From contig CADBCY010000006.1 in assembly GCA_902793325.1 (NCBI GenBank), positions 62,001 through 126,000 of the forward strand: a stretch of DNA of 64,000 nt, in the 5' to 3' direction. Below are positions 1-64,000 of the stretch, piece after piece. The notes beneath the pieces were generated by a model. The model did no database searches. It was not told the DNA's origin and worked only from the letters and a program-made list of their open reading frames with translations. The translations under genes and the position numbers were made by a program. The DNA comes from an uncultured Eubacteriales bacterium (GTDB lineage: Bacteria > Bacillota > Clostridia > Christensenellales > Aristaeellaceae). Position 1 is the first letter of the stretch. The number at the start of each line of letters is the position of its first letter.

Positions 1-340
1 CCTTCATCTGGAGCGCGGTCAGGTAGCGCCGCCGCCGGTTGTTCAGCACGCGGGAGACGTCCAGGTTGCCGTTGGTGAAGGTGTAGTCGTACTCCACGCG
101 GCAGTTGTCCGAGGCGCGCCAGAGCAGGAAGGCCAGCCCGCCGAACACCGCCACGATGGGCAGGTTCAGCCAGCGGATGACCAGCCCGCCGGTCTCCGGG
201 TTCGTGCCCATCGCGCCGCCCAGGAAGATGAGCGCGATCAGCACGCACACCGCCAGCGCCGCCCAGCACAGGTAGTACAGCAGTGTAAAGGCGCCCTGTT
301 TGCGGCGCACCGCCGTCTGTTCAAGGAAATCGTCTGTCAT
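1..340 (-). CDS. membrane protein of unknown function, C-terminus outside the window
   Basis: Only the first 113 residues lie in the window; the gene runs off the left edge. It starts at ATG 340, with GGAGG a few bases upstream. There are two hydrophobic stretches, at about residues 18-44 and 56-75, then a segment reading VEYDYTFTNGNLDVSRVLN and a basic NNRRRRY run. This layout (short N-terminus, two membrane helices, then a 'YTFTNG.LDV' beta segment) resembles a small family of uncharacterised Firmicutes membrane proteins such as DUF6106, but that is recalled from memory and not proven. It is transcribed away from the zinc-ribbon gene on the other strand. No function is assigned. Confidence 0.7.
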   Translation of the reverse strand, partial: MTDDFLEQTAVRRKQGAFTLLYYLCWAALAVCVLIALIFLGGAMGTNPETGGLVIRWLNLPIVAVFGGLAFLLWRASDNCRVEYDYTFTNGNLDVSRVLNNRRRRYLTALQMK

Positions 341-535
341 GTCCAATCCTCCAAATGGGTTCGCAGGCCGGCGACGCCGTCGCCGTTCCATGGCGTCGTC
401 GCATCGCGCCCGCGTCGTTTGCTCCGCGCGTCCGGCAGGGTGCGCGGCCGCCCCTCGGGACGGTTCGCTCGTTATTATATCACATCATTTCACCGAATGT
501 CGATACTAAAAACACGAAATTGCCCAAACATTTCT

Positions 536-564
536 TTGTACAACGGGAAAAGATGTGCTATAAT
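536..564 (+). promoter_or_regulatory. sigma-A promoter for the zinc-ribbon membrane protein
   Basis: TTGTAC (536-541) and TATAAT (559-564) are separated by 17 bases, and TGC precedes the -10, making it an extended -10. The start codon of the zinc-ribbon gene lies about 80 bases downstream. Confidence 0.75.
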
Positions 565-642
565 GGAAAGAGATATGTGTCCCGGAACCACCGGAAAAAC
601 GCCCCGGCGCCCCGCGCCGATCGAACCCGAGGAGGTCAACCC

Positions 643-2025
643 TTGAAGTGTCCCTACTGCGGCAGCGTGTGCGCCGACGACGCGCAGTACTGCCCGAGCT
701 GCAAACAGCCGCTGAATCCCGCCCCCGGGCCGCGCGACGACGCGGAGCCCGAAAAGCGCCCGCATTCCCGCTGGCGCACCGCGGCCGCCGCCCTGTTCGG
801 CGTGGTCTGCGTGCTGGCGCTGTTCGTCGGCGTCTACAAGCTGGTGATGTGGGTGCAGAACTACCAGCTCAACCGCCTGTACACCCGCGGGGCCTACACC
901 CCCACCGTCAACACCGTGGAGATGGACGACCTGCGCCAGGGCCACGCCATCGTGTTCTACGGCAAGGACGGCGACCAGGTGTACCTGCCCGAGCTGGAGC
1001 GCTCGCTGACCATATCCGGCGGCGTGGCGCGCATCGTCGTGCCGGATTCCGACTGGTTCAACCAGAGCGTCGCCGGCATCGACCACGCGAACATCACCCT
1101 CACCCCCACCCTGGTGGCGGAGACGGGCCACAAGACCAAGCTGCCCGCCTTCAACTTCGACATCGCCGTGCCGGAGTCCCCGCTGGTCATCACCACGCCG
1201 GAGCGCGACCGCACCACCGTCATTACCAGCGTGTACCCGCTGGTGCTCAACGTGGTGCCGGGCAGCACGGTGTTCATCAACAGCGAGGACGTGACGGACA
1301 AGGTGGACCGCGCGGGCCTGCTGTCCACGCACGTGAGCGTGCAGCCCATTGGCGACAACGTAATCACCATCATCGTGCGCACGCCCCGGCACAAGGAGTA
1401 TCGCAAGGACATCGTCATCTACCGCGAGCACTACGACATCAACCTGGAGCTGGACACCACCGTGTCGAACTTCTCCAGCGCGCGCACCATCGCCATCACC
1501 GGCACCGCCGAGCCCGGCGCCATGATCGCCGTGGACACCGAGTACATCCCCGAGAGCCTGGCCGTCGACATCTCCACGGGCCGCTTCTCCTTCATCGCCA
1601 AGCTCAGCCATTACGGCGACAACATCGTGCGCTTCCGCGCCATGATGGACGGCCGCAAGGACGCCTCGCTGAGCTTCACCGTGCGCTACAAGCCCACGCT
1701 GGCCGACTACTCCGCCAAGGCGTGGAAGATGGACTACAAGCAGTTGAGCCAGTTGTACGAACAGTGGCGCGAGCGCGTGTTCCTGTGCAAGGGCGAACTG
1801 CTGGACATCATCTACGACGAGAACGACGGCAACACCTACTGGGTGATGGACGTGGGCACCGAGGGCGAGCGCCAGCTCGTGGTGCTGCAGAACCAGAGCA
1901 ACGTCAAGAACGTCACCATGGGCCGCCGCTACCTGGCCTACGCGCACGTGAGCGGCCAGTACATGTACATGGCCGAGCGCTACCCGATGCTGACCTGCCT
2001 GTACATCGACGTCGCCCCCGACTGA
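643..2025 (+). CDS. membrane-anchored zinc-ribbon protein with a large extracytoplasmic region
   Basis: 460 aa, read from TTG 643, which is preceded by GAGGAGG at a normal distance; the open frame extends further 5' but lacks a ribosome site there. Residues 3-20 form a zinc ribbon (CPYC ... CPSC). A charged linker is followed by one membrane helix at about residues 46-70, and the remaining ~390 residues should face outward. That region is rich in beta-type sequence, with segments such as VTDKVD and ITGTAEPGAMIAV resembling bacterial immunoglobulin-like folds. Similar one-helix proteins with an N-terminal zinc ribbon are common in Clostridia and mostly uncharacterised. A cytoplasmic zinc sensor coupled to a surface domain is only a guess. 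It has its own promoter and terminator, so it is probably monocistronic. Confidence 0.85.
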   Translation: MKCPYCGSVCADDAQYCPSCKQPLNPAPGPRDDAEPEKRPHSRWRTAAAALFGVVCVLALFVGVYKLVMWVQNYQLNRLYTRGAYTPTVNTVEMDDLRQGHAIVFYGKDGDQVYLPELERSLTISGGVARIVVPDSDWFNQSVAGIDHANITLTPTLVAETGHKTKLPAFNFDIAVPESPLVITTPERDRTTVITSVYPLVLNVVPGSTVFINSEDVTDKVDRAGLLSTHVSVQPIGDNVITIIVRTPRHKEYRKDIVIYREHYDINLELDTTVSNFSSARTIAITGTAEPGAMIAVDTEYIPESLAVDISTGRFSFIAKLSHYGDNIVRFRAMMDGRKDASLSFTVRYKPTLADYSAKAWKMDYKQLSQLYEQWRERVFLCKGELLDIIYDENDGNTYWVMDVGTEGERQLVVLQNQSNVKNVTMGRRYLAYAHVSGQYMYMAERYPMLTCLYIDVAPD

Positions 2026-2041
2026 CGCAGACCCGCCGACC

Positions 2042-2066
2042 GCCCGCCGCGCCCCGCGCGGCGGGC
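2042..2066 (+). terminator. terminator after the zinc-ribbon gene
   Basis: GCCCGCCGCG (2042-2051) pairs with CGCGGCGGGC (2057-2066) across a five-base loop, followed by TTTG. It lies just downstream of the stop codon. Confidence 0.7.
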
Positions 2067-2154
2067 TTTGTCGGGGGTGTGCGCGGTCCGGCGACCGGCC
2101 GCGGGGCTTCGCCGGAAATCGTTAAAGTGCGGCATACAAATTTCTCCGTCCGTA

Positions 2155-2441
2155 TTGCGCGCACGGGGGAAGTCATGCTATAATGATTAGGCAACCGGCG
2201 CGAAGCGCGGTTGGCCGGGTCGGCGGGCAAGGGAGCGAAGCGAGTTGCGCAGCACGCCGACAATCATGGTATAATGATTAGGAAAACCGAAGGTTTTCCG
2301 GGTCGGCGGGCAAGGGAGCGAAGCGAGTTACGCAGCACGCCGACAATCATGGTATAATGATTAGGAAAACCGAAGGTTTTCCGGGTCGGCGGGCAAGGGA
2401 GCGAAGCGAGTTGCGCAGCACGCCGACAATCATGGTATGAT
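2155..2441 (+). promoter_or_regulatory. four reiterated promoter-like sites inside the repeat array
   Basis: -10 boxes lie at 2179-2184, 2270-2275, 2353-2358 (all TATAAT) and 2436-2441 (TATGAT). Matching -35-like TTGCGC or TTACGC boxes lie at 2155, 2245, 2328 and 2411, with spacings of 18, 19, 19 and 19 bases. All point right, so each transcript would begin just before hairpin 1. The 19-base spacing is longer than ideal, so activity is uncertain. Confidence 0.55.
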
Positions 2442-2507
2442 GATTAGGCAACCGGCGCAAAGCGCGGTTGGCCGGGTCGCCGGGCCGCAAAGCGAGCACG
2501 GCGACAA
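2173..2507 (+). repeat. tandem array of four promoter-plus-hairpin units
   Basis: Four head-to-tail units start at 2173, 2264, 2347 and 2430 (91, 83, 83 and 78 bases). Each unit opens with TCATGSTATAATGATTAGG (one unit has TATGAT), then a short hairpin, then a second hairpin closed by GTCGSCG/CGSCGAC, and ends in ACAA. In units 2 and 3 hairpin 1 is GGAAAACC-GAA-GGTTTTCC. In units 1 and 4 it is a longer stem built on CAACCGGCGC with loop GAA or AAA and GCGCGGTTG. Stem sequences differ between units while pairing is kept. Neighbouring AATCAT and ATGATT also form a small palindrome around the -10. The array lies between the zinc-ribbon gene's terminator and the acetyltransferase gene. It is not a CRISPR, because there are no unique spacers. 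Function unknown. Confidence 0.9.
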
Positions 2508-2555
2508 TCATACTAAATAATACCAGCGAATTAAGCAGGAAAGGATGGTCCCTCC

Positions 2556-2990
2556 ATGAACATCAAGATCCGCAGGTGCATGATCTCCGACGCCCACCGC
2601 ATCTACGAGCTCTGCCGCGAGCTGCTGGGCTACGACTTCACCGAGGAGCAGGTCACCGCCAACGTCCGCCGCATGATCCGCTCGGAAAACAACCTGCTGC
2701 TGGTGGCCGAACAGGGCGACGAGATCCTGGGCTTCGTCCACGCCCACAACCACGAGCCGGTCTACGCCCCGCAGATGAAGAGCATCGTGGCGCTGGCCAT
2801 CGACCCCTCCAGCCAACACCAGGGCCTGGGCCACCTGCTGGTCGGCGCGGTAGAGGACTGGGCGCGGGAATGCGGCGCCGCGGGCGTGCGCGTGAACTCG
2901 GGCGAGATGATGACCGACGCGCTGGGCTTCTACAAGTCCCTCGGCTACGAGTACATCAAGACCCAGTACAACTTCCGCAAGATGCTGTGA
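2556..2990 (+). CDS. GNAT-family N-acetyltransferase
   Basis: 144 aa. A typical GNAT domain fills the protein: N-terminal strand IRRCMISDAHRIYELC, a central strand ending ALAIDPSSQ, and the acetyl-CoA loop QHQGLGHLL, matching the Q/R-x-x-G-x-G/A signature. It should transfer an acetyl group from acetyl-CoA to an amine; the substrate cannot be told from sequence. The C-terminus GFYKSLGYEYIKTQYNFRK is the usual end of this fold. It is the first gene after the promoter-hairpin array, whose last unit ends about 50 bases upstream, so transcription may come from the array. No strong independent promoter was seen closer to the start. Confidence 0.9.
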   Translation: MNIKIRRCMISDAHRIYELCRELLGYDFTEEQVTANVRRMIRSENNLLLVAEQGDEILGFVHAHNHEPVYAPQMKSIVALAIDPSSQHQGLGHLLVGAVEDWARECGAAGVRVNSGEMMTDALGFYKSLGYEYIKTQYNFRKML

Positions 2991-3030
2991 CCGGCGGGCG
3001 AAAGCCTCGCGGGCGACGCGACCGAACTAC

Positions 3031-3070
3031 AGAACGGGGGAACCGACCGAATGGTCGGTTCCCCCGTTCT
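3031..3070. terminator. long palindrome between convergent genes
   Basis: An 18-base arm (3031-3048) pairs perfectly with 3053-3070 around a GAAT loop. It separates the acetyltransferase from the convergent membrane protein gene. No T-run follows on either strand, so it may stop or protect transcripts rather than be a classical intrinsic terminator. Confidence 0.6.
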
Positions 3071-3109
3071 GTTCGCCCATGGGCGCGCGCCCGTCGCCTC
3101 GCGGATCGG

Positions 3110-3691
3110 TTACAGCTCCTCCGCCAGCTTGCCCTCCGGGCGCACGCCGGAGACCTCAGCGATTTTCTGCAGGATCTCCCGGCGCTGCTTCTGGCTGTAG
3201 AAGGCGGCGTTCCAGTGGTAGCGCTTGTTTTCATCGGTGATGAACGCCACCTCGTGCACGGGGAACAGCTTGTTCTTCTCGTTGGCGTTGCCCTTGTCGA
3301 GGCGCTCGTAGCCCAGGTCCTCGACGTAGCCCCAGCGCACGATGCGCTTCATTTCGATGGTCTTGTCGATGAACTTCAAATCGCAGTCGCCCTGGCGGTA
3401 AATGAACATCGCGCGGCTCGCGCCGGGCTTGGGGCGGATGTTGGCCGGGAAGGCGAAGCGCACCGTGACGTCGTCGATGGCCACGCAGGCGCGGACGTAC
3501 ATCCACACGTAGGCCAGCGCCATCGCCAGGATCAGGTAGGAAAACATGGAAAAGCTGGCCATGTACTCGTTGAGCGTGCCGGTGATCTGGCCGTAGAGCG
3601 TATACGCCGTATCGCTCGCGCAGAGCAGCGCCAGCACGTACAGCACGATGAACCCGGCGGTGTAGGGGCGGTATTTCTTCAAGATTTCCAT
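3110..3691 (-). CDS. small membrane protein of unknown function
   Basis: 193 aa, starting at ATG 3691 with a GGGA ribosome site. Two hydrophobic stretches, at about residues 12-30 and 45-70, are followed by a soluble C-terminal domain of roughly 120 residues with alternating strands (VRFAFPANIRP, CDLKFIDKTIEMKRIVRWGYVEDL) and a charged tail. The order of helices then a beta-rich domain recalls bacterial PH-like or DUF-type membrane proteins, but no family is recognised with confidence. A clean promoter lies upstream (TTGTAA, 17 bases, TATAAT on the minus strand), so it is probably transcribed alone. Confidence 0.75.
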   Translation of the reverse strand: MEILKKYRPYTAGFIVLYVLALLCASDTAYTLYGQITGTLNEYMASFSMFSYLILAMALAYVWMYVRACVAIDDVTVRFAFPANIRPKPGASRAMFIYRQGDCDLKFIDKTIEMKRIVRWGYVEDLGYERLDKGNANEKNKLFPVHEVAFITDENKRYHWNAAFYSQKQRREILQKIAEVSGVRPEGKLAEEL

Positions 3692-3716
3692 TCCCTTCCG
3701 TATGACTTGTCGGTTT

Positions 3717-3745
3717 ATTATACTCCATTCGAAAGAGAATTACAA
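3717..3745 (-). promoter_or_regulatory. promoter for the small membrane protein
   Basis: On the minus strand, TTGTAA (3740-3745) and TATAAT (3717-3722) are spaced 17 bases apart, about 25 bases ahead of ATG 3691. Confidence 0.7.
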
Positions 3746-3907
3746 GACCGGGCGGCGAAGGCGCACCGCCTGGCTTTGTTCTGCCGGGACGGAAGAAATC
3801 CGCCGTGCTTTTCGGGTTTATTAGTGCACAAAACACAAGCGCCAATTTACTGCACAGAGCATAGACTTCGCATATCAATTTAACAATTTAGTCATAGCGT
3901 ACACATC

Positions 3908-3936
3908 TTGACATTTGATATATATACATATATAAT
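3908..3936 (+). promoter_or_regulatory. consensus sigma-A promoter of the sugar ABC operon
   Basis: Perfect TTGACA (3908-3913), 17 bases, perfect TATAAT (3931-3936), in an AT-rich stretch. The 115-base leader that follows holds a small hairpin (GAGAGC-GTGT-GCTCTC, ending at 4016) ahead of the AAAGGAGG ribosome site. The rest of 3746-4050 shows nothing else recognisable. Confidence 0.85.
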
Positions 3937-4050
3937 AGCTTTTAGGAACTTAACAATGCGGCGTTCGACAATCGCCACAATCTCCGACGAGCGGTTATTG
4001 GAGAGCGTGTGCTCTCAAAGATAACAACATCATCAAAGGAGGAACATCCA

Positions 4051-4971
4051 ATGAAGAAACTGTTTGCTCTGGTTCTGGCTCTGGCCATGGTGCTGAGCTG
4101 CGCCGCCTTCGCTGAGGGCAACAAGCTGGGCTACACCTGCATGGACGGCACCAACCCCTTCTTCGTGGCCCTGGAGGGCGCCATCCGCGAGGTCGTTGAG
4201 GCCAACGGCGACGAGCTGATCTCCCTGGATCCCCAGAACAGCAACGAAAAGCAGATCGCCCAGATCGAGGACCTGATCTCCCAGGGCATCGTCGCCCTGT
4301 TCGTCAACCCCGTTGACAAGGACGGCATCATCGCCGCTCTGGACAAGGTGAAGGAAGCCGGCATCCCCATGTACGGCTTTGACACCGAGGTTGCCGACCT
4401 GAGCTACCTGGTGACCTACGCGGGCTCCGATAACTACAATGCCGGCTATGTGTGCGGCGTTGACCTGGCCGAGAAGCTGCCCGACGGCGGCCCCATCATC
4501 GTGCTGGATTCTCCCACCATGCAGTCCGTCGTGGACCGCACCAACGGCTTCCTGGCCGCCATCGAAGAGAAGGCTCCCGGCAAGTTCGAGGTCGTCGCCC
4601 AGATCGACTGCATGGGCAACCAGGAGCAGGGCAACCTGAACGGCACCGACGCTCTGACCGCTCATCCCGACGCCGTCGCCATCTTCGGCGGCAACGATCC
4701 GACCGCCCTGGGCGCTGCGGCCGCTGCTGACGCCGCCGGCTCCAAGGCTCTGATCTACGGCGTTGACGGCTCCCCCGACATCAAGGCCATGATCGCTGAG
4801 GGCAAGGTCACCGGCACCGGCGCCCAGTCCCCCATCAGCATCGGCAAGACCATCGCTGAGCTGTACTACAAGGTGCAGGCCGGCGAGGAGGTCGAGGATC
4901 GCTATCCCATCGCCACCTTCATGATCAACTCCGACAACATCGACGAGTACAACAACGGCGGCTGGCAATAA
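4051..4971 (+). CDS. sugar ABC transporter substrate-binding protein (ribose/galactose type)
   Basis: 306 aa, from ATG 4051 with AAAGGAGG upstream; a longer frame exists but would put the signal peptide inside. The signal sequence covers about residues 1-20 and ends in AFAEG, with a possible lipobox-like VLSC just before. The mature part is a Peripla_BP_4-type fold: TNPFFVALEGAI near the N-terminus, the repeated 'ISQGIVALFVNPVDKDGI' element, NDPTALGAAAA and GVDGSPDIKAMIAEGKVTG, all typical of RbsB/MglB-like proteins. It should capture a monosaccharide outside the membrane and pass it to the permease and ATPase encoded next. Two hairpins separate it from the ATPase gene, consistent with excess production of the binding protein. 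The sugar is unknown because no catabolic gene is linked. Confidence 0.93.
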   Translation: MKKLFALVLALAMVLSCAAFAEGNKLGYTCMDGTNPFFVALEGAIREVVEANGDELISLDPQNSNEKQIAQIEDLISQGIVALFVNPVDKDGIIAALDKVKEAGIPMYGFDTEVADLSYLVTYAGSDNYNAGYVCGVDLAEKLPDGGPIIVLDSPTMQSVVDRTNGFLAAIEEKAPGKFEVVAQIDCMGNQEQGNLNGTDALTAHPDAVAIFGGNDPTALGAAAAADAAGSKALIYGVDGSPDIKAMIAEGKVTGTGAQSPISIGKTIAELYYKVQAGEEVEDRYPIATFMINSDNIDEYNNGGWQ

Positions 4972-5019
4972 GCCGAAGCCCGGTTCGTACCGATCCGGTA
5001 CAGCAAAAACCTGAACAAC

Positions 5020-5052
5020 GCGGGTGGCCCTCCCTCGGGCGGGTCACCCGCG
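5020..5052 (+). terminator. hairpin after the binding-protein gene (first of two)
   Basis: CGCGGGTG (from 5020) pairs with CACCCGCG (ending 5052), with a mostly paired inner part around CTCG. No T-run follows, so it probably stabilises the binding-protein mRNA or reduces read-through. Confidence 0.55.
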
Positions 5053-5088
5053 CCCGGTTCATGGGCTCCCGCAAGGTTCCACGCGGAT

Positions 5089-5130
5089 CTGAAAGGGCTT
5101 TGTCCCCGCCGTGGGACAAGGTCCTTTCAG
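5089..5130 (+). terminator. second hairpin between binding-protein and ATPase genes
   Basis: CTGAAAGG...CTTTGTCCC pairs with GGGACAAGG...CCTTTCAG around CGCCGT. There is one mismatch in about 18 pairs and no strong T-run. It likely attenuates transcription into the ATPase gene. Confidence 0.6.
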
Positions 5131-5201
5131 GTTTACGGGGAGGGGGGCCCGACCCGAAGCCGGGGATTCCATTCTACCATATGAAACGGTGGTGAAACCC
5201 A

Positions 5202-6715
<1,514 letters not shown>

Positions 6716-6719
<4 letters not shown>

Positions 6720-7672
6720 GCAAGGTAAAGCGCTATTTCAAGGACAACCTGGGCATTATCGTCGCGCTGGCGGTGATGATCGTATTCCTCTACGTCTTCC
6801 CCCGCACCCACAGCACCTTCCTGACGCAGACCAACATCTTCAACGTGCTGCGCCAGTCCTCCACCAACCTGATGCTGGCCTGCGGCATGACCATGGTCAT
6901 CATCCTGGGCGGCATCGACCTGTCCGTGGGCTCCATCATCGCCATGTCCGGCGTGCTGGGCGCGGCGGCGGTGGTGTGGCACGGCATGCCCGAGATCGTG
7001 GGCATCCTCATCGCCATCGTCTCCGGCGTGGTGTTCGGCCTGCTGAACGGCTTCATCATCGCCAAGACGGAGATTCCCCCCTTCATCGTGACGCTGGCCT
7101 CCATGAACGTGGCCAAAGGCATCGCCTACGTGTACTCGGGCGGCAAGCCCATCCGCTGCATGACCGACCCCTGGAAGTTTCTGGGCGCCGGCTACGTAGG
7201 CCCCGTGCCCACCCCCGTGGTGACCATGCTCATCGTGTTCGTCGTGTCGGTGCTGTTCCTGAACCGCACGCGGATCGGCCGACACATCTACGCGGTGGGC
7301 GGCAACAACACCGCCGCGAAGTTCTCCGGTATCTCCACCGCCAAGGTCAAGTTCATCGTGTACAGCTACAGCGGCCTGATGGCCGGCCTGGCGGGCATCA
7401 CCATCGCCTCCCGCCTGTACTCCGGCACCTGCACCTCCGGCGACGGCGCCGAGATGGACGCCATCGCGGCGGTCGTGGTCGGCGGCACGTCCATGAGCGG
7501 CGGCTCGGGCAAGCTGGGCGGCACCCTGATCGGCGTGCTGATCATCGGCATCCTGAACAACGGCCTGAACCTGATGGGCGTCAACTCCGACTGGCAGTAC
7601 ATCGTCAAGGGCCTGGTCATCCTGCTGGCCGTGTACACCGACTTCCTGCGCAGCCGCAAGAAGGCCGCGTAA
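6716..7672 (+). CDS. sugar ABC transporter permease (RbsC/MglC type)
   Basis: 318 aa, overlapping the ATPase gene by four bases. It is a hydrophobic protein with roughly eight to ten membrane segments of the BPD_transp_2 family: GGIDLSVGSIIAMSG near residue 65, the NGFIIAKTEIPPFIVTLASM segment and VGGNNTAAKFSGI, all characteristic of ribose/xylose-type permeases. It forms the membrane channel, probably as a dimer, with the preceding ATPase. A strong stem-loop at 7689-7714 ends the operon. The substrate cannot be deduced from the permease alone. Confidence 0.95.
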
Positions 7673-7688
7673 TCCCCCACGGCACCCC

Positions 7689-7714
7689 GAAGCCCCGCCG
7701 CACGGCGGGGCTTC
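7689..7714 (+). terminator. terminator of the sugar ABC operon
   Basis: GAAGCCCCGCCG (7689-7700) pairs perfectly with CGGCGGGGCTTC (7703-7714). It lies 16 bases after the permease stop, with only a weak T content after it. Confidence 0.7.
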
Positions 7715-7773
7715 GCCTTGCCCTGCCGACCCTTCGCGCAGGTAAACTTTCCGCAAAATCCCGGCCGCCCGCC

Positions 7774-7801
7774 TTGACACTCCCCTGTATTCATGTATAA
7801 T
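7774..7801 (+). promoter_or_regulatory. promoter of the lysine-riboswitch operon
   Basis: Perfect TTGACA (7774-7779) and TATAAT (7796-7801) are spaced 16 bases apart. Transcription would begin just before the riboswitch. Confidence 0.85.
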
Positions 7802-7814
7802 GATAAAAAATGAA

Positions 7815-7991
7815 GATCGATAGAGGCGCGGGGTCGATGAGTCGCGCGGCGGAGCTCCTCCAGGGGCAGCGAAACCGCACAAAAGGCGAACCCGCCGAAA
7901 TCCGGGGCGCGCTGGAGCCGCCGCGGGTTGGGGCGCCGGAGAACATGCGGCGCACTGTCACAATGTGCATTGTGGAGCGCTATCTCTGATC
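7815..7991 (+). ncRNA. lysine riboswitch (L box) aptamer
   Basis: The leader matches the L-box pattern: 5' GATAGAGGCGCG, the GGCGAACCCGCCGAAA segment corresponding to the conserved GCGUCGCCGAA region, GGGTTGGGGCGCC, and the 3' closing strand GTGGAGCGCTATCTCT, which pairs with the 5' GATAG. Known L boxes control lysine synthesis and lysine uptake genes by premature termination. Here the aptamer is followed directly by a terminator hairpin and a polar amino acid ABC operon. Identification is by eye from remembered consensus elements; a covariance search with the Rfam lysine model would settle it. Confidence 0.88.
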
Positions 7992-8023
7992 AGGAAAACC
8001 CTGCCCGTCGGGCGGATGTTCGG

Positions 8024-8058
8024 ATGACCGGAGTATAGATACTCGGTCGTCATTTTTT
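8024..8058 (+). terminator. riboswitch-controlled intrinsic terminator
   Basis: ATGACCGGAGTAT pairs with ATACTCGGTCGTCAT around AG, followed by six T residues (8053-8058). Its position between aptamer and coding region is that of an expression platform: lysine binding should favour this stem and switch the transporter off. Confidence 0.85.
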
Positions 8059-8117
8059 ATCCCGGCGCGCCCGGTCCCGGGCGTCGCATCCCATCGAAAC
8101 AAGAGGAGGCAATCAAC

Positions 8118-8924
8118 ATGAAGAGAATCGTCACCATCCTGCTGGCCGCCGTGCTGCTGCTGTCCGCCTGCGCCTTCGCCGAGGGTACCTTCCGCGTGGG
8201 CATGGAATGCGGCTATCCGCCCTTCAACTGGACCCAGGTCGAGCCCGACGAGAACAGCGTTCCCATCGACGGCGGCATGGGCTTTGCCGGCGGCTACGAC
8301 GTGGAGATCGCCAAGCAGATCGCGTCCGCGCTGGACAAGGAGCTGGTGGTCGTGAAGATCGAGTGGGACGGCCTGATCCCCGCCCTGCAGTCCGGCATGA
8401 TCGACGCCGTCATCGCGGGCATGTCCCCCACCGCCGAGCGCAAGGTGACCGTGGACTTCACCGACGCCTATTACAACAGCGACCTGGTGGTCGTCGTGCG
8501 CAAGGACAGCCCCTTCGCCGCGGCCAAGACGCTGAAGGACTTCAACGGCGCCAAGATCACCGGCCAGTTGAACACCTTCCACTACACCGTCATCGACCAG
8601 CTCGAGGGCGTGAACAAGCTGCCCGCCATGGAGACCTTCCCGGCGATGACCGTGGCCCTGTCCTCCGGCGCCATCGACGGCTACATCTCCGAGCGTCCCG
8701 GCGCGGTGTCCGCCTGCGCCGCCAACGACGACTTCACCTACGTGGTGTTCGAGGACGGCGGCTTCTCGGCCTCCGTGGAGGAGACCTCCGTGGCCGTCGC
8801 CGTGAAGCAGGGCTCGGACGAGCTGATCGCCCAGATCAACGACGTGCTCGCCGGCATCGACACCGACACCCGCAACGCCATCATGGACGCGGCCGTGCTG
8901 AACCAGCCCGTGACCGCGGAATAA
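8118..8924 (+). CDS. amino acid ABC transporter substrate-binding protein (predicted lysine)
   Basis: 268 aa. The leader ends LLLSACAFAEG, giving a usable lipobox (LSAC) and so probably a lipoprotein; an AFA/E cleavage site is the alternative. The mature part is an SBP_bac_3 domain: FRVGMECGYPPFNW, GGYDVEIAKQIA, WDGLIPALQSGMIDAVIAGM and FTDAYYNSDLVVVV are the standard elements of polar amino acid binding proteins. The family alone does not fix the substrate, but the lysine riboswitch directly upstream makes lysine, or another basic amino acid, the best prediction. A hairpin follows the stop codon, then the permease and ATPase genes. Confidence 0.93.
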   Translation: MKRIVTILLAAVLLLSACAFAEGTFRVGMECGYPPFNWTQVEPDENSVPIDGGMGFAGGYDVEIAKQIASALDKELVVVKIEWDGLIPALQSGMIDAVIAGMSPTAERKVTVDFTDAYYNSDLVVVVRKDSPFAAAKTLKDFNGAKITGQLNTFHYTVIDQLEGVNKLPAMETFPAMTVALSSGAIDGYISERPGAVSACAANDDFTYVVFEDGGFSASVEETSVAVAVKQGSDELIAQINDVLAGIDTDTRNAIMDAAVLNQPVTAE

Positions 8925-8941
8925 CAGAAACCCGATCCCAT

Positions 8942-8967
8942 TGCGGCTGTGGGCAACCACAGCCGCA
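8942..8967 (+). terminator. hairpin after the amino acid binding-protein gene
   Basis: TGCGGCTGTGG (8942-8952), a GCAA tetraloop and CCACAGCCGCA (8957-8967), then TTTG. It is a stable stem likely to lower read-through into the permease gene. Confidence 0.65.
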
Positions 8968-9006
8968 TTTGAACAGTTACGCGATCGCTGAAAAGGACTG
9001 ACATCT

Positions 9007-9798
9007 ATGCCAAACGCGCAATCCGGCTTCTTTGAATGGGTATTCTTCTTCGTGAGGACCTACGGCGGCATGTTCCTGAAGGGCGCGGGAACCACGCTGC
9101 TCATCTCGCTCACGGGCACCGTCACCGGCTTCGTCATCGGCCTGGCGGTGGGCTACGTGCGCGCCATGCCCTGCGACAGGGAGGACGGCGCGGCGCGGTA
9201 TTACGTCCTGCGGTTCGTGCGTGGGCTGCTGGGGGCCTACATCGAGGTTTTCCGCTCCACGCCCATGATCGTGCAGGCCATGGTCATCTTCTACGGCGCG
9301 GCGCAAATACTGCACGTGACCATGCCCTACGTGCTGGCGGGCTACGTGATCGTGTCCATCAACACCGGCGCGTACCTGTCGGAGATCGTGCGCGGCGGCA
9401 TCCAGAGCGTGGACCCCGGCCAGCGCGAGGCGGCGCTCGCCATCGGCATGACCTACGGCCAGGCGATGCTGCACGTGGTGCTGCCGCAGGCCATCCGCAA
9501 CATACTGCCCGCCCTGGGCAACGAGTTCGTGGTCAACATCAAGGACACCTCGGTGCTGAACGTCATCTCCGTCACGGAGCTGTTCTTCGTTTCGAAGTCG
9601 GCGGCGGGCACCTACTTCAAGTACTTCGAGGTGTTCTTCATCACCTCGGTGATCTACTTCGTCATGACCTTCTCCATCACGCGGTTCCTGCGCTGGCTGG
9701 AGAAGAAGATGGACGGCCCGGAGAACTACACCATCCACGGCTCCCAGACCGTGCCCGTGGGCGAAATCAAGCTGAAGGGAGAGCCGGAGCATGAGTGA
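9007..9798 (+). CDS. amino acid ABC transporter permease (predicted lysine)
   Basis: 263 aa. A HisM/GlnP-type permease: an N-terminal helix, then [38 protein letters not shown], the EAA loop [19 protein letters not shown] with [19 protein letters not shown], and [11 protein letters not shown]. About five membrane helices are expected. It forms the channel for the substrate delivered by the preceding lipoprotein. The last codons overlap the ATPase gene by eight bases. An insert after the second helix ([20 protein letters not shown]) is longer than in many homologues but not unusual in Clostridia. Confidence 0.95.
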
Positions 9799-10531
9799 GA
9801 CGATCGTTGAGGTGCGCCACCTGAGCAAGTCCTTCGGCGACCACGAGGTGCTGCGGGACGTGGACTTCTCCGTCGCCAAGGGCGAAGTGGTGTCCATCAT
9901 CGGCAGCAGCGGCTCCGGCAAGTCCACGCTGCTTCGCTGCATGAACCTGCTGGAAAAGCCCAGCGGCGGCGAGGTGCGTTTCCACGGCCAGAACATCCGC
10001 AACGCCGGCTTCAGCCTGCAGATGTACCGCGCGCGCGTGGGCATGGTGTTCCAGCAGTTCAACCTGTTCAACAACATGACGGCGCTGGAGAACTGCGTGG
10101 TGGGCCAGATGAAGGTGCTGCACCGCAGCCGCGCCGAGGCGGAAAAGAACGCCATGGAATACCTGACCAAGGTGGGCATGGAGTGCTTCGTGCGCGCCAA
10201 GCCCCGCCAACTGTCCGGCGGCCAGAAGCAGCGCGTGGCCATCGCCCGCGCGCTGGCGATGAACCCGGAGGTGCTGCTGTTCGACGAGCCCACCAGTGCC
10301 CTCGACCCCGAGATGGTGGGCGAGGTGCTGTCGGTCATGAAGACGCTGGCCTCCTCGGGCCTGACGATGCTGGTGGTGACCCACGAGATGGGCTTCGCGC
10401 AGGACGTGTGCAACCGCGTGGTGTTCATGGACGGCGGCGTGATCGTGGAGAGCGATACGCCCGAGGTCATATTCACCCATCCCGCCCAGCCGCGGACGCG
10501 GGAATTCCTGGCCCGCATACTGGACAAGTAA
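9791..10531 (+). CDS. amino acid ABC transporter ATPase (predicted lysine)
   Basis: 246 aa, the usual length for GlnQ/HisP-type ATPases. Walker [10 protein letters not shown] (about residues 38-46), Q-loop [10 protein letters not shown], signature [15 protein letters not shown], Walker [15 protein letters not shown] and the switch histidine in VVTHEMGFA are all present. It powers the importer encoded with the binding protein and permease. A strong bidirectional terminator follows at 10548-10591. Confidence 0.96.
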
Positions 10532-10547
10532 TCGCCCCCGCATCCCC

Positions 10548-10591
10548 AAAAACAATCATCGCTCCGAAAATGCGGAGCGATGATTGTTTTT
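10548..10591. terminator. bidirectional terminator between the lysine transporter and nadE
   Basis: A 19-base arm ending CATCGCTCCG pairs perfectly with CGGAGCGATG... around AAAATG. The arms begin in A5 and end in T5, so each strand has a T-run. It serves both convergent operons. Confidence 0.88.
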
Positions 10592-10605
10592 CTTTTACCC
10601 TGCGT

Positions 10606-11391
10606 TTACCGCGCCTCTCCGGTGAGGGGATCGAGCACCACGGGCATGCGGCGCTTGTGGGCGCTGGCGCGAACCTTGGCGGCGATCTTCCCGTCGACGG
10701 CCGCGTCGCCGCTGCCGCCGAGGCGGAGGTAGTCGTGGATCTGCCGGTAGGTCACGCCCAGCCGGGCCTCGTCGCTCTGGCCGGACAGGCCGTCCGTGGG
10801 CGTCTTTTCCACCAGCTCGCGCGGCAGCTCCTCCATCGTGAGACCCACCGCCACCACCTCCACGCTGGTGAGCCCGCCCAGCAGCGCGAAGTCGCAGGAG
10901 GTGTCGCCGTCCTTGGTGCAGTAGCCCACCATGGACTCGGACAGGTTGCCCGTGCCCACCAGCCGGGCGTTCATGCTCTGGGCGATGTAGCGCAGCGTGG
11001 TCATGCGCAGCCGCGGGCCGACGTTGATATCGCTCTCCCGGCTGTAGGGGATCGCGAACTCGCCGTCCCCCGCCGCGGGCTCCAACTGGTCCGTCGCGGC
11101 CTTCAGCGCGCGGTGGATGGGGCCGATGTTGACGACCCGCTTCTGAATGCCCAGCGACGCGCACACGCGCGCGCTGTCGGCGATGTCCTTCTGCTCGCCG
11201 TCCGGCATCATGACGCCGTAGACATTTTCCTTGCCCAGCGCCCGGGCGCACAGCGCCGCGCACACGCTGGAATCCTTGCCGCCGGAAATGCCGATCACCA
11301 CGCGGTGAAACCCCTGCGCCTCCGAGAGCGCGCGGATGCCGGCGATCAGGTGCTCCCTCGCCGCGACGGCGTCAAAACTGTACTCTCCCAT
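10606..11391 (-). CDS. nadE: ammonia-dependent NAD+ synthetase
   Basis: 261 aa from ATG 11391, with GGAGG seven bases upstream. The frame runs further 5' but into the preceding gene. It catalyses ATP-dependent amidation of nicotinic acid adenine dinucleotide to NAD+. The ATP-pyrophosphatase P-loop SGGKDSS is near residue 35. Further conserved parts include MPDGEQKDIADS, TTLRYIAQSMNARLVGTGNLSE and YCTKDGDTSCDFALLGGLTS. The length fits the stand-alone, ammonia-using type; no glutaminase domain is present. It is downstream of the nicotinamidase gene with a 23-base gap, forming an NAD salvage pair. Confidence 0.95.
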   Translation of the reverse strand: MGEYSFDAVAAREHLIAGIRALSEAQGFHRVVIGISGGKDSSVCAALCARALGKENVYGVMMPDGEQKDIADSARVCASLGIQKRVVNIGPIHRALKAATDQLEPAAGDGEFAIPYSRESDINVGPRLRMTTLRYIAQSMNARLVGTGNLSESMVGYCTKDGDTSCDFALLGGLTSVEVVAVGLTMEELPRELVEKTPTDGLSGQSDEARLGVTYRQIHDYLRLGGSGDAAVDGKIAAKVRASAHKRRMPVVLDPLTGEAR

Positions 11392-11414
11392 GATGCATCC
11401 TCCTGGTTTGCACG

Positions 11415-11951
11415 CTAGATAATGTCGATCTGGCAACTGGCCATGGTCTCCAGCGCCGCCTCGTGGCGCTGTGGGGTGACGCCGGCGCAGCAGGCGCGGT
11501 TCACCGCCATGCGGGCCTCCGGAAAGGCGGCCTTGAGCAGCAGGGCGTTGCTGACCACGCAGATGTCGGTGCACAGCCCCACCAGCTCGATGGCGATTTC
11601 GTCGGCGTCCCCGGCCTCCGCGCGCACGATCTCCGGCAGGCGCACGCTGCCGAAGCCGGGCTTCTCCACCCGCAGCGCGTCGCCCAGCGCGTCCCGGATC
11701 TCGGGCCGGAGCGCCCAGCCCGCGGTGCCGCGGATACAGTGCCGAACCGGCAGCCGACGCCCCTCCTGGGTGTCCAGGTAATCCTCGCCGTGGGTATCCA
11801 GCGTGGCGATAACCGTTTCGCCCGCATCCCGCGCGGCCCGGATCCGCGCCGCCACGGCGGGCACGATGGCCTGCGCCTCCGCGGTGCCCAGCGCACCGTC
11901 GACGAAGTCGTTCTGCATGTCCACTACGATCAAAAAGCGCTTTTCCGCCAC
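11415..11951 (-). CDS. pncA: nicotinamidase (isochorismatase-family cysteine hydrolase)
   Basis: 178 aa, starting at GTG 11951 after GGGGAGGG; the longer frame crosses a promoter-like gap. Catalytic Asp in VVDMQNDFVDG (about residue 10), metal ligands in LDTHGEDYLDT, the nicotinamidase signature PVRHCIRGTAGW, Lys in VEKPGFGS and the nucleophile Cys in GLCTDICVVSNA are all visible. It should deamidate nicotinamide to nicotinate, feeding the Preiss-Handler route that ends with nadE, the next gene in the same operon. Other isochorismatase-like hydrolases exist, but the HC-x-RGT segment and the nadE link favour PncA. Confidence 0.88.
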   Translation of the reverse strand: MAEKRFLIVVDMQNDFVDGALGTAEAQAIVPAVAARIRAARDAGETVIATLDTHGEDYLDTQEGRRLPVRHCIRGTAGWALRPEIRDALGDALRVEKPGFGSVRLPEIVRAEAGDADEIAIELVGLCTDICVVSNALLLKAAFPEARMAVNRACCAGVTPQRHEAALETMASCQIDII

Positions 11952-12037
11952 GTCCGTTCCCTCCCCTGTATCATACTCTTGAAAGATAGCACAGCGCGCG
12001 CGGCTTGTCAATCCATTATTCGCCCGCGCGCGGTATT

Positions 12038-13222
12038 TCATGCGCCGCGCCGTCCGACGGATTCGATGAAGTCCGCCGCGCCCTCGGGACCGGAGCAGGC
12101 CAGGAAATCCTCCCGCATGGCCCGCGCGCCTTCGGCCAGCGCACGGTCCGCCAGCGCACGGCGCACGGCGTCGCGGATGCCCTCGGGCGACCCGGCCGTC
12201 GCGGGGTCCAGCAGCCGCCCCGCGCCCATCTCCGCGACGCGCCGCGCCACCGCCTGCTGCTCGCCGGTCAGCGGGAACAGCAGCTCCGGCACCGCCATGT
12301 ACAGGCCCTCGCTGGCGCTGTTCATGCCGCAGTGGGTGATGAACAGGCTGCATTCCGCCAGCACCGCCATCTGGTCCACGCGGCGCTCCACGCGCGCGTT
12401 CGCGGGCAGCGCGCCGAGCGACGCCGGGTCGAACGCCTCGCCGCAGGAGATGAGCACGTCCACCGGCTCGTCCTGCAGCGCGTCCAGGCAATGCCGGTAG
12501 AACGCCGGCCGGTCGTTGATGACCGTGCCCAGCGAGATGTACACCCGCGGCCGCCCGTCCCTCGCCCCCGGCTCGACGTGGCGGACCGACGGCCCGACGA
12601 AGCGGAAGTGCGCCCGGTCGAAGCTCTCCGCGAAGGGCTGGAACTTCTCGGAGGTGTACACGATGGTGTCGGTATCGTTCTTGTCGCGCACGATGTCCAG
12701 CGCGCTGCGCACCTCGTAGCCCAGCGGGCGGAGCCTGCGCATCGCCCGATTCACCCGCGGCAGGCCGAGGATCATGTCCGCCAGCTCCGCGGCGCTGTAC
12801 TTCATGTAGCGGCTGGAGTATTCGTTGAACGCGAACGTGGTGGTGGAGCAGACCATCGGCAGGCGATGCTTCTGCGCCGTCAGCTTGCCCCAGAAGCACG
12901 CGGAGTCCGTGACGATCACATCCGGGCGCAGCGCCGGCACGTCCCGGGACAGCATGGCGTCCATGGCGGCCGTGGTGCGGAAGGACTGCACGCTCATCTC
13001 GGTGGTCGACACCTTGCGCAGCCTGCGCTCGGCGCGGGCGTCCAGCGCCTCAAGAAAGCCGTCGCAGGGCACGAACGCCGCTCCCGCGCCCTCGATCTTC
13101 TCCCGGAAGGCCTCGAAGGAATAATAGCGCACCTCGTGGCCGCGCGAAGTCAGCGCGCGCACGACTTCGATGGTCGGGTTGGTGTGGCCGTGGGCCGGGA
13201 TGCAGAACCAGAAGATCCTCAT
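12038..13222 (-). CDS. family 1 glycosyltransferase (macrolide/UDP-glucuronosyl type)
   Basis: 394 aa. N-terminal acceptor domain MRIFWFCIPAHGHTNPTIEV with the HGHxNP motif; C-terminal donor domain with VYISLGTV and the signature FITHCGMNSASEGLYMAVPELLFPLTGEQ, where HCGxNSxxE binds the nucleotide-sugar. This is the GT1 fold of MGT-like enzymes, which attach a sugar to a small lipophilic acceptor such as a macrolide, lipid or phenol. The acceptor is unknown. It overlaps the preceding AbrB-like regulator gene by four bases, so the two are co-translated. Self-protection or detoxification by glycosylation is a plausible inference but unproven. Confidence 0.9.
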   Translation of the reverse strand: MRIFWFCIPAHGHTNPTIEVVRALTSRGHEVRYYSFEAFREKIEGAGAAFVPCDGFLEALDARAERRLRKVSTTEMSVQSFRTTAAMDAMLSRDVPALRPDVIVTDSACFWGKLTAQKHRLPMVCSTTTFAFNEYSSRYMKYSAAELADMILGLPRVNRAMRRLRPLGYEVRSALDIVRDKNDTDTIVYTSEKFQPFAESFDRAHFRFVGPSVRHVEPGARDGRPRVYISLGTVINDRPAFYRHCLDALQDEPVDVLISCGEAFDPASLGALPANARVERRVDQMAVLAECSLFITHCGMNSASEGLYMAVPELLFPLTGEQQAVARRVAEMGAGRLLDPATAGSPEGIRDAVRRALADRALAEGARAMREDFLACSGPEGAADFIESVGRRGA

Positions 13223-13428
13223 CCGCGCTCACCCCCGAACACCCGGCTGAACCACGCCGCAAAGGCGGCCTTGGGCGGTATGGCGATGCCCTGCTCCAGG
13301 TCGCCCAGCAGGATGAGCGTGTCCCCCGGCTTGATGTCGAACAGCTCCCGCGCCTCCTTGGGAATGACGATCTGCCCCTTGGCCCCCACCGTGGCCGTCC
13401 AGGCGTACTTGTCCGCCGGTCGATTCAT
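13219..13428 (-). CDS. AbrB/SpoVT-family transcriptional regulator
   Basis: 69 aa. The SpoVT-AbrB swapped-hairpin domain fills the first 50 residues: TVGAKGQIVIPKEARELFDIKPGDTLILLGD. It is a short DNA-binding dimer or tetramer. It is the promoter-proximal gene of a two-gene operon with the glycosyltransferase. A perfect inverted repeat overlaps its own promoter, so autoregulation is likely. The C-terminus AFAAWFSRVFGGERG is typical of small AbrB proteins in Clostridia that precede transporter or detoxification genes. Confidence 0.92.
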   Translation of the reverse strand: MNRPADKYAWTATVGAKGQIVIPKEARELFDIKPGDTLILLGDLEQGIAIPPKAAFAAWFSRVFGGERG

Positions 13429-13443
13429 GTCGGTCCCTCCTTA

Positions 13444-13490
13444 GTATGATTTGTTATACAAATCATACCACAGGCAGGCAAAGCTGTCAA
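13444..13490 (-). promoter_or_regulatory. promoter with overlapping inverted-repeat operator of the AbrB-glycosyltransferase operon
   Basis: On the minus strand, TTGACA (13485-13490), 17 bases, TATGAT (13462-13467). A perfect palindrome GTATGATTTG-TTATA-CAAATCATAC (13444-13468) covers the -10 and the expected start point. It is a good candidate operator for the AbrB-like protein it precedes. Confidence 0.82.
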
Positions 13491-13524
13491 GCGAAACGGG
13501 CCGGGATTTCGCCCGGACGCAAAC

Positions 13525-13550
13525 GAAGGAGCGCCGATAGGCGCTCCTTC
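13525..13550 (-). terminator. hairpin after the 5'-nucleotidase gene
   Basis: GAAGGAGCGCC (13525-13535) and GGCGCTCCTTC (13540-13550) form an 11-pair stem with loop GATA, about 20 bases past the stop codon. The T-run is weak (GTTTG). Confidence 0.65.
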
Positions 13551-13570
13551 GGGAAGCATATATCCTGTGC

Positions 13571-15250
13571 TTACGCGGCGGGCGCTTCCTCCACGGCCAC
13601 GATGCGGCCCTGGCCGTAGGGTTCGGCGTAGGCATCGCCGACGATGCCGCCCAGCGTGCCGGTGATGTAGTCGATCAGCACCTGGTTGTCCAGCTTCACG
13701 GACTCCTGCAGCACGTTGCAGCCGTCGAACATGGTATAGCCGTCGCCATGCTCCATCAGCAGGTAGTTGTGGGACGCCAGCGTATACGTCTTCTCCAGAT
13801 CCAGCGGCTCGCCGCCGACCATCACGTTCTTCACGCGGTACTCGCCCGCAACGCCGGTGAACATGCCGTTGTCGTCCTCGGTGCAGCTGCTCTCGAGGTA
13901 GGTGTGGATCTCATAGGTCAGGCCGCTGACCTGCAGGAAGCCGCCGGTCTCGCCGGGCACGCTCCGGGAACCCCACTCCAGCGCGTCCAGCACCTGCTGG
14001 CCGGTGACCTCGATCACGGTGAGCATGTTGCCGTAGGGATGCACCTTCAGGATGTCGCCCATGGTGATGTCGCCCTTGGCGATGCTCACGCGGATGCCGC
14101 CGCCGTTCACAAACGCGATGTCCGCGCCGGACTGGTCGATATAGGCGTCGGCGCACAGGTCGCCCAGGTTCGTCTCCGTCCGGCGGATGATGCGGATGGG
14201 CTTCTCGTTCTCATCCACGGCCACGGGGTCGTAGATGGTCAGGTCGAAGGCGGTGGTCGCCACCACCTTGGCCAGCTGGGCGTTCAGCGCTTCGGTCGCC
14301 TCCGCCACCCTGGCGGTCATATCGTTCTCGATGCCCAGCAGCTCCGGCGCGGACACGCTGTTGTTCCAGGTGTAAAGGCCGGTGTCCACGCTGCCGTCCT
14401 TGGCGCTGATGCGCAGCCAGCCGATGGCCTCCAGCTTGGTGCCGCAGGCCTGGCGCACCACGTCCTCGCCGTCCTTGTTCTGCATGACGACCTTGTCGGT
14501 ATCGTGGCTGTGGCCGTCCAGGAAGGCGTCGATGCCGTTGGTGTGGGCGATCACGTCCGCATAGGTGTAGGGCTCGACCTCGGCCTCGTTGCCCAGGTGG
14601 CCCATCACGATCACGTACTGCGCGCCCTCGGCCCGGGCGTCGTCCACGGTCTTCTGCACGGCTGCGTACAGCTTCTCGCCGGTGTCGTCCTGGAGGAAGT
14701 CGTAGATGTACTCGCCGGCGTCGTTCTGGAAGTACCTGGGCGTGGAGGTCGTCGGGGTCTTCGGGGTGGTGACGCCCACGAAGGCGATCTTCACGCCGTC
14801 GAATTCCTTGATGATGTACGGATCGAACAGCAGCTCGCCCTGCTTGTTAATGTTGCAGCTGATGTAGGGGAAGTCGGCCATGTCGACCAGCTCCAGGAAA
14901 CGATCCATGCCGTAGTCGAACTCGTGGTTGCCGGGGATGGCGATGTCATAGCCGAGCGCGTTCATCAGCTTGATGTTCTCCTCGCCCTCGCTCATGGTGC
15001 CGAGGGGCTCGCCCTGAATGGAGTCGCCGTCGTCCACCAGCAGCACGTGGTTGCCCGCGGCCTCGGTGGAATCCTTCACGGCCTTCAGGCCCACGTAGCC
15101 GAAGTTCTGCTCCACGCCGCAGTGCACGTCGCTGGTGAACAGCACCACCACGTCCCGGGTCAGACCTTCCGTCTCCGCCGCTTCCTCTGCAAGGGCGCAG
15201 CACGCCAGCAGCATGGCCAGCGCAAGCAGCATCGCAAGTGCTTTCTTCAT
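13571..15250 (-). CDS. secreted 5'-nucleotidase / 2',3'-cyclic phosphodiesterase family protein
   Basis: 559 aa with an N-terminal signal sequence (about residues 1-21, MKKALAMLLALAMLLACCA...). The metallophosphatase domain contains VLFTSDVHCG, VDDGDSIQGEP and IPGNHEFDYG. The C-terminal 5_nucleotid_C domain has FVNGGGIRVSIAKGDITMGD and AHTNGID-type elements. It should hydrolyse extracellular nucleotides to nucleosides and phosphate for uptake. A Cys-Cys pair in the leader (LLACCALAEE) would allow lipidation as an alternative to signal peptidase I cleavage. No LPXTG or sorting tail is present, so it is probably secreted or lipid-anchored. It has its own promoter. Confidence 0.92.
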   Translation of the reverse strand: MKKALAMLLALAMLLACCALAEEAAETEGLTRDVVVLFTSDVHCGVEQNFGYVGLKAVKDSTEAAGNHVLLVDDGDSIQGEPLGTMSEGEENIKLMNALGYDIAIPGNHEFDYGMDRFLELVDMADFPYISCNINKQGELLFDPYIIKEFDGVKIAFVGVTTPKTPTTSTPRYFQNDAGEYIYDFLQDDTGEKLYAAVQKTVDDARAEGAQYVIVMGHLGNEAEVEPYTYADVIAHTNGIDAFLDGHSHDTDKVVMQNKDGEDVVRQACGTKLEAIGWLRISAKDGSVDTGLYTWNNSVSAPELLGIENDMTARVAEATEALNAQLAKVVATTAFDLTIYDPVAVDENEKPIRIIRRTETNLGDLCADAYIDQSGADIAFVNGGGIRVSIAKGDITMGDILKVHPYGNMLTVIEVTGQQVLDALEWGSRSVPGETGGFLQVSGLTYEIHTYLESSCTEDDNGMFTGVAGEYRVKNVMVGGEPLDLEKTYTLASHNYLLMEHGDGYTMFDGCNVLQESVKLDNQVLIDYITGTLGGIVGDAYAEPYGQGRIVAVEEAPAA

Positions 15251-15298
15251 CGATTTTTCGCTCCTCTCTCCCGATTCGGTTCAGTGCCGGGTTACGGT

Positions 15299-15327
15299 TT
15301 TAGTATACCACGCCGCCCCGCAATGCG
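15299..15327 (-). promoter_or_regulatory. promoter of the 5'-nucleotidase gene
   Basis: Minus strand: TTGCGC, 17 bases, TATACT (complement of AGTATA near 15300). It lies about 50 bases upstream of the start codon. Confidence 0.65.
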
Positions 15328-15374
15328 CAACCGTTCGGACCAAAAAGCGATTGCGCAATTTCATACAAAGTGGA

Positions 15375-15403
15375 TTGCATCCGCCCCGAAATCGCGCTAT
15401 AAT
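15375..15403 (+). promoter_or_regulatory. promoter of the methyltransferase operon
   Basis: TTGCAT (15375-15380), 17 bases, TATAAT (15398-15403). The GAGGTG ribosome site follows at 15421. Confidence 0.75.
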
Positions 15404-15432
15404 GGAAGCAGTCTATCATTGAGGTGAACGGT

Positions 15433-16317
15433 ATGTTTGTGGCGGACCAATGGAAGGACTACGAGGTGCTGGACACCGGCGACGGCGAAAAGCTGGAGCG
15501 CTGGCGGGATATCCTGCTGCGCCGCCCGGACCCCCAGGCGATCTGGCCGAAGCAGCGGCCCGACCTGTGGAAAGCGGTGGACGCATGGTACCATCGCTCC
15601 CCCCGGGGCGGCGGCGAGTGGGAATTCTTCCGGAAGCTGCCCGACCGCTGGACGGTGCGCTACGGCAGCCTGGAGTTCTACGTGCGCCCCACCGGCTTCA
15701 AGCACACCGGGCTGTTCCCGGAGCAGGCGGTGAACTGGGACTGGATGGCCGGGCTGATCCGCGACGCGGGCCGACCGATCCGGGTGCTGAACCTGTTCGG
15801 CTACACCGGCGGCGCCACCGTGGCCTGCGCGAAGGCCGGGGCGAAGGTCACCCACGTGGACGCCGCCAAGGGCATGGTGCAGTGGGCCGGGGAGAACCGC
15901 AGGCTCTCGGGCGTGGACGAGACGGGCGTGCGCTGGATCGTCGACGACGCGCTGAAGTTCGTGCAGCGGGAGGCCCGGCGCGGCAACGCCTACGACGGCA
16001 TCCTGATGGACCCGCCCAGCTATGGCCGCGGCCCCGGCGGCGAGGTGTGGAAGCTGGAAAACGAGCTGTTCGGCCTGGTGGACGCCTGCGAGAAGGTGCT
16101 GGCGAAGGACGCGCTGTTCGTGCTCATTAACAGCTACACCACGGGCCTGCAGCCGGCCGTGCTCGACAACATGCTGACCATGACCGTGGCCCGTACGCGG
16201 AAGGGCCACGTCCACGCGGATGAAATCGTGCTGCCCGTCACCGCGGGGGGCGTCCTCCCCTGCGGCGCGAGCGGACGGTGGGCGGCGGATCTCCGGCCCG
16301 GGCGGAGCGCGCCATGA
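15433..16317 (+). CDS. class I SAM-dependent RNA methyltransferase (RlmI-like)
   Basis: About 294 aa, starting at ATG 15433 with GAGGTG upstream; a GTG nine bases earlier is less likely. The SAM-binding motif is RVLNLFGYTGGATVACAKAG, and the catalytic/substrate motif is MDPPSYGRGP, shared by RlmI/RlmK-type m5C and m2G methyltransferases. The TGLFPEQAVNWDW segment is also typical. It lacks the PUA domain of E. coli RlmI, like many Firmicutes relatives. Its likely target is 23S rRNA, but the base is not predictable here. The C-terminal residues after PCGASGRW look loosely conserved. Its stop overlaps the next start (ATGA). Confidence 0.88.
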   Translation: MFVADQWKDYEVLDTGDGEKLERWRDILLRRPDPQAIWPKQRPDLWKAVDAWYHRSPRGGGEWEFFRKLPDRWTVRYGSLEFYVRPTGFKHTGLFPEQAVNWDWMAGLIRDAGRPIRVLNLFGYTGGATVACAKAGAKVTHVDAAKGMVQWAGENRRLSGVDETGVRWIVDDALKFVQREARRGNAYDGILMDPPSYGRGPGGEVWKLENELFGLVDACEKVLAKDALFVLINSYTTGLQPAVLDNMLTMTVARTRKGHVHADEIVLPVTAGGVLPCGASGRWAADLRPGRSAP

Positions 16318-16949
16318 CCTATAAAACCCTCCCGCCGGGCTACCGCTGGGCAGGGACGATGGACTTCATGCGCAACCGCGGGCAGATGCTGGCGGTGGTG
16401 AAGCTGGCGCTGGCGCTGACCGTCGCGCCGCTGGCCGTCGGCTTTGTGATCGTGCCCCCCGGCGTCTCCTGGGCATTGATGAAGCGCGGCGTCCTGCCGT
16501 GGCTGGCGATGTTCGGCATGCTGATCGGCTATATTCCCCTGCACGAGCTGACGCACGGCGCCGCCATGTTCGCCCTGTCCGGCGTGAAGCCGACCTACGG
16601 CCTGAAGCTGCCCTACGCCTACGCGGGCAGCACCGCCTGGTTCGACCGCAGGTCCCACATCCTGACGGCCCTCGCGCCGATCGCGCTGTGGGGCGTCGCG
16701 CTGGGGATCGCGCTGTGGCGCGCGCCGCGGGAATGGTTCTGGCCGCTGTGGCTCGTGCAGATCTCCAACCTCTCCGGCTCGGCCGGCGACCTCTACTGCG
16801 CCTGGTTCCTGTGGCGCATGCCCGGCGAGCTGCTGATCCAGGACACCGGCGTGCGCATGCGCATCATGAGGAAGGCCGACATTCCCCCGACCCCGCCCCC
16901 GACCCCGCCCCCGACCCACGATCTCCCCCGCCGTTCCGCCGATCGCTGA
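16314..16949 (+). CDS. DUF3267-family membrane zincin
   Basis: 211 aa. The HELTHG motif (HExxH, about residue 78) sits at the edge of a membrane helix, and SGSAGDLYCAWFL lies near residue 160, a combination typical of the DUF3267 putative zinc peptidases. About four membrane helices are present. The C-terminus is a low-complexity tail of repeated PPT (PPTPPPTPPPT) before a basic end. Proteolytic activity is inferred from the motif only. It overlaps the methyltransferase gene by four bases, implying co-expression. Confidence 0.85.
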   Translation: MTYKTLPPGYRWAGTMDFMRNRGQMLAVVKLALALTVAPLAVGFVIVPPGVSWALMKRGVLPWLAMFGMLIGYIPLHELTHGAAMFALSGVKPTYGLKLPYAYAGSTAWFDRRSHILTALAPIALWGVALGIALWRAPREWFWPLWLVQISNLSGSAGDLYCAWFLWRMPGELLIQDTGVRMRIMRKADIPPTPPPTPPPTHDLPRRSADR

Positions 16950-16973
16950 ACGTCGGCGCCCAAGGTACTCAAT

Positions 16974-18890
16974 ATGAACCTGCTTACCCTGCAAAACGTG
17001 AACAAATCCTTCGGCGTGAACGAAGTGCTGAAGGACATCAACCTGACGCTCCAGGCCGGCTCGCGGATGGGGCTGGTCGGCGTGAACGGCTGCGGCAAAT
17101 CCACGCTGTTCAAGCTGATCAGCGGCGACATGGAGCCGGATTCCGGCAACATCGCGCTCGTGCGCGGCGCCACGCTGGGCGTGCTGACCCAGGACGCGGA
17201 CATCCAGAGCGACCTGACCATCCAGGAGGAGCTGGAGCGGGTGTTCGACCCGGTGCGGGAGATGGAGGCACGCATGCACCGCATGGAGGCCGACATGGCC
17301 GAGGCCCACGCCGACCCCGACGCCTTCCGGCAGCTCTCCAACGCCTACGCCCGGCTGGTGCAGCGCTTCGAGGACGCCGGGGGCTACGAGTGGCCCAGCC
17401 GCATCCAGGGCGTGCTGGCGGGCCTGGGCTTTGCCCGCGGGCGCGAGACGCAGCCCGCGAACCTGCTCTCCGGCGGCGAGAAGACGCGGCTGTGCCTCGC
17501 GCGGCTGCTGCTCACCCAGCCGGACCTGCTCATGCTGGACGAGCCCACCAACCACCTCGACCTCGCCAGCACCCAGTGGCTGGAGGAGACGCTGAAGAAG
17601 TACCGCGGCACGGTGCTGGTCATCAGCCACGACCGCTACTTCCTGAACGCCGTGTGCGACGCCATGGCGGAGATCAGCATGAAGCGCCTCACCCAGTACG
17701 CCGGCAACTACGACCGCTTCGCCGTCCAGCGCCAGGCGAACCTGGAGCGCCAACTGAAGGAGTACAAGCTCCAGCAGCAGGAGATCGCCCGGCAGGAGGC
17801 CATCATCGCCCGCTACCGCATGTACAACCGGGAGAAATCCATCAAGGCGGCGGAGAGCCGGGAAAAGCGGCTGGAAAAGCTGGAACGGCTGGAGAAGCCC
17901 GTCAGCGACCAGAAGGTGCGCTTCAACTTCACCGCCCGGCGCCGCACCGGCGACGACGTATTGATGGTGAAGGACCTCGCCAAGGGCTTCGAGGGCCGCA
18001 AGCTGTTCGAGCACTTCAACCTGCACCTGCGCGCCGGGGACCGCGTGGCGGTCATCGGCCCCAACGGCGTCGGCAAGTCCACACTGCTCAACATCATCGC
18101 GGGCGCGCTGCCCCCGGACGGCGGCACGGTGGTGTTCGGCAGCAACGTGGACCTGGGGTACTACGACCAGCAGCAGAGCCGGCTCCACCCGGAAAAGCAG
18201 GTGCTGGACGAGCTGTGGGACGATTTCCCCCGCCTGGAGATGGACCGCGTGCGCGGCGTGCTGGCGCTGTTCCTGCTCACCGGCGACGACGTGTACCAGC
18301 CCGTGGGCACGCTGTCGGGCGGCGAGCGCGGCCGGGTGGCGCTGGCGAAGCTGATGCTGCGGCAGGACAACCTGCTGCTGCTGGACGAGCCCACCAACCA
18401 CCTGGACATGGACAGCCGCGAGGTGCTGGAGGCGGCGCTGGACGACTTCGACGGCACGCTGCTCACCGTGAGCCACGACCGCTACTTCATCAACAAGGTC
18501 GCCACGCGCATCGTCGAGCTGACGCCCGGCGGCGTGCGCGAATACCTGGGCAACTACGACGCCTACCTGGAGAAGAAGCGCCTGGAGGCCTCCGGCGAGG
18601 AGGAGCTGTCCGCCTCCGGCGTGACGCGCACCCAACTGGACAAGGAGAAGCGCCGCCAGCGGCTGGCGCAGGAATCCGAGAAGGCGCTGAAGCAGAAGCT
18701 GAAGGCCGCCGAGCAGGGCATCGCCGCCACCGAGGCGCGCATCGAGGCGCTGGAGGCGCAGATGGGTCTGCCGGAGGTCTACGCCAACCCGGCGGAGTCC
18801 GCCCGCGTCGCCCGCGAGCACCGCGAGGCCCAGGAGGCGCTGGACGAGCTCTACGAGACCTGGGAGGCGCTGGACGCGGTCCTCAGCTGA
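16974..18890 (+). CDS. ABC-F family ATPase (Uup/YdiF-like)
   Basis: 638 aa with two ABC domains and no membrane helices, the ABC-F layout. Domain 1: Walker A GVNGCGKST, signature LSGGEKTRLCLARLLL, LLMLDEPTNHLDLAS. A charged linker (roughly residues 240-320, rich in K/R/E) corresponds to the region that enters the ribosomal tRNA site. Domain 2: GPNGVGKST, LSGGERGRVALAKLML, LLLLDEPTNHLD. A C-terminal coiled coil of about 80 residues follows. ABC-F proteins act on translating ribosomes; some give antibiotic protection. The long coiled-coil tail favours a housekeeping Uup/YdiF type. It lies 24 bases after the zincin gene. Confidence 0.93.
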   Translation: MNLLTLQNVNKSFGVNEVLKDINLTLQAGSRMGLVGVNGCGKSTLFKLISGDMEPDSGNIALVRGATLGVLTQDADIQSDLTIQEELERVFDPVREMEARMHRMEADMAEAHADPDAFRQLSNAYARLVQRFEDAGGYEWPSRIQGVLAGLGFARGRETQPANLLSGGEKTRLCLARLLLTQPDLLMLDEPTNHLDLASTQWLEETLKKYRGTVLVISHDRYFLNAVCDAMAEISMKRLTQYAGNYDRFAVQRQANLERQLKEYKLQQQEIARQEAIIARYRMYNREKSIKAAESREKRLEKLERLEKPVSDQKVRFNFTARRRTGDDVLMVKDLAKGFEGRKLFEHFNLHLRAGDRVAVIGPNGVGKSTLLNIIAGALPPDGGTVVFGSNVDLGYYDQQQSRLHPEKQVLDELWDDFPRLEMDRVRGVLALFLLTGDDVYQPVGTLSGGERGRVALAKLMLRQDNLLLLDEPTNHLDMDSREVLEAALDDFDGTLLTVSHDRYFINKVATRIVELTPGGVREYLGNYDAYLEKKRLEASGEEELSASGVTRTQLDKEKRRQRLAQESEKALKQKLKAAEQGIAATEARIEALEAQMGLPEVYANPAESARVAREHREAQEALDELYETWEALDAVLS

Positions 18891-18964
18891 CGCGCCGACG
18901 CCCATCCCCGAACCATCGCACCGTCAACAAAAGCCCCGACGACCCATGAAACGGAGGGATTCCC

Positions 18965-19519
18965 GTGAAACGCACCATTTCCCTGCTGCTCACCCTGCTG
19001 CTCCTCGCCGCCCTGACCGGCGCGGCGCTGGCGGAGGACCTGTCGCAGACCTTTACCACGCCCTACTTCACCCTGTCCATCCCCGGGGACTGGGTGATCA
19101 AGTCCGAAGGCCTGGACAAGGAGGAGGACTTCGAGGAATTCGGCACCATGATCTCCCCCGAGGACCCCGGCCTGGTGATCGAGGCTGGCATGGTCCACTA
19201 CAGCGACCTGAGCGACATCGCCCTGTGGAGCGCCGACGAGGACGCCATGCAGGACTACATCGACGCCCTGCTGGAGGACTTTGAGGACGCAAACGGCGAG
19301 TACGTGGAAACCCTGCGGTCGGGCAGCATCCCCTTTGTGGTGCTCCGCGCCTCGGACGGCGATGGCGCCTACCGCTACGTGGACACCATGACCAACGGCT
19401 ACGCCATCGTGTTCTACGTCTACCACGCCAGCAGCGACGACGACAGAATCTCGGAGCCGACAGAGGCGGAGTGGGCGCTGTTCGAGCGCATACTCGCCAC
19501 CTTCCGGCCCGTCGCGTAA
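18965..19519 (+). CDS. secreted protein of unknown function
   Basis: 184 aa from GTG 18965 with CGGAGGGA upstream. The signal peptide is about residues 1-23, ending GAALAEDL. The mature domain of about 160 residues begins with FTTPYFTLSIPGDWVI, a pattern seen in PsbP-like or lipoprotein-type small secreted domains that start with a 'surface-exposed beta strand plus DW' segment. No catalytic motif is visible. It lies 12 bases before the clostripain-family protease gene, and another secreted protein of similar size and layout follows that protease, suggesting a functional group at the cell surface. Confidence 0.8.
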   Translation: MKRTISLLLTLLLLAALTGAALAEDLSQTFTTPYFTLSIPGDWVIKSEGLDKEEDFEEFGTMISPEDPGLVIEAGMVHYSDLSDIALWSADEDAMQDYIDALLEDFEDANGEYVETLRSGSIPFVVLRASDGDGAYRYVDTMTNGYAIVFYVYHASSDDDRISEPTEAEWALFERILATFRPVA

Positions 19520-19531
19520 GGGGACGGTACG

Positions 19532-21769
19532 ATGAAGGCGCGCATCCTGTCGCTGCTGCTGGCGCTGTGCCTGCTGTGCTGCGCCCTGCCCGCCGTCGCC
19601 GCGCAGCGGGCGTGGACGGTGCTGGTCTACATATGCGGCGCGAACCTGGAGAGCGAGTACGGGCAGGCGTCGCGGGACATCGCCGAGATGGTGGCCTCGG
19701 GTGTCGGCGCGTCCGGGGACGTCGCGGTGCTGATCGCCACGGGCGGCGCCTCGGAATGGCAGCGCTACGGCATATCGTCGAAGCGGGTGCAATACTACCG
19801 CGTGGGCGCGGACGGCCCGGAGCGCGTGAAGAACGGCGGCGACGCCAGCATGGGTGACCCCGGCACGCTGTCCGCGTTCCTGCGCTGGGGGCTCGCCGAG
19901 GCGCCCGCGCAGCGCTGCGCGCTCGTGCTGTGGGACCACGGCGGCGGGCCGGTGTACGGCCTGTGCGGCGACGAGAACCACGGGGACGCGCTGTCCCTGC
20001 CCGAGCTGCGCAAGGCGCTGGCGTCGGGGCTGGGCTCGACGAAGCTGGACATACTGGCCTTTGACGCCTGCATGATGAACTGCGTCGACACCTGCGCCCT
20101 GGCCGCGGACTACGCGCGCTACGCCGTAGCCAGCCAGGACATCGTCAGCGGCACGGGGTTCGACTACGACGGCTGGCTAAAGCCGCTGATCGCCAATCCC
20201 GGCATGCCCGCCGCGGAGGTCGCGCGGCAGATGGCCGAGACCTACGTCCGCTCCAACGCCGGCGGTCGCGAGCGCGACACCGTCAGCATGGCCGTGGTGG
20301 ACTGCGCCGCCATGCCCGCCGTCCGACGGGCCGCGGACGCCTTCGGCGCGGCGCTGACCCCGCTGGTCTCCACCAACCGCGCCGCCGTGATGCGCGTGCG
20401 CAGCCGCATGACGTCCTTCGGCGAGTTCATGGGCGAGGATGCCTCGGACCTCGTGGACGTCGCCGCGCTGTGCGACGCCTATGCGCCGCTTTTGCCCGGG
20501 GCGTGCGCCGCGCTCAAGCAGGCCGCCGCGAACGCCGTGGTCTTCTTCGACGCCACCGACGACTTCACGGAACAGGCGAGCGGCCTCTCGCTCTTCTTCC
20601 CCTACAGCACCGCGCGCGGGGAATCCGAGGAGATCCTCGATCACTACGGCGCGGAGTCGGGCGGCTACGCGGCGCTGGTGCGCGCCATGACCGAGGCCCG
20701 GCTCGAAGGCGGCTACGATATGGTCACCACCGCCTCGTCCCCCTTCGCCTTCTACAGCACCGACGGCGTGTCCTCGGGCGAGGGCGCGCTGGTCAACATC
20801 TGGGACGGCTTCTACGGCGACACCGTGTCCTCGGGGGACGTCGCGCAGGCGGGCGGCGGCTCCATCTGGGCGGGCCTGGCCTCGGGGAGCATCTGGGACG
20901 GGCTGCCCACGGCCGCACCCACGCAGGGTTCCATCTGGGGCGGGCTGCCCACGGCTTCCCCCACGCCGGGCTCCATCTGGGCGGGCCTGCCCACGCCAGG
21001 CCCTGCGCAGGCGGCGACGCCGGCGCTGGTCAACATCTGGGCGGGCCTCCTGAACGACGGCGCGGACTACTACCAGCCCGGCGAGGCCAACGACAACGTG
21101 CAGCCGGGCATCAGCGAGGCGCTGGCCCCGGACGCGCTGGTGTCCGCGGCGGAGGCGTACTTCTCCTCCTCCGCGCTGACGGCGCAGTCCGTGTACACGC
21201 TGCAGCTCACCCGCCGGGACCTCGACCATCTGACCGCTGCCAGCGGCGTGCTGTTCCTGCGCAGGGACGGCGCGCGCATCTGCCTGGGCGATCTGGGCGA
21301 GACGCAGATCGACTGGTCCACGGGCCTGGTCTTTTCCATGTTCGACGGTTCCTGGCCCATGCTGGAGGGCCGCATGGTGCGGGCCCAGCGGCTGTACGCC
21401 GCCGAGGACGGCAGCGCGCGCTTCGTGATCCCCGCCCGCGTGAACGGCCTGCGCATGTACCTGCTGGCCGCGGTGGACGCGGGCGGCGAGGCGCGGATAC
21501 TGGGCGCGACGCAGGGCTACGACCAGGCGGGCTTCGCCGTGCGCGGCAGCATTCCGCTGACGCCGGGCATGACCGTCGAGCCGCTGTACGCCACCGTCGC
21601 CCCGGACGGCGCGGAGACGGAGTACGCGGGCGAGGCCATCGAGGTCCCCGAGGCCGGGCTGACCCTCGCCTGGGGCCCGGTGCCCGCGGGCGAATACGAG
21701 TACTGCTTCCGCCTCACCGATCTCGCCGGCCGCGCGCAGTATACCGACGCGATCGCGCTGCGCTTCTGA
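19532..21769 (+). CDS. secreted clostripain-family (C11) cysteine peptidase with Ile-Trp repeat linker
   Basis: 745 aa. Signal peptide at about residues 1-23. The C11 domain covers about residues 25-390: WTVLVYICGANLE at the start, the catalytic His in ALVLWDHGGGPVYG and the catalytic Cys in LAFDACMMNCVDT. Clostripain relatives cleave after Arg or Lys and often self-process. Residues about 420-505 contain six copies of an IWxG(L/F) motif, four of them as GSIWxGL separated by Ala/Thr/Pro-rich spacers. A beta-rich C-terminal domain of about 240 residues follows. The repeat resembles no known anchor; it may be a flexible linker or binding segment. It follows a secreted protein gene by 12 bases. 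Confidence 0.9.
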   Translation: MKARILSLLLALCLLCCALPAVAAQRAWTVLVYICGANLESEYGQASRDIAEMVASGVGASGDVAVLIATGGASEWQRYGISSKRVQYYRVGADGPERVKNGGDASMGDPGTLSAFLRWGLAEAPAQRCALVLWDHGGGPVYGLCGDENHGDALSLPELRKALASGLGSTKLDILAFDACMMNCVDTCALAADYARYAVASQDIVSGTGFDYDGWLKPLIANPGMPAAEVARQMAETYVRSNAGGRERDTVSMAVVDCAAMPAVRRAADAFGAALTPLVSTNRAAVMRVRSRMTSFGEFMGEDASDLVDVAALCDAYAPLLPGACAALKQAAANAVVFFDATDDFTEQASGLSLFFPYSTARGESEEILDHYGAESGGYAALVRAMTEARLEGGYDMVTTASSPFAFYSTDGVSSGEGALVNIWDGFYGDTVSSGDVAQAGGGSIWAGLASGSIWDGLPTAAPTQGSIWGGLPTASPTPGSIWAGLPTPGPAQAATPALVNIWAGLLNDGADYYQPGEANDNVQPGISEALAPDALVSAAEAYFSSSALTAQSVYTLQLTRRDLDHLTAASGVLFLRRDGARICLGDLGETQIDWSTGLVFSMFDGSWPMLEGRMVRAQRLYAAEDGSARFVIPARVNGLRMYLLAAVDAGGEARILGATQGYDQAGFAVRGSIPLTPGMTVEPLYATVAPDGAETEYAGEAIEVPEAGLTLAWGPVPAGEYEYCFRLTDLAGRAQYTDAIALRF

Positions 21770-21837
21770 CGAACGGGCGTCTCCCGCCGATTCCGGCCGC
21801 GCAGGCGTCGGGCAGGGGCGTGGCGATCCGCAAATTT

Positions 21838-21891
21838 GGTGTAAAAGATTTCCAAATCATGGTTTACACCCCGCTGGAATTGTGCTATAAT
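21838..21891 (+). promoter_or_regulatory. promoter with nested dyad symmetry upstream of the second small secreted protein
   Basis: TTTACA (21863-21868), 17 bases, TATAAT (21886-21891) with TGC before the -10. GGTGTAAA (21838-21845) and TTTACACC (21863-21870) are inverted repeats overlapping the -35, and GATTT-CC-AAATC (21847-21858) is nested inside. It is a likely binding site for a regulator. Confidence 0.72.
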
Positions 21892-21944
21892 GCTTCCGGC
21901 TTTTGGATAGAGCCGAAATCAATCGAGAAGTGAGGAACCCTATC

Positions 21945-22466
21945 ATGAAGAAGATTCTTGCCATCCTGATGGTCCTGTGCATGTTTGCCTGCTCCGCCGC
22001 GCTGGCCGAGCCCGTCGAGCTGAACTGGGAAGACGTGGAGCCCGCGCTGTCCGCAGGCGGCGTCCAGGGCGATTTTGTGACCTTCGACGAGATCGCCGTG
22101 AAGATCTGGCTGCCCAGCGACCTCAAGCCCACCGAGCTGAGCGATGAGGACCGCGAAGCGGGCTACATCGGCTACTTCCAGACGGATGCCCAGGACGCCA
22201 TAGTCTCCGTGATGTACGTGGACGTGGACGGCACCTCCCTGGAGGATTACGCTGCCCAGCTGCCCGACCTCGGCGCGACCGAGATCGAAATGGTCACGCT
22301 GAACGGCCTGAACGGCGTCAGCTACAAGCTGGAGGAGAACGACACCGTGTCCATCGCCTTCACCACCGAAGCCGGATACATCCTCGAGGTCACCATGTGG
22401 CCCGCCTCCGAGGAGGGCGCGGACCTCGTCTGGGGCTGCGTCGGCGCTTCCATCCAGGCGGAATAA
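21945..22466 (+). CDS. small secreted protein of unknown function
   Basis: 173 aa from ATG 21945, after a GTGAGGAA ribosome site. The signal peptide is about residues 1-21, ending SAALAEPV; a Cys in LVMCMFACSAA-like context could allow lipidation. The mature part is acidic, with a strand-rich pattern (FDEIAVKIWLPSDLKP, DAIVSVMYVDVDGTSLEDY, GYILEVTMWPASEEG). Size and layout match the secreted protein at 18965, and both may belong to one fold family, but identity is low by eye. It has its own promoter and a strong terminator. Function unknown. Confidence 0.82.
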   Translation: MKKILAILMVLCMFACSAALAEPVELNWEDVEPALSAGGVQGDFVTFDEIAVKIWLPSDLKPTELSDEDREAGYIGYFQTDAQDAIVSVMYVDVDGTSLEDYAAQLPDLGATEIEMVTLNGLNGVSYKLEENDTVSIAFTTEAGYILEVTMWPASEEGADLVWGCVGASIQAE

Positions 22467-22484
22467 TCCCGAATACAACGCAAG

Positions 22485-22519
22485 CAACGGAGCCGGTCGC
22501 AACGCGACCGGCTCCGTTG
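22485..22519. terminator. bidirectional terminator between convergent genes
   Basis: CAACGGAGCCGGTCGC (22485-22500), AAC, then GCGACCGGCTCCGTTG (22504-22519) and TGTTT. It separates the secreted protein gene from the convergent M20 gene. Confidence 0.82.
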
Positions 22520-22529
22520 TGTTTATGCA

Positions 22530-23933
22530 TCAATCGTAGTAGTGCGGCTTGACGTCCGCGGGGATCAGGCATTTGTAGCGCCTGCCGTCCAGGCGGCGGT
22601 TGAGCTCGGCGCGGGCCTGCGCGAGGCGCTCCGGGTTTTCCAGGAGCTTTTTCGCCGTCAGCGCGATGACCCTGCCCGCGTGCAGCATGCCCTTCATGGC
22701 GATGGAGGACTTGCCCTGCGCTACCCACTGCCAGCTGTGCCCGCCCGCGCCGTAGCTGAAGCAGGCGGTGTTGCAGGTGACCGTGGGCACGACCCAGCTC
22801 ACGTCGCCCACGTCGGTGGAGCCCATCCCGCAGCGGTCGGAGGGCAGCGTCTCCACGTAGGCGTCGCACAGCGGCTTTTCTCGGATGCTTTCCTCCAGCG
22901 CCTGCCGGTCGCGGACGGCGTTCGGCAGGTCGGAGAGCTGCCCCTCCACGGGGAAGGTCGCCTTGAACGCCCGCGCGTAGTCCAGCTCCTCCGCGGTGTA
23001 ATCGGGCGCGCCGATCTCCCGGAACGCCTCGTCCATCACGCCCTCGAGCGTGAAGCTGGGCACGGTGTTGCTCAGGCCCTCGTCGAACACGATCTCCAGC
23101 TCTGTGCCGGTCATCAGCGCTGCGCCGCGGGCGATGTCCTTCACCCGTTCGTACAGCGCCTCGCACTTGGGGTTGGTGGCGGAGCGCACCAGGTAGCGGC
23201 TCTCGGCATAGGCCTGCACCACGTTCGGGGACGCGCCGCCGGCGTCGGAGATGGCGTAGTGCACGCGGTCGGAGTCCTCCATGTGCTCGCGCAGGTAGTT
23301 GACGCCCACGTTCATCAGCTCCACGGCGTCCAGCGCGCTGCGGCCCAGGTGCGGGGCGCTGGAGGCGTGCGCGGCCACGCCGCGGAAGCGGAAGTAGCAC
23401 TGTATGCAGCTCAGGCTCGAGCCGCGCGACACCATGTGGAAGTTGTCCGGGTGCCACGTCAGCGCCGCGTCGCAGTCGTCGAACAGGCCGTCGCGCGCCA
23501 TGTACGCCTTGCCGGAGCCGCTCTCCTCGCCGGGACAGCCGTACACCCGCACCGTGCCGGCGCAGCCCTTCTCCGCGAGCATGTCCCGGATCAGCAGCCC
23601 CGCGGCGATGGCGCCCACGCCCAGCAGGTGGTGGCCGCAGCCATGGCCCATGGTGAAGCCGGGCTCGGGCGAGGGTTCCGCGCAGTCCGCCCGCTGCTGG
23701 AGGCCGTAGAGCGCGTCAAACTCGCCCAGCACGGCGAACACCGGATGGCCCTCGCCCCAGCTCGCCACGTAGCCCGTGACGGTATCCGCGGCGTTCTCCG
23801 CGACCTCGAAGCCCTGGGCGCGCAGGAAGGCCACCTGGGCGCGGCTACAGGCGAATTCCCGGAAGCCCGGCTCGGGGTGCGCCCAGCAGTACCTTGCCAG
23901 CTCTTCCAGACCGGCGGCGTATTTTTCCAGCAT
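22530..23933 (-). CDS. M20-family metallo-amidohydrolase (AbgB-like)
   Basis: 467 aa, starting at ATG 23933 with GGAGGAAGGA upstream. The open frame continues far 5' but that part is antisense-like shadow of the next gene. Metal-binding segments MGHGCGHHLLGVG and YGCPGEESGSGK, a central dimerisation domain (SCIQCYFRFRGVAAHASSAPHLGRSALDAV) and a C-terminal catalytic part (MGSTDVGDVSWVVPTV) match p-aminobenzoyl-glutamate hydrolase subunit B and related amidohydrolases. It should release an acyl or aryl group from an amino acid amide; the exact substrate is uncertain. It follows the S9 peptidase gene with about 50 bases between. Confidence 0.92.
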   Translation of the reverse strand: MLEKYAAGLEELARYCWAHPEPGFREFACSRAQVAFLRAQGFEVAENAADTVTGYVASWGEGHPVFAVLGEFDALYGLQQRADCAEPSPEPGFTMGHGCGHHLLGVGAIAAGLLIRDMLAEKGCAGTVRVYGCPGEESGSGKAYMARDGLFDDCDAALTWHPDNFHMVSRGSSLSCIQCYFRFRGVAAHASSAPHLGRSALDAVELMNVGVNYLREHMEDSDRVHYAISDAGGASPNVVQAYAESRYLVRSATNPKCEALYERVKDIARGAALMTGTELEIVFDEGLSNTVPSFTLEGVMDEAFREIGAPDYTAEELDYARAFKATFPVEGQLSDLPNAVRDRQALEESIREKPLCDAYVETLPSDRCGMGSTDVGDVSWVVPTVTCNTACFSYGAGGHSWQWVAQGKSSIAMKGMLHAGRVIALTAKKLLENPERLAQARAELNRRLDGRRYKCLIPADVKPHYYD

Positions 23934-23983
23934 CGTATTCCTTCCTCCGGTTCCGTGATTGCTCCCGGCGATGTGCCGGCGCG

Positions 23984-25942
23984 CTATTTCAGATACCTGT
24001 CGAACCAGCCGACGATCTCCTCCAGCCGCCGGATGCGGTGGCGCGGCTTGCCGGAGCGGGACAGCGAGTGGTTCTCCCCCTCGAACAGCACCATGCGCGA
24101 CGGCACGCCGAAGAACTTCATGGCCGCGAACATCTCCACGCCCTGGTCCACGGTGCAGTTGTAGTCGCACAGGGAATGGATGAAGAGTATGGGCGTCTTT
24201 GCCCGGTCGGCGTACTTGAGGGGCGAGGCCTCCCACATCTTCTCCATGCCGTTCCAGGGGTTGCCCTCGAGCTCGTTGGCGTCGAACGTAAAGCCGATCT
24301 CGCTGGAGCCGAAGTCCGCCACCCAGTTGGAGATGGAGCGCTGCGAGGCGATGGCCGCGAAGCGGTCGGTGTGGCCCTCGATCCAGTTGCACATGAAGCC
24401 GCCGTAGCTGCCGCCGGCGGCGCCCAGCCGCGCGGGATCCAACTGGGGCACGGCCGCCAGCACGTGGTCGGTGAAGGCCATCAGGTCCTCGTAGTCGATG
24501 GTGCCGTAGCGCCCGCGCAGGTCCGCGAAGGCCTCGCCGTAGCCGTCGCTGCCCCGGGGATTGCAGAAGAACACCACGTATCCCGCCGCGGCCAGCGCCT
24601 GCATCTCGTGGTGCAGCGCCGCGCCGTAGGCGCCCCGCGGCCCGCCGTGGATCTCCAGCACGCCGGGATAGCGCTTCTCCGGGTCGAAGTCCGCGGGCTT
24701 CAGCACCCAGCCCTCGACGCGCACGCCGTCGCGGTTCACGAAGGCCAGCCGCTCCGGCTCCGCCACGGCGTGCTCCGCCAGGAAGGCGTCGTTGAAGTCC
24801 GTGCGCCGGACCGCTTCCCCGCCCTCCAGCGCGTACAGCTCGCTCAAGCCGTTTACGGGGTTGGCGACGAACGCGAGGCGCTCGCCGTCGCCGTCCAGGC
24901 ACAGCACGTTGCCCGCGAAGGGCAGCAGCACCTCGACGGCGTTCTCCGCCGTCAGCCGCAGGATCTCCGAGTTCGCGCCGCGCTGGGCGATGAAGCACAC
25001 GTCCTCCCCCATGGCCGCGGCCTGCCTGCCGCCGCCGTGGGTGGTGTCCAGCACGCCGTTGCAGCCGATGTCGAAGTCCATCTTCGCCGCCAGCGACAGC
25101 GCGCCCGACGCGGGGTCGAACCGGTACCAGTCGTGCATCTGGCACAGGCCCCAGGGCTTCATGTCGGTCAGCGAGAGCGCGACGCCGCGCGCCGTCAGCA
25201 CCACCTCGCCCACGCTGTACTGCCCCGGCGCCACCATCACCGTCTCCGCTCCGGTGTCCAGGTCCACGAGCCTCGCCTCGTCGCAGGTCGGGACGACGTC
25301 GCGGTACGCGCAGCCCGCGTAGGCCAGCAGGTGTCCCCGCAAGTCCCAGGCGGCGACGTTGAAGCATTCCCCGGTCAGCCGGTCGAGCTTCCCGCTTTCG
25401 CTCTCGAAGGTGAACAGCGTATTGCGCACGCGGGACACGAAGCCCTTCCCGTTGGCCCAGAAGGGCACCTCCTCGAGCACGTGGTAGTCCCCGTAGTCCT
25501 CGCGAAGGGTCTCGTCCTGGTCCTTGTCGGGCCGGTTCAGGTCCACCGTGGCCGCTACGAGGTACTTCCCGCCGCCCAGCGGACGGATGCCGTCCGCGCT
25601 GAGGGGCAGCTCGAAGGCGCGCTGCGCCTCGCCGCCCCGGATGTCCAGCCGGTAGAACACCGTCTTTTCCTCCAGCTTGCCGGGCTTGTCGGCCTCGGCC
25701 CGCTCGGCGGGGAACAGCAGCGTGTGCCCGTCCTCCCAGGCAAAGCCCTCCTCCCTGCCGGCGTAGGTCAGCTGCCGCACCGCCCCGGTGGCGTTGTCCA
25801 TGACGTACAGCCAGGATTCGTAGCGGTTCTCCTTGCGGTTCTGCTTCGAGGAAACGAAGGCCGTATGCGCGCCGTCCGGGCTGATCGCCGGGGCAGACAC
25901 AAAGCGGATCTCCATGAGGGAAGCGATGTCGATGGGCTTCAT
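23984..25942 (-). CDS. S9-family acylaminoacyl/prolyl-type serine peptidase
   Basis: 652 aa, starting at ATG 25942 after AAGGAGAA. The N-terminal two-thirds is a beta-propeller (repeated strand patterns from about residue 20 to 390). The C-terminal alpha/beta-hydrolase domain carries the nucleophile Ser in AAGGSYGGFMCNW, Asp in LFIHSLCDYNCTVDQG and His in FEGENHSLSRSGK. There is no signal peptide, so it is cytoplasmic. Such enzymes cut short peptides, removing acylated or other N-terminal residues. Together with the downstream M20 hydrolase it suggests peptide scavenging. Confidence 0.93.
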   Translation of the reverse strand: MKPIDIASLMEIRFVSAPAISPDGAHTAFVSSKQNRKENRYESWLYVMDNATGAVRQLTYAGREEGFAWEDGHTLLFPAERAEADKPGKLEEKTVFYRLDIRGGEAQRAFELPLSADGIRPLGGGKYLVAATVDLNRPDKDQDETLREDYGDYHVLEEVPFWANGKGFVSRVRNTLFTFESESGKLDRLTGECFNVAAWDLRGHLLAYAGCAYRDVVPTCDEARLVDLDTGAETVMVAPGQYSVGEVVLTARGVALSLTDMKPWGLCQMHDWYRFDPASGALSLAAKMDFDIGCNGVLDTTHGGGRQAAAMGEDVCFIAQRGANSEILRLTAENAVEVLLPFAGNVLCLDGDGERLAFVANPVNGLSELYALEGGEAVRRTDFNDAFLAEHAVAEPERLAFVNRDGVRVEGWVLKPADFDPEKRYPGVLEIHGGPRGAYGAALHHEMQALAAAGYVVFFCNPRGSDGYGEAFADLRGRYGTIDYEDLMAFTDHVLAAVPQLDPARLGAAGGSYGGFMCNWIEGHTDRFAAIASQRSISNWVADFGSSEIGFTFDANELEGNPWNGMEKMWEASPLKYADRAKTPILFIHSLCDYNCTVDQGVEMFAAMKFFGVPSRMVLFEGENHSLSRSGKPRHRIRRLEEIVGWFDRYLK

Positions 25943-26115
25943 GGCGTTTTCTCCTTGCGGTATGGTCGGTTCGTTGAATATCGAATGCGGGGAGCGCGCA
26001 TTCGCGCTCCCCGCGTGCGGTTCGTCCGGCGGTCGCTTGCTTCGCGATGACCCCCTGGCCGTCGTTCACGGACACGCCGTCCCGCGCCCGCATTCGGATG
26101 CAGGCACAGGATTTG

Positions 26116-26236
26116 GTATAATTATAAATATCGGGTTTGAATTTTACCGGCACATTGCGTAAACCCGCGGTAAAATCAAACCGTTTTGCCCCGATCCCAT
26201 GCATGGCAGGCTGTATATGAAGCTGCATATACAGCC
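26116..26236. other. intergenic region with two large inverted repeats
   Basis: The 319-base gap 25943-26261 separates two minus-strand genes. GGTTTGAATTTTACCG (26134-26149) pairs with CGGTAAAATCAAACC (26168-26182), one base bulged. GGCTGTATATG (26209-26219) pairs perfectly with CATATACAGCC (26226-26236), flanked by direct repeats of ATGCATGGCA. A TATAAT occurs on both strands near 26117-26127. The second stem could terminate the esterase transcript; the AT-rich part could hold the S9 peptidase promoter. No gene seen. Confidence 0.6.
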
Positions 26237-26261
26237 CGTTATGCATGGCATTTCCCCCGCG

Positions 26262-27149
26262 CTACCGCTCCGCCACGCTTCGGAAGAAGGCGCACTGTTC
26301 GTCGTTGCAGCGGCGTCCTTCCGGCAGGCGCATGTTGCAGTGGAACACGTGGCCCAGCTCGCGCGTGGCGTCGCCGTAGAAGCGCATCACGTGCGGCACG
26401 CGCTGCTCGCGCAGCGTGCGCTGGAGCGCGTCCGCCTGCTCCTGCAAGAAGTCGCCGGTGCAGGTGAAGAGGAAGGTCTCCGGGAACGCGGGCGTGATCC
26501 AGCGGCGCACGTCCACCAGCGCCAGGTTCTCCGGCGTCGGGCCGTCGGGCAGCAGCTCCTCCATCAGCGCCAGGTCCTGCTCCCACTCGGGCTGCACGTC
26601 GCCGCCGATGGTGTACACGCCGCAGGCCAGGCTGACGGCGCGCGGCGTCGGGCCGAAGGGCACGTCGAAGGCGTAGCGCTCCGCGTACGCCGGGTTGGTG
26701 CAGGCGTCGCAGTACAGCCCCAGCAGGTGCGCCCCGGCGCTGTCGCCCACCGCGAAGAGCGCGTCCATGTCAAAGCCGTATGCCGCCGCGTGGTCCCGGG
26801 TCCAGGCGAACGCGGCGTTCACGTCCTCGATCTGCGCGGGAAACTTCGCCTCCGGCGCCAGGCGGTAGCTGAAGTTCACCACCGCAAAGCCCCGCTGCGC
26901 GAGGCTCATGGTGTAGTATTGGTAGAGCTCCTTGTCGCCGTAGACCCAGCCGCCGCCGTGGACGCTGACGATCACCGGCAGCTTCCCCACGGCGCCCTTC
27001 GGCCGGTACACGTCCAGCCGCTGGCAGGGATGCGCGCCGTAGGCGATGTCGACGTGGCGCTCCACGTCCGCCGGCGCGATCAGGCCTGCGTCGCGGACGG
27101 CGTCCTGTTCCCTGAACTCCCTGCGGAGTTTTTCGCTGATTCCAGACAT
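26262..27149 (-). CDS. alpha/beta-hydrolase esterase (carboxylesterase/BD-FAE type)
   Basis: 295 aa, starting at ATG 27149 with GGAGG eight bases upstream, rather than a start 48 bases earlier. Oxyanion-hole motif SVHGGGWVYGDK, nucleophile Ser in AVGDSAGAHLLG, and an Asp (FTCTGDFL) and His (ELGHVFHCN) near the C-terminus complete the triad. This is the hormone-sensitive-lipase-like/ExsA-like esterase layout. No signal peptide. It probably hydrolyses small esters such as acetylated or feruloylated sugars, but the substrate is inferred only by family. A clean promoter with TGCTATAAT lies upstream. Confidence 0.88.
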   Translation of the reverse strand: MSGISEKLRREFREQDAVRDAGLIAPADVERHVDIAYGAHPCQRLDVYRPKGAVGKLPVIVSVHGGGWVYGDKELYQYYTMSLAQRGFAVVNFSYRLAPEAKFPAQIEDVNAAFAWTRDHAAAYGFDMDALFAVGDSAGAHLLGLYCDACTNPAYAERYAFDVPFGPTPRAVSLACGVYTIGGDVQPEWEQDLALMEELLPDGPTPENLALVDVRRWITPAFPETFLFTCTGDFLQEQADALQRTLREQRVPHVMRFYGDATRELGHVFHCNMRLPEGRRCNDEQCAFFRSVAER

Positions 27150-27205
27150 ATCTGCCGCCTCCTCGCAATGTAGACAGGGGGATGAACGCGCGGTCATCCA
27201 TGCGC

Positions 27206-27234
27206 ATTATAGCACGCCCGGGCCCGCGCGGCAA
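27206..27234 (-). promoter_or_regulatory. promoter of the esterase gene
   Basis: Minus strand: TTGCCG (27229-27234), 17 bases, TATAAT (27206-27211) preceded by TGC. Confidence 0.72.
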
Positions 27235-27308
27235 TGTAAATCTTTCTCGCCCCCGCGTGCGGCGCGGCGGGCTTCGCTAATATGTATTGCAGTCCTATGA
27301 TTCGGGTA

Positions 27309-27337
27309 TTGAAAAAACCGGCCCGGCGGGGTATAAT
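27309..27337 (+). promoter_or_regulatory. promoter of nagB
   Basis: TTGAAA (27309-27314), 17 bases, TATAAT (27332-27337). The region 27235-27404 between the divergent genes otherwise shows no feature. Confidence 0.75.
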
Positions 27338-27404
27338 GGAAACGTTGCGGCGCGACGCGCCGGATCGGACACCGAGCGTATTTGAAGAAAAGGAGAGAAC
27401 GCGC

Positions 27405-28193
27405 ATGCGAGTCGTCATTCAGGAGAACTACGGGAAGATGTGCAAGTGGGCCGCGAACTACATCGCGGCGAAGATCAACGCCCACGGGGGCGACAGGCCC
27501 TTCGTGCTGGGCCTGCCCACCGGCTCCTCGCCCCTGGGCGTGTACACCGAGCTGGCCCGTATGAACAAGGCCGGCGAGGTCAGCTTCAAGAACGTCGTCA
27601 CCTTCAACATGGACGAATACCTGGGCCTGCCCCGGGAGCACGACCAGAGCTACTGGTACTTCATGTGGTCCAACTTTTTCGACCACATCGACATCCCGAA
27701 GGAGAACGTGAACATCCTCAACGGCATGGCGGAGGACCCCGAGGCCGAGTGCGCGCGCTACGAGGCGAAGATCGCCGCGCTGGGCGGCGTGGACCTGTTC
27801 CTGGGCGGCATCGGCGTGGACGGCCACCTGGCCTTCAACGAGCCCTTCACCAGCCTGACCAGCCGCACCGGCGTGCGCGTGCTGACCAGCGACACCCGCA
27901 TCGTGAACAGCCGCTTCTTCGGCAACGACCCGGAGAAGGTGCCCGCGAAGGCGCTGTCCGTGGGCATCGGCACGGTGATGGATTCCAAAGAGGTGCTCAT
28001 CCTCATCAACGGCCACAACAAGGCCCGCGCGCTGGCAGCCAGCGTGGAGGGCGGCGTCAGCCAGAAGTGGACCTGCTCCGCGCTGCAAATGCACCCCGCC
28101 GCCATCATCGCCTGCGACGAGCCCGCCTGCGGCGAGCTGACCGTGGATACCTACAAGTACTTCCTGGACATCGAAAAGAGCGAGCGGCTGTAA
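27405..28193 (+). CDS. nagB: glucosamine-6-phosphate deaminase
   Basis: 262 aa from ATG 27405, with AAAAGGAGAG upstream; an upstream in-frame ATG lies before the ribosome site and is rejected. It converts glucosamine-6-phosphate to fructose-6-phosphate and ammonia. Hallmarks: GLPTGSSPLGVYTEL (sugar-phosphate binding), FNMDEYLGLPREH, LFLGGIGVDGHLAFNEP with the catalytic His, and SRTGVRVLT. Length is that of bacterial NagB. It is alone here: no nagA or GlcNAc transporter is adjacent. It is followed by an unlinked minus-strand operon. Confidence 0.96.
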   Translation: MRVVIQENYGKMCKWAANYIAAKINAHGGDRPFVLGLPTGSSPLGVYTELARMNKAGEVSFKNVVTFNMDEYLGLPREHDQSYWYFMWSNFFDHIDIPKENVNILNGMAEDPEAECARYEAKIAALGGVDLFLGGIGVDGHLAFNEPFTSLTSRTGVRVLTSDTRIVNSRFFGNDPEKVPAKALSVGIGTVMDSKEVLILINGHNKARALAASVEGGVSQKWTCSALQMHPAAIIACDEPACGELTVDTYKYFLDIEKSERL

Positions 28194-28287
28194 CGCCCTC
28201 TCCCCTGCCGTCGCCGTCTGCGCCTCCCGCCCCCGGGACCGGCGCGGACGGCGGGCGGCGGGGTTTCTTCTGTGCGCGGCGAGCGAA

Positions 28288-28312
28288 AACGGGCGGCCGA
28301 TGGCCGCCCGTT
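28288..28312 (-). terminator. terminator of the glycan exporter operon
   Basis: AACGGGCGGCC and GGCCGCCCGTT (28288-28298 and 28302-28312) form an 11-pair stem; on the minus strand it is followed by TTTTC. It lies just after the Wzt-like gene stop. Confidence 0.78.
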
Positions 28313-28334
28313 CGATATTGAGCCCTGTTGTTTT

Positions 28335-29594
28335 TTACTGAAGCTCCAGCGGCTTCAGGCGCATGTTGCCCCACAGCCGCTCGGACCATATGAAGCCTTC
28401 GTTCACGGCGGGGTCGTCGGTGACGATGAAGCGGCTGACGTCCACGATGGTATCGTAGTACATGGTCTTGCCCCGCGGCGTGCCGGAGACCAAGGAGAGC
28501 TTGATGATGTACTCGCCCGGAGCGATGCCGTTCAGCGGGAAGCGCACGCGGCGGGTGAAGGTCTCCTCCGCGGCCACCTCGAACGGCTCGGTCTGCGTCA
28601 TGGCGATGGGCGTGGCGATGCTGTTCTGCAGGATGAGGCGTATGCGAAGGCGCGGGTCGGCGATGTGCGCCACGCTGGTGAGCGTGAACTCCATGGCGGC
28701 GTCCTGCTCGTACTCCAGCGCCTGGGTGTTGTGGAACTCGATGTCCAGCATGCGCATGGTCTGGCCGCGGTAGTTGGTGCGGGTAACCTCGTCCAGATTG
28801 CGCCGCAGGCTGCGGGCGGAGCTGCCGCCGTAGAGCTCGATGGCGCGCTCCACGGTGCCGTCGTAGCCCAGCCTGCCGTTCTCCAGGTACAGGCCGCGGT
28901 TGCAGAGCTGGCTCACGGTGCGCATATTGTGGCTGACGTAGATGACCGCGCGGCCCGAGCGCGCGATCTCCGACATCTTCGTCAGGCACTTCTGCTGGAA
29001 GGCCAGGTCGCCCACGGCCAGCACCTCGTCGCAGATCATCAGATCCGGGTCCAGGTGTGCTGCCACGGCGAAGGCCAGCTTCACGTACATGCCGCTGGAA
29101 TAGCGCTTCACCGGGGTGTCGATGAACTGCTCGATCTCCGAAAACTCGATGATGTCCTTCATCTTCGAGGACGTCTCCGCGCGGCTCATGCCCAGGATCG
29201 CGCCGTTCAGGTACACGTTGTCCCGGCCGCTCAGCTCCGGGTGGAAGCCCGTACCGATTTCCAGCAGGCTCGCCACCCTGCCCCGAATGCGGATCTCGCC
29301 CTCCGTGGGCGCGGTGATGCGGGAGATCAGCTTCAGCATGGTGGACTTGCCCGCGCCGTTGCGGCCGATGAGCGCCACCGCGTCGCCGCGGTCCACGTTG
29401 AAGCTCACGTCCCGCAGGGCCCAGAACCTCTCGCCATAGCTCACGTGCTCGCGGCCGATCTTGGTGTTGGGGTCCTCCTTGCCGCGCACCCGCGCGAACC
29501 AGCTCGTCAGCTCGCCGTGCAGCGTGCCGCCGCCGATCATGCCCAGCCGGTACTGCTTGGAGACGCCCTCCACTTCCAGCAATCTGTTTTCCAT
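28335..29594 (-). CDS. polysaccharide/polyol ABC exporter ATPase with C-terminal Wzt-like domain
   Basis: 419 aa. ABC domain at residues 1-~250: Walker A LIGRNGAGKST, signature YSSGMYVKLAFAVAAHLDP and Walker B LMICDEVLAVGD, the patterns of TagH/Wzt/KpsT exporters. Residues about 260-419 form a beta-sandwich like the Wzt C-terminal domain, which recognises the glycan's end structure (segments EFHNTQALEYEQDAAMEFTL, VAHIADPRLRIRLILQ). It should drive export of a cell-surface glycan or teichoic acid through the permease encoded upstream. No glycosyltransferase cluster is nearby, so the substrate is unknown. Confidence 0.92.
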   Translation of the reverse strand: MENRLLEVEGVSKQYRLGMIGGGTLHGELTSWFARVRGKEDPNTKIGREHVSYGERFWALRDVSFNVDRGDAVALIGRNGAGKSTMLKLISRITAPTEGEIRIRGRVASLLEIGTGFHPELSGRDNVYLNGAILGMSRAETSSKMKDIIEFSEIEQFIDTPVKRYSSGMYVKLAFAVAAHLDPDLMICDEVLAVGDLAFQQKCLTKMSEIARSGRAVIYVSHNMRTVSQLCNRGLYLENGRLGYDGTVERAIELYGGSSARSLRRNLDEVTRTNYRGQTMRMLDIEFHNTQALEYEQDAAMEFTLTSVAHIADPRLRIRLILQNSIATPIAMTQTEPFEVAAEETFTRRVRFPLNGIAPGEYIIKLSLVSGTPRGKTMYYDTIVDVSRFIVTDDPAVNEGFIWSERLWGNMRLKPLELQ

Positions 29595-29624
29595 ATCGAT
29601 ATCCTTTCAGGGGAAAGACGCCCG

Positions 29625-30497
29625 TCAGACCGTGTCCATGAAGGTCTTTTCCGTCTTCGAGAACAGGATCACGCCCAGCGCCAGCACCGCCAGCGTGACG
29701 CCCACCGACAGCAGCATGTAGTTGCTCGAATAGCCCGGCACGCCCAGGTAGGCCGCGCGGAACTGCTCGATCAGCGGGGTGACGGGGTTCAGCATGTACA
29801 GCCCCAGCAGCTTCGGGTACTTGTCCGCGATCAGGGACGTGGAATAGGTCACCGGCGTGGCGTACATCCACAGGTGCACGCCGAAGGACACCAGCATCTG
29901 CAAATCCCTGTACTTGGTGGTCAGCGCGGAGATGATGATGCCAAAGCCCAGCCCCAGTATGCCGAGCTGGACGAGCAGCAGCGGCGTCGTCAGGATCAGC
30001 CGCCAGTTCGGCACCACCTGCGGATCGGGCCGCGTGGCGTAGTAGATCACGAACACGATGAACAGCGCGAACTGCACAAAGAAGTTGATGAGCTGCGTGA
30101 TCACCGTGGAGATGGGCATGCACAGCCGCGGGAAATACACCTTGCCGAACAGCGTCCGGTTGGTGATGAAGGTGCTGGACGTGGTGGTCAGGCAACTGGC
30201 GAAGTAGCTCCACACGATGTTGCCGCCCATGTAGAACAGGAACTTGGGCACGCCGTCGGTGGGCAGGCCGGCGATGTTGCCGAACACCACCGTAAACACC
30301 AGCGTGGTCAGCAGCGGCTGGATCACCACCCACGCCGGGCCCAGGATCGTCTGCTTGTACAGCACGGTGAAGTTGCGCTTCACCATCAGCAGGATCAGGT
30401 CCCGGTAGCGCACCAGGCCCTTCAGGTCGATGTCGAACCAGCCCGTGCGCGGGCGGATGACCGTATCCCAGCCCGGCCGCTTGTTCGTATTGTCCAT
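29625..30497 (-). CDS. polysaccharide ABC exporter permease (Wzm/TagG type)
   Basis: 290 aa from ATG 30497, with GGAGGACATCCT upstream. An ABC-2 type permease with about six membrane helices: WFDIDLKGLVRYRDLILLMVKRNF at the N-terminus, and VLYKQTILGPAWVVIQPLL, both family hallmarks; later LTTKYRDLQMLVSFGVHLWMYATPV. It is paired with the ATPase gene 30 bases downstream. Together they export a lipid-linked glycan, such as O-antigen-like polymer or teichoic acid. Confidence 0.93.
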   Translation of the reverse strand: MDNTNKRPGWDTVIRPRTGWFDIDLKGLVRYRDLILLMVKRNFTVLYKQTILGPAWVVIQPLLTTLVFTVVFGNIAGLPTDGVPKFLFYMGGNIVWSYFASCLTTTSSTFITNRTLFGKVYFPRLCMPISTVITQLINFFVQFALFIVFVIYYATRPDPQVVPNWRLILTTPLLLVQLGILGLGFGIIISALTTKYRDLQMLVSFGVHLWMYATPVTYSTSLIADKYPKLLGLYMLNPVTPLIEQFRAAYLGVPGYSSNYMLLSVGVTLAVLALGVILFSKTEKTFMDTV

Positions 30498-30537
30498 AGG
30501 ATGTCCTCCGGAATCTGTGAAGAATACACCGTTACTT

Positions 30538-30566
30538 ATTCTATCATGATTCCCCTCCCGTTGCAA
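30538..30566 (-). promoter_or_regulatory. promoter of the glycan exporter operon
   Basis: Minus strand: TTGCAA (30561-30566), 17 bases, TAGAAT (30538-30543). Confidence 0.7.
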
Positions 30567-30602
30567 GGCGGAAAGGTTTTGCTTCGTTTAAATGTCGCCG
30601 CC

Positions 30603-30631
30603 TTGACAAACCCGCGCGGACGCGGTAAGAT
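30603..30631 (+). promoter_or_regulatory. promoter of the CmpB-like gene
   Basis: TTGACA (30603-30608), 17 bases, TAAGAT (30626-30631). It lies divergent to the exporter promoter, 36 bases away. Confidence 0.78.
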
Positions 30632-30685
30632 ACCATCGTGCGGCCCGGCCGCGATGACAACACACTACTCAAGGAGGCGCGCGCC

Positions 30686-31579
30686 ATGCTGGCCCGTCTG
30701 GAACTCTACTTTCTGCTCTTCTTCACCTATGCGGTCGTGGGCTGGTGCATGGAGGTCACCTGCAAGCTCATCCAGTTCCGCCGCTTCATCAACCGCGGTT
30801 TCCTCATCGGCCCCTACTGCCCCATCTACGGCGTGGGCGGCGTGGCCATCACGCTGCTGCTGGCGCGCTACGTGGGCGACCCGCCGGCGCTGTTCTGCAT
30901 GAGCATGATCGTCTGCTCGATCCTGGAATACTTCACGAGCTGGATCATGGAGAAGCTGTTCCACGCCCGCTGGTGGGACTACAGCACCAAGAAGTTCAAC
31001 CTGAACGGCCGCATCTGCCTGAACACCATGGTGCCCTTCGGCCTGCTGGGCGTGGTGATTATGTACGCCATCAACCCCGCCCTCATGCGCCTGATCGAAC
31101 GCCTCGGCCCCATGGCGCGCAACGTGCTCTGCGCCGTGCTGGCGGCGGGCTTCCTCACGGACCTGGTGTTCTCCACCTTCGTGCTGGCCCACGTGCGCGC
31201 CGACGCGAGCCCGCTGGACAGGGACAATACCGAGGAGATGTCCGCCCGCGTCCGCGCGGCCATCGCCAGCCGCGGCTGGGCGCACCGCCGTCTGCTGGAC
31301 GCCTTCCCGCAGGTGCGGCACATCGGGCGCGTGCTTAAAGAGAACGTCACCGAGCTGAAGGACGCCGTCGCCGAGGGCACCCAGGCCGCCCGCGACAGGC
31401 TGACCGAGGGCACCCAGGCCGCCCGCGACAAGTTGACCGAGAGCGCCGCCGAGGCCCGCGAGCGCATGGAGGCGGAGCTGAAGAAGCTGGAGGACGCCCA
31501 TGCCCGCGCCGAGGCGGAGTTCCAGCGCCGCAGGCAGGAGCTGCAGGACGCCCTCGGCTCGATGCGAAGGGAGGACTGA
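30686..31579 (+). CDS. putative ABC-transporter type IV membrane protein (CmpB family)
   Basis: 297 aa from ATG 30686 after AAGGAGG. Five or so membrane helices occupy residues 1-175, with the family pattern FLLFFTYAVVGWCMEV, NRGFLIGPYCPIYGVGG and SWIMEKLFHARWWDYS (ABC_trans_CmpB, PF06541). The cytoplasmic tail is a charged coiled coil with a near-perfect duplication EGTQAARDRLT/EGTQAARDKLT. Despite the family name no ATPase partner is known; function is unclear. It is followed one base later by a HAD phosphatase gene. Confidence 0.85.
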   Translation: MLARLELYFLLFFTYAVVGWCMEVTCKLIQFRRFINRGFLIGPYCPIYGVGGVAITLLLARYVGDPPALFCMSMIVCSILEYFTSWIMEKLFHARWWDYSTKKFNLNGRICLNTMVPFGLLGVVIMYAINPALMRLIERLGPMARNVLCAVLAAGFLTDLVFSTFVLAHVRADASPLDRDNTEEMSARVRAAIASRGWAHRRLLDAFPQVRHIGRVLKENVTELKDAVAEGTQAARDRLTEGTQAARDKLTESAAEARERMEAELKKLEDAHARAEAEFQRRRQELQDALGSMRRED

Positions 31580-31580
31580 C

Positions 31581-32387
31581 ATGCAAATCCGGCTGATCGC
31601 CATGGATCTGGACGGCACGCTGTACAACTCCGACAAGCGCATCGATCCGCGGGACATCGATGCGCTGCTGCGCGCGGAGCGCGCGGGCGTGCGGCTGGCG
31701 CTGGCCTCCGCGCGGCCCCTCCCCGGGCTGTACCACGCGCGGGACGCGCTGCGGCTCGCGGAATACGGCGGCGCGCTGATCGCCTGCAACGGCGGGCGCA
31801 TCGCGGACGCGGCCGACGGGCGGCTGCTGCACGAGGAGAGCATGTCCCTGGGCGCAGCGCGCGGCGTGCTTCGTGCGCTCGAGGCCCTGCCCTGCACGCC
31901 CATACTGGACGACGGTGTCCGGTTCTACGTCACCGACCGCAACGCCTTCATGGTGGACTACGAGTGCCGCAACAACGCCATGACCTGCCGCGAGGTGCCG
32001 AACCTCGCGGATTTCATCGACTTCGCGCCGGCGAAGCTGCTGCTGTCCGTGCAGCCCGCGAAGCTGCCCGCGCTGCAGCGCAGCATCGCCGCCCTGCTCC
32101 CCGGGGAGCTCACCGTGGTGCAGACCGCCGCCTTCTACCTGGAGGTGCTGCCCCGCGGCGTCGACAAGGGCAAGGCGCTGCTGGACACCTGCGCGGCGCT
32201 CGGCATCGACCCGGCGGATGCGGTGGCCTTCGGCGACGAGGCGAACGACATCCCCATGCTCCGTGCGGCGGGGCTCGGCGTGGCGATGGGCAACGCCCAG
32301 GCGTCCGTGAAGGCCGCCGCCGACCGCGTGGCGCCCACCAACGACGAGGCGGGCATCTCCGCGACGCTCGGCGCTCTCGGCCTGTGA
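31581..32387 (+). CDS. Cof-type HAD-superfamily hydrolase
   Basis: 268 aa from ATG 31581 with GGGAGG upstream. HAD motif I AMDLDGTLYNSD (catalytic Asp residues 9 and 11), a type IIB cap, and motif IV FGDEANDIPMLRAAG. Cof-like enzymes dephosphorylate sugar phosphates, pyridoxal phosphate or flavin nucleotides; specificity is not predictable. GVDKGKALLDTCAALGI and GVAMGNAQASVKAAAD are the usual C-terminal elements. It lies in a three-gene run with the CmpB-like and DUF2974 genes. Confidence 0.93.
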   Translation: MQIRLIAMDLDGTLYNSDKRIDPRDIDALLRAERAGVRLALASARPLPGLYHARDALRLAEYGGALIACNGGRIADAADGRLLHEESMSLGAARGVLRALEALPCTPILDDGVRFYVTDRNAFMVDYECRNNAMTCREVPNLADFIDFAPAKLLLSVQPAKLPALQRSIAALLPGELTVVQTAAFYLEVLPRGVDKGKALLDTCAALGIDPADAVAFGDEANDIPMLRAAGLGVAMGNAQASVKAAADRVAPTNDEAGISATLGALGL

Positions 32388-32420
32388 GTCGCCGACCCCT
32401 TCCCACTTTCGGAGGTTCTC

Positions 32421-33584
32421 ATGTCCAACATACTGGATTACATCGCCTGGCGGGGCGACCTGTCCCTCGCCGCCAGCCCCTTCAACGCCGTGGACAACCT
32501 GATCCTCTCCGAGCTGATCTACGCCGACCTGAAGGGCATCGTACCCGCGCAGGGCGCGACGCTCGCCGATGCTTGGGCGGCGTACCGGAGGGAGGGGCGC
32601 GACCAGTCGCACATGGTCAACGACCCGAAGCCGCTGCTGGAGGCCGCGGCGGGATCCCGGCGCTTCGGCGGCGCGCGGCTGGACTGCTACGCCGACGAGC
32701 TCGACCCCGCCCGCGAGCTGCAGTTCGCCGCCGCCCGCTTCCTGCTGGAGGACGGCACCGCCTACATCGCCTACCGCGGCACCGACGATACCCTTACCGG
32801 CTGGCGCGAGGACTTCAACCTCAGCTTCCTGGCCGAGACGCCCGCCCAGGCGCTGGCCGTGGCTGCGCTGAACCGGGCCGCCGCGCTGGACGACCGCCCG
32901 CTGCGGGTGGGCGGCCACTCCAAGGGCGGGAACCTGGCGCTGTACGCCGCCGCATTCTGCGACGATGCGGCGCGGCGGCGGCTGATCGAAGTCTACTCCA
33001 ACGACGGCCCCGGCTTCAACCGCGCGGTCGCGGAGGACGAGCGGCTCTCCGCGATCCTGGACCGGGCGGTGCAGATCATCCCCGAGGCGTCGCTGGTCGG
33101 CGTGCTGCTGGACAACCGCGCGCGGCGCATGGTGGTCAGGAGCAGCGGCAGCGGCGTGATGCAGCACGATCCCTACACCTGGGAGGTGCTGGGCACGGCG
33201 TTCGTGGAGGCGCCGCGGGCGGGCATCAGCCTATACATGGACGAGACGCTGTCCCAATGGCTGGCGGCGTTGGACGACGCCCAGCGCGCCAACCTGACCT
33301 CCGCCGTGTTCGACACGCTGGGCGCCTCGGGGGCCACGACGCTGCGGGAGCTCTCCGCCAACCGCCTGGACGCCGCGGGCAGCATCCTGAAGGCCGCCGG
33401 CGCCATGGACCCGGAGCTGCAGAAGGACGTGCTGAGCACGCTGCGAAAGCTGGCCGACGCCGGCCGCGAGGTGCTGATGGCCGACCTGCGGCGCGCGTTC
33501 CAGCAGGGGCTGGAGGAAGCGCGGGAGAAGCGCCGGGCCGACCGGCAGCGCGGCGCAGCCGACCCGAAGCGCGAAACGGTGTGA
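32421..33584 (+). CDS. DUF2974 (Mbeg1-like) alpha/beta-hydrolase
   Basis: 387 aa with a CGGAGG-type ribosome site. It contains the lipase-like nucleophile elbow GGHSKGGNLALYAA, preceded by AYRGTDDTLTGWREDFNLSF, the signature of the DUF2974 family common in Clostridia. The C-terminal 100 residues are charged and helical. It lacks a signal peptide, so it is probably cytoplasmic; the substrate is unknown. A 20-pair terminator follows. Confidence 0.88.
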   Translation: MSNILDYIAWRGDLSLAASPFNAVDNLILSELIYADLKGIVPAQGATLADAWAAYRREGRDQSHMVNDPKPLLEAAAGSRRFGGARLDCYADELDPARELQFAAARFLLEDGTAYIAYRGTDDTLTGWREDFNLSFLAETPAQALAVAALNRAAALDDRPLRVGGHSKGGNLALYAAAFCDDAARRRLIEVYSNDGPGFNRAVAEDERLSAILDRAVQIIPEASLVGVLLDNRARRMVVRSSGSGVMQHDPYTWEVLGTAFVEAPRAGISLYMDETLSQWLAALDDAQRANLTSAVFDTLGASGATTLRELSANRLDAAGSILKAAGAMDPELQKDVLSTLRKLADAGREVLMADLRRAFQQGLEEAREKRRADRQRGAADPKRETV

Positions 33585-33588
33585 ATCC

Positions 33589-33638
33589 GGCATGCAAAAC
33601 GCCTTCGCTCTGAATTGGGCGAAGGCGTTTTGCATGCC
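33589..33638. terminator. bidirectional terminator between DUF2974 and the histidine kinase
   Basis: GGCATGCAAAACGCCTTCGC (33589-33608) pairs with its complement at 33619-33638 around a loop of ten bases. It is very stable and serves convergent genes. Confidence 0.85.
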
Positions 33639-33643
33639 GCGGC

Positions 33644-35461
33644 TCACTGGTCCCGCGCGGGCTTTTTCAGCGTGAAGGTGAACTCCGAGCCCTTGCCGGG
33701 CTCGCTCTTTGCGTCGATGGTGCCGCCCATCATGCGGGTGACCAGCTTGGCGATGGCGAGGCCGAGGCCCGTGCCGGTGGTGCGCATGCGGGATTTGTCC
33801 GCCTTGTAGAAGCGCTCCCAGATCATGGGCAGGTCCTTGGGCTCGATGCCGCAGCCGGTGTCGCGCACGCCCACGGCCAGGCGGTCGCCCTCGTCGCGGG
33901 CAAACACCGTCACGCTGCCGCCGGCGGGGGTGAAGCTGAGCGCGTTGTCCAGCAGGATCACCAGCACCTGGGTGATGCGGTCCTCGTTGCCCATGCAGGC
34001 CAGGGGGCTGCCGTCCGTCTCGATCGAGAGCGTCACGCCCGCCTCGTCGGCGATGGGCTGCATGCCGCGGACCGCGGCATGCAGGATGCCGGGCAGCTCC
34101 ATGGGCTCCAGCTCCACGGTGAGCCGTCCGTCCTGCAGGCGGGACATGTCCAGCATCTCCCCCACCAGCTTTTCCAGCCGCATCGTCTCCCGCAGGATGA
34201 CCCGGTAGCTCTCCTGGCGCTCCTCCTCGGTGTCCATGCAGCCGTCGATCAGCGGCTCCACCATGCCGCGGATGCCCGTGAGGGGCGTGCGCAGCTCGTG
34301 GGAGACGTTGGCCACGTACTCGCGGCGCAGTTGCTCCATGCGCTCCGCCTCGGAGACGTCCCGCAGCATGCACACGGTGCCCAGGATCTTGCCGTCGTCC
34401 TCGACGATGGGCGACGCCTCGGCGTGCAGCGCGCGGCCCGAGGGGTTCCGGCACTCCAGGCTCTCCGCGGGCCCGCCCGCCAGGCACCGGTCGAGCATCG
34501 CCCGGATCATGCCCAGCGCCACGCCCTCCGCCGCCTGGATGTCCCCGGGGCGCTCCAGCTCCATCAGCTCCAGGAAGGCGGCGTTCACGTGCACCAGGTT
34601 CCAGTTGGCGTCTACGGCCACCAGGCCCTCGCCGATGCCCTTGATGACCCACTCCAGCTTGTCGCGCTCCTTGCGCAGGTTGCGGATGACGTCCATCAGG
34701 CGCCCGGACATGCTGTTCAGCGCGCGCCCCAGGTCGCCGATCTCGTTGTCGGGCAGCGAGGTGATGCGCTCGGCGTAGATGCCGTCGGTCATCCTGCGCG
34801 CCGCCCGCGTGAGCTTCAGGATCGGGCCCACCAGCATGCGCGTCTGCTGCAGCGAGAGCAGTATGGCCGCCAGCAGCGACACGCTGCCGATGAGCAGCGC
34901 CAGCAGGCGCACCGCCCGGGTGAGGCTGTGGAGCTGCGCCACCGGCTGCGCGAGGATCACCCCGCCCGCGATGGCCCCCGCGTCGCCCGCCACCGGCACG
35001 CCCGCCAGCATGATCTCGTCCTCCATGAACTCGAAGCGGTGCGTGGCGGTGACGCTCTCGCCGTTCAGGATGCTCCGGGCGAACTCGCGGTCGATGGTGT
35101 CGATGACGTCCACCCATTGCAGCTCCTCCGCGGCGGCGTCGCCGGTCTCGGGGGAGTAGCGGCTCATGCGGATGCGCTCGGAATCGGCGTCCAGGAAGAA
35201 CACCCTGGCGTCGGTCAGGTCCTCGTACACGCGCACGGTGCGGCGATTGGGGAACAGGCGGCCCTCGGCGCCGCTGTGCACCGTCTCCGCGATGCGCACC
35301 GCCTTGCGCTGCAAGTCGGCCATGCGCACGCGGCCCACGTACTGTACCGTGAGCACATAGCTGAGTACCGCCGCCAGCACCACCACGAACAGCGCCAGCA
35401 GCACGTGGCTCATCATGGTCTTGGTGCCGATCTTCAGCGAGCGCCGGAACCTGCGCAGCAT
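33644..35461 (-). CDS. sensor histidine kinase (PhoR/WalK-like)
   Basis: 605 aa. An N-terminal helix (about 15-40), an extracytoplasmic sensor of about 140 residues, a second helix near 190-210, a HAMP linker (LTRAARRMTDGIYAERI), a PAS domain (GEGLVAVDANWNLVHVNAAF), HisKA with the phospho-His in ANVSHELRTPLTGI (about residue 375), and HATPase_c with N box VLVILLDNALSF, G1 DTGCGIEP and G2 GTGLGLAI. This order equals the PhoR/WalK family. It phosphorylates the response regulator encoded just upstream in the same operon (6-base gap). The signal is unknown. Confidence 0.95.
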   Translation of the reverse strand: MLRRFRRSLKIGTKTMMSHVLLALFVVVLAAVLSYVLTVQYVGRVRMADLQRKAVRIAETVHSGAEGRLFPNRRTVRVYEDLTDARVFFLDADSERIRMSRYSPETGDAAAEELQWVDVIDTIDREFARSILNGESVTATHRFEFMEDEIMLAGVPVAGDAGAIAGGVILAQPVAQLHSLTRAVRLLALLIGSVSLLAAILLSLQQTRMLVGPILKLTRAARRMTDGIYAERITSLPDNEIGDLGRALNSMSGRLMDVIRNLRKERDKLEWVIKGIGEGLVAVDANWNLVHVNAAFLELMELERPGDIQAAEGVALGMIRAMLDRCLAGGPAESLECRNPSGRALHAEASPIVEDDGKILGTVCMLRDVSEAERMEQLRREYVANVSHELRTPLTGIRGMVEPLIDGCMDTEEERQESYRVILRETMRLEKLVGEMLDMSRLQDGRLTVELEPMELPGILHAAVRGMQPIADEAGVTLSIETDGSPLACMGNEDRITQVLVILLDNALSFTPAGGSVTVFARDEGDRLAVGVRDTGCGIEPKDLPMIWERFYKADKSRMRTTGTGLGLAIAKLVTRMMGGTIDAKSEPGKGSEFTFTLKKPARDQ

Positions 35462-35467
35462 GGCCGG

Positions 35468-36184
35468 TTACAGCTTCGGCCCGTCGCCCACCTCAAAGCG
35501 GTAGCCGACGCCCCACACGGTCTTGATGTCCCAGCCGTTTTTGTCGTTGCACAGCTTGGCGCGGATGCGCTTGATGTGGCTGTCCACGGCGCGGGTGTCG
35601 CCCAGGAAGTCGTAGCCCCAGATGGACTGGAGCAGGTTCTCCCGGCTGAACACCATGCCGGGGTTGCTGGCCAGCGTCCACAGGATCTCGATTTCCTTGG
35701 GGGTGCACTGCATCAATTCCCCGTCCAGCCGCACGGTGAAGGCGTTCATGTCGATCTCCAGGTTGTCCACCACCAGGTGGGCGGACTTGTCCTCCTCCTT
35801 CATCTCGTGCATGCGGCGCAGCACGGCCTTCACCCGCGCCACGACCTCGCGCGGGCTGAAGGGCTTGGTGATGTAGTCGTCCGCGCCGAGCTCCAGGCCC
35901 AGCAGCTTGTCGAACTCGTCGCCCTTCGCGGTGAGCATGATGATGGGCAGGTTGGAGTCCCTGCGGATCTCCCGGCACACGCCCAGGCCGTCCATGCCCG
36001 GCATCATGATGTCCAATATGGCGATATCCGGCCTGGACTGCTGCGCCTGCTGCAGCGCGGTATTGCCGTCGAAGGCGGAAATGATCTGGTATCCCTCGCG
36101 GCGGAAGTAGGCGTTCAGCGACTGGTGGACGTTCGGGTCGTCGTCCGCCACCAGAATGCGGTATCCACTGCGGCGTTCCTCCAT
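35468..36184 (-). CDS. OmpR/PhoB-family response regulator
   Basis: 238 aa from ATG 36184, which has AAGGAGG at a good distance; an ATG nine codons earlier is not preferred. Receiver domain with acidic pocket VADDDPN, phospho-Asp in IAILDIMMPGMDG, LTAKGDEFDK and Lys in ADDYITKPFSP. The C-terminal winged-helix domain ends with the recognition-helix region TRAVDSHIKRIRAKL and VWGVGYRFE. It is the partner of the kinase encoded downstream. A palindrome TGTGATTATATCACA overlaps the -10 of its promoter, possibly an autoregulatory site. Confidence 0.95.
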   Translation of the reverse strand: MEERRSGYRILVADDDPNVHQSLNAYFRREGYQIISAFDGNTALQQAQQSRPDIAILDIMMPGMDGLGVCREIRRDSNLPIIMLTAKGDEFDKLLGLELGADDYITKPFSPREVVARVKAVLRRMHEMKEEDKSAHLVVDNLEIDMNAFTVRLDGELMQCTPKEIEILWTLASNPGMVFSRENLLQSIWGYDFLGDTRAVDSHIKRIRAKLCNDKNGWDIKTVWGVGYRFEVGDGPKL

Positions 36185-36212
36185 AATTGTGTCCTCCTTG
36201 TGGTGATACATT

Positions 36213-36227
36213 GTGATTATATCACAT
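36213..36227 (-). promoter_or_regulatory. palindrome at the -10 of the two-component operon
   Basis: TGTGATTATATCACA (36213-36227) is a 6-3-6 palindrome that contains the minus-strand TATAAT (36216-36221). No clear -35 is seen 17 bases upstream, so the promoter probably needs an activator or is controlled by a repressor here. Confidence 0.6.
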
Positions 36228-36405
36228 AAATATGTCTAAACCATGTCCATCGTGACTATTTTTCTTCATATTCTGCACCGAATCGCCGGAAATGACGCGC
36301 GTTTGCGCGGAAACGGCGCTTCCAGAAAGATTTTCCTCGCGTGGCGCGCCGGGTTTCGGAAAACAATATCGCTTGCCGGGTGCACCGGCGACGGAGGCGA
36401 AGGCG

Positions 36406-36996
36406 ATGCGAACGCTGCGTGCGCTGACCGGCATGCCCGTGGTCTGCGGCAACCGGCGCGTGGGCCGGGTGCTGCGGGCGGACATCGGGCCGGACCTGAA
36501 GGCGCTGACCGGCATCTGGGTCGGTGCGGGGCTGCTGGGCACGCGGTTCATTCCCGCGGATCGGCTGCAACTGCTGGGCCGGGCGGCCATACTGGCCGAC
36601 GACCGGGGCCGGCGGGAGCGCCCCGGGGAGGTCTCGCTGCCGCGGCGGGCGGTGTCCACCGACGGACAGCGGCTGGGGGCTGTCACCGGCGCGGAGATCG
36701 ACGAGCTGACGCTGTCGGTGGCGGCGCTGGAGCTGTCCGAGGGGCTGTGGGACGACCTCGCCCACGCCCGGCGGCGCGTCCGGCGCTTCACGGTGAACCC
36801 GGACAGCGGGGACGTGATCGTGGACCCCGACGAGGAAGGAAAGGAGGCGGAGGCGCGTGAAGAGCGGTATGATGAAGGGCCTGATTACCGGCATGGCGCT
36901 GGGCGGCGCGGCGATGACGCTGTACGGCGTGATGAACTGGCAGCAGGCCAGGGGCATGAACCGCAAGGCCAAGCAGGCGGGCGGCTGGATCGCTGA
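36406..36996 (+). CDS. PRC-barrel domain protein (YlmC/YmxH-like)
   Basis: 196 aa from ATG 36406 with CGGAGGCGAAGG upstream. Two PRC-barrel-like halves: LTGMPVVCGNRRVGRVLRADIGPDLKALTGIWV near the start and AVSTDGQRLGAVTGAEIDEL at mid-length. PRC-barrel proteins bind RNA or proteins; the Clostridia type is uncharacterised. The frame reads through the start of the next gene, overlapping it by 140 bases. The TGA that would overlap the next GTG in the usual GTGA style is in another frame, so the last 45 or so residues may be spurious (frameshift) or a true overlap. Confidence 0.75.
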   Translation: MRTLRALTGMPVVCGNRRVGRVLRADIGPDLKALTGIWVGAGLLGTRFIPADRLQLLGRAAILADDRGRRERPGEVSLPRRAVSTDGQRLGAVTGAEIDELTLSVAALELSEGLWDDLAHARRRVRRFTVNPDSGDVIVDPDEEGKEAEAREERYDEGPDYRHGAGRRGDDAVRRDELAAGQGHEPQGQAGGRLDR

Positions 36997-37027
36997 AAAG
37001 GCCGAGGATATTACCAAGAAGATGTAG
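36857..37027 (+). CDS. small YtxH-like membrane protein
   Basis: 56 aa from GTG 36857 with AAGGAGGCGG upstream. An N-terminal hydrophobic, glycine-rich segment (MKGLITGMALGGAAMTLYGVM) is followed by a charged helical tail (RKAKQAGGWIAEKAEDITKKM). This is the size and layout of YtxH-type proteins often found beside PRC-barrel and AI-2E permease genes. It is embedded in the 3' part of the PRC-barrel frame. Real translation is supported by the ribosome site and the fitting composition. Confidence 0.7.
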   Translation: MKSGMMKGLITGMALGGAAMTLYGVMNWQQARGMNRKAKQAGGWIAEKAEDITKKM

Positions 37028-37086
37028 GCGGAATGGGCGGGGGACGGTGTCCCCCGCCGACGCCTCGTCTTCCCGGGAGGTGCGCC

Positions 37087-38121
37087 ATGGAATCACGCTA
37101 CCGTCGAACGTGGCGGCAGGGCCGCGTCGCGCTCGTCCTCGCCGCTGCGGCGGGGGCGGCGTTCCTGCTGCGCGGGCTGCTGCTTGCGGTGCTGGGGCTG
37201 GTCGCGGGCGGCGCGGCGCTCGCGTTCCTGGCGCATCCCGTCGCGCGGCGCTTCGAGCGCAGGCTGTCCCGGCCCGCCGCCGCGCTCGCGGCCCTCGTCG
37301 CGCTCGGCGCGGCGCTCGCGCTGGGGGCGGGACTGATCGTCCCCGCCCTGGCCCGGGAGCTTGCGGGGCTGGCGCAGGCCCTGCCCCGCTCGCTCGCGGC
37401 GCTGACGGGCTGGTCGGAGCGGGTGTCCACGGCGCTGTCCCGCGCCGTGCCCGGCCTCGCGCTGCCCGGGGCGGACCTGGCTTCCCTCGCCGGGCGGCTG
37501 CCGGGGCTGGCCTCGGGCACGGTGACGCTGGCGGTCGGCGCAGCGGACGGCGCGGGCCGCCTCTCGCTGATGGTGATTCTCGGCTACTTCTTCCTGCGCG
37601 ACCGGGACGCCTTCGCGCTGCGGCTGGAGCTGCTGATCCCCCGCGCGGCCCGCGGGCTGGCGGTGCGCATGGCCCGCGCCGTGGGCCGGGAGCTTCGGCT
37701 GTACCTGCAGGCGGAGCTGCTGATCTCGCTGTCGGTGGGCGCGCTGGCGGCGGCGGGACTGGCGCTCGTCGGCGTGCGCGGCGCGGCGGCGCTGGGGCCG
37801 CTGATCGGGCTGCTCAACATGATCCCCTACTTCGGCCCGTTCATCGGCGGGGTGCCGGCGGTGCTGATCGCGCTGGGGGACGGCCCGAAGCGGGCGCTGC
37901 TCGCGCTGGCCGTGCTCTGCGCGGTGCAGCAGTTGGACGGCTCGCTCATCTCCCCGCGCATCATGGGCAGCGTCACCGGGCTGTCCCCGGCGCTGGTGCT
38001 GGTGGGGCTGTTCGCCGGGGCCCGGCTGGCGGGCGTATGGGGCATGCTGCTGGCCATCCCCGCGATGATCGTTTTTCGAACGCTATTTAGAGTTTATGTT
38101 CAACGCAGCGAAAACATTTGA
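37087..38121 (+). CDS. AI-2E family transporter-like membrane protein
   Basis: 344 aa from ATG 37087 with GGGAGGTG upstream. A very hydrophobic protein with about eight helices, matching PF01594: an N-terminal pair, a long amphipathic middle, then YFGPFIGGVPAVLIALGDG, QQLDGSLISPRIMGSVTGLSPALVLVGLFAGA and GVWGMLLAIPAMIVF. In sporulating Clostridia such proteins sit before alaS; here alaS is not next to it and ireB follows. Substrate unknown; the name is a family label, not a proven function. Confidence 0.9.
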   Translation: MESRYRRTWRQGRVALVLAAAAGAAFLLRGLLLAVLGLVAGGAALAFLAHPVARRFERRLSRPAAALAALVALGAALALGAGLIVPALARELAGLAQALPRSLAALTGWSERVSTALSRAVPGLALPGADLASLAGRLPGLASGTVTLAVGAADGAGRLSLMVILGYFFLRDRDAFALRLELLIPRAARGLAVRMARAVGRELRLYLQAELLISLSVGALAAAGLALVGVRGAAALGPLIGLLNMIPYFGPFIGGVPAVLIALGDGPKRALLALAVLCAVQQLDGSLISPRIMGSVTGLSPALVLVGLFAGARLAGVWGMLLAIPAMIVFRTLFRVYVQRSENI

Positions 38122-38146
38122 TCTTTTGACGATAATGTGCTATAAT
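38118..38146 (+). promoter_or_regulatory. promoter of ireB
   Basis: TTGATC (38118-38123), 17 bases, TATAAT (38141-38146) with TGC before the -10; it overlaps the 3' end of the permease gene. Confidence 0.7.
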
Positions 38147-38186
38147 GGTTCCGAATATGAGTGCTTTGCGCGAAAGGCGGTGCGCT

Positions 38187-38450
38187 ATGAACAGCAGGAT
38201 CGACGAAACCAGACATTTCCGCATTCCCGCGGATGCCCCGGAATCGGCGGCGGAGATCATCGAGGTGGTCTACCAGGCGCTGAAGGCCAAGGGGCACGAT
38301 CCCATCATGCAGTTGGTGGGCTACATCATCTCCGGCGATCCCACCTACATAACCAGCTACAACAACGCCCGGTCCCTGATTCGCCGTCTGGAGCGGGACG
38401 AGCTGCTGGAGGAGTTCGTGCGCTTCTACGTGGTGGAGCACGACAAATAA
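38187..38450 (+). CDS. ireB: IreB-family regulatory phosphoprotein (DUF965)
   Basis: 87 aa from ATG 38187 with AAAGGCGG upstream. The sequence is highly characteristic: ETRHFRIPADAPESAAEIIEVVYQAL, KGHDPIMQLVGYIISGDPTYIT and NNARSLIRRLERDELLEEFVRFYV. In Enterococcus, IreB is a substrate of the Ser/Thr kinase IreK and affects antimicrobial tolerance. It normally precedes ruvX and a DUF1292 gene; here an aldo/keto reductase gene lies between, and no alaS precedes it. Confidence 0.95.
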   Translation: MNSRIDETRHFRIPADAPESAAEIIEVVYQALKAKGHDPIMQLVGYIISGDPTYITSYNNARSLIRRLERDELLEEFVRFYVVEHDK

Positions 38451-38507
38451 CCCAAGGTTCCCCCTCCCCGCACCGCAAAGCATGCTTCATGCGATTCCGC
38501 CCGCAAC

Positions 38508-38541
38508 AGCCCGGAGAAGGCGCCGCTTTCTCCGGGGCTTT
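38508..38541 (+). terminator. hairpin between ireB and the reductase gene
   Basis: AGCCCGGAGAA (38508-38518) pairs with TTCTCCGGGGCT (38528-38539, one bulge) followed by TTT. It may terminate the ireB transcript. Confidence 0.65.
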
Positions 38542-38559
38542 CAATCATAGGAACAATCC

Positions 38560-39504
38560 ATGCAGACAATCCTCCTGGGCCGCTCGGGGCTGAAGGTCTC
38601 GCGGCTGTGCTTCGGCACGCTGACCATGTCCCCCCTGCAACGAAACATGACCCCCGCCGAGGGCGCGCGGCTGCTGGTGCACGCTTACGAACGGGGCGTG
38701 CGCTTTCTGGACACCGCCGACCTGTACGACAACTACCCCCACATCGCCCTGGCGCTCAGGGACGCGCCGGACTACGTGATCAGCACCAAGGCCTACTGCT
38801 GGGACCGTCCCACCGCCCAGGCGGCGCTGGAGCGGGCCTTCCGGGGCCTCGGGCGGGACTACGTCGACCTGTTCATGCTGCACGAGCAGGAGTCGCTGTA
38901 CACGCTGCGCGGCCACGAGGAGGCGCTCGTCTACCTGGCGGAGCAGAAGGCGAAGGGCCACATCGGCGCGGTGGGCGTCAGCACCCACTACGTGGCCTGC
39001 GTGCAGGCCGCGCCGCGCTTCCCCATGATCGACGTGATCCATCCGCTCATCAACGCCGCGGGCATCGGCATCCAGGACGGCACGCGGCAGGACATGGAGG
39101 CCGCCATCGCCGCCGCGCGGGCGTTCGGCATCGGCATCTTCGCCATGAAGGCGCTGGGCGGCGGGCACCTGATCCGCGACAACCGCGACGCGCTGGCCTA
39201 CGCCGTGCAGAGCCCGCTGCTTGACGCCGTGGCCGTGGGCATGAAGAGCGTGGAGGAGATCGACGCCAACGCGGCCGCGTTCGAGGATCTCGAGCGCGCG
39301 GCGCCGCGGCTGGAGGCGCTGCGGGACCAGCCGAGGCAGATCATGGTACACGACTATTGCGAGGGCTGCGGCCGCTGCGCCGCGCGGTGTCGGCAGCGCG
39401 CCATCGAGATCGTGGACGGCCGCGCGCGGGTGGACGCCGGGAAGTGCGTATTCTGCGGCTACTGCGCCCGGGTCTGTCCCCAATTCTGCATAAAGGTGGT
39501 GTGA
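38560..39504 (+). CDS. aldo/keto reductase with C-terminal bis-[4Fe-4S] ferredoxin domain
   Basis: 314 aa. The AKR barrel spans residues 1-~265: GRSGLKVSRLCFGTLTMSP, the catalytic Asp/Tyr in FLDTADLYDNYP, the Lys in VISTKAYCW and FMLHEQESLY. The C-terminus has two Cys clusters, CEGCGRCAARC and CVFCGYCARVC, each CX2CX2CX3C, for two [4Fe-4S] clusters. This AKR-ferredoxin fusion is common in anaerobes; the electron partner and substrate are unknown. Its insertion between ireB and ruvX is unusual. Its stop is two bases before the ruvX start. Confidence 0.93.
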   Translation: MQTILLGRSGLKVSRLCFGTLTMSPLQRNMTPAEGARLLVHAYERGVRFLDTADLYDNYPHIALALRDAPDYVISTKAYCWDRPTAQAALERAFRGLGRDYVDLFMLHEQESLYTLRGHEEALVYLAEQKAKGHIGAVGVSTHYVACVQAAPRFPMIDVIHPLINAAGIGIQDGTRQDMEAAIAAARAFGIGIFAMKALGGGHLIRDNRDALAYAVQSPLLDAVAVGMKSVEEIDANAAAFEDLERAAPRLEALRDQPRQIMVHDYCEGCGRCAARCRQRAIEIVDGRARVDAGKCVFCGYCARVCPQFCIKVV

Positions 39505-39506
39505 GC

Positions 39507-40265
39507 ATGCGCGTGCTCTGCCTGGACGTGGGCGAGAAGCGGATCGGCGTGGCCGTCACGGACGCGCTGGACCTCACCGCCCAGGGCGTGGAGACGATCT
39601 GGACGAAGGGCTTCGAGCAGGACGCCCGGCGCGTGCTGGAGCTGTGCGGGCAGTACCGGACCGACCGCGTGCTGTGCGGCCTGCCCCGCAACATGGACGG
39701 GAGCGAGGGCTTTCAGGCGCAGCGGGTGCGGCAGTTCGCGGATTTCCTGGCGGACAAGGGCCTGCAGATCCGCTTTCAGGACGAGCGCCTGACCACCAAA
39801 CTGGCCCGGGACGCGCTGCTGGAGGCGGACGTGCGGCGCAAGGACCGCAAGAACGTGATCGACAAGCTGGCGGCCACCTACATCCTCCAGTCCTTTCTGG
39901 ACGGCGGGGGCTGGCGGGACGCCGAAGCGAAGAAAAACAAGTTAGGGAGTGTATATCACATGAGCGAGAACATGAACCATGACCTGGATATGGAGCGCGA
40001 GGACATCGTGGAGCTGGTGGACGAAGAGGGCAACGACGTGCGCTTCGAGCACATCATGACGCTGGAGCACAAGGGCAAGGTGTACATCTGCCTGGTGCCC
40101 GTGGACCCGATGGAGGACGTGGGCGAGGACGAGCTGGTCATCATGCGCATCGAGGACGACGGCGCGGGCAACGACGTCTACGCGACCATCGAGGACGACG
40201 CGGAGCTGGACGAGGTGTTCGAGAAATACCTCGAGATCGCCGAGGCCGACGACGAGGAAGAGTAA
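39507..40265 (+). CDS. ruvX: RuvX/YqgF Holliday-junction resolvase-like protein joined in frame to a DUF1292 protein
   Basis: 252 aa from ATG 39507 with AAAGGTGG upstream. Residues 1-~140 are RuvX: VLCLDVGEKRIGVAVTD, CGLPRNMDGSEG, FQDERLTTK and RKDRKNVIDKLAATYILQSFL. Residues 152-252 form a complete DUF1292 (YrzB-like) protein: DIVELVDEEGNDVRFEHIM, KVYICLVPVD, DELVIMRIEDD. The two are usually separate neighbouring genes. No stop codon lies between them; an internal ATG at 39960 has an AGGGAG upstream. A TAG occurs in another frame just after an A5 run (near 39935), so loss or gain of one base would separate them. Either a real fusion or a frameshift/sequence error. Confidence 0.88.
   Translation: MRVLCLDVGEKRIGVAVTDALDLTAQGVETIWTKGFEQDARRVLELCGQYRTDRVLCGLPRNMDGSEGFQAQRVRQFADFLADKGLQIRFQDERLTTKLARDALLEADVRRKDRKNVIDKLAATYILQSFLDGGGWRDAEAKKNKLGSVYHMSENMNHDLDMEREDIVELVDEEGNDVRFEHIMTLEHKGKVYICLVPVDPMEDVGEDELVIMRIEDDGAGNDVYATIEDDAELDEVFEKYLEIAEADDEEE
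39960..40265 (+). CDS. DUF1292 protein, possible internal start within the joined frame
   Basis: 101 aa if translated from ATG 39960 (ribosome site AGGGAG 10 or so bases earlier). An acidic protein with the DUF1292 core (VELVDEEGNDVRFEH...). Members of this family follow ruvX in many Firmicutes and have no assigned function. The same codons are also the C-terminal part of the joined frame starting at 39507. Confidence 0.65.
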   Translation: MSENMNHDLDMEREDIVELVDEEGNDVRFEHIMTLEHKGKVYICLVPVDPMEDVGEDELVIMRIEDDGAGNDVYATIEDDAELDEVFEKYLEIAEADDEEE

Positions 40266-40289
40266 TCCCCGGGGCATGAATATGGGCGA

Positions 40290-40511
40290 GGCGCCACGCA
40301 AGTGGCGCCCCGTCCAGCATGTTGACAAAGTCGACATGCTGCAGAGCTTAGAGAAAGGCCGGCGCAAAGCTTCGAATTTCAATTCGAACCTTTGCGGTTT
40401 TCAGCTTCGCTGAAAACTGGAAATCCCTTCGGGATTTCCACCTCTGCGGGAATCTCCGCGGTTGCGGCCTTTATCGACGCTCTGAGCGGGGCGCCACGCA
40501 AGTGGCGCCCC
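40290..40511. repeat. run of five or six short hairpins downstream of rnpB, flanked by a duplicated GC hairpin
   Basis: The 22 bases at 40291-40312 recur exactly at 40491-40512; each copy forms a GGCGCCAC-GCAA-GTGGCGCC stem. Between them lie perfect or near-perfect palindromes: 40315-40341 (12 pairs, loop AAA), 40363-40396 (CGCAAAG..TTCGAATT/AATTCGAA..TTTGCG), 40397-40417 (GTTTTCAGC-TTC-GCTGAAAAC) and 40418-40440 (TGGAAATCCC-TTC-GGGATTTCCA), then a weaker one at 40446-40459. Read on the minus strand the loops are GAA, as in the 2173-2507 array. They would form the 3' trailer of RNase P RNA. Function unknown. Confidence 0.85.
40488..40511 (-). terminator. hairpin past the 3' end of rnpB
   Basis: GGGGCGCCAC-GCAA-GTGGCGCCCC lies about 15 bases past the RNase P RNA 3' end on the minus strand. 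There is no T-run, so it may mark processing or attenuation. Confidence 0.5.
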
Positions 40512-40526
40512 GCCCTTTATGATCAT

Positions 40527-40892
40527 GTGAGCGGCGTCTGTAAGCCGAGTTCTGTATTGGACGGTCATCTATCTGGGCCTGCGGTTGCCAGCAGGCTCTA
40601 GCGATTACCCGGAAGCGCGACGGGCCGCCGCCGGGGGAAACCCGAGGGTTCCGCCCCATGCTTCCCTATCAATCTTGCACCAGGTGGGGTTTACAGCGCG
40701 GGCCAGTCGCCAGGCCGCGGGTGAGCTCTTGCCTCGCCTTTCCACCCTTGCGTCTTCCGAAGAAGATTCGCGGACTATTTCTGTTGCACTTTCCTTGGAG
40801 TCGCCTCCACCGGCAGTTAACCGGCACCCTGCCCTGCGGTGCTCGGACTTTCCTCAAGCGCTGACGCGCCTGCGACCGTCTGGCGCCCTCAC
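40527..40892 (-). ncRNA. rnpB: RNase P RNA, type A
   Basis: Catalytic RNA that removes tRNA 5' leaders. On the minus strand the 5' part holds GAGGAAAGTCCGAGC and the 3' part ACAGAACTCGGCTTAC, the universally conserved pairing that forms the P4 core; the P1 helix is closed by GTGAGGGCG and CGCCGCTCAC (with one bulge). Ends are set from P1 and may be a few bases off. It lies after the zinc-ribbon coiled-coil gene, in the conserved order seen in many Firmicutes. The 3' side leads into a run of short hairpins. Confidence 0.95.
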
Positions 40893-40905
40893 ATGCTCAA
40901 CCTGA

Positions 40906-41625
40906 TTATTCGCCGGGATCGTACAGTATGCGGCCGCAGTTGTCGCACACCACGAGCTTGTCGCCGCTGCGGATGTCCAGCAGCGTCGCGCCGGCCAGCG
41001 ACATGAAGCAGCCGCTGCACTGGCCGTTCACCAGCTTCGCCATCGGCGGCGTCACGTGCTGCTTGATGTCGTTGTACTTCTCCAGCAGCTCCTTCGGCAG
41101 CTTCTTCGACTCCGCCTCCGTGCGGGCGCGCATCTTCTGCAGCGCCTCGGTGTCGGCCTTGAACTCCTCGTCGTACTGCACCTTCAGCTGGTCGAAGTCC
41201 TGCTTGGTCTTGGCGGCGCGCACGCGGATCTCCTTCTGCTGGCGATCCTTGGCGTCGGCATCCTTGCGCATCTTCTGCAGCTCCTGCTCGTAGCGGGTGA
41301 GGGAATCCAGCAGCTTCGTCACGGACTCGGCCTGCCGGTCGGCCTCCTCGATGGTGGCCGGCGGGTTGGCCTCGATCTCCTGCGACAGGCCCTCGAGCAC
41401 CTTCTCCAGGCGCTCGGCCTCGTCCTGCACGGCGGCCAGGCGATCCTGCATCACGGCCAGTTCCGCTTCCAGCTTTTTCATGTTGGCCTGCTGATCCTTC
41501 AGGAAATCGCGCTGCTTGATCAGCTTCTGGCGGTTGGGAGACTGGCGCATCCTGTTTTCGAATTTATCGGCCTCCATGTCCACCTGCATGAACTGCCACA
41601 TGGCATCCAACTGCATATGCTTCAT
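40906..41625 (-). CDS. coiled-coil protein with C4 zinc ribbon
   Basis: 239 aa. Residues about 10-180 are heptad-rich coiled coil; the C-terminus has a C4 zinc ribbon, with GQCSGCFMSL and VVCDNCGRILYD (CX2C ... CX2C). This is the zf-RING_7 type (PF02591), thought to act in stress or RNA-related roles but little studied. It lies 5 bases after the Nif3 gene and immediately before rnpB, consistent with a conserved neighbourhood. Confidence 0.9.
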   Translation of the reverse strand: MKHMQLDAMWQFMQVDMEADKFENRMRQSPNRQKLIKQRDFLKDQQANMKKLEAELAVMQDRLAAVQDEAERLEKVLEGLSQEIEANPPATIEEADRQAESVTKLLDSLTRYEQELQKMRKDADAKDRQQKEIRVRAAKTKQDFDQLKVQYDEEFKADTEALQKMRARTEAESKKLPKELLEKYNDIKQHVTPPMAKLVNGQCSGCFMSLAGATLLDIRSGDKLVVCDNCGRILYDPGE

Positions 41626-41630
41626 CCTCT

Positions 41631-42392
41631 CTATAGAAACAGTCCTGCTTCGCTGCGTAAAACACGTACCTTATATTGTACCGCATCGGCGGCGTTTTGT
41701 AAAGCGTCCGCCAGTGCTAAAATTCCGGGAAGCTCCGTGGCCGCGTGGCCAGCCTCCAGCACGCACAGCCCGTTGTCCGCGGCGTCCAGCGCCTTGTGGT
41801 ACGCCGCCTCGCCGGTGAGGTAGACGTCCGCGCCCGCGGCCATGGCCTGGGGGATGAAATCCTCCCCCGCGCCGCCCAGCACCGCGACCCGGCCGATTTT
41901 CCGACCGAAGTCGCCATAGCAGCGGATCGGCCCGCCCAGGATCAGCTCCGCCTCGGTTGCAAACAGACCGAAGTCCGTTTCATCCACCGCGCCCAGCCGC
42001 ATGCCGTTCTCCAGCGCCTCCACGTCCCGCAGGTTCAGCGCCACCGCGAGGGCGTCGTTCACGCCGGGACGGGCGTTGTCGTAGTTGGTGTGCATGGCGA
42101 TCATCGCCACGCCCGAACGCACCAGCGCGCACAGCAGCCGCCCCTCGGCGTCGTCCTCGCGCAGGTTCTTCCTGCCGCGGAACAGGATCGGATGGTGGGT
42201 CACGATCAACTGCGCACCCCGCTCCACGGCCTCGTCCAGCACCCGCCGGTTGAGATCGAGCGCGCAGAGCACCGCGTCCACCGGGGCGTCCATGCGCCCG
42301 GCCAGCAGGCCCACGTTGTCCCATTCTTCCGCCAATTCGAGCGGCGCGATGGCATTCAACAGTTCGAGGATTGCTCCGACCGTCTGAGACAT
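41631..42392 (-). CDS. Nif3-like dinuclear metal centre protein
   Basis: 253 aa. Family signature: AEEWDNVGLLAGR, the metal-binding VTHHPILFRGRKNL, AMHTNYDNARPGVNDALA and YLTGEAAYHKALD with LEAGHAATE near the end. Members form toroidal hexamers; some have GTP cyclohydrolase I type 2 or Nif3 labels, but the physiological role is unclear. This one lacks the long PII-like insertion of B. subtilis YqfO. It overlaps the trmK 3' end by 37 bases, so translation is coupled. Confidence 0.93.
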   Translation of the reverse strand: MSQTVGAILELLNAIAPLELAEEWDNVGLLAGRMDAPVDAVLCALDLNRRVLDEAVERGAQLIVTHHPILFRGRKNLREDDAEGRLLCALVRSGVAMIAMHTNYDNARPGVNDALAVALNLRDVEALENGMRLGAVDETDFGLFATEAELILGGPIRCYGDFGRKIGRVAVLGGAGEDFIPQAMAAGADVYLTGEAAYHKALDAADNGLCVLEAGHAATELPGILALADALQNAADAVQYKVRVLRSEAGLFL

Positions 42393-43071
42393 GCCTCGAC
42401 CTCCTCCCAGATCTCAATTTCCCGCTTCAGCGGCGCCGCCTGCGCCTCGTCCCCGGCGCGTTCCGCGCCCGCGAGGGCCTTGCGCGCCACGCGCAGCCGG
42501 AACGCCGCGTAGGGCGCGAGCTCCGCCGGCAGGCGCTCCAGCAGCACAGGACCGACCAAAGTCTGTTTCAGACTATAGTCGGTTTTACCCGGCTCCGCGA
42601 CGATCAGCACGTAGTTCCGCCGCCCGTCCCGGGCGATACGCTCGTCCGAGATGCGCCAGCCCAGTTCCGCCAGCGCGGAACGCAACTCGGGCGCGGCCAC
42701 GTTGGGCTGGAGGATGAGCCGCGCGCTCCCCAGCCGGTCCTTCCCCGCCCGGAGGATCCCGGCGATGGTGGTTCCGCCCATGCCCGCGATCACCACGACG
42801 TCGGCGGGGCCGGTCATGGCCTTCGCGCCGTCGCCCACGCCGAAGTCCGCGCGGTCCGCCAGCCCGAGCAGGGCGACGAGCCGCCTGGCCTTGCGGAGGG
42901 AGGGCTCGGAGATGTCCAGCAACTGCACGCGCCGCGCCCGGCCGGTTTGCAGCAAAAACGCGCCGAGCCTGCCGTGGTCGCATCCGATGTCGGCGCAGCA
43001 TTCGCAACGGCCGACCAGCTCAGCGATCATCGACAGGCGCGGGTCGAGGGACAGGCTATGATCGGCAGCCA

Positions 43072-43072
<1 letters not shown>
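42356..43072 (-). CDS. trmK: tRNA (adenine(22)-N1)-methyltransferase
   Basis: 238 aa from ATG 43072, whose start overlaps the rpoD stop (ATGA). SAM-binding motif CADIGCDHGRLGAFL, DVVVIAGMGGTTIAGIL and LILQPNVAAPELRSAL, with a coiled-coil tail, are those of TrmK, which makes m1A22 in tRNA-Ser and tRNA-Tyr of Gram-positive bacteria. Its place after rpoD and before nif3 is typical. Confidence 0.93.
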
Positions 43073-44166
<1,094 letters not shown>

Positions 44167-44189
44167 TGAGGCCACTTCCTTTCGACCGG

Positions 44190-45917
44190 TCAATCAGTTC
44201 TCAGCATGGCGTCCAACTGCTGATATAACGCCTGCTTCTGCGCCTCGGAGGCCCCGGCGATCTCGCTGACGATCTCGTCGGTGCGGGCGTCGGCGCGGCT
44301 CGCGCGGATGGTCTGCAAGCAGTCCTCCGCCAGCCGCACGGCGTCCTCCCGCTCCGGGGGCAGGGGCGTGTAGCTCAGCGCGCCCACGGCCTGGGCCCGA
44401 CGCGCCTCGTCCTCTATGTCCTCGATAAACGTCCCCGCCGGCTTGTCCGCCATGAGCCATTCGGCCAGCTCCACGTGCACGGGCAGGGAGAAATCCCCGG
44501 GCTTTACCATGTCGCGGGGAATGCGGCGGGCGGCCAGCAGGCTCAGCAACGCCTGCTCCGCCACCAGCGTGTCCGTGGGCGCGGCCTCCTGCGCGCGCCG
44601 GATCGTGCGGCGCGGCGGCGGGGTCGCGCCGGGCTGCGCCGCGCCGATCTGCCTGAGCAGGATCTCCCGGTCGTAGCCCGTCTCGCTCACCAGCCTGCGC
44701 AGGTGGTTTTCCATCTCCACGGGGTTTTTCATCTTCTTCAGGATGGCGCACGCGCGCAGCGCGTACTGCGTCACGCCGTCCTGGGTGGTCATGTCCAAAT
44801 CGTCCTTGGCGCGCAGGAGCCGATAGCTCGCGGCGTCGTGCTTGGGCAGCGCCTCGAAGCCCGCCAGGCCGTTGGCCTTCACGAAGTCGTCGGGGTCCAT
44901 GCCACCGGGATAGTCGATCACCTTCGCCGCCAGGCCCTGCTGCTCCAGGATGTCCAGCGCCCGCAGCGCCGCCTTTTGCCCGGGGGGATCGCCGTCGTAG
45001 CTGATCCACACCTCCGGCACGTAGCGCTTCATCAGGCGCGCCTGCTCCTCGGTGAGGGCGGTGCCCAGGGTGGCGACCACGCCCTGCACGCCGTACTTGC
45101 GCAGGGACACGGTGTCCATGTACCCCTCCACCAGCACGAGGTGGCCGACGGCGCGCTCCTTATGGGCGAAGTTCAGCGCGTAGAGGCCCTGGCGCTTGTT
45201 GAAGATGGGCGTCTCGGCGGTGTTCAGGTACTTGGGCTGGGCGTCGCCCATGGCGCGCCCGCCGAAGCCCAGCACGCGGCCCTGGGCGTTGATGATGGGG
45301 AACATCACCCTGCCCCGGAACATGTCGAACCAGCGGCCGTCCCGCCGGTTTGCCAGGCCCGCCTTTTCCAGCAGCTCCGGCTCAAAGCCCTGTTCCTTCA
45401 GATGACGCAAAAGGCCGTCCCAGTCCCCGGGGGACGCCCCGAGGCCGAAGCGGCGGATGTCCGAATCGTTGAGACCGCGGTCGTACAGGTAGTTCAGCGC
45501 CCCGGCACCCTCCCCCGTCCAGAGCAGGGAATGGAAGAACCGGGCGGCTTCCCGATTGGCGTCGTACATGCGCTCGCGCTCGTCCCGGGTCAGCCGGGCC
45601 TCGCCGGGCGTCGAAACGAGCTCCGGCAGCTCCATGTGGGCGCGATCCGCCAGCAGGCGCACGGCGTCCATGAACTCCAGCCGTTCCATCTCCATCACGA
45701 AGTTGATGACGGTGCCGCCCTTGTGACAGCCGAAGCAGTAGTACAGCTGCGCTTCGCTGTCCACGCTGAAGGATGCGGTCTTTTCGTTGTGGAACGGACA
45801 GCAGCCCCAGAACCGGCGGCCCTTCTGCTTCAGGGGCACGTATTCGGAGACGACTTCCTCGAGGCTGTTCCGGCTGCGAAGCTCGGACATCCACGCATCG
45901 GGCAATCTTCCGCTCAT
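44190..45917 (-). CDS. dnaG: DNA primase
   Basis: 575 aa from ATG 45917 with AAGGAACAGGAG upstream. The N-terminal CHC2 zinc finger ([12 protein letters not shown] ... [10 protein letters not shown]), the Toprim core with [28 protein letters not shown] and [13 protein letters not shown], and a C-terminal helicase-binding region of about 150 residues are in the usual order. It makes RNA primers for lagging-strand synthesis. It is the first gene of dnaG-rpoD-trmK-nif3. No clear promoter was found in the 45918-46225 gap. Confidence 0.96.
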
Positions 45918-46225
45918 ACACGCTCCTGTTCCTTCATGGTCACGCGGTTCCAAGGTGGACAAATCTATAAAGAAGCTATTCGCCGGATTTGTGGTTTTTC
46001 CTGCCGCCCTGTGTCAAATTTGAAAACAAAATCAACGCCGCGGGCATTTTGCAGGCCATTCCTGCACCGGCAATACTTATATATACAACATCGATTCAAA
46101 AATACCTTTATATTCATACATTTTTAATAGTTGCCCCCGCCCGCACCCCTCCCCCGCGGCGGCATAGGATAGACCGTGGAAACGCCGCGGAAGACCGCGG
46201 TGAATCGTGCTTTGGAGGGGTCGGG
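45918..46225. other. intergenic region between dnaG and the aspartokinase gene
   Basis: A 308-base gap between divergent genes. It is AT-richer than its surroundings, with a CCGCGG-AAGA-CCGCGG repeat at 46185-46200, but no confident promoter, RNA or small gene could be placed. Confidence 0.5.
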
Positions 46226-47260
46226 ATGGGAACCATCGTTGCGAAATTCGGCGGCGGCGCCACCGCGGACGCGGAGGCTCTGCGGCGCGTGGGCGGGATC
46301 CTGCGGGCGGAGCCGGGCAGGCGCTGCGCCGTGCTGTCCGCGCCGGGCAGGTGCGGCGAATGCGGGGAGAAGGTCACGGACCTGCTGGAGTCCGCGTGGC
46401 GGATGCTGGATCGCGGGCAGGACGCCTCGGAACCGCTGCGCCGGGTCGTCGCCCGCTTCCGGGCCATCGCCGAGGGCCTGGACCAGCCCGATCCTTCGGC
46501 GGAGGTACGGCGGGAGCTGTCGCGCGCGGCGACGGCGTCCCGGGACGCCCTGCTCAGCCGGGGCGAATGCCTGTGCGCGAGGCTGTTCGCGCGCTGGATG
46601 GGCTGGGCCTTCGCGGACGCCGCCGACGTCGTGCGCATCGACGCCGCGGGCGCGCCGGACGCCCCCGCCACGGCGGCGCGGCTGGCGGCGGTGCCGCAGC
46701 CGTTCGTGCTGCCCGGTTTCTACGGCGCGGACGGGGACGGGCGGATCCGCGCCTTCCCCAGGAACGGCTCGGACATCACCGGCGCGCTGGCGGCGGCGGC
46801 GCTGGGCGCGGAGGTCTACGAGAACTGGACGGACGTGGACGGCCTGATGACCGCCGATCCCGCCGCGGTGCCGGACGCCCGGCCCATCCCCCGCCTCGGC
46901 TTCCGGCAGATGCGGCTGCTGTCCGAGGCCGGCGCAAAGGTGCTGCACCCGGACTGCCTGGCGCCCGTGGAAGCGGCGGGCATACCCATCCACCTGCGCA
47001 GCGCGCTGCGCCCGGAAGCGCCGGGCACGTGGATAGACGGCCGATGCGATGCGATCGTTCCCTGCGTGGTCGGGAAATATGTGGAAGGCCGCGCCGTCGT
47101 CACGGTGTTCGGCGCGCCGCCCGGGGCGAAGGCGCGGCTGATCCGGGCGCTGTCCGGCGCGCCGGTGGCGGAAAACGGCGCGCTCTGCCGCTTCCTGGGC
47201 GACGCAGGGCGGCTCGACGACGACCTCCGCGCCGCCCACGCCGCGCTGTTTCGCGCGTGA
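46226..47260 (+). CDS. aspartokinase-like protein, short form
   Basis: 344 aa from ATG 46226 with TTGGAGGGG upstream. N-terminal phosphate-binding motif IVAKFGGGATADAEALRRV (usual form KFGGS/T), Ser/Arg-rich middle ENWTDVDGLMTADPAAVPDA, GSDITGALAAAALGAEVYE and LSEAGAKVLHPDCLAPVEAAGIPI, all of the amino acid kinase fold of aspartokinases. The usual two ACT regulatory domains (total about 400-450 residues) are reduced to about 60 residues, so allosteric control may be altered or the enzyme may be degenerate. It is alone, without other lysine or threonine genes. Confidence 0.75.
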   Translation: MGTIVAKFGGGATADAEALRRVGGILRAEPGRRCAVLSAPGRCGECGEKVTDLLESAWRMLDRGQDASEPLRRVVARFRAIAEGLDQPDPSAEVRRELSRAATASRDALLSRGECLCARLFARWMGWAFADAADVVRIDAAGAPDAPATAARLAAVPQPFVLPGFYGADGDGRIRAFPRNGSDITGALAAAALGAEVYENWTDVDGLMTADPAAVPDARPIPRLGFRQMRLLSEAGAKVLHPDCLAPVEAAGIPIHLRSALRPEAPGTWIDGRCDAIVPCVVGKYVEGRAVVTVFGAPPGAKARLIRALSGAPVAENGALCRFLGDAGRLDDDLRAAHAALFRA

Positions 47261-47298
47261 CCGACGCGCGCAGGACGCCCTCGGGTTGAAATAGCAAA

Positions 47299-47317
47299 CC
47301 CCCGCCAACGGCGGGGG
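47299..47317. terminator. terminator between convergent genes
   Basis: CCCCCGCC-AAC-GGCGGGGG (47299-47317) between the aspartokinase gene and the convergent fusion gene. Short T-tracts (CTT/GTTT) on each side; a second partial copy follows at 47327-47337. Confidence 0.7.
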
Positions 47318-47364
47318 CTTGTCCTTGGCGGGGGCTTGGGGCACGTATGCTTCGAGGGCGGGGC

Positions 47365-48534
47365 TCAGCCCTCCTTCGTCCGCTTGACGATCAGGTTGCG
47401 GATCTGGGTGCTGCTGGTGCCCTGGGTATAGGGGAAGTAGACGATCTTCACGCCCTTGTCGGCAAAGTACGCCTCGTAGCGCCGGAAGCGCTCCGTGCCC
47501 TGGTAGTCGGAACCCACGAACAGGCGGTCGTAGTGGTAGATGTCCCAGGCGTCGGAGTCCTCCACGCAGGCGTCCACCACCCGGTCCACGTACCGGCAGG
47601 CGCCGACGATGGCCTTGCGCTCGTCCAGCGGGATGAAGGTCTCCTTCCCCTTCCACTTGCCGCTGTCGTGCACGCCCACGATCAGGTAGTCGCACTGGCG
47701 CTTCGCGCGGCGCAGCAGGTTCAGGTGTCCGACGTGGAACAGGTCGAAGGTGCCGGACAGGTAGCCGATCACCACCCGCTTTTGGTTGTCCAGCCGCCCG
47801 GATTCATGCTTGTAGCGGTAGCTGTGCAGGCCGTAGCCGTGGGGATCGTCGTGGTAGCGCTCCAGCACGGCGCGGAAGGTTTCCTCGTATTGCGGGATGA
47901 AGCGGGTCTCCCGGGCCAGCAGGCGCGTGACGATGTCCTCCGCCAGGCCCGAGAGCTGCGCCAGGTCGTTCTCCGCGCCGTAGAAGCGCGAGCCCTTGAA
48001 GGACGCGGGCGACACGTCCAGGATGCGGTTTTCGACGCCCGCGGCCTCCAGCTCGATGTTCACCGATTCCACGAACCGCACGACGCCCGCCTTCGCCGCT
48101 GCGTACAGCGCCGCCGAGGGAGAGCTCATCCAGCCCGCGATGGAACCCATCACGCCCGCGTAGAAGGGTTCGCCGCCGCGGATGCGGTCGTAGAACACCC
48201 GGAACAGCTTCAGCGTGGACACGGTGTCCACGGTCAGCGTGCGCTCGATCTCCGCCGTGTGGAAGTACTCGAAGTCGGCGACCCTGCCCACGCCCGCGGT
48301 GACCATCAGCAGCCCGACGTCCGGGTCCGCCGCCAGCGGCGCGAGGACGTCCCCGTCGAATTCCAGCAGGTCGAAGGGCACATAGCTCCAGCCGCCCTCG
48401 GGCAGCATCGCGCAGTCGCCCTCGCAGCGGTCCAGCACGATCACCCGCCAGCCGCGGCGGATCAGGTTTTCCGCGATGGCCAGGCCGATGCCGTTGCTCC
48501 CGCCGACCACCACCGCTTTCTTCATATCAGACAA
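47365..48534 (-). CDS. short-chain dehydrogenase fused to a glycerol-3-phosphate cytidylyltransferase-like domain
   Basis: 389 aa in one frame. Residues 1-~245: SDR Rossmann fold with the dinucleotide motif VVGGSNGIGLA, active-site YAAAKAGVVRF (Tyr-x-x-x-Lys) and TAGVGRVADFEYF. Residues ~255-389: nucleotidyltransferase with GTFDLFHVGHLNLLRRAK (HxGH) and TQGTSSTQIRNLI, like TagD/GCT enzymes that make CDP-polyols. A fusion of dehydrogenase and cytidylyltransferase could make a CDP-activated polyol phosphate for a cell-wall or capsule polymer, as Bcs1-type proteins do for CDP-ribitol, although domain types differ. Substrate unknown. Confidence 0.88.
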   Translation of the reverse strand: MSDMKKAVVVGGSNGIGLAIAENLIRRGWRVIVLDRCEGDCAMLPEGGWSYVPFDLLEFDGDVLAPLAADPDVGLLMVTAGVGRVADFEYFHTAEIERTLTVDTVSTLKLFRVFYDRIRGGEPFYAGVMGSIAGWMSSPSAALYAAAKAGVVRFVESVNIELEAAGVENRILDVSPASFKGSRFYGAENDLAQLSGLAEDIVTRLLARETRFIPQYEETFRAVLERYHDDPHGYGLHSYRYKHESGRLDNQKRVVIGYLSGTFDLFHVGHLNLLRRAKRQCDYLIVGVHDSGKWKGKETFIPLDERKAIVGACRYVDRVVDACVEDSDAWDIYHYDRLFVGSDYQGTERFRRYEAYFADKGVKIVYFPYTQGTSSTQIRNLIVKRTKEG

Positions 48535-48550
48535 CGTTCAGACACTTCCT

Positions 48551-50224
48551 TTACGCCTTCTTCCAGAGCACCCGCGCCTCGTAGGGGAACAGGAAGCCGG
48601 GCTTGTGCTCGGGGTAGTTGGAGATCCATTCCTCGCCGGTGCTTTCGTCGCTCAGGGCGCAGGGGGCGGTGCGGTCCGTCCAGTTGCACAGCACCGTCAG
48701 CGTTTCGCCGTCCAGCTCGCGCCTGAAGGCGTATACCTGCGGATCGTCCGTGAGCAGCGGTACGTAGTCGCCGTACACGACGATGGGGTGTCTGTGGCGC
48801 AGCGCGATCAGCTTCCTGTAGTAGTGGAACACGCTGTCCGGGTCGCGAACCTCCGCTTCGGCGTTGATCTCCAGGTAGTTGGGGGTCACGCGAATCCACG
48901 GTGTGCCGGTGGTGAACCCGGCGTTCGCGGAGGCGTCCCACTGCATGGGCGTGCGGGCGTTGTCGCGCGCGATGCGGCCGTACCAGCGCAGCATGTCCTG
49001 GGGATGGATGCGGCCGGACTCCACCCACTGCTTCCAGGCGTTGAACACCTCCACGTCCCGGTAGTCGTCCAGCGACTTGAAGTAGGCGTTGGTCATGCCC
49101 AGCTCCTCGCCCTGGTAGACGAACACGGTGCCGCGCATCATGTGCAGCAGCGTGCCCAGCATCTTGGCGCTCTTCTCACGCCACAGGGGGCTGTCGTTGC
49201 CGAAGCGGCTCACCTGCCGGGGCTGGTCGTGGTTGGACATATACGAAGTGCCCCACGCCTTGCCCTGCAGGTCCGTCTGCCAGCGGTTCAGCACCGCCCG
49301 CACCTCCGCCAGGGGCGAGCCGTGGTCGGACCACTTGCCCAGCTCGGTGTGGTCGTTGATGTCGTCGGTGTGCTCGAAGCCGAAGGTCATGTTCAGCTCG
49401 CTACCGTCCACGGAGGAATACCGGATGGCGTCCGCCGTGCCGCCGCCGGCCTCGCCCACGGTGAGCAGGTCGTACCGGTCCAGCACGCGCCTGCGCATCT
49501 CGCGGAGGTAGCGGTGGGTGGTCTCGGTGTGCTGGCAGGAGGGGATGAAGCTGCCGTACAGCGCGCCGGGGGCCACGGGGCCGTCGTCGTAGTTCTCCTT
49601 GCCGATCATGCTGATGACGTCCATGCGGAAGCCGTCGATGCCCTTGTCGCACCACCACTTCATCATGTCGAACACCGCGTCCCGCACCTTGGGGTTGGCC
49701 CAGTTCAGGTCGGGCTGCTTGCGGCTGAACAGGTGCAGGTAGTACTGGCCGCTGGCCGCGTCGTATTCCCAGGCGGAGCCGGAGAAGCAGGAGCCCCAGT
49801 TGTTGGGCGCGCCGCCGTCCTTCCCGTCCCTCCAGATGTAGAAGTCGCGGTAGGGGTTGTCCCTGCCCTTGCGGCTCTCCACGAACCACGCGTGCTCGTC
49901 GGAGGTATGGTTGGCCACCAGGTCCATCACCAGCTTCATGCCCCGGGCGTGGATGCCCTCCAGCATGCGGTCGAAGTCCTCCATGGTGCCGAACTCGGCC
50001 ATGATGGCGCGGTAATCGGAGATGTCATAGCCGTTGTCGTCGTTGGGCGAGGCGTAGATGGGGCTGACCCAGATGACGTCCACGCCGAGCTGCTTCAGGT
50101 AGTCGAGGTGCGCGGTGATGCCGTTCAAATCGCCGATGCCGTCGCCGTTGGAATCGGCGAAGCTCCGGGGATAGATCTGGTAGACGACGGCTTCCTTCCA
50201 CCAGGCGTGCTTTTCCATGGACAT
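48551..50224 (-). CDS. GH13 alpha-glucosidase (oligo-1,6-glucosidase-like)
   Basis: 557 aa from ATG 50224 with GGAGGCAACGCC upstream. (Beta/alpha)8 barrel with DLVANHTSDEH, nucleophile Asp in DGFRMDVISM, acid/base Glu in LTVGEAGG and transition-state Asp in SNHDQPRQVSRF. The domain organisation (GVDVIWVSPIYASPNDDNGYDI near the N-terminus, small C-terminal beta domain) fits oligo-1,6-glucosidases/trehalose-6-phosphate hydrolases that act on short alpha-glucosides inside the cell. It is divergent from a MalEFG-type importer, presumably processing its substrate. The trehalose-phosphate alternative cannot be excluded. Confidence 0.92.
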   Translation of the reverse strand: MSMEKHAWWKEAVVYQIYPRSFADSNGDGIGDLNGITAHLDYLKQLGVDVIWVSPIYASPNDDNGYDISDYRAIMAEFGTMEDFDRMLEGIHARGMKLVMDLVANHTSDEHAWFVESRKGRDNPYRDFYIWRDGKDGGAPNNWGSCFSGSAWEYDAASGQYYLHLFSRKQPDLNWANPKVRDAVFDMMKWWCDKGIDGFRMDVISMIGKENYDDGPVAPGALYGSFIPSCQHTETTHRYLREMRRRVLDRYDLLTVGEAGGGTADAIRYSSVDGSELNMTFGFEHTDDINDHTELGKWSDHGSPLAEVRAVLNRWQTDLQGKAWGTSYMSNHDQPRQVSRFGNDSPLWREKSAKMLGTLLHMMRGTVFVYQGEELGMTNAYFKSLDDYRDVEVFNAWKQWVESGRIHPQDMLRWYGRIARDNARTPMQWDASANAGFTTGTPWIRVTPNYLEINAEAEVRDPDSVFHYYRKLIALRHRHPIVVYGDYVPLLTDDPQVYAFRRELDGETLTVLCNWTDRTAPCALSDESTGEEWISNYPEHKPGFLFPYEARVLWKKA

Positions 50225-50270
50225 GGCGTTGCCTCCTTGTCGGGGTGTCGTTTGGGTTGCGGCTATACCT

Positions 50271-50299
50271 ATTGTAACTGAAATCCGCGCCGGTGGCAA
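50271..50299 (-). promoter_or_regulatory. promoter of the alpha-glucosidase gene with a shared TCAGTTACA motif
   Basis: Minus strand: TTGCCA (50294-50299), 17 bases, TACAAT (50271-50276). TCAGTTACA (minus strand, 50273-50281) overlaps the -10; the same nine bases lie in the spacer of the divergent transporter promoter. Confidence 0.72.
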
Positions 50300-50380
50300 G
50301 AGAAAATATGGGAAACGCGCGCAAGGGACAATCCGGCGCATGTTTTTTCCGTCAACATGCACGAAATACGTAATTTTATA

Positions 50381-50410
50381 TTGACAATCAGTTACATATT
50401 GCGCTATAAT
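50381..50410 (+). promoter_or_regulatory. promoter of the oligosaccharide importer operon
   Basis: TTGACA (50381-50386), 18 bases, TATAAT (50405-50410). TCAGTTACA (50388-50396) sits in the spacer, matching the motif at the glucosidase promoter. Confidence 0.8.
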
Positions 50411-50454
50411 GAGCACAAGTCTTTAGGACTCAAACTGTTTAGGAGGAACGATCC

Positions 50455-51693
50455 ATGAAGAAGATTCTCGTATTGGTTCTCGCTCTGGTCATGGCGCTGA
50501 GCGCCGTGTCCGCCCTGGCCGACATCACCATCGTCCAGAACAAGGTTGAGATCGACGCCGCGCTGCAGGAGTATGCGGCCGCCTACTCCGCCGAGACCGG
50601 CAAGAACGTCAAGGTCATCACCGCCGGCGGCTCCAGCGACTACAACACCGCGCTGAAGGCCGAGTTCGCCTCCGGCAAGGAGCCCGACATCTTCGTCATC
50701 GAGGGTCCCACCGGCTACGAGCTGTACAAGGACAAGATCGCCGACATGACCGGCGCCGAGTGGACCCAGTACACCGCCGCCGCCTACATGGATGGCGACA
50801 AGGTCGTGGGCTTCCCCGTGGCCGTCGAGGGCTACGGCATGGCCTACAACAAGGACATCCTGGACAAGGCCGGCATCGACCCCGCGACCCTGACCAACGT
50901 GGACGCCTACGCTGCCGCCTTCGAGAAGCTGGATTCCATGAAGGATGAGCTGGGTCTCGACGCCGTGGTCTCCATGGTCGCCGGCACCGCTCCCGGCATG
51001 ACCTGGGTCACCGGCCTGCACAACTTCAACGTGTACCTGTCCGTGGGTCTGGACCGCAACGACACCTCCATCATCGACCAGGTGCTGGAGGGCAAGGTGG
51101 ACGAGGATCGCTTCCACGCCTACTGCGAGTACGTGGCGCTGATCTTCAAGTACTCCGATCCCGAGATGCTGCTCAACGGCACCCAGGATATGCAGCTGGC
51201 CGCCTTCGCCAACGGCAAGACCGCCTTCTATCATCAGGGCAACTGGATGGATCCCAACATCGTCGCGCTGGGCGTGGAGTTCCCCATCGCCTATGCCCCC
51301 CATGCTTTCCTGCATGAGGACACCGACGGCATCCTGGTGAACGCGCCCTCCTGGTACGTCGTGAACCAGAACGCCGGCAACGCCGAGGAAGCCATTGAGT
51401 TCCTGAACGCCCTGGCCACCACCGAGGCCGGCCACGACTACATGGTCAACAAGGCCGCCATGGTGCCCGCGTTCACCAACGTGACCCTCCAGCCCGCCAC
51501 CCCGCTGTCCAAGTCCGTCATGGAGTGGAACGCCGCCGGCAAGACCTACAGCTGGCAGCAGTACAAGCTGCCCGACGGCTTCGGCATGGGCACCCTGGGC
51601 GCCATCTACGAGCTGCTGGCCTCCGGCGCCATCGATGAGCCCACCTTCGAGCAGATGATGAAGGACGCCATCGCCACCATCCCCACCCTGTAA
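50455..51693 (+). CDS. carbohydrate ABC transporter substrate-binding protein (MalE-like)
   Basis: 412 aa with a signal peptide ending SAVSALADI; no lipobox Cys is evident, so it is probably released or held by charge. SBP_bac_1-type fold: ITAGGSSDYNTALKAEFASGKEPDIFVIEG, AYMDGDKVVGFPVAVEGYGMAYNKDIL and MEWNAAGKTYSWQQYKLP. It should bind an oligosaccharide, likely an alpha-glucoside given the divergent GH13 enzyme. The codon use (many GCT, GTT, CTG) looks adapted for high expression. An AGGAGGAAC ribosome site precedes it. Confidence 0.94.
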   Translation: MKKILVLVLALVMALSAVSALADITIVQNKVEIDAALQEYAAAYSAETGKNVKVITAGGSSDYNTALKAEFASGKEPDIFVIEGPTGYELYKDKIADMTGAEWTQYTAAAYMDGDKVVGFPVAVEGYGMAYNKDILDKAGIDPATLTNVDAYAAAFEKLDSMKDELGLDAVVSMVAGTAPGMTWVTGLHNFNVYLSVGLDRNDTSIIDQVLEGKVDEDRFHAYCEYVALIFKYSDPEMLLNGTQDMQLAAFANGKTAFYHQGNWMDPNIVALGVEFPIAYAPHAFLHEDTDGILVNAPSWYVVNQNAGNAEEAIEFLNALATTEAGHDYMVNKAAMVPAFTNVTLQPATPLSKSVMEWNAAGKTYSWQQYKLPDGFGMGTLGAIYELLASGAIDEPTFEQMMKDAIATIPTL

Positions 51694-51713
51694 GCATCAA
51701 GTCAATGCAGGTT

Positions 51714-51744
51714 TTCTGCCGGAGGGGTTTTCTCTCCGGCAGAA
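51714..51744 (+). terminator. hairpin after the MalE-like gene
   Basis: TTCTGCCGGAG (51714-51724) pairs with CTCCGGCAGAA (51734-51744), followed by TTTG. It probably reduces read-through so the binding protein exceeds the permeases. Confidence 0.75.
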
Positions 51745-51792
51745 TTTGTAAATCGCCTACCTTTTCAAGCAAGACAACGAGGGGGAGATCGC

Positions 51793-52710
51793 TTGGAAAA
51801 GCAAAAGTTCTTCTCAGGCCGTCGTGAACGCAAGCTCACCGAGGCGCTGTTCCTGGTGCCCACGGTGCTGGCGTTCATCATGGTCATCATCATACCGTTC
51901 ATCATCGGTATCTACTATTCCTTTACCGATTGGGACGGCGTGAACGCCGCCAAGAGCGTGGTGGGCATCGCGAACTACAAGAACATATTCACCGAACCCG
52001 CATTCCTGCACGCCTTCCTGGTGACGGTGAAGTTCACGCTGTTCAACGTCATCGCCGTGAACATCGTCGCCTTCCTGATGGCGCTGCTGGTCACCAGCCA
52101 GGTCAAGGGCCGCAACCTGTACCGCGCGGGCTTCTTCGTACCGAACCTGATTGGCGGTATCGTGCTGGGCTCCATCTGGCAGTTCATCTTCTCCAGCATA
52201 CTGCCCGCCGTGGGCAAGGCGCTGGGCTGGGCCGGGCTTTCCGCCTCGCTCATCACCAACGCCAACACCGTCGTGGGCGCCATGGTCACCGTGAACACCT
52301 GGCAGTACGCCGGCTACATCATGATGATTTACGTCGCCTCCATCCAGGGCATCAGCCAGCAGGTCATGGAGGCCGCCAGCGTGGACGGCGCGACCTACTG
52401 GGTGCGCGTGCGGAAGATCCTGATCCCGCTGATGGCGAACTCGTTCACCATTTCGCTGTTTTTGACGCTGACCACCTCCTTCAAGATGTACGACGTCAAC
52501 CTGGCGTTGACCAACGGCGGCCCCGTGGCGATGTTCATGGGCAAGCCGGTGCAGGCGTCGGAGCTGCTGGCGCTGAACATCTACAACACCGCGTTCAAGT
52601 ACTCCAAGATGGCTGAAGGCCAGGCCAAGGCCGTGGTGTTCTTCGTGGTGCTGGTGGTCGTGAGTCTGATCCAGGTCTCCATCAATAAGAGCAAGGAGGT
52701 GGAGATGTAA
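51793..52710 (+). CDS. sugar ABC transporter permease (MalF-like)
   Basis: 305 aa, starting at TTG 51793 after AGGGGGAGA. About six membrane helices; the EAA loop is EAASVDGATYWVRVRKILIPLMANSF. Pattern (FLVPTVLAFIMVIIIPFIIGIYYSFTDWDG at the N-terminus) is that of MalF/MsmF-type subunits. It pairs with the MalG-like subunit encoded next (one base overlap, ATGTAATGG region) to form the channel. No ATPase gene is in the operon. Confidence 0.95.
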   Translation: MEKQKFFSGRRERKLTEALFLVPTVLAFIMVIIIPFIIGIYYSFTDWDGVNAAKSVVGIANYKNIFTEPAFLHAFLVTVKFTLFNVIAVNIVAFLMALLVTSQVKGRNLYRAGFFVPNLIGGIVLGSIWQFIFSSILPAVGKALGWAGLSASLITNANTVVGAMVTVNTWQYAGYIMMIYVASIQGISQQVMEAASVDGATYWVRVRKILIPLMANSFTISLFLTLTTSFKMYDVNLALTNGGPVAMFMGKPVQASELLALNIYNTAFKYSKMAEGQAKAVVFFVVLVVVSLIQVSINKSKEVEM

Positions 52711-53606
52711 TGGCCGCTTACAACGAGCTGGACGTCGTGGGCCAGAACAAGGCCCGACAAAAACGCCTTCGCGTGCTGGCCGAGATCGGCTGTATCCTGC
52801 TGTTCATACTGTTCATGCTGCCGTTCTTCATCGTGCTGATGAACTCCATGCGCACCAACGCCGAGATCATCAACTCCGCGGTGGGCATGCCCGAGAACGC
52901 GCGCAACCTGATCGACAACATCGTGGCCGTGTGGAACAACCCCACCTTCAACTTCCTGCAGGCCCTGCGCGACTCGGTCATCATCACGGTGCTGTCGCTG
53001 GCGGTCATCTCCGTGTGCTCCGCTATGACGGCGTGGGTGCTGGTCCGCAACAAGACCAAGTGGTCCACGTTCCTGTTCATGATGTTCGTGGCCGCCATGG
53101 TCATCCCCTTCCAGGTCGTCATGTTCCCGCTGATCACCTGGTTCAAGAGCCTGGGCGACTTTTTGCACATCCCGCTGCTGCGCAGCCACGGCGGCCTGGT
53201 CTTTGCCTACCTGGGCTTCGGCGAATCCATGACCATCTTCATCTTCCACGGCTTCGTGAAGAACATCCCGCTGGAGATCGAGGAGGCCGCGGACATCGAC
53301 GGCTGCACCCGCGCGGGCACCTTCTTCCGCATCGTGCTGCCCTTGCTGCAGCCGGTGTTCGTGACCGTGCTGGTGCTGAACGGCCTGTGGATCTGGAACG
53401 ACTACCTGCTGCCCCTGCTGCTGCTGGGCTCCAACGGCGACGTCCGCACGATCCCGCTGGCGGTTCAGGGCTTCATCGGTTCGTTCGTGAAACAGTGGAA
53501 CCTCATCATGGTCTCCACGCTGCTGGCCATGCTGCCCATCATCATACTGTACATCTTCGCGCAGAAGTACATCGTACAGGGCATGGTGGAAGGCGCGGTC
53601 AAGTAA
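52710..53606 (+). CDS. sugar ABC transporter permease (MalG-like)
   Basis: 298 aa overlapping the MalF-like gene at the stop/start. About six helices; EAA loop IEEAADIDGCTRAGTFFRIVLPLLQPVF; N-terminal motif AEIGCILLFILFMLPFFIVLMNSMRT; C-terminal GNLIMVSTLLAMLPIIILYIFAQKYIVQGMV. It completes the importer with the MalF-like subunit. The needed ATPase must come from elsewhere, probably a shared MsmK-type protein. A terminator follows. Confidence 0.95.
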   Translation: MAAYNELDVVGQNKARQKRLRVLAEIGCILLFILFMLPFFIVLMNSMRTNAEIINSAVGMPENARNLIDNIVAVWNNPTFNFLQALRDSVIITVLSLAVISVCSAMTAWVLVRNKTKWSTFLFMMFVAAMVIPFQVVMFPLITWFKSLGDFLHIPLLRSHGGLVFAYLGFGESMTIFIFHGFVKNIPLEIEEAADIDGCTRAGTFFRIVLPLLQPVFVTVLVLNGLWIWNDYLLPLLLLGSNGDVRTIPLAVQGFIGSFVKQWNLIMVSTLLAMLPIIILYIFAQKYIVQGMVEGAVK

Positions 53607-53618
53607 TCCCAGCCAAAC

Positions 53619-53649
53619 AGAGAGCGCTTCGCAACTGCGAGCGCTCTCT
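53619..53649 (+). terminator. terminator of the oligosaccharide importer operon
   Basis: AGAGAGCGC (53619-53627) pairs with GCGCTCTCT (53641-53649), then TTTCTTTT. Confidence 0.82.
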
Positions 53650-53704
53650 TTCTTTTGCTTATTTTGCGATGCGCCGCCCTTCCCGGGGGAAGGATGGCGG
53701 GGCG

Positions 53705-54664
53705 TCAATAGCCCTTCGCCGGATCCACCCGCCGCGCCAGGGGACGGCCCGCGCAGTAGTTGTCGAAGTCCTCCAGGAACAGCGCGGCGATGCGGTCCAG
53801 CGTGTAGGGCAGCGTCATGTTGCCCGCCACGTGGGGCGTGATCAGCAGGTTGGGGCAGCTCCACAGCCCGTGCCCCGGCGGGAGGGGTTCCTCCTCGAAT
53901 ACGTCCAACGCCGCGCTCAGCCGGCCCGCGCGCAGCAGCCGCTCCAGCGCCGACTGGTCGACGGCGCTGCCCCGGCCCACGTTCACCAGGATCGCGCCCT
54001 CATGCAGCATCGACAGCCGCCGGGCGTCCAGCAGGCGCCGCGTGGCCTCGGTGGCGGGCAGGCACAGCACGACGAGATCCGCCTCCGGCAGCGCGTCGTC
54101 CAGCGCCTCCGGGGCGATGCAGCGGTCAAACAGCCCGCCGGGGTTGTATCCGCTGCGGTTCAGGCCTACCAGCCGCGCCGGGCGGAAGGCGCGCAGCCGC
54201 ACGGCCGCTTCCCGGCCGATGTCCCCGGTGCCCAGGATCAGCGTGCGGCAACCGAGTATGGAGCGCACCGCCAGGTCGCGCCGCCACGCCCGCCGGGCCA
54301 CGATGGCATCGTAGTCGCGCTGCCGCCGCATCAGCTCCAGCGTCACCATGACGATGTGCTCCGCGATGGTCACGCCGTAGGCCCCGGAGGAATTGCTCAG
54401 CATCGCGCCGCGCGGCAGCGCACCGGGAACCACGAACGCATCCACCCCCGCCGCGGGCGTGCACACCCAGCGCAACGCGCGCGCCGCCTGCGCCAGCCGC
54501 GGGGAATCCGTCAGCAACACCTCCGCCGCCTCCGCCGCGGGCAGCGCGTCCTCCACGGCATCGAAGAACAACGCCTCAAAGCCGTGGCGCGTCGCGGCGG
54601 CGCGAATCTCCGAACGATGCGCGTCCGTCAGTTGCGCGACGGCGACGACCAATCTCCTCGCCAT
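53705..54664 (-). CDS. D-2-hydroxyacid dehydrogenase (NAD-dependent)
   Basis: 319 aa from ATG 54664 with GGGAGGCGAC upstream. Rossmann motif LILGTGDIGREAA, catalytic Arg in VNVGRGSAVDQ, Glu in ALDVFEEEPLP and His in ITPHVAGN. The substrate of such enzymes (lactate, phosphoglycerate, glyoxylate or others) cannot be told. It lies 59 bases after rpiB on the same strand, with a perfect palindrome (54690-54713) between them. Confidence 0.92.
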   Translation of the reverse strand: MARRLVVAVAQLTDAHRSEIRAAATRHGFEALFFDAVEDALPAAEAAEVLLTDSPRLAQAARALRWVCTPAAGVDAFVVPGALPRGAMLSNSSGAYGVTIAEHIVMVTLELMRRQRDYDAIVARRAWRRDLAVRSILGCRTLILGTGDIGREAAVRLRAFRPARLVGLNRSGYNPGGLFDRCIAPEALDDALPEADLVVLCLPATEATRRLLDARRLSMLHEGAILVNVGRGSAVDQSALERLLRAGRLSAALDVFEEEPLPPGHGLWSCPNLLITPHVAGNMTLPYTLDRIAALFLEDFDNYCAGRPLARRVDPAKGY

Positions 54665-54689
54665 GCTGTCGCCTCCCGATGATAGAATC

Positions 54690-54713
54690 GGGGAGCGACG
54701 CGCGTCGCTCCCC
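54690..54713 (-). terminator. perfect palindrome between rpiB and the dehydrogenase gene
   Basis: GGGGAGCGACGC (54690-54701) pairs with GCGTCGCTCCCC (54702-54713) with no spare loop bases. It should attenuate rpiB transcripts; no T-run. Confidence 0.6.
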
Positions 54714-54723
54714 GTTACCGCGA

Positions 54724-55176
54724 TCACTCCAGCGGTTCGCCGTTTTCCAGCTTCGCGATCATGTCCACGCGCAGCTGGTGGCGTCCGCCCTCGAACTGCG
54801 CGGTGAGGAAGGCGTCCACGATGGCCTCGGCCATCACGGGGCCGATGGTGCGCGCGCCCATGGCGACGATGTTGGCGTCGTTGTGCCGACGCGCCAGCGC
54901 CGCGCTCACCGGCTCGGAGCACGCCGCGCAGCGGATGCCGCGGATCTTGTTGGCGGAAATGGAGATGCCCAGGCCCGTGCCGCAGATCAGCACGCCCTTG
55001 TCGCACGCGCCGGACAGCACCGCCTTCGCCACGCGCGCCGCGTAGATGGGATAGTGGCTGCTCGCGGTGTCGTCGGCCCCCAGGTTGACGACCTCGTGCC
55101 CCTGGGCCGTCAGGTATTCGACCAGATGCTGCTTCAGCTCGACGCCGCCGTGATCGTTTGCGATAGCGATTTTCAT
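54724..55176 (-). CDS. rpiB: RpiB/LacA/LacB-family sugar-phosphate isomerase
   Basis: 150 aa, the usual length. IANDHGGVELKQHLVEYL at the start, GKGVLICGTGLGISISANK and active-site Cys in CAACSEPVSAALARRHNDANI, with MGARTIGPVMAEAIVDAFL at the end. It interconverts ribose-5-phosphate and ribulose-5-phosphate in the pentose phosphate pathway, or related sugar phosphates. The dehydrogenase gene lies downstream on the same strand. Confidence 0.93.
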   Translation of the reverse strand: MKIAIANDHGGVELKQHLVEYLTAQGHEVVNLGADDTASSHYPIYAARVAKAVLSGACDKGVLICGTGLGISISANKIRGIRCAACSEPVSAALARRHNDANIVAMGARTIGPVMAEAIVDAFLTAQFEGGRHQLRVDMIAKLENGEPLE

Positions 55177-55213
55177 AGCGTTTCAGCCTCCATATCACAT
55201 TGTGGATAATGAC

Positions 55214-55242
55214 AGCTTAACACACATCGCCCGATTTGTCAA
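55214..55242 (-). promoter_or_regulatory. possible promoter of rpiB
   Basis: Minus strand: TTGACA (55237-55242), 17 bases, TAAGCT (55214-55219), a poor -10. It overlaps the MATE stop codon. Confidence 0.45.
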
Positions 55243-56597
55243 CGATTGCGGGCGAGCAGCCGCCGTTTCACGGCGAAGTAACAGGCCGTGTGCACCGCGA
55301 GGGTGACGATCCAGGAGACGGGGTAGGAATCGTACAGCATGGTCAGCGTGGGGTTGAGGCGGAAGGCGGTGGCGATCCACACGATGCGCAGCACGCACAC
55401 GCCCACCACCGACACCACCATCGGCGCGACCGAGCTGCCCATGCCGCGCAGCATGCCCACCATGCTGTCCATCATGCCGCAGAGGAAGTAGGTCGGCGCG
55501 ATGACGCCGGAGCGCATCGCCGCGGCGGCCATCACCGCCTCGTCCGAGGTGTAGATGCCGAACAGCGGCTTCATGAACAGGAGCAGCAGGCCGCCCATGC
55601 CCAGGCCGATGCCCGCCACCGCCAGCATCGCCGAACGGCACACGCGGGAGATGCGCTCGTACCGCCGCGCGCCGACGTTCTGCCCGGTGAAGGTAATGGC
55701 GCTCTGGTAGATGGCGTTCATCGAAACGTAGATGTACCCCTCCAGGTTGCTGGCGGTGGTATTGCCCGCCACCACCGTGGCCCCGAAGCCGTTCACGGTG
55801 GACTGTATGATGACGTTGGAGATCGAGAACATCATGCCCTGCATGCCTGCGGGCAGGCCCACGCGGCAGATCTCCCCCACCACGCGCCGGTCCGGGCGGA
55901 TGCGCCGCGGGTCCAGGTGGATGGCGCCGTCCGTGCGCACCAGGCACAGCGTCACCAGCACCGCGGACACGAGCTGGGAAATGATGGTCGCCCACGCCAC
56001 GCCCGCCACGCCCATGTGCAGGGCGATGACGAACACCAGGTTCAGCGCCACGTTCACCACGCCGGAGATGAACAGATACAGCAGCGGCCGGCGCGTATCG
56101 CCCACCGCGCGGAGGATCGCCGCGCCGAAGTTGTAGATCATGTTGGCCGGCATGCCCAGGAAGTAGATGCGCAGGTAGGCCGTGGCCAGCGGCAGCACCT
56201 CGGCGGGCGAGCTCATCCAGCGCAGGAACATTTCCGCGCCGAGGCAGCCCACCGCGCCCACCAGCAGGCCGCTCATCAGGCTGAGCGCCATGGAGGTGTG
56301 CACCGCCTTGCCCGTCTCCCGGTAGTTGCCCGCGCCGATGCGCTGGGCCACCACCACGTTCGCGCCGACGGACAGGCCCAGGAACAGGTTCACCAGCAGG
56401 TTGATGAGCGGGCCGGGCGAGCCTACCGCCGCCAGGGCCACGTCGCCCTCGAACCGGCCCACCACGATCACGTCCGCGGCGTTGAAGGCGAGCTGCAGTA
56501 TGCTCGACAGCATCAGCGGCAGCGCGAAGGCCAGCAGCTTCGGCATCACCGGGCCGTTCAACATGTCGATCTCGTAGTTCTTCCTGCCAAAGGCCAT
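55239..56597 (-). CDS. MATE-family multidrug/metabolite exporter
   Basis: 452 aa from ATG 56597 with GGAAGGGAGCGG upstream; the frame extends further but that part overlaps a promoter. Twelve predicted helices in two MatE halves, starting FALPLMLSSILQLAFNAADVIVVG and with MSMALSLMSGLLVG, then PTYFLCGMMDSMVGMLRGMGSS. It exports cationic drugs or metabolites using a sodium or proton gradient. A TGCTATAAT -10 lies upstream (56644-56652), with no good -35. Confidence 0.93.
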   Translation of the reverse strand: MAFGRKNYEIDMLNGPVMPKLLAFALPLMLSSILQLAFNAADVIVVGRFEGDVALAAVGSPGPLINLLVNLFLGLSVGANVVVAQRIGAGNYRETGKAVHTSMALSLMSGLLVGAVGCLGAEMFLRWMSSPAEVLPLATAYLRIYFLGMPANMIYNFGAAILRAVGDTRRPLLYLFISGVVNVALNLVFVIALHMGVAGVAWATIISQLVSAVLVTLCLVRTDGAIHLDPRRIRPDRRVVGEICRVGLPAGMQGMMFSISNVIIQSTVNGFGATVVAGNTTASNLEGYIYVSMNAIYQSAITFTGQNVGARRYERISRVCRSAMLAVAGIGLGMGGLLLLFMKPLFGIYTSDEAVMAAAAMRSGVIAPTYFLCGMMDSMVGMLRGMGSSVAPMVVSVVGVCVLRIVWIATAFRLNPTLTMLYDSYPVSWIVTLAVHTACYFAVKRRLLARNR

Positions 56598-56643
56598 GCG
56601 CCCGCTCCCTTCCTTCCGTCCGTTGCACGCCGACCGAGTAGGC

Positions 56644-56652
56644 ATTATAGCA
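56644..56652 (-). promoter_or_regulatory. extended -10 promoter of the MATE gene
   Basis: Minus strand TGCTATAAT (56644-56652); the -35 position is not recognisable. Confidence 0.55.
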
Positions 56653-56759
56653 CGCCCGCTTTTCGATTGTGTTGTGTTTCCCGGGCGCTTGTGCGTCCGT
56701 GCAAATTTAACACGCGCCGGGCCGGCGGAATCCCCCCGACCCATTTTACCTCAAATCCC

Positions 56760-56788
56760 TTGACGAAACCAGGGCGAGGGGGTATGAT
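56760..56788 (+). promoter_or_regulatory. promoter of the mrp gene
   Basis: TTGACG (56760-56765), 17 bases, TATGAT (56783-56788). Confidence 0.72.
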
Positions 56789-56825
56789 AGAATACAGTAT
56801 AACGACACATTGGAGTGGTATCAAC

Positions 56826-57656
56826 ATGAGCGAGAATTGTACCCATGACTGCAGCAGTTGCAGCGAGAACTGCGCGAGTCGCACGGGCGAGAAGCCCGAT
56901 TTCTCTGCGCCGGCCAATCCCAACAGCCGCGTGAAGAAGGTCGTCGGCGTCGTCAGCGGCAAGGGCGGCGTCGGCAAGAGCCTGATCACCAGCCTGATGG
57001 CCGCGCTGCTGCGCCGCCGCGGCCGCGAGGTGGCCATACTGGACGCGGACGTCACCGGCCCCTCCATCCCCCGCGCGTTCGGCGTGAAGGAAAACCTGAT
57101 GGCCTCCGAGGACGGCATCTTCCCCGCCTCCAGCGCCACTGGCATCAAGATGGTCTCCCTGAACCTGTTGCTGCCCAGCGAGACCGACCCCGTGGTCTGG
57201 CGCGGCCCGGTCATCGCCGGCACCGTCAAGCAGTTCTGGACCGACGTCATGTGGGGCGACGTGGACTTCATGTTCGTGGACATGCCTCCGGGAACGGGCG
57301 ACGTGCCGCTGACCGTGTTCCAGTCCCTGCCGCTGGACGGCATCATCATCGTCACCTCCCCGCAGGAGCTGGTGGGCATGATCGTCGAAAAGGCCGTCAA
57401 CATGGCCAGGATGATGGACATTCCGGTGCTGGGCATCGTGGAGAACATGTCCTACTTCCAGTGCGACAACTGCGGCAAGCAGCATTTCATCTTCGGCGAG
57501 AGCCGCGTGGACGCCATCGCGGAGCGCTTCGGCATCGACGCCGTGGCCCGCATGCCCATCGATCCCGCCATTTCCTCGGCCTGCGACGCCGGCAAGGTGG
57601 AAATGATCGAGGCCCCGTGGCTGGAAGCCATGGCGGACAAGCTCGAGAGACTGTAA
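56826..57656 (+). CDS. mrp: Mrp/NBP35-family iron-sulfur carrier ATPase
   Basis: 276 aa from ATG 56826 after GGAGTGG. A Cys-rich N-terminus (CTHDCSSCSENC) is followed by the deviant Walker A VVSGKGGVGKSLI, DADVTGPSIPR and FVDMPPGTGDVPL, and the C-terminal CDNCG pair that bridges the cluster. It carries or inserts [4Fe-4S] clusters into apoproteins. A NUDIX gene follows after 24 bases. It is monocistronic or bicistronic with that gene. Confidence 0.93.
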   Translation: MSENCTHDCSSCSENCASRTGEKPDFSAPANPNSRVKKVVGVVSGKGGVGKSLITSLMAALLRRRGREVAILDADVTGPSIPRAFGVKENLMASEDGIFPASSATGIKMVSLNLLLPSETDPVVWRGPVIAGTVKQFWTDVMWGDVDFMFVDMPPGTGDVPLTVFQSLPLDGIIIVTSPQELVGMIVEKAVNMARMMDIPVLGIVENMSYFQCDNCGKQHFIFGESRVDAIAERFGIDAVARMPIDPAISSACDAGKVEMIEAPWLEAMADKLERL

Positions 57657-57680
57657 GCGCCACACCCACAGGAGGCATTC

Positions 57681-58109
57681 ATGAAATATGAAAAATCCTG
57701 CGGCGCCGTGATTTTTCGGAAGGCGGAAGACGGTTGGAACGTGCTGCTGATCCGGCACACCAAGGGAAGGCACATCTCCTTCCCCAAGGGCCACGTGGAA
57801 CCCGGGGAGACGGAGAGCCAGACCGCCGAGCGCGAGATCCTGGAGGAGACCGGCCTTCGCGTGAAGGTGGATCGCCGGTTCCGCGCGGAGAACCGCTACA
57901 ACATCCGCCCGGACACCCAGAAGCTGGTGGTCATCTTCACCGCCCGGACAGCGCAGGCGGAGATCACCCCCCAGCCCGAGGAGATCGCCGAGGCCTTCTG
58001 GCTGCCCGTGGAGGAAGCCGCCGCCCGGCTCACCTATGAGCGCGACCGCAAAATCATGCGCGACGCCTTTGAACACATTCAGAAAGCGCAAAAGGGAACC
58101 GCCGAATGA
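57681..58109 (+). CDS. NUDIX hydrolase
   Basis: 142 aa with AGGAGGCATTC upstream. The Nudix box is complete: GHVEPGETESQTAEREILEETGL (key residues G, E at position 7, REILEETGL). Preceding FRKAEDGWNVLLIRHTKGRHISFPKG resembles the bis(5'-nucleosyl)-tetraphosphatase subgroup. The substrate is unknown: it could be damaged dNTPs or ApnA. Its stop lies in the loop of a terminator. Confidence 0.9.
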   Translation: MKYEKSCGAVIFRKAEDGWNVLLIRHTKGRHISFPKGHVEPGETESQTAEREILEETGLRVKVDRRFRAENRYNIRPDTQKLVVIFTARTAQAEITPQPEEIAEAFWLPVEEAAARLTYERDRKIMRDAFEHIQKAQKGTAE

Positions 58110-58125
58110 CGGTTCCCTTTGTTTT
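58091..58125 (+). terminator. terminator that includes the NUDIX stop codon
   Basis: AAAGGGAACCG (58091-58101) pairs with CGGTTCCCTTT (58110-58120), followed by GTTTTT; TGA 58107-58109 is in the loop. Confidence 0.85.
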
Positions 58126-58133
58126 TCAATGAA

Positions 58134-58162
58134 CGGAGGGACGGCCGACGGCCGTCCCTCCG
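58134..58162 (-). terminator. hairpin after the L,D-transpeptidase gene
   Basis: CGGAGGGACGGCC (58134-58146) pairs with GGCCGTCCCTCCG (58150-58162), loop GAC, just past the minus-strand stop. Confidence 0.7.
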
Positions 58163-58177
58163 ATATACTTGCGTGAT

Positions 58178-60118
58178 TCACGCCTCCACCACAAACTGGA
58201 GGTCTTCGTCCTTCATGTAGCCCTCGTGGCCCTGCAGCTCGATCTTGTTCCAGCCGTCGATGGATTCCACCACGGTGAGGCGCACACCGTTCTTCAGGCT
58301 GCCCAGCACGTCCGCGTCGATGGAGTCCTCGGCGTACACCGCGGCGCTGCTGCCGCTGTCGGCGCTGACCACCGCGTACTGGATGTCGTCCACCTTGGCG
58401 GGGCCGTTCTGGTCCTCCTCGTACTCCTCTTCCAGCACCTCTTCCTCCACCTCGTCCCCGAGGGCGCCGGAGGGGGCGTTCCAGAACTCCAGGTAGGCGT
58501 TCAGCAGGTAGCCGTCCTGGCCCTCGTAGCGCACCATGGACCACTCCGTGCTGTGCAGCTGCACCTTCACCTGCGTGCCCTGCTCGAGCTCGGCGAGGAT
58601 GGTGCTGGCCGTGGTGGGCTGCTCCCGGAGGTTCAGCGTGATCTCCGGGCTCTCGGTGGTCACCGTGGCGTACTCGGACATGCCCTTGTAGCTGGTCAGG
58701 GAGCCGCCGCCGGCCAGGTAGTCGGCGAAGGATTCGGCGGGCGGCGTGGCGCCGTCGAAGTAGTTCTCCTTGGTATAGCCCAGCGTGAACGTGGTGTCGC
58801 CGTTCACCGCGGTGTACTTCATGGCGGTGATGTCCTGCTTGTAGTAGTCGATGTACTTGTTCATCACGTAGCCCACGTGCTTGCCGCGCTGGACCTGGGA
58901 CCAGGTCTTGCCGTACTCCAGCGCCACCACCACGTCCCCGTGGGACAGGCGGGACACGGCCGAGCTCTTGGCGTCGGGCTTGCTGCGCAGGTAGATGCCC
59001 ACCTCGCAGTCCACCTTGCCGAAGTACAGCGTGTCGGTGATGGACTCGGTGGTGTAGCCGCCCGTGAGGGCGAACATGGCCTTCATGCGGCCCGCCTCGT
59101 AGTAGATGGCCTTCTGCACCAGCGAGCTCGCCACGCCGTTGGTCTGGAAGCCGTAGGTGCTCTGGAACGTCTTGACGGCGTTGACCACGTCCACGTCAAA
59201 GATGCCGTCCATGTCGTCGCTGTACAGGCCCAGCTCGCCCAGGTACTGCTGCATGTTGCGCACCGCGGGGCCGCTCATGCCCTCCTTGAGGGTGACCTCC
59301 ATGTCCGCGGGGGCGTCGCCGGAATAGATGGCCTCCTGGAACGCCAGGTCCGCGATGCCCGTCTGTTCCATGTTCAGCAGCGACTGGGCCCGGCGCACCG
59401 CCGTCACGGTGCTGCCGCGGTAATCGCCGTTCACGCTGTCGCTGTAGATGCCCAGATCGCGCAGGCGCATTTGCAGGTCGCGCACGTCGTTGCCGGTGCT
59501 GAAGCGGCCCATGACGCCCTCCTGGTCGGGAATGCCCAGGTACTGGCGGTAGGTCTGGCCGCTTTCGCCGGTGTAGGATGCCTGCTTGAGCAGCGCGCGC
59601 AGATCATCGTCGCGCTTGCCGCTCTTGTAGATGCGCACCTTGGTGCCCGGCAGGCACTTCTCGGCGATGAACTTCGCGTCCTGCCACAGAAGGCGGATGC
59701 AGCCGTGGGACGCGGGCTTGCCGAACATCGCCTGGTCCTTCTTGCCGATGCTGGCCTGGGACCTGCGGTTGCAGGGAATGGAGTGGAACATGATGCCCTT
59801 GAACACGCGGGTGGCGTACTGGGCGTACACGCGGAAGCCGCGGAAGTAGTACCACTCGGTGCGCTCGTCGTCGTCGTCCTTCTGGGGCATGGTGTAGGTC
59901 CCCACGGGGGTGGAATCCTTCATGCCGGAGGAGCAGAGCATTTGCCGCACGACGTTCTTGTTCTTATCGTTGGTGTAGATCGTGACGATTTGGTTGGTCA
60001 GGTCCACCTCGATGCGATACGGCATGGACTTGGCGAAGGCCGTCACGTCAAAGGCAGGCACCGCCGTCACCATGAGCAGCAGCGTCATCACCATCGTAAT
60101 TACTTTTCGCAGCTTCAT
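58178..60118 (-). CDS. secreted L,D-transpeptidase (YkuD) with peptidoglycan-binding and SH3-like domains
   Basis: 646 aa with a signal peptide (about residues 1-29). YkuD domain at about 35-175 with the catalytic motif MFGKPASHGCIRLLW (Cys in HGCIRL) and HSIPCNRRSQ. Then two PG_binding_1 repeats (MRLRDLGIYSD, NMQQYLGELGLYSDD), followed by SH3-like bacterial repeats to the C-terminus (for example GIYLRSKPDAKSSAVSRLSHGD and LNLREQPTTASTILAELEQGT). It makes 3-3 crosslinks in peptidoglycan or attaches proteins to it. An acidic linker (EEEVLEEEYEEDQN) precedes the last domain. Monocistronic with its own promoter. Confidence 0.94.
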   Translation of the reverse strand: MKLRKVITMVMTLLLMVTAVPAFDVTAFAKSMPYRIEVDLTNQIVTIYTNDKNKNVVRQMLCSSGMKDSTPVGTYTMPQKDDDDERTEWYYFRGFRVYAQYATRVFKGIMFHSIPCNRRSQASIGKKDQAMFGKPASHGCIRLLWQDAKFIAEKCLPGTKVRIYKSGKRDDDLRALLKQASYTGESGQTYRQYLGIPDQEGVMGRFSTGNDVRDLQMRLRDLGIYSDSVNGDYRGSTVTAVRRAQSLLNMEQTGIADLAFQEAIYSGDAPADMEVTLKEGMSGPAVRNMQQYLGELGLYSDDMDGIFDVDVVNAVKTFQSTYGFQTNGVASSLVQKAIYYEAGRMKAMFALTGGYTTESITDTLYFGKVDCEVGIYLRSKPDAKSSAVSRLSHGDVVVALEYGKTWSQVQRGKHVGYVMNKYIDYYKQDITAMKYTAVNGDTTFTLGYTKENYFDGATPPAESFADYLAGGGSLTSYKGMSEYATVTTESPEITLNLREQPTTASTILAELEQGTQVKVQLHSTEWSMVRYEGQDGYLLNAYLEFWNAPSGALGDEVEEEVLEEEYEEDQNGPAKVDDIQYAVVSADSGSSAAVYAEDSIDADVLGSLKNGVRLTVVESIDGWNKIELQGHEGYMKDEDLQFVVEA

Positions 60119-60147
60119 CGTCGAAACCTCTTCAAAATAATATACAT

Positions 60148-60176
60148 ATTATAGCATGGCGGTTCCGAGAGTGCAA
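60148..60176 (-). promoter_or_regulatory. promoter of the L,D-transpeptidase gene
   Basis: Minus strand: TTGCAC (60171-60176), 17 bases, TATAAT (60148-60153) with TGC before it. Confidence 0.75.
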
Positions 60177-60245
60177 CGGCTCTGTGTTACGCATTCCTTG
60201 AACGATTTGTAAAGAATGCACCATGGGCGGCACCCCAACAAAAAA

Positions 60246-60265
60246 CCGCCTCCCGGAGGAGGCGG
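60246..60265 (-). terminator. terminator of the rplK-rplA transcript
   Basis: CCGCCTCC (60246-60253) pairs with GGAGGCGG (60258-60265), loop CGGA; on the minus strand it is followed by TTTTTTG. Confidence 0.88.
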
Positions 60266-60278
60266 CGCTATGGTGAGA

Positions 60279-60965
60279 TCAGAACTTCAGGGAATTCAGC
60301 TTGATGCCGGGGCCCATGGTGCTGGACAGCACGGCGGAGCGGATATAGGTTCCCTTGGCAGCGGCGGGCTTGGCCTTGATGATGGCCTCCATCAGGGTGT
60401 GGAGGTTCTCATTCAGCTTCTGATCGTCGAAGGAAGCCTTGCCGACGGGGCAGTGGATGATGGCGGTCTTGTCCACGCGATACTCGACCTTACCGGCTTT
60501 GATATCGTGCACGGCCTGCGCGACGTTCATGGTGACGGTGCCGGCCTTGGGGCTGGGCATCAGGCCCTTGGGGCCCAGGACGCGGCCCAGACGGCCAACC
60601 TGACCCATCATGTCCGGGGTGGCGACGACGACGTCGAAATCGAACCAGCCGCCCTGGATCTTGGCGACCATGTCCTCGGCGCCCACGAAATCGGCGCCGG
60701 CGGCCTCGGCCTCGGGAGCCTTGTCGGCCTTGCAGATCACCAGGACGCGAACGGTCTTGCCGGTGCCATGGGGCAGCACCACCGCGCCGCGGACCTGCTG
60801 GTCGGCATGGCGGGGGTCGACGCCCAGGCGGACGGAGATCTCGATGGTCTCGTCGAACTTGGCCTTGGCGGTCTGCTTGACCAGCGCCACGGCCTCCTCG
60901 GGATCATACTGCTTGCTGCGATCGATCAGCTTCAAGCTGTCGGAATACTTCTTGCCCTTTTTCAT
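60279..60965 (-). CDS. rplA: 50S ribosomal protein L1
   Basis: 228 aa, the normal length. [24 protein letters not shown] and [25 protein letters not shown] are signature segments. It binds 23S rRNA at the L1 stalk and, in many bacteria, represses its own operon mRNA. It follows rplK; here the rplJ-rplL pair does not follow it (see rplJ). Confidence 0.98.
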
Positions 60966-61025
60966 GAATACATCCTCCTTGTGGTCAAACGGGCGTCAAC
61001 GCCCTCCCACGATTCTATGGATCAA

Positions 61026-61451
61026 TTAGTCAACCACCACGACGCCCATGGAGCGCGCGGTGCCGGCGATCATGCTCATGGCCGCCTCGAGGGATGCCGC
61101 GTTCAGATCGGGCATCTTCAGCTCGGCGATTTCCTTGACCTGCGCCTTGGTGATGTTGGCAACCTTCTCCTTGTTGGGACGGCCGGAAGCATGCTCGATG
61201 CCGCAGGCCTTCTTGATCAGCACGGCCGCCGGAGGCGTCTTGGTGATGAAGGTGAAGGAACGATCCTGATAGACGGTGATGACGACGGGAATGATCAGGC
61301 CGGCCTGGTTGCGGGTGCGGTCGTTGAATTCCTTGCAAAAGCCGGGGATGTTCACGCCATGCTGGCCCAGCGCGGGACCGATGGGCGGCGCGGGCGTCGC
61401 CTTGGCCGCGGGCACCTGGAGCTTGATCAGACCAGTAACTTTCTTTGCCAT
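61026..61451 (-). CDS. rplK: 50S ribosomal protein L11
   Basis: 141 aa. [27 protein letters not shown] with [26 protein letters not shown] and the C-terminal [15 protein letters not shown] are typical. It forms the GTPase-associated centre of the large subunit. It lies 60 bases ahead of rplA, after nusG. Confidence 0.98.
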
Positions 61452-61572
61452 TGGGGTATCCTCCTTAAGATGTATGTGGTGAAGCGGAACGCCCTGCGCG
61501 TCCCTCCCACTCCCTGAAACCCAATCGGGGCGTCAGTCAGTCGGATGCCGTCCCGGGGACGGCGAGGCGGGA

Positions 61573-62100
61573 TCAGTTCTCCCGCACGACCTCGTCGTAG
61601 GCCAGCTCCACCTCGGTCTCCCGCTTGAGCATGGGGACCGTGACGGTGATGCGCTGGGTGGCGGCGTCGATGGCGGTGACCTTGCCGGAGAAGTTCTCGA
61701 AAAGGCCCGTCAGGATGCGGACGCTGTCGCCCACCTCGATGTCGGTGCGCACCTGGGGCGCCTGCTCGAAGATGGCGGCGAAGTCGGTTTCGGACAGGGG
61801 CAGCGGCTTGTTGCCGGAACCCACAAAGCCCGTCACGCCACGGGTGTTGCGCACGACGTACCAGGTTTCGTTGGTCATTTCCATCTTGACCATCACGTAA
61901 CCCGGCAGCAGCTTGCGCTGGACGACGCGGCGCCTGTTGTTCTTGATCTCTACGGCTTCCTCCACCGGAATCTGAACGTCGGTGATGCGGTCCTGCATGC
62001 CGTTGTTCTCCACGGCCTTCAGCAGGCTGTCGCGCACCTTGTTTTCATATCCGGAATAGGTATGCACAACATACCATTTGATTTCCGCGTTCTCAGACAT
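61573..62100 (-). CDS. nusG: transcription termination/antitermination factor NusG
   Basis: 175 aa. NGN domain WYVVHTYSGYENKVRDSLL, RKLLPGYVMVKMEMTNETWYVVRNTRGVTGFVG and the KOW domain VGDSVRILTGLFENFSGKVTAID at the C-terminus. It modulates RNA polymerase pausing and links it to ribosomes or Rho. It lies between secE and rplK, in the common order. Confidence 0.97.
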   Translation of the reverse strand: MSENAEIKWYVVHTYSGYENKVRDSLLKAVENNGMQDRITDVQIPVEEAVEIKNNRRRVVQRKLLPGYVMVKMEMTNETWYVVRNTRGVTGFVGSGNKPLPLSETDFAAIFEQAPQVRTDIEVGDSVRILTGLFENFSGKVTAIDAATQRITVTVPMLKRETEVELAYDEVVREN

Positions 62101-62112
62101 GACTGTCTCCTA

Positions 62113-62358
62113 TCAGAGCTTCACGATGAGATCCACCAGCGCACCGGCGCCGAGATCGATCAGCCCGATGATAATGCCCATCACGATCATGAACACGAAA
62201 ACCACGACGGAATAATTCAGCACGTCCTTCTTGGTCGGCCAGGTGACGTTCTTCATCTCGTGGCCCATGTTCTTGAAGAACTTGCCGATGCCCTTGAAGA
62301 AGTTCACGAAACGCGTACCGAAGCCGGGCTTGGCGTTCTTCTTTTCCTCGTTTGCCAT
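62113..62358 (-). CDS. secE: preprotein translocase subunit SecE
   Basis: 81 aa from ATG 62358 (AAGGA about nine bases upstream; a GTG three codons earlier is too close to it). A short basic N-terminus, an amphipathic helix (FVNFFKGIGKFFKNMGHEMKNVTWPTKKDVLNYS) and one membrane helix. WPTKKD is the family signature. It is part of the SecYEG channel. It lies 12 bases before nusG. Confidence 0.95.
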   Translation of the reverse strand: MANEEKKNAKPGFGTRFVNFFKGIGKFFKNMGHEMKNVTWPTKKDVLNYSVVVFVFMIVMGIIIGLIDLGAGALVDLIVKL

Positions 62359-62422
62359 TCGATTCACATCCTTGTCTATGGTGTGAAGACGGAAAGCGCC
62401 TTTGCCGCATCGCGGCGGGCGA

Positions 62423-62584
62423 TTACTTGGTCTCCTTGTGGCTGGTGTGCTTCTTGCAGAAGCGGCAATACTTGTTCATTTCGAGACGGTCGGGATCGTT
62501 CTTCTTGTTCTTCATGGTATTGTAATTGCGCTGCTTGCACTCGCTGCACGCCAGCGTAACCTTGATACGCTTATCCGATGCCAT
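62423..62584 (-). CDS. rpmG: 50S ribosomal protein L33 (zinc-binding form)
   Basis: 53 aa from ATG 62584, short of the usual ORF-calling limit from a longer frame. [12 protein letters not shown] and [17 protein letters not shown] carry the two CX2C pairs of the zinc-containing type; zinc-free copies are often induced under zinc limitation. It is the first gene of the secE-nusG-rplKA unit. Confidence 0.96.
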
Positions 62585-62655
62585 GCCTTGACACCTCCCA
62601 TGTGTTTGCCTGGTTTGCCCACGACAAATAAGCCTCATCCCGGGCAGACTGGTTC

Positions 62656-62684
62656 ATTATAGAATACCCTGCGCGCAATTGCAA
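62656..62684 (-). promoter_or_regulatory. promoter of the rpmG-secE-nusG-rplKA unit
   Basis: Minus strand: TTGCAA (62679-62684), 17 bases, TATAAT (62656-62661). A large stem-loop (62689-62733) lies just upstream of the -35. Confidence 0.75.
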
Positions 62685-62688
62685 GGGA

Positions 62689-62733
62689 AAATGCGGTAAG
62701 ATTGTAAATTTTACAATCTGCGTCGCCGCATTT
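62689..62733. other. nested stem-loop upstream of the rpmG promoter
   Basis: AAATGCGG (62689-62696) pairs with CCGCATTT (62726-62733); inside, AGATTGTAAA (62699-62708) pairs with TTTACAATCT (62710-62719). It lies between the rplL terminator and the rpmG -35; role unknown. The rest of 62585-62854 holds the terminator and promoter listed. Confidence 0.65.
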
Positions 62734-62765
62734 CACCCTGCAACGCGCCTCGCGAGGTTTTTTGT

Positions 62766-62797
62766 AAAAAGACCATGCGCGCGCGGCACATGGTCTT
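62766..62797 (-). terminator. terminator of the rplJ-rplL unit
   Basis: AGACCATG (62770-62777) pairs with CATGGTCT (62789-62796); on the minus strand the stem is followed by TTTTTA. Confidence 0.82.
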
Positions 62798-62854
62798 CTG
62801 GCGGGCGGCCGCCCAAGCCATCCGGCCGAAACCGCCGCCCGTCCGGCATCGAAA

Positions 62855-63229
62855 TTACTTGATCTCGATCTCCGCGCCGGCTTCCTCGAACTTCTTCTTC
62901 ATTTCCTCGGCGGCTTCCTTGGTGATGCCCTCGGCCAGAGTGGAGGGGGCGCCGTCGACCAGTTCCTTGGCTTCCTTCAGGCCCAGGCCGGGCTTGACTT
63001 CGCGGACGATCTTGATGACGTTCAGCTTCTTGGCGCCGGCGGCCTTCAGGATCACGTCGAACTCGGTCTTCTCTTCCACTTCCTCGGCGGCAGCGGCGGG
63101 GCCGGCCATGACGGCAACGGGCGCAGCGGCGGACACGCCGAACTTCTCTTCCATCTCATCGCACAGAGCCTTCAGCTCGAGAATGGTCATACCCTCGATC
63201 GCGGCAATGATCTCAGCATTGTTAGCCAT
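62855..63229 (-). CDS. rplL: 50S ribosomal protein L7/L12
   Basis: 124 aa from ATG 63229 with GGAGGATATAATC upstream. N-terminal dimerisation helices ([19 protein letters not shown]), an Ala/Glu-rich hinge and a C-terminal domain ([37 protein letters not shown]). It recruits translation factors to the ribosome. It follows rplJ by 50 bases. The next gene is rpmG, not rpoB, which is unusual. Confidence 0.97.
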
Positions 63230-63279
63230 GATTATATCCTCCATAATTGATTGATTGTCGATTGTGGTTCAGGCGGCGA

Positions 63280-63777
63280 TTATTCCTCGCCGGCCTGCTT
63301 CTTGCGGATCGCTTCGACGACGCGTGCGAACCTGGAAACCTGGCTCATCATGCTGCCCATGATCCTGGCGATGAGCACTTCCCTGCTGGGCAGGTCGGCG
63401 ATGCTCTGCACGCCCTTCTCGTCGAGGTAGTTGCCCTCGCAGGCGCCGCACTTGACGCTCAGCTTCTTGTTCTTCTTGGCAAACTCGGTGAGGATCTTGG
63501 CGGGAGCGGCGATATCGTCATAGCTGAACGCCACGGCGGTGGGGCCCTCCAGGTGCGCCTTCATCTCATCCAGGTTCATGCCTTCGATCGCGCGGTTGAT
63601 CATGGTGTTCTTCAGCACCGCGTACTCGACGCCCGCCTTGCGCAGCTGGTTGCGCAGGTCGGTGACTTCCGCGACGGTCAGGCCGCGATAGTCGACCAGG
63701 ACGACGGTCTTGGCCTTCTCAAACTTCTCTTTGATGCCGGCCACGACGCCCTTCTTGATTTCAATACTCTTGGACAT
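63280..63777 (-). CDS. rplJ: 50S ribosomal protein L10
   Basis: 165 aa with GAGGTG upstream. VLVDYRGLTVAEVTDLRNQLRKAGVEYAVLKNTMI, HLEGPTAVAFSYDD and LIARIMGSMMSQVSRFARVVEAI. It anchors L12 dimers on the ribosome and binds its own mRNA leader. It opens a transcription unit with its own promoter and a leader that ends in a T-rich hairpin. Confidence 0.97.
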   Translation of the reverse strand: MSKSIEIKKGVVAGIKEKFEKAKTVVLVDYRGLTVAEVTDLRNQLRKAGVEYAVLKNTMINRAIEGMNLDEMKAHLEGPTAVAFSYDDIAAPAKILTEFAKKNKKLSVKCGACEGNYLDEKGVQSIADLPSREVLIARIMGSMMSQVSRFARVVEAIRKKQAGEE

Positions 63778-63936
63778 ATTCTAACACCTCACATTCCGTC
63801 CAGGATTAACGGCATTCAAAAACCCTTGCGCAAGACGCAAGGGCGGTGTATGATCCAACCATTGCGCCTCGGCGAGCGACCCGAAGGCCATTAAGCATCG
63901 CACTCGCTGTCTATGGCACAGAGCTTTTTCAGCCAC
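63778..63936 (-). ncRNA. L10 (rplJ) mRNA leader, probable autoregulatory structure
   Basis: The ~160-base 5' leader of rplJ contains several paired stretches (around ATAGACAGCGAGTGCGATGC and TTAATGGCCTTC). Known L10 leaders in bacteria bind the L10-L12 complex to regulate the operon. The structure was not modelled, so the assignment rests on position. Confidence 0.55.
63818..63843 (-). terminator. attenuator-like hairpin in the rplJ leader
   Basis: On the minus strand CCCTTGCG-TCTTG-CGCAAGGG is followed by TTTTTG, 40 bases before the rplJ start. It could act as the attenuator of the leader. Confidence 0.75.
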
Positions 63937-63941
63937 GCTCC

Positions 63942-63970
63942 ATTATACCGTTCCGTCCCCCGCCTGTCAA
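63942..63970 (-). promoter_or_regulatory. promoter of the rplJ-rplL unit
   Basis: Minus strand: TTGACA (63965-63970), 17 bases, TATAAT (63942-63947). Confidence 0.85.
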
Positions 63971-64000
63971 TCCCCGGACGTACTTTTAACAATCCCCGGC

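Follow-up and report, generated by a model that had tools for sequence, protein, structure and literature searches.

The array of four head-to-tail units at positions 2185-2509 of the window (the whole analysed stretch of 64,000 nucleotides) probably represents a palindromic mobile element, non-autonomous and present in four tandem copies, which inserts preferentially at the 3' edge of a sigma-70-type -10 hexamer; the family is best read as a MITE/REP-like repeat. Comparison of orthologous loci at three promoters shows the element immediately behind the native -10, or one base further on, with the native promoter still in position. The unit contributes a -10 box without a -35; as an extra -10 motif often accompanies each unit, stacked copies come to resemble a promoter array.

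The array lies on the forward strand directly after a promoter (2155-2184), whose -35 hexamer TTGCGC (2155-2160) stands 18 bases before TATAAT within the extended -10 TGCTATAAT (2176-2184). Element 1 (2185-2265; 81 nt) has a long hairpin 1 and a long hairpin 2 and is followed by the spacer ATGGTATAAT (2266-2275), a copy of the -10; element 2 (2276-2348; 73 nt) has the ends GATT/AATC, with hairpin 1 at 2281-2299 and hairpin 2 at 2302-2344, and is followed by the same spacer (2349-2358). Element 3 (2359-2431; 73 nt) differs from element 2 by one base and precedes an altered -10 copy, ATGGTATGAT (2432-2441); element 4 (2442-2509; 68 nt) combines a long hairpin 1 with a short hairpin 2. The first three are delimited by their folds and by covariance-model matches, and the fourth by its fold; the right edge ATACTAAATAAT (2510-2521) is possibly a decayed copy of the -10 segment, judging from its position only. 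A preliminary description of this region had reported four direct repeats, each preceded by a -10-like box and together adjoining an acetyltransferase gene, and its account of the layout is borne out. The start-to-start distances are 91 and twice 83 bases with a final interval of 78 (TRF score 454, 98% matches), the boxes read TATAAT at 2179-2184, 2270-2275 and 2353-2358 (each as TGnTATAAT) and TATGAT at 2436-2441, and a gene of 144 aa (2556-2990, forward strand), for which orthologs were found, begins 46 nt past the array; its name is putative, being that given by the preliminary description.

The element is built of GATTA, hairpin 1, GG, hairpin 2 and AATC, and measures 55-85 nt. The hairpins described earlier are supported by folding, as RNA folds of elements 1-4 give z-scores of -2.6, -4.0, -4.7 and -4.0 (5, 1, 0 and 0 of 200 shuffles equally stable) and element 2 folded as DNA gives -5.5; a fragment of unit 1 (2190-2252) cut short of the closing arm folds no better than shuffles. 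The stems covary, with 98% of cells paired and 16 of 20 pairs altered on both sides, which none of 500 shuffles equalled; the underlying alignment (A5) was fitted to the structure and its rows are related, and the counts therefore lean towards structure. This set comprised 119 model matches, 102 distinct rows and 64 chosen loci, some overlapping; another alignment (A2), with misplaced left ends of the long hairpins, was left out of the pair counts. The four-base ends of the 102 distinct rows also covary, as 65 GATT/AATC, 20 GTTT/AAAC and 4 GATC/GATC; terminal inverted repeats, a MITE feature, are thus present, and at four bases are very short by MITE standards. Taken together, the outer ends and two hairpins suggest a three-helix palindromic unit, the outer stem of which is not part of the minimum-energy folds. 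No significant bias towards an RNA strand is seen in the stem mismatches (29 G-T and 20 A-C cells, p = 0.25, from few events in related rows), and there is thus no sign that sense RNA rather than DNA is conserved. The array has no Rfam match at the gathering score, the best weak match having an E-value of 1.3. Elsewhere in the window Rfam identifies a lysine riboswitch aptamer (7813-7990, forward strand), followed at 8118 by a gene that by eye resembles an amino-acid ABC transporter binding protein, as well as an RNase P RNA of class A (40524-40891, reverse strand) and a ribosomal protein L10 leader (63808-63934, reverse strand).

The unit belongs to a dispersed repeat family, as had been thought possible from the window alone. 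A query including the spacer gave 25 BLAST matches at 16 sites of the host genome, for which the covariance model gave 31 matches; without the spacer, 25 of the 28 genus genomes, host included, have matches at E 0.001 among the matches listed, with up to 47 per genome, likewise among the matches listed. At family level, with a cut-off of E 1e-4, 18 genomes of the 150 sampled and 9 genera of the 50 gave matches. The order sample yielded matches in 3 of 248 genomes, namely the host, one member of its family, and a weak match in another family that was rejected on our own reading as coding sequence; no convincing match was therefore found beyond the family in these 248 genomes, searched with filters that miss weak matches. 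A -10-sited pattern recurs in 48 named contigs, all from Clostridiales, Clostridia or Christensenellaceae assemblies and several from ruminant gut. A phage or plasmid origin was considered and rejected: viral contigs contain no exact copy of the single -10-sited pattern used, and one BLAST search each of plasmids and phages gave no match. The host assembly is 95% complete, and the genomes compared are mostly fragmented assemblies. Genes downstream of the copies are unrelated to each other; the MITE features of being short, protein-free and dispersed, with filled and empty sites, are all present. A second dispersed repeat, of the GTCATTGCGAGGAG...GACGTGGCAATCCG type, occurs at about 490-590 of L139 and in the upstream region of L114, and has many matches in the genus.

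Three promoters are found both with and without the element among orthologous genes, which would be explained by insertion. Orthologs of yicC are present in 28 of 28 genus genomes, all with TAGGCAA-16-TATAAT; 4 are filled (G021, G024, G003 and the host) and 24 empty. The empty site of G016 (L271) and the filled site of G021 (L270) differ by 71 nt, which is the 61-nt element plus ATGGTATAAT: G016 reads GTGGTATAAT followed by GACCGTGG, and G021 reads GTGGTATAAT, the element, ATGGTATAAT and GAACGTGG. In G003 and the host the yicC element begins one base past TATAAT, and in G003 no -10 stands to its right. The transketolase gene (tkt) has 19 orthologs with 90-100% protein identity, 2 filled and 17 empty (L097 read by eye), with TTGTCC 18 bases before TATAAT in 13 of the 17 empty sites and in the filled copy of G003; the host's filled copy lacks this hexamer. 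The flag raised at the tkt locus L086 stems from a chance GACAATC in coding sequence. For the acetyltransferase gene, the filled site of the window stands against seven empty orthologs (61-73% identity), all without the array, in which a TTGAA-type hexamer precedes TATAAT by 17 bases in five cases and by 18 in two (spacing at L115 and L116 counted by eye), with TGCTATAAT, TGTTATAAT or TGGTATAAT at the place of the extended -10. L063 and L109, proposed as empty sites, were artefacts of a loose pattern and were excluded, as were L035:6444 and L166:623. Given the -35 and -10 at the corresponding place in the seven array-free orthologs, the first promoter of the window, TTGCGC-18-TATAAT, would most simply be the acetyltransferase gene's own; wherever the comparison can be made (yicC, tkt, acetyltransferase), alignment indicates that the left-edge promoter is the host gene's own, with the same or nearly the same spacing of -35 and -10. 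Unit number at shared sites also varies, G027 differing from G009.

Proximity to a -10 was surveyed in 89 arrays from the host and 80 regions picked from the matches listed; 70 left edges were kept, after removal of edges formed by another unit or by N, of L166, and of five sites that are orthologs of others in the list. The 48 named loci, found with a pattern that itself holds ATAAT, were left out here and used in the comparison of left and right bases and for the TATAAT background. A -10 with at least 5/6 matching bases abuts 45 of the 70 left edges (42 exact), that is 41 of 54 outside G021 and 4 of 16 within it, and TG stands one base upstream of the box in 40 of these 45; an exact TATAAT occurs elsewhere upstream at 9 of 24,885 positions. 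A -10 copy (at least 5/6) adjoins the right edge in 33 of 70. Among -10-abutting arrays, 40 of 44 have a same-strand gene start within 250 nt, compared with 20 of 44 in the mirrored control; for the sites without a -10 the corresponding counts are 12 of 25 and 13. Two of these 25 left edges have TATAAT one or two bases further away. A 59-nt subfamily in G021 (loci L137-L146) lies mostly after terminator-like hairpins (by eye) and shares the left sequence TTGGCTTGTRCAT; in this genome, 9 of the 11 listed places with 59-nt elements have TTGGCTTGT or a close variant on the left. The sister genome G016 shows a different sequence at one subfamily site; at L139 it retains a remnant of 31 nt, and the L132 site is taken up by a filler. 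With such remnant or filler a clean target duplication at the non-promoter sites of G021 is not demonstrable. The 21 places read in other genera include some -10 spacers and several arrays with other spacers away from any -10. The -10 is therefore not an obligatory target, in view of the left edges that lack it, the G021 subfamily and the arrays of other genera. By eye, some copies lie between convergent genes. An array in L018 (G000:C57), with the spacer AAGCTACAAA and no -10, stands after the end of an ObgE-like gene and before a YhbY-like gene (names by eye), and in L317 (596-659, reverse strand; G126) an element just past a start codon apparently reads through in frame (by eye).

The -10 segment to the right of the element bears on how insertion might occur. 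When the ten bases to the left were compared with the first ten after the first element at 52 sites, positions 1-4 were alike in 179 of 208 cases against 169.5 in within-genome shuffles (p = 0.0006); these 52 of 74 rows were hand-chosen, with non-promoter sites, poor right edges and orthologous sites dropped, which favours a -10 on the right. Of the left bases, 33 depart from the consensus; the same base returns on the right in 11 of these, the consensus base stands there in 19 and a different one in 3. The right -10 segment may be a target duplication with later change or ATGGTATAAT carried by the element. Outside the G021 subfamily, 15 sites lack a -10, and there the flanks lengthen the outer stem more often than expected by chance (22 against 8.6, p = 0.0001).

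The appearance of the array invites a regulatory explanation, in which serial start sites tune or count expression or the boxes titrate a DNA-binding protein. In its favour are the -10-like box ahead of each unit of the window and the internal spacers, 29 of 46 of which keep at least 5/6 of the -10 bases, 21 of these 29 with TG one base upstream; extended -10 boxes can function without a -35. The preliminary description had also assigned a -35 to every unit, and TTGCGC, TTGCGC, TTACGC and TTGCGC do stand 18, 19, 19 and 19 bases before the four boxes; a promoter role is supported for the first, by the seven orthologs, and not for the rest. The later TTGCGC is an arm of hairpin 2: it stands before all 10 internal -10 boxes located behind long-arm units, compared with 1 of 20 after other units. 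A -35 match of at least 4/6 accompanies 17 of 45 left edges, where shuffles predict 5.7, and only one of the 29 internal boxes; with no enrichment at internal boxes, the later TTGCGC lacks support as a -35, and the unit-wise pairing of -35 with -10 that a sigma-70 promoter array needs is absent. A consensus scanner found no sigma-70 promoter at its threshold over 2000-2600. As the last box of the window is altered (TATGAT) and unit number varies between relatives, a regulatory array is regarded as very unlikely; nothing in the comparisons made pointed to a regulator sponge. Of the earlier ideas, spread of the family together with a promoter of its own comes closest and is partly supported: the unit is dispersed, and in most promoter-sited arrays a -10 copy accompanies it, but the left promoter is, wherever the comparison can be made, that of the host gene. 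A purely local origin, in which the promoter region of the gene was duplicated in tandem without any mobility, accords with the single-base difference between elements 2 and 3 and with array-specific spacers in some arrays; as a full account it is refuted by the dispersed copies, which occupy 16 sites of the host genome and recur throughout the genus, with empty orthologous sites besides, and it is given hardly any credence.

A functional structured RNA, kept in 5' leaders for regulation or as a 5'-terminal hairpin that protects the mRNA and spread by selection, would account for the strong stem covariation, for the same-strand gene starts after 40 of 44 -10-abutting arrays and for the position of hairpin 1, which begins at the sixth base past the -10. 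This position would place the normal start site within about one base of the hairpin foot; the earlier claim that each transcript starts directly at a hairpin agrees with the measured distance, the start at the foot itself being a prediction. Such an RNA is nonetheless doubtful, since G-T cells do not significantly exceed A-C cells (few events, related rows), the downstream genes are unrelated and most orthologous promoters lack the element, no Rfam family matches, and copies also lie after terminator-like hairpins and between convergent genes (by eye). Somewhat less improbable, and still tentative, is membership in a REP/RAYT or IS200/IS605-derived class, in which a palindrome is moved by a Y1 (HUH) transposase and inserts 3' of its target without duplication. 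A fixed left motif, hairpins near the ends, a single orientation and no target duplication are hallmarks of the Y1 class, and the element would fit them, with no clear duplication seen; the ATTA next to hairpin 1 can, on our own reading, form base pairs with the target's TAAT. However, among the matches listed 16 of 28 genomes have the Y1 family PF01797, the five copy-rich genomes G000, G003, G005, G011 and G013 not being among them, and neither it nor PF01548 (in 9 of 28, among the matches listed) has a match in the host assembly or in several copy-rich genomes. Y1 and IS110 transposases were rejected as movers, their presence showing by eye no link with copy number. The 30 Y1 loci compared with the model gave one good copy (L250), one weak match that reads as coding sequence (L252) and, by eye, a variant copy in L242, sister to L250; none is demonstrably an element end. 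In L242 and L250 (G015 and G026) an IS200-like transposase gene with stops lies beside the element at the same place, the element variants differing; this gene was considered as a mover, but its use of the element could not be shown. The two transposase families, among the matches listed, yielded no autonomous transposon with matching ends, and by eye no GTAG or CGTC tag is present.

The favoured reading, a mobile element with a preference for the -10 edge, can be drawn out into a mechanism. The element's DNA would fold in single-stranded form as the substrate of a trans-acting enzyme, and what marks out -10 boxes as targets might be either their sequence or the strand separation in the open complex; each insertion would leave a fresh -10 as the next target, or allow units to duplicate, so that arrays would grow in one orientation. 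Local duplication probably adds units as well, since elements 2 and 3 differ at one base and unit numbers differ between G027 and G009. Insertion behind a -10 would leave the coding region untouched and may thus cost little. An mRNA initiated at the native start would have the foot of hairpin 1 at its 5' end and additional hairpins in its leader, with a possible effect of the 5' hairpin on mRNA life. A more far-reaching and rather improbable proposal is that the single-stranded element enters the melted -10 of the open complex, regenerates the -10 and so can stack, and gives the mRNA a 5'-terminal hairpin, to the profit of both partners; if so, the supply of targets would never be exhausted.

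Small repeats are common in the neighbourhood of genes, and several known families share features with this one. Like Correia elements, the MITEs of Neisseria, it is short, dispersed, mostly upstream of genes and bears sigma-70-like promoter sequence (PMC10969869). One Correia element adjoins the mtrCDE promoter on its downstream side; unlike Correia elements, which that source describes as promoter carriers, the present family keeps the native promoter, adds a -10 and forms tandem units (PMC10969869). The bcr1 and related repeats of the Bacillus cereus group are among the nearest kinds; these are larger (100-400 bp) and have another motif, with no -10 link described in the portion of the account available (PMC6542083). 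REP sequences and BIMEs are likewise small intergenic palindromic repeats, often grouped. Most REPs, though not all, bear a GTAG or CGTC tag that is unpaired, and their main location is downstream of genes (PMC3733652). Here the aligned units show no such tag by eye, and the promoter-sited copies lie upstream. The RAYT transposase (PF01797) is absent from the host assembly (95% complete) among the matches listed. BOX elements of Streptococcus pneumoniae are also stem-loop repeats with a variable number of tandem modules, but consist of boxA and boxC around boxB, whereas each unit here is complete and is followed by a short spacer, often a -10 segment (PMC3049150). YPAL of Yersinia is found at or beside targets with dyad symmetry, recalling the 15 sites without a -10 at which the flanks extend the outer stem, and has duplications of variable size; it is 168 bp long, and the available part of its description mentions neither promoter targeting nor tandem arrays (PMC2229807). 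Insertion at the -10 edge with a -10 in every unit is not described for Correia, bcr, BOX, YPAL or REP in the available parts of these sources, and no description of the present family was found in the literature, with mainly open papers searched.

A repeat placed with single-base precision behind the -10, which spares the promoter and often recreates its motif, would count as an uncommonly tame mobile element. The occurrence of 0, 1, 2 or more units at one promoter across related genomes would form a natural series, through which it becomes testable whether transcription initiation can guide DNA insertion and whether a 5'-terminal hairpin alters mRNA life in these bacteria.
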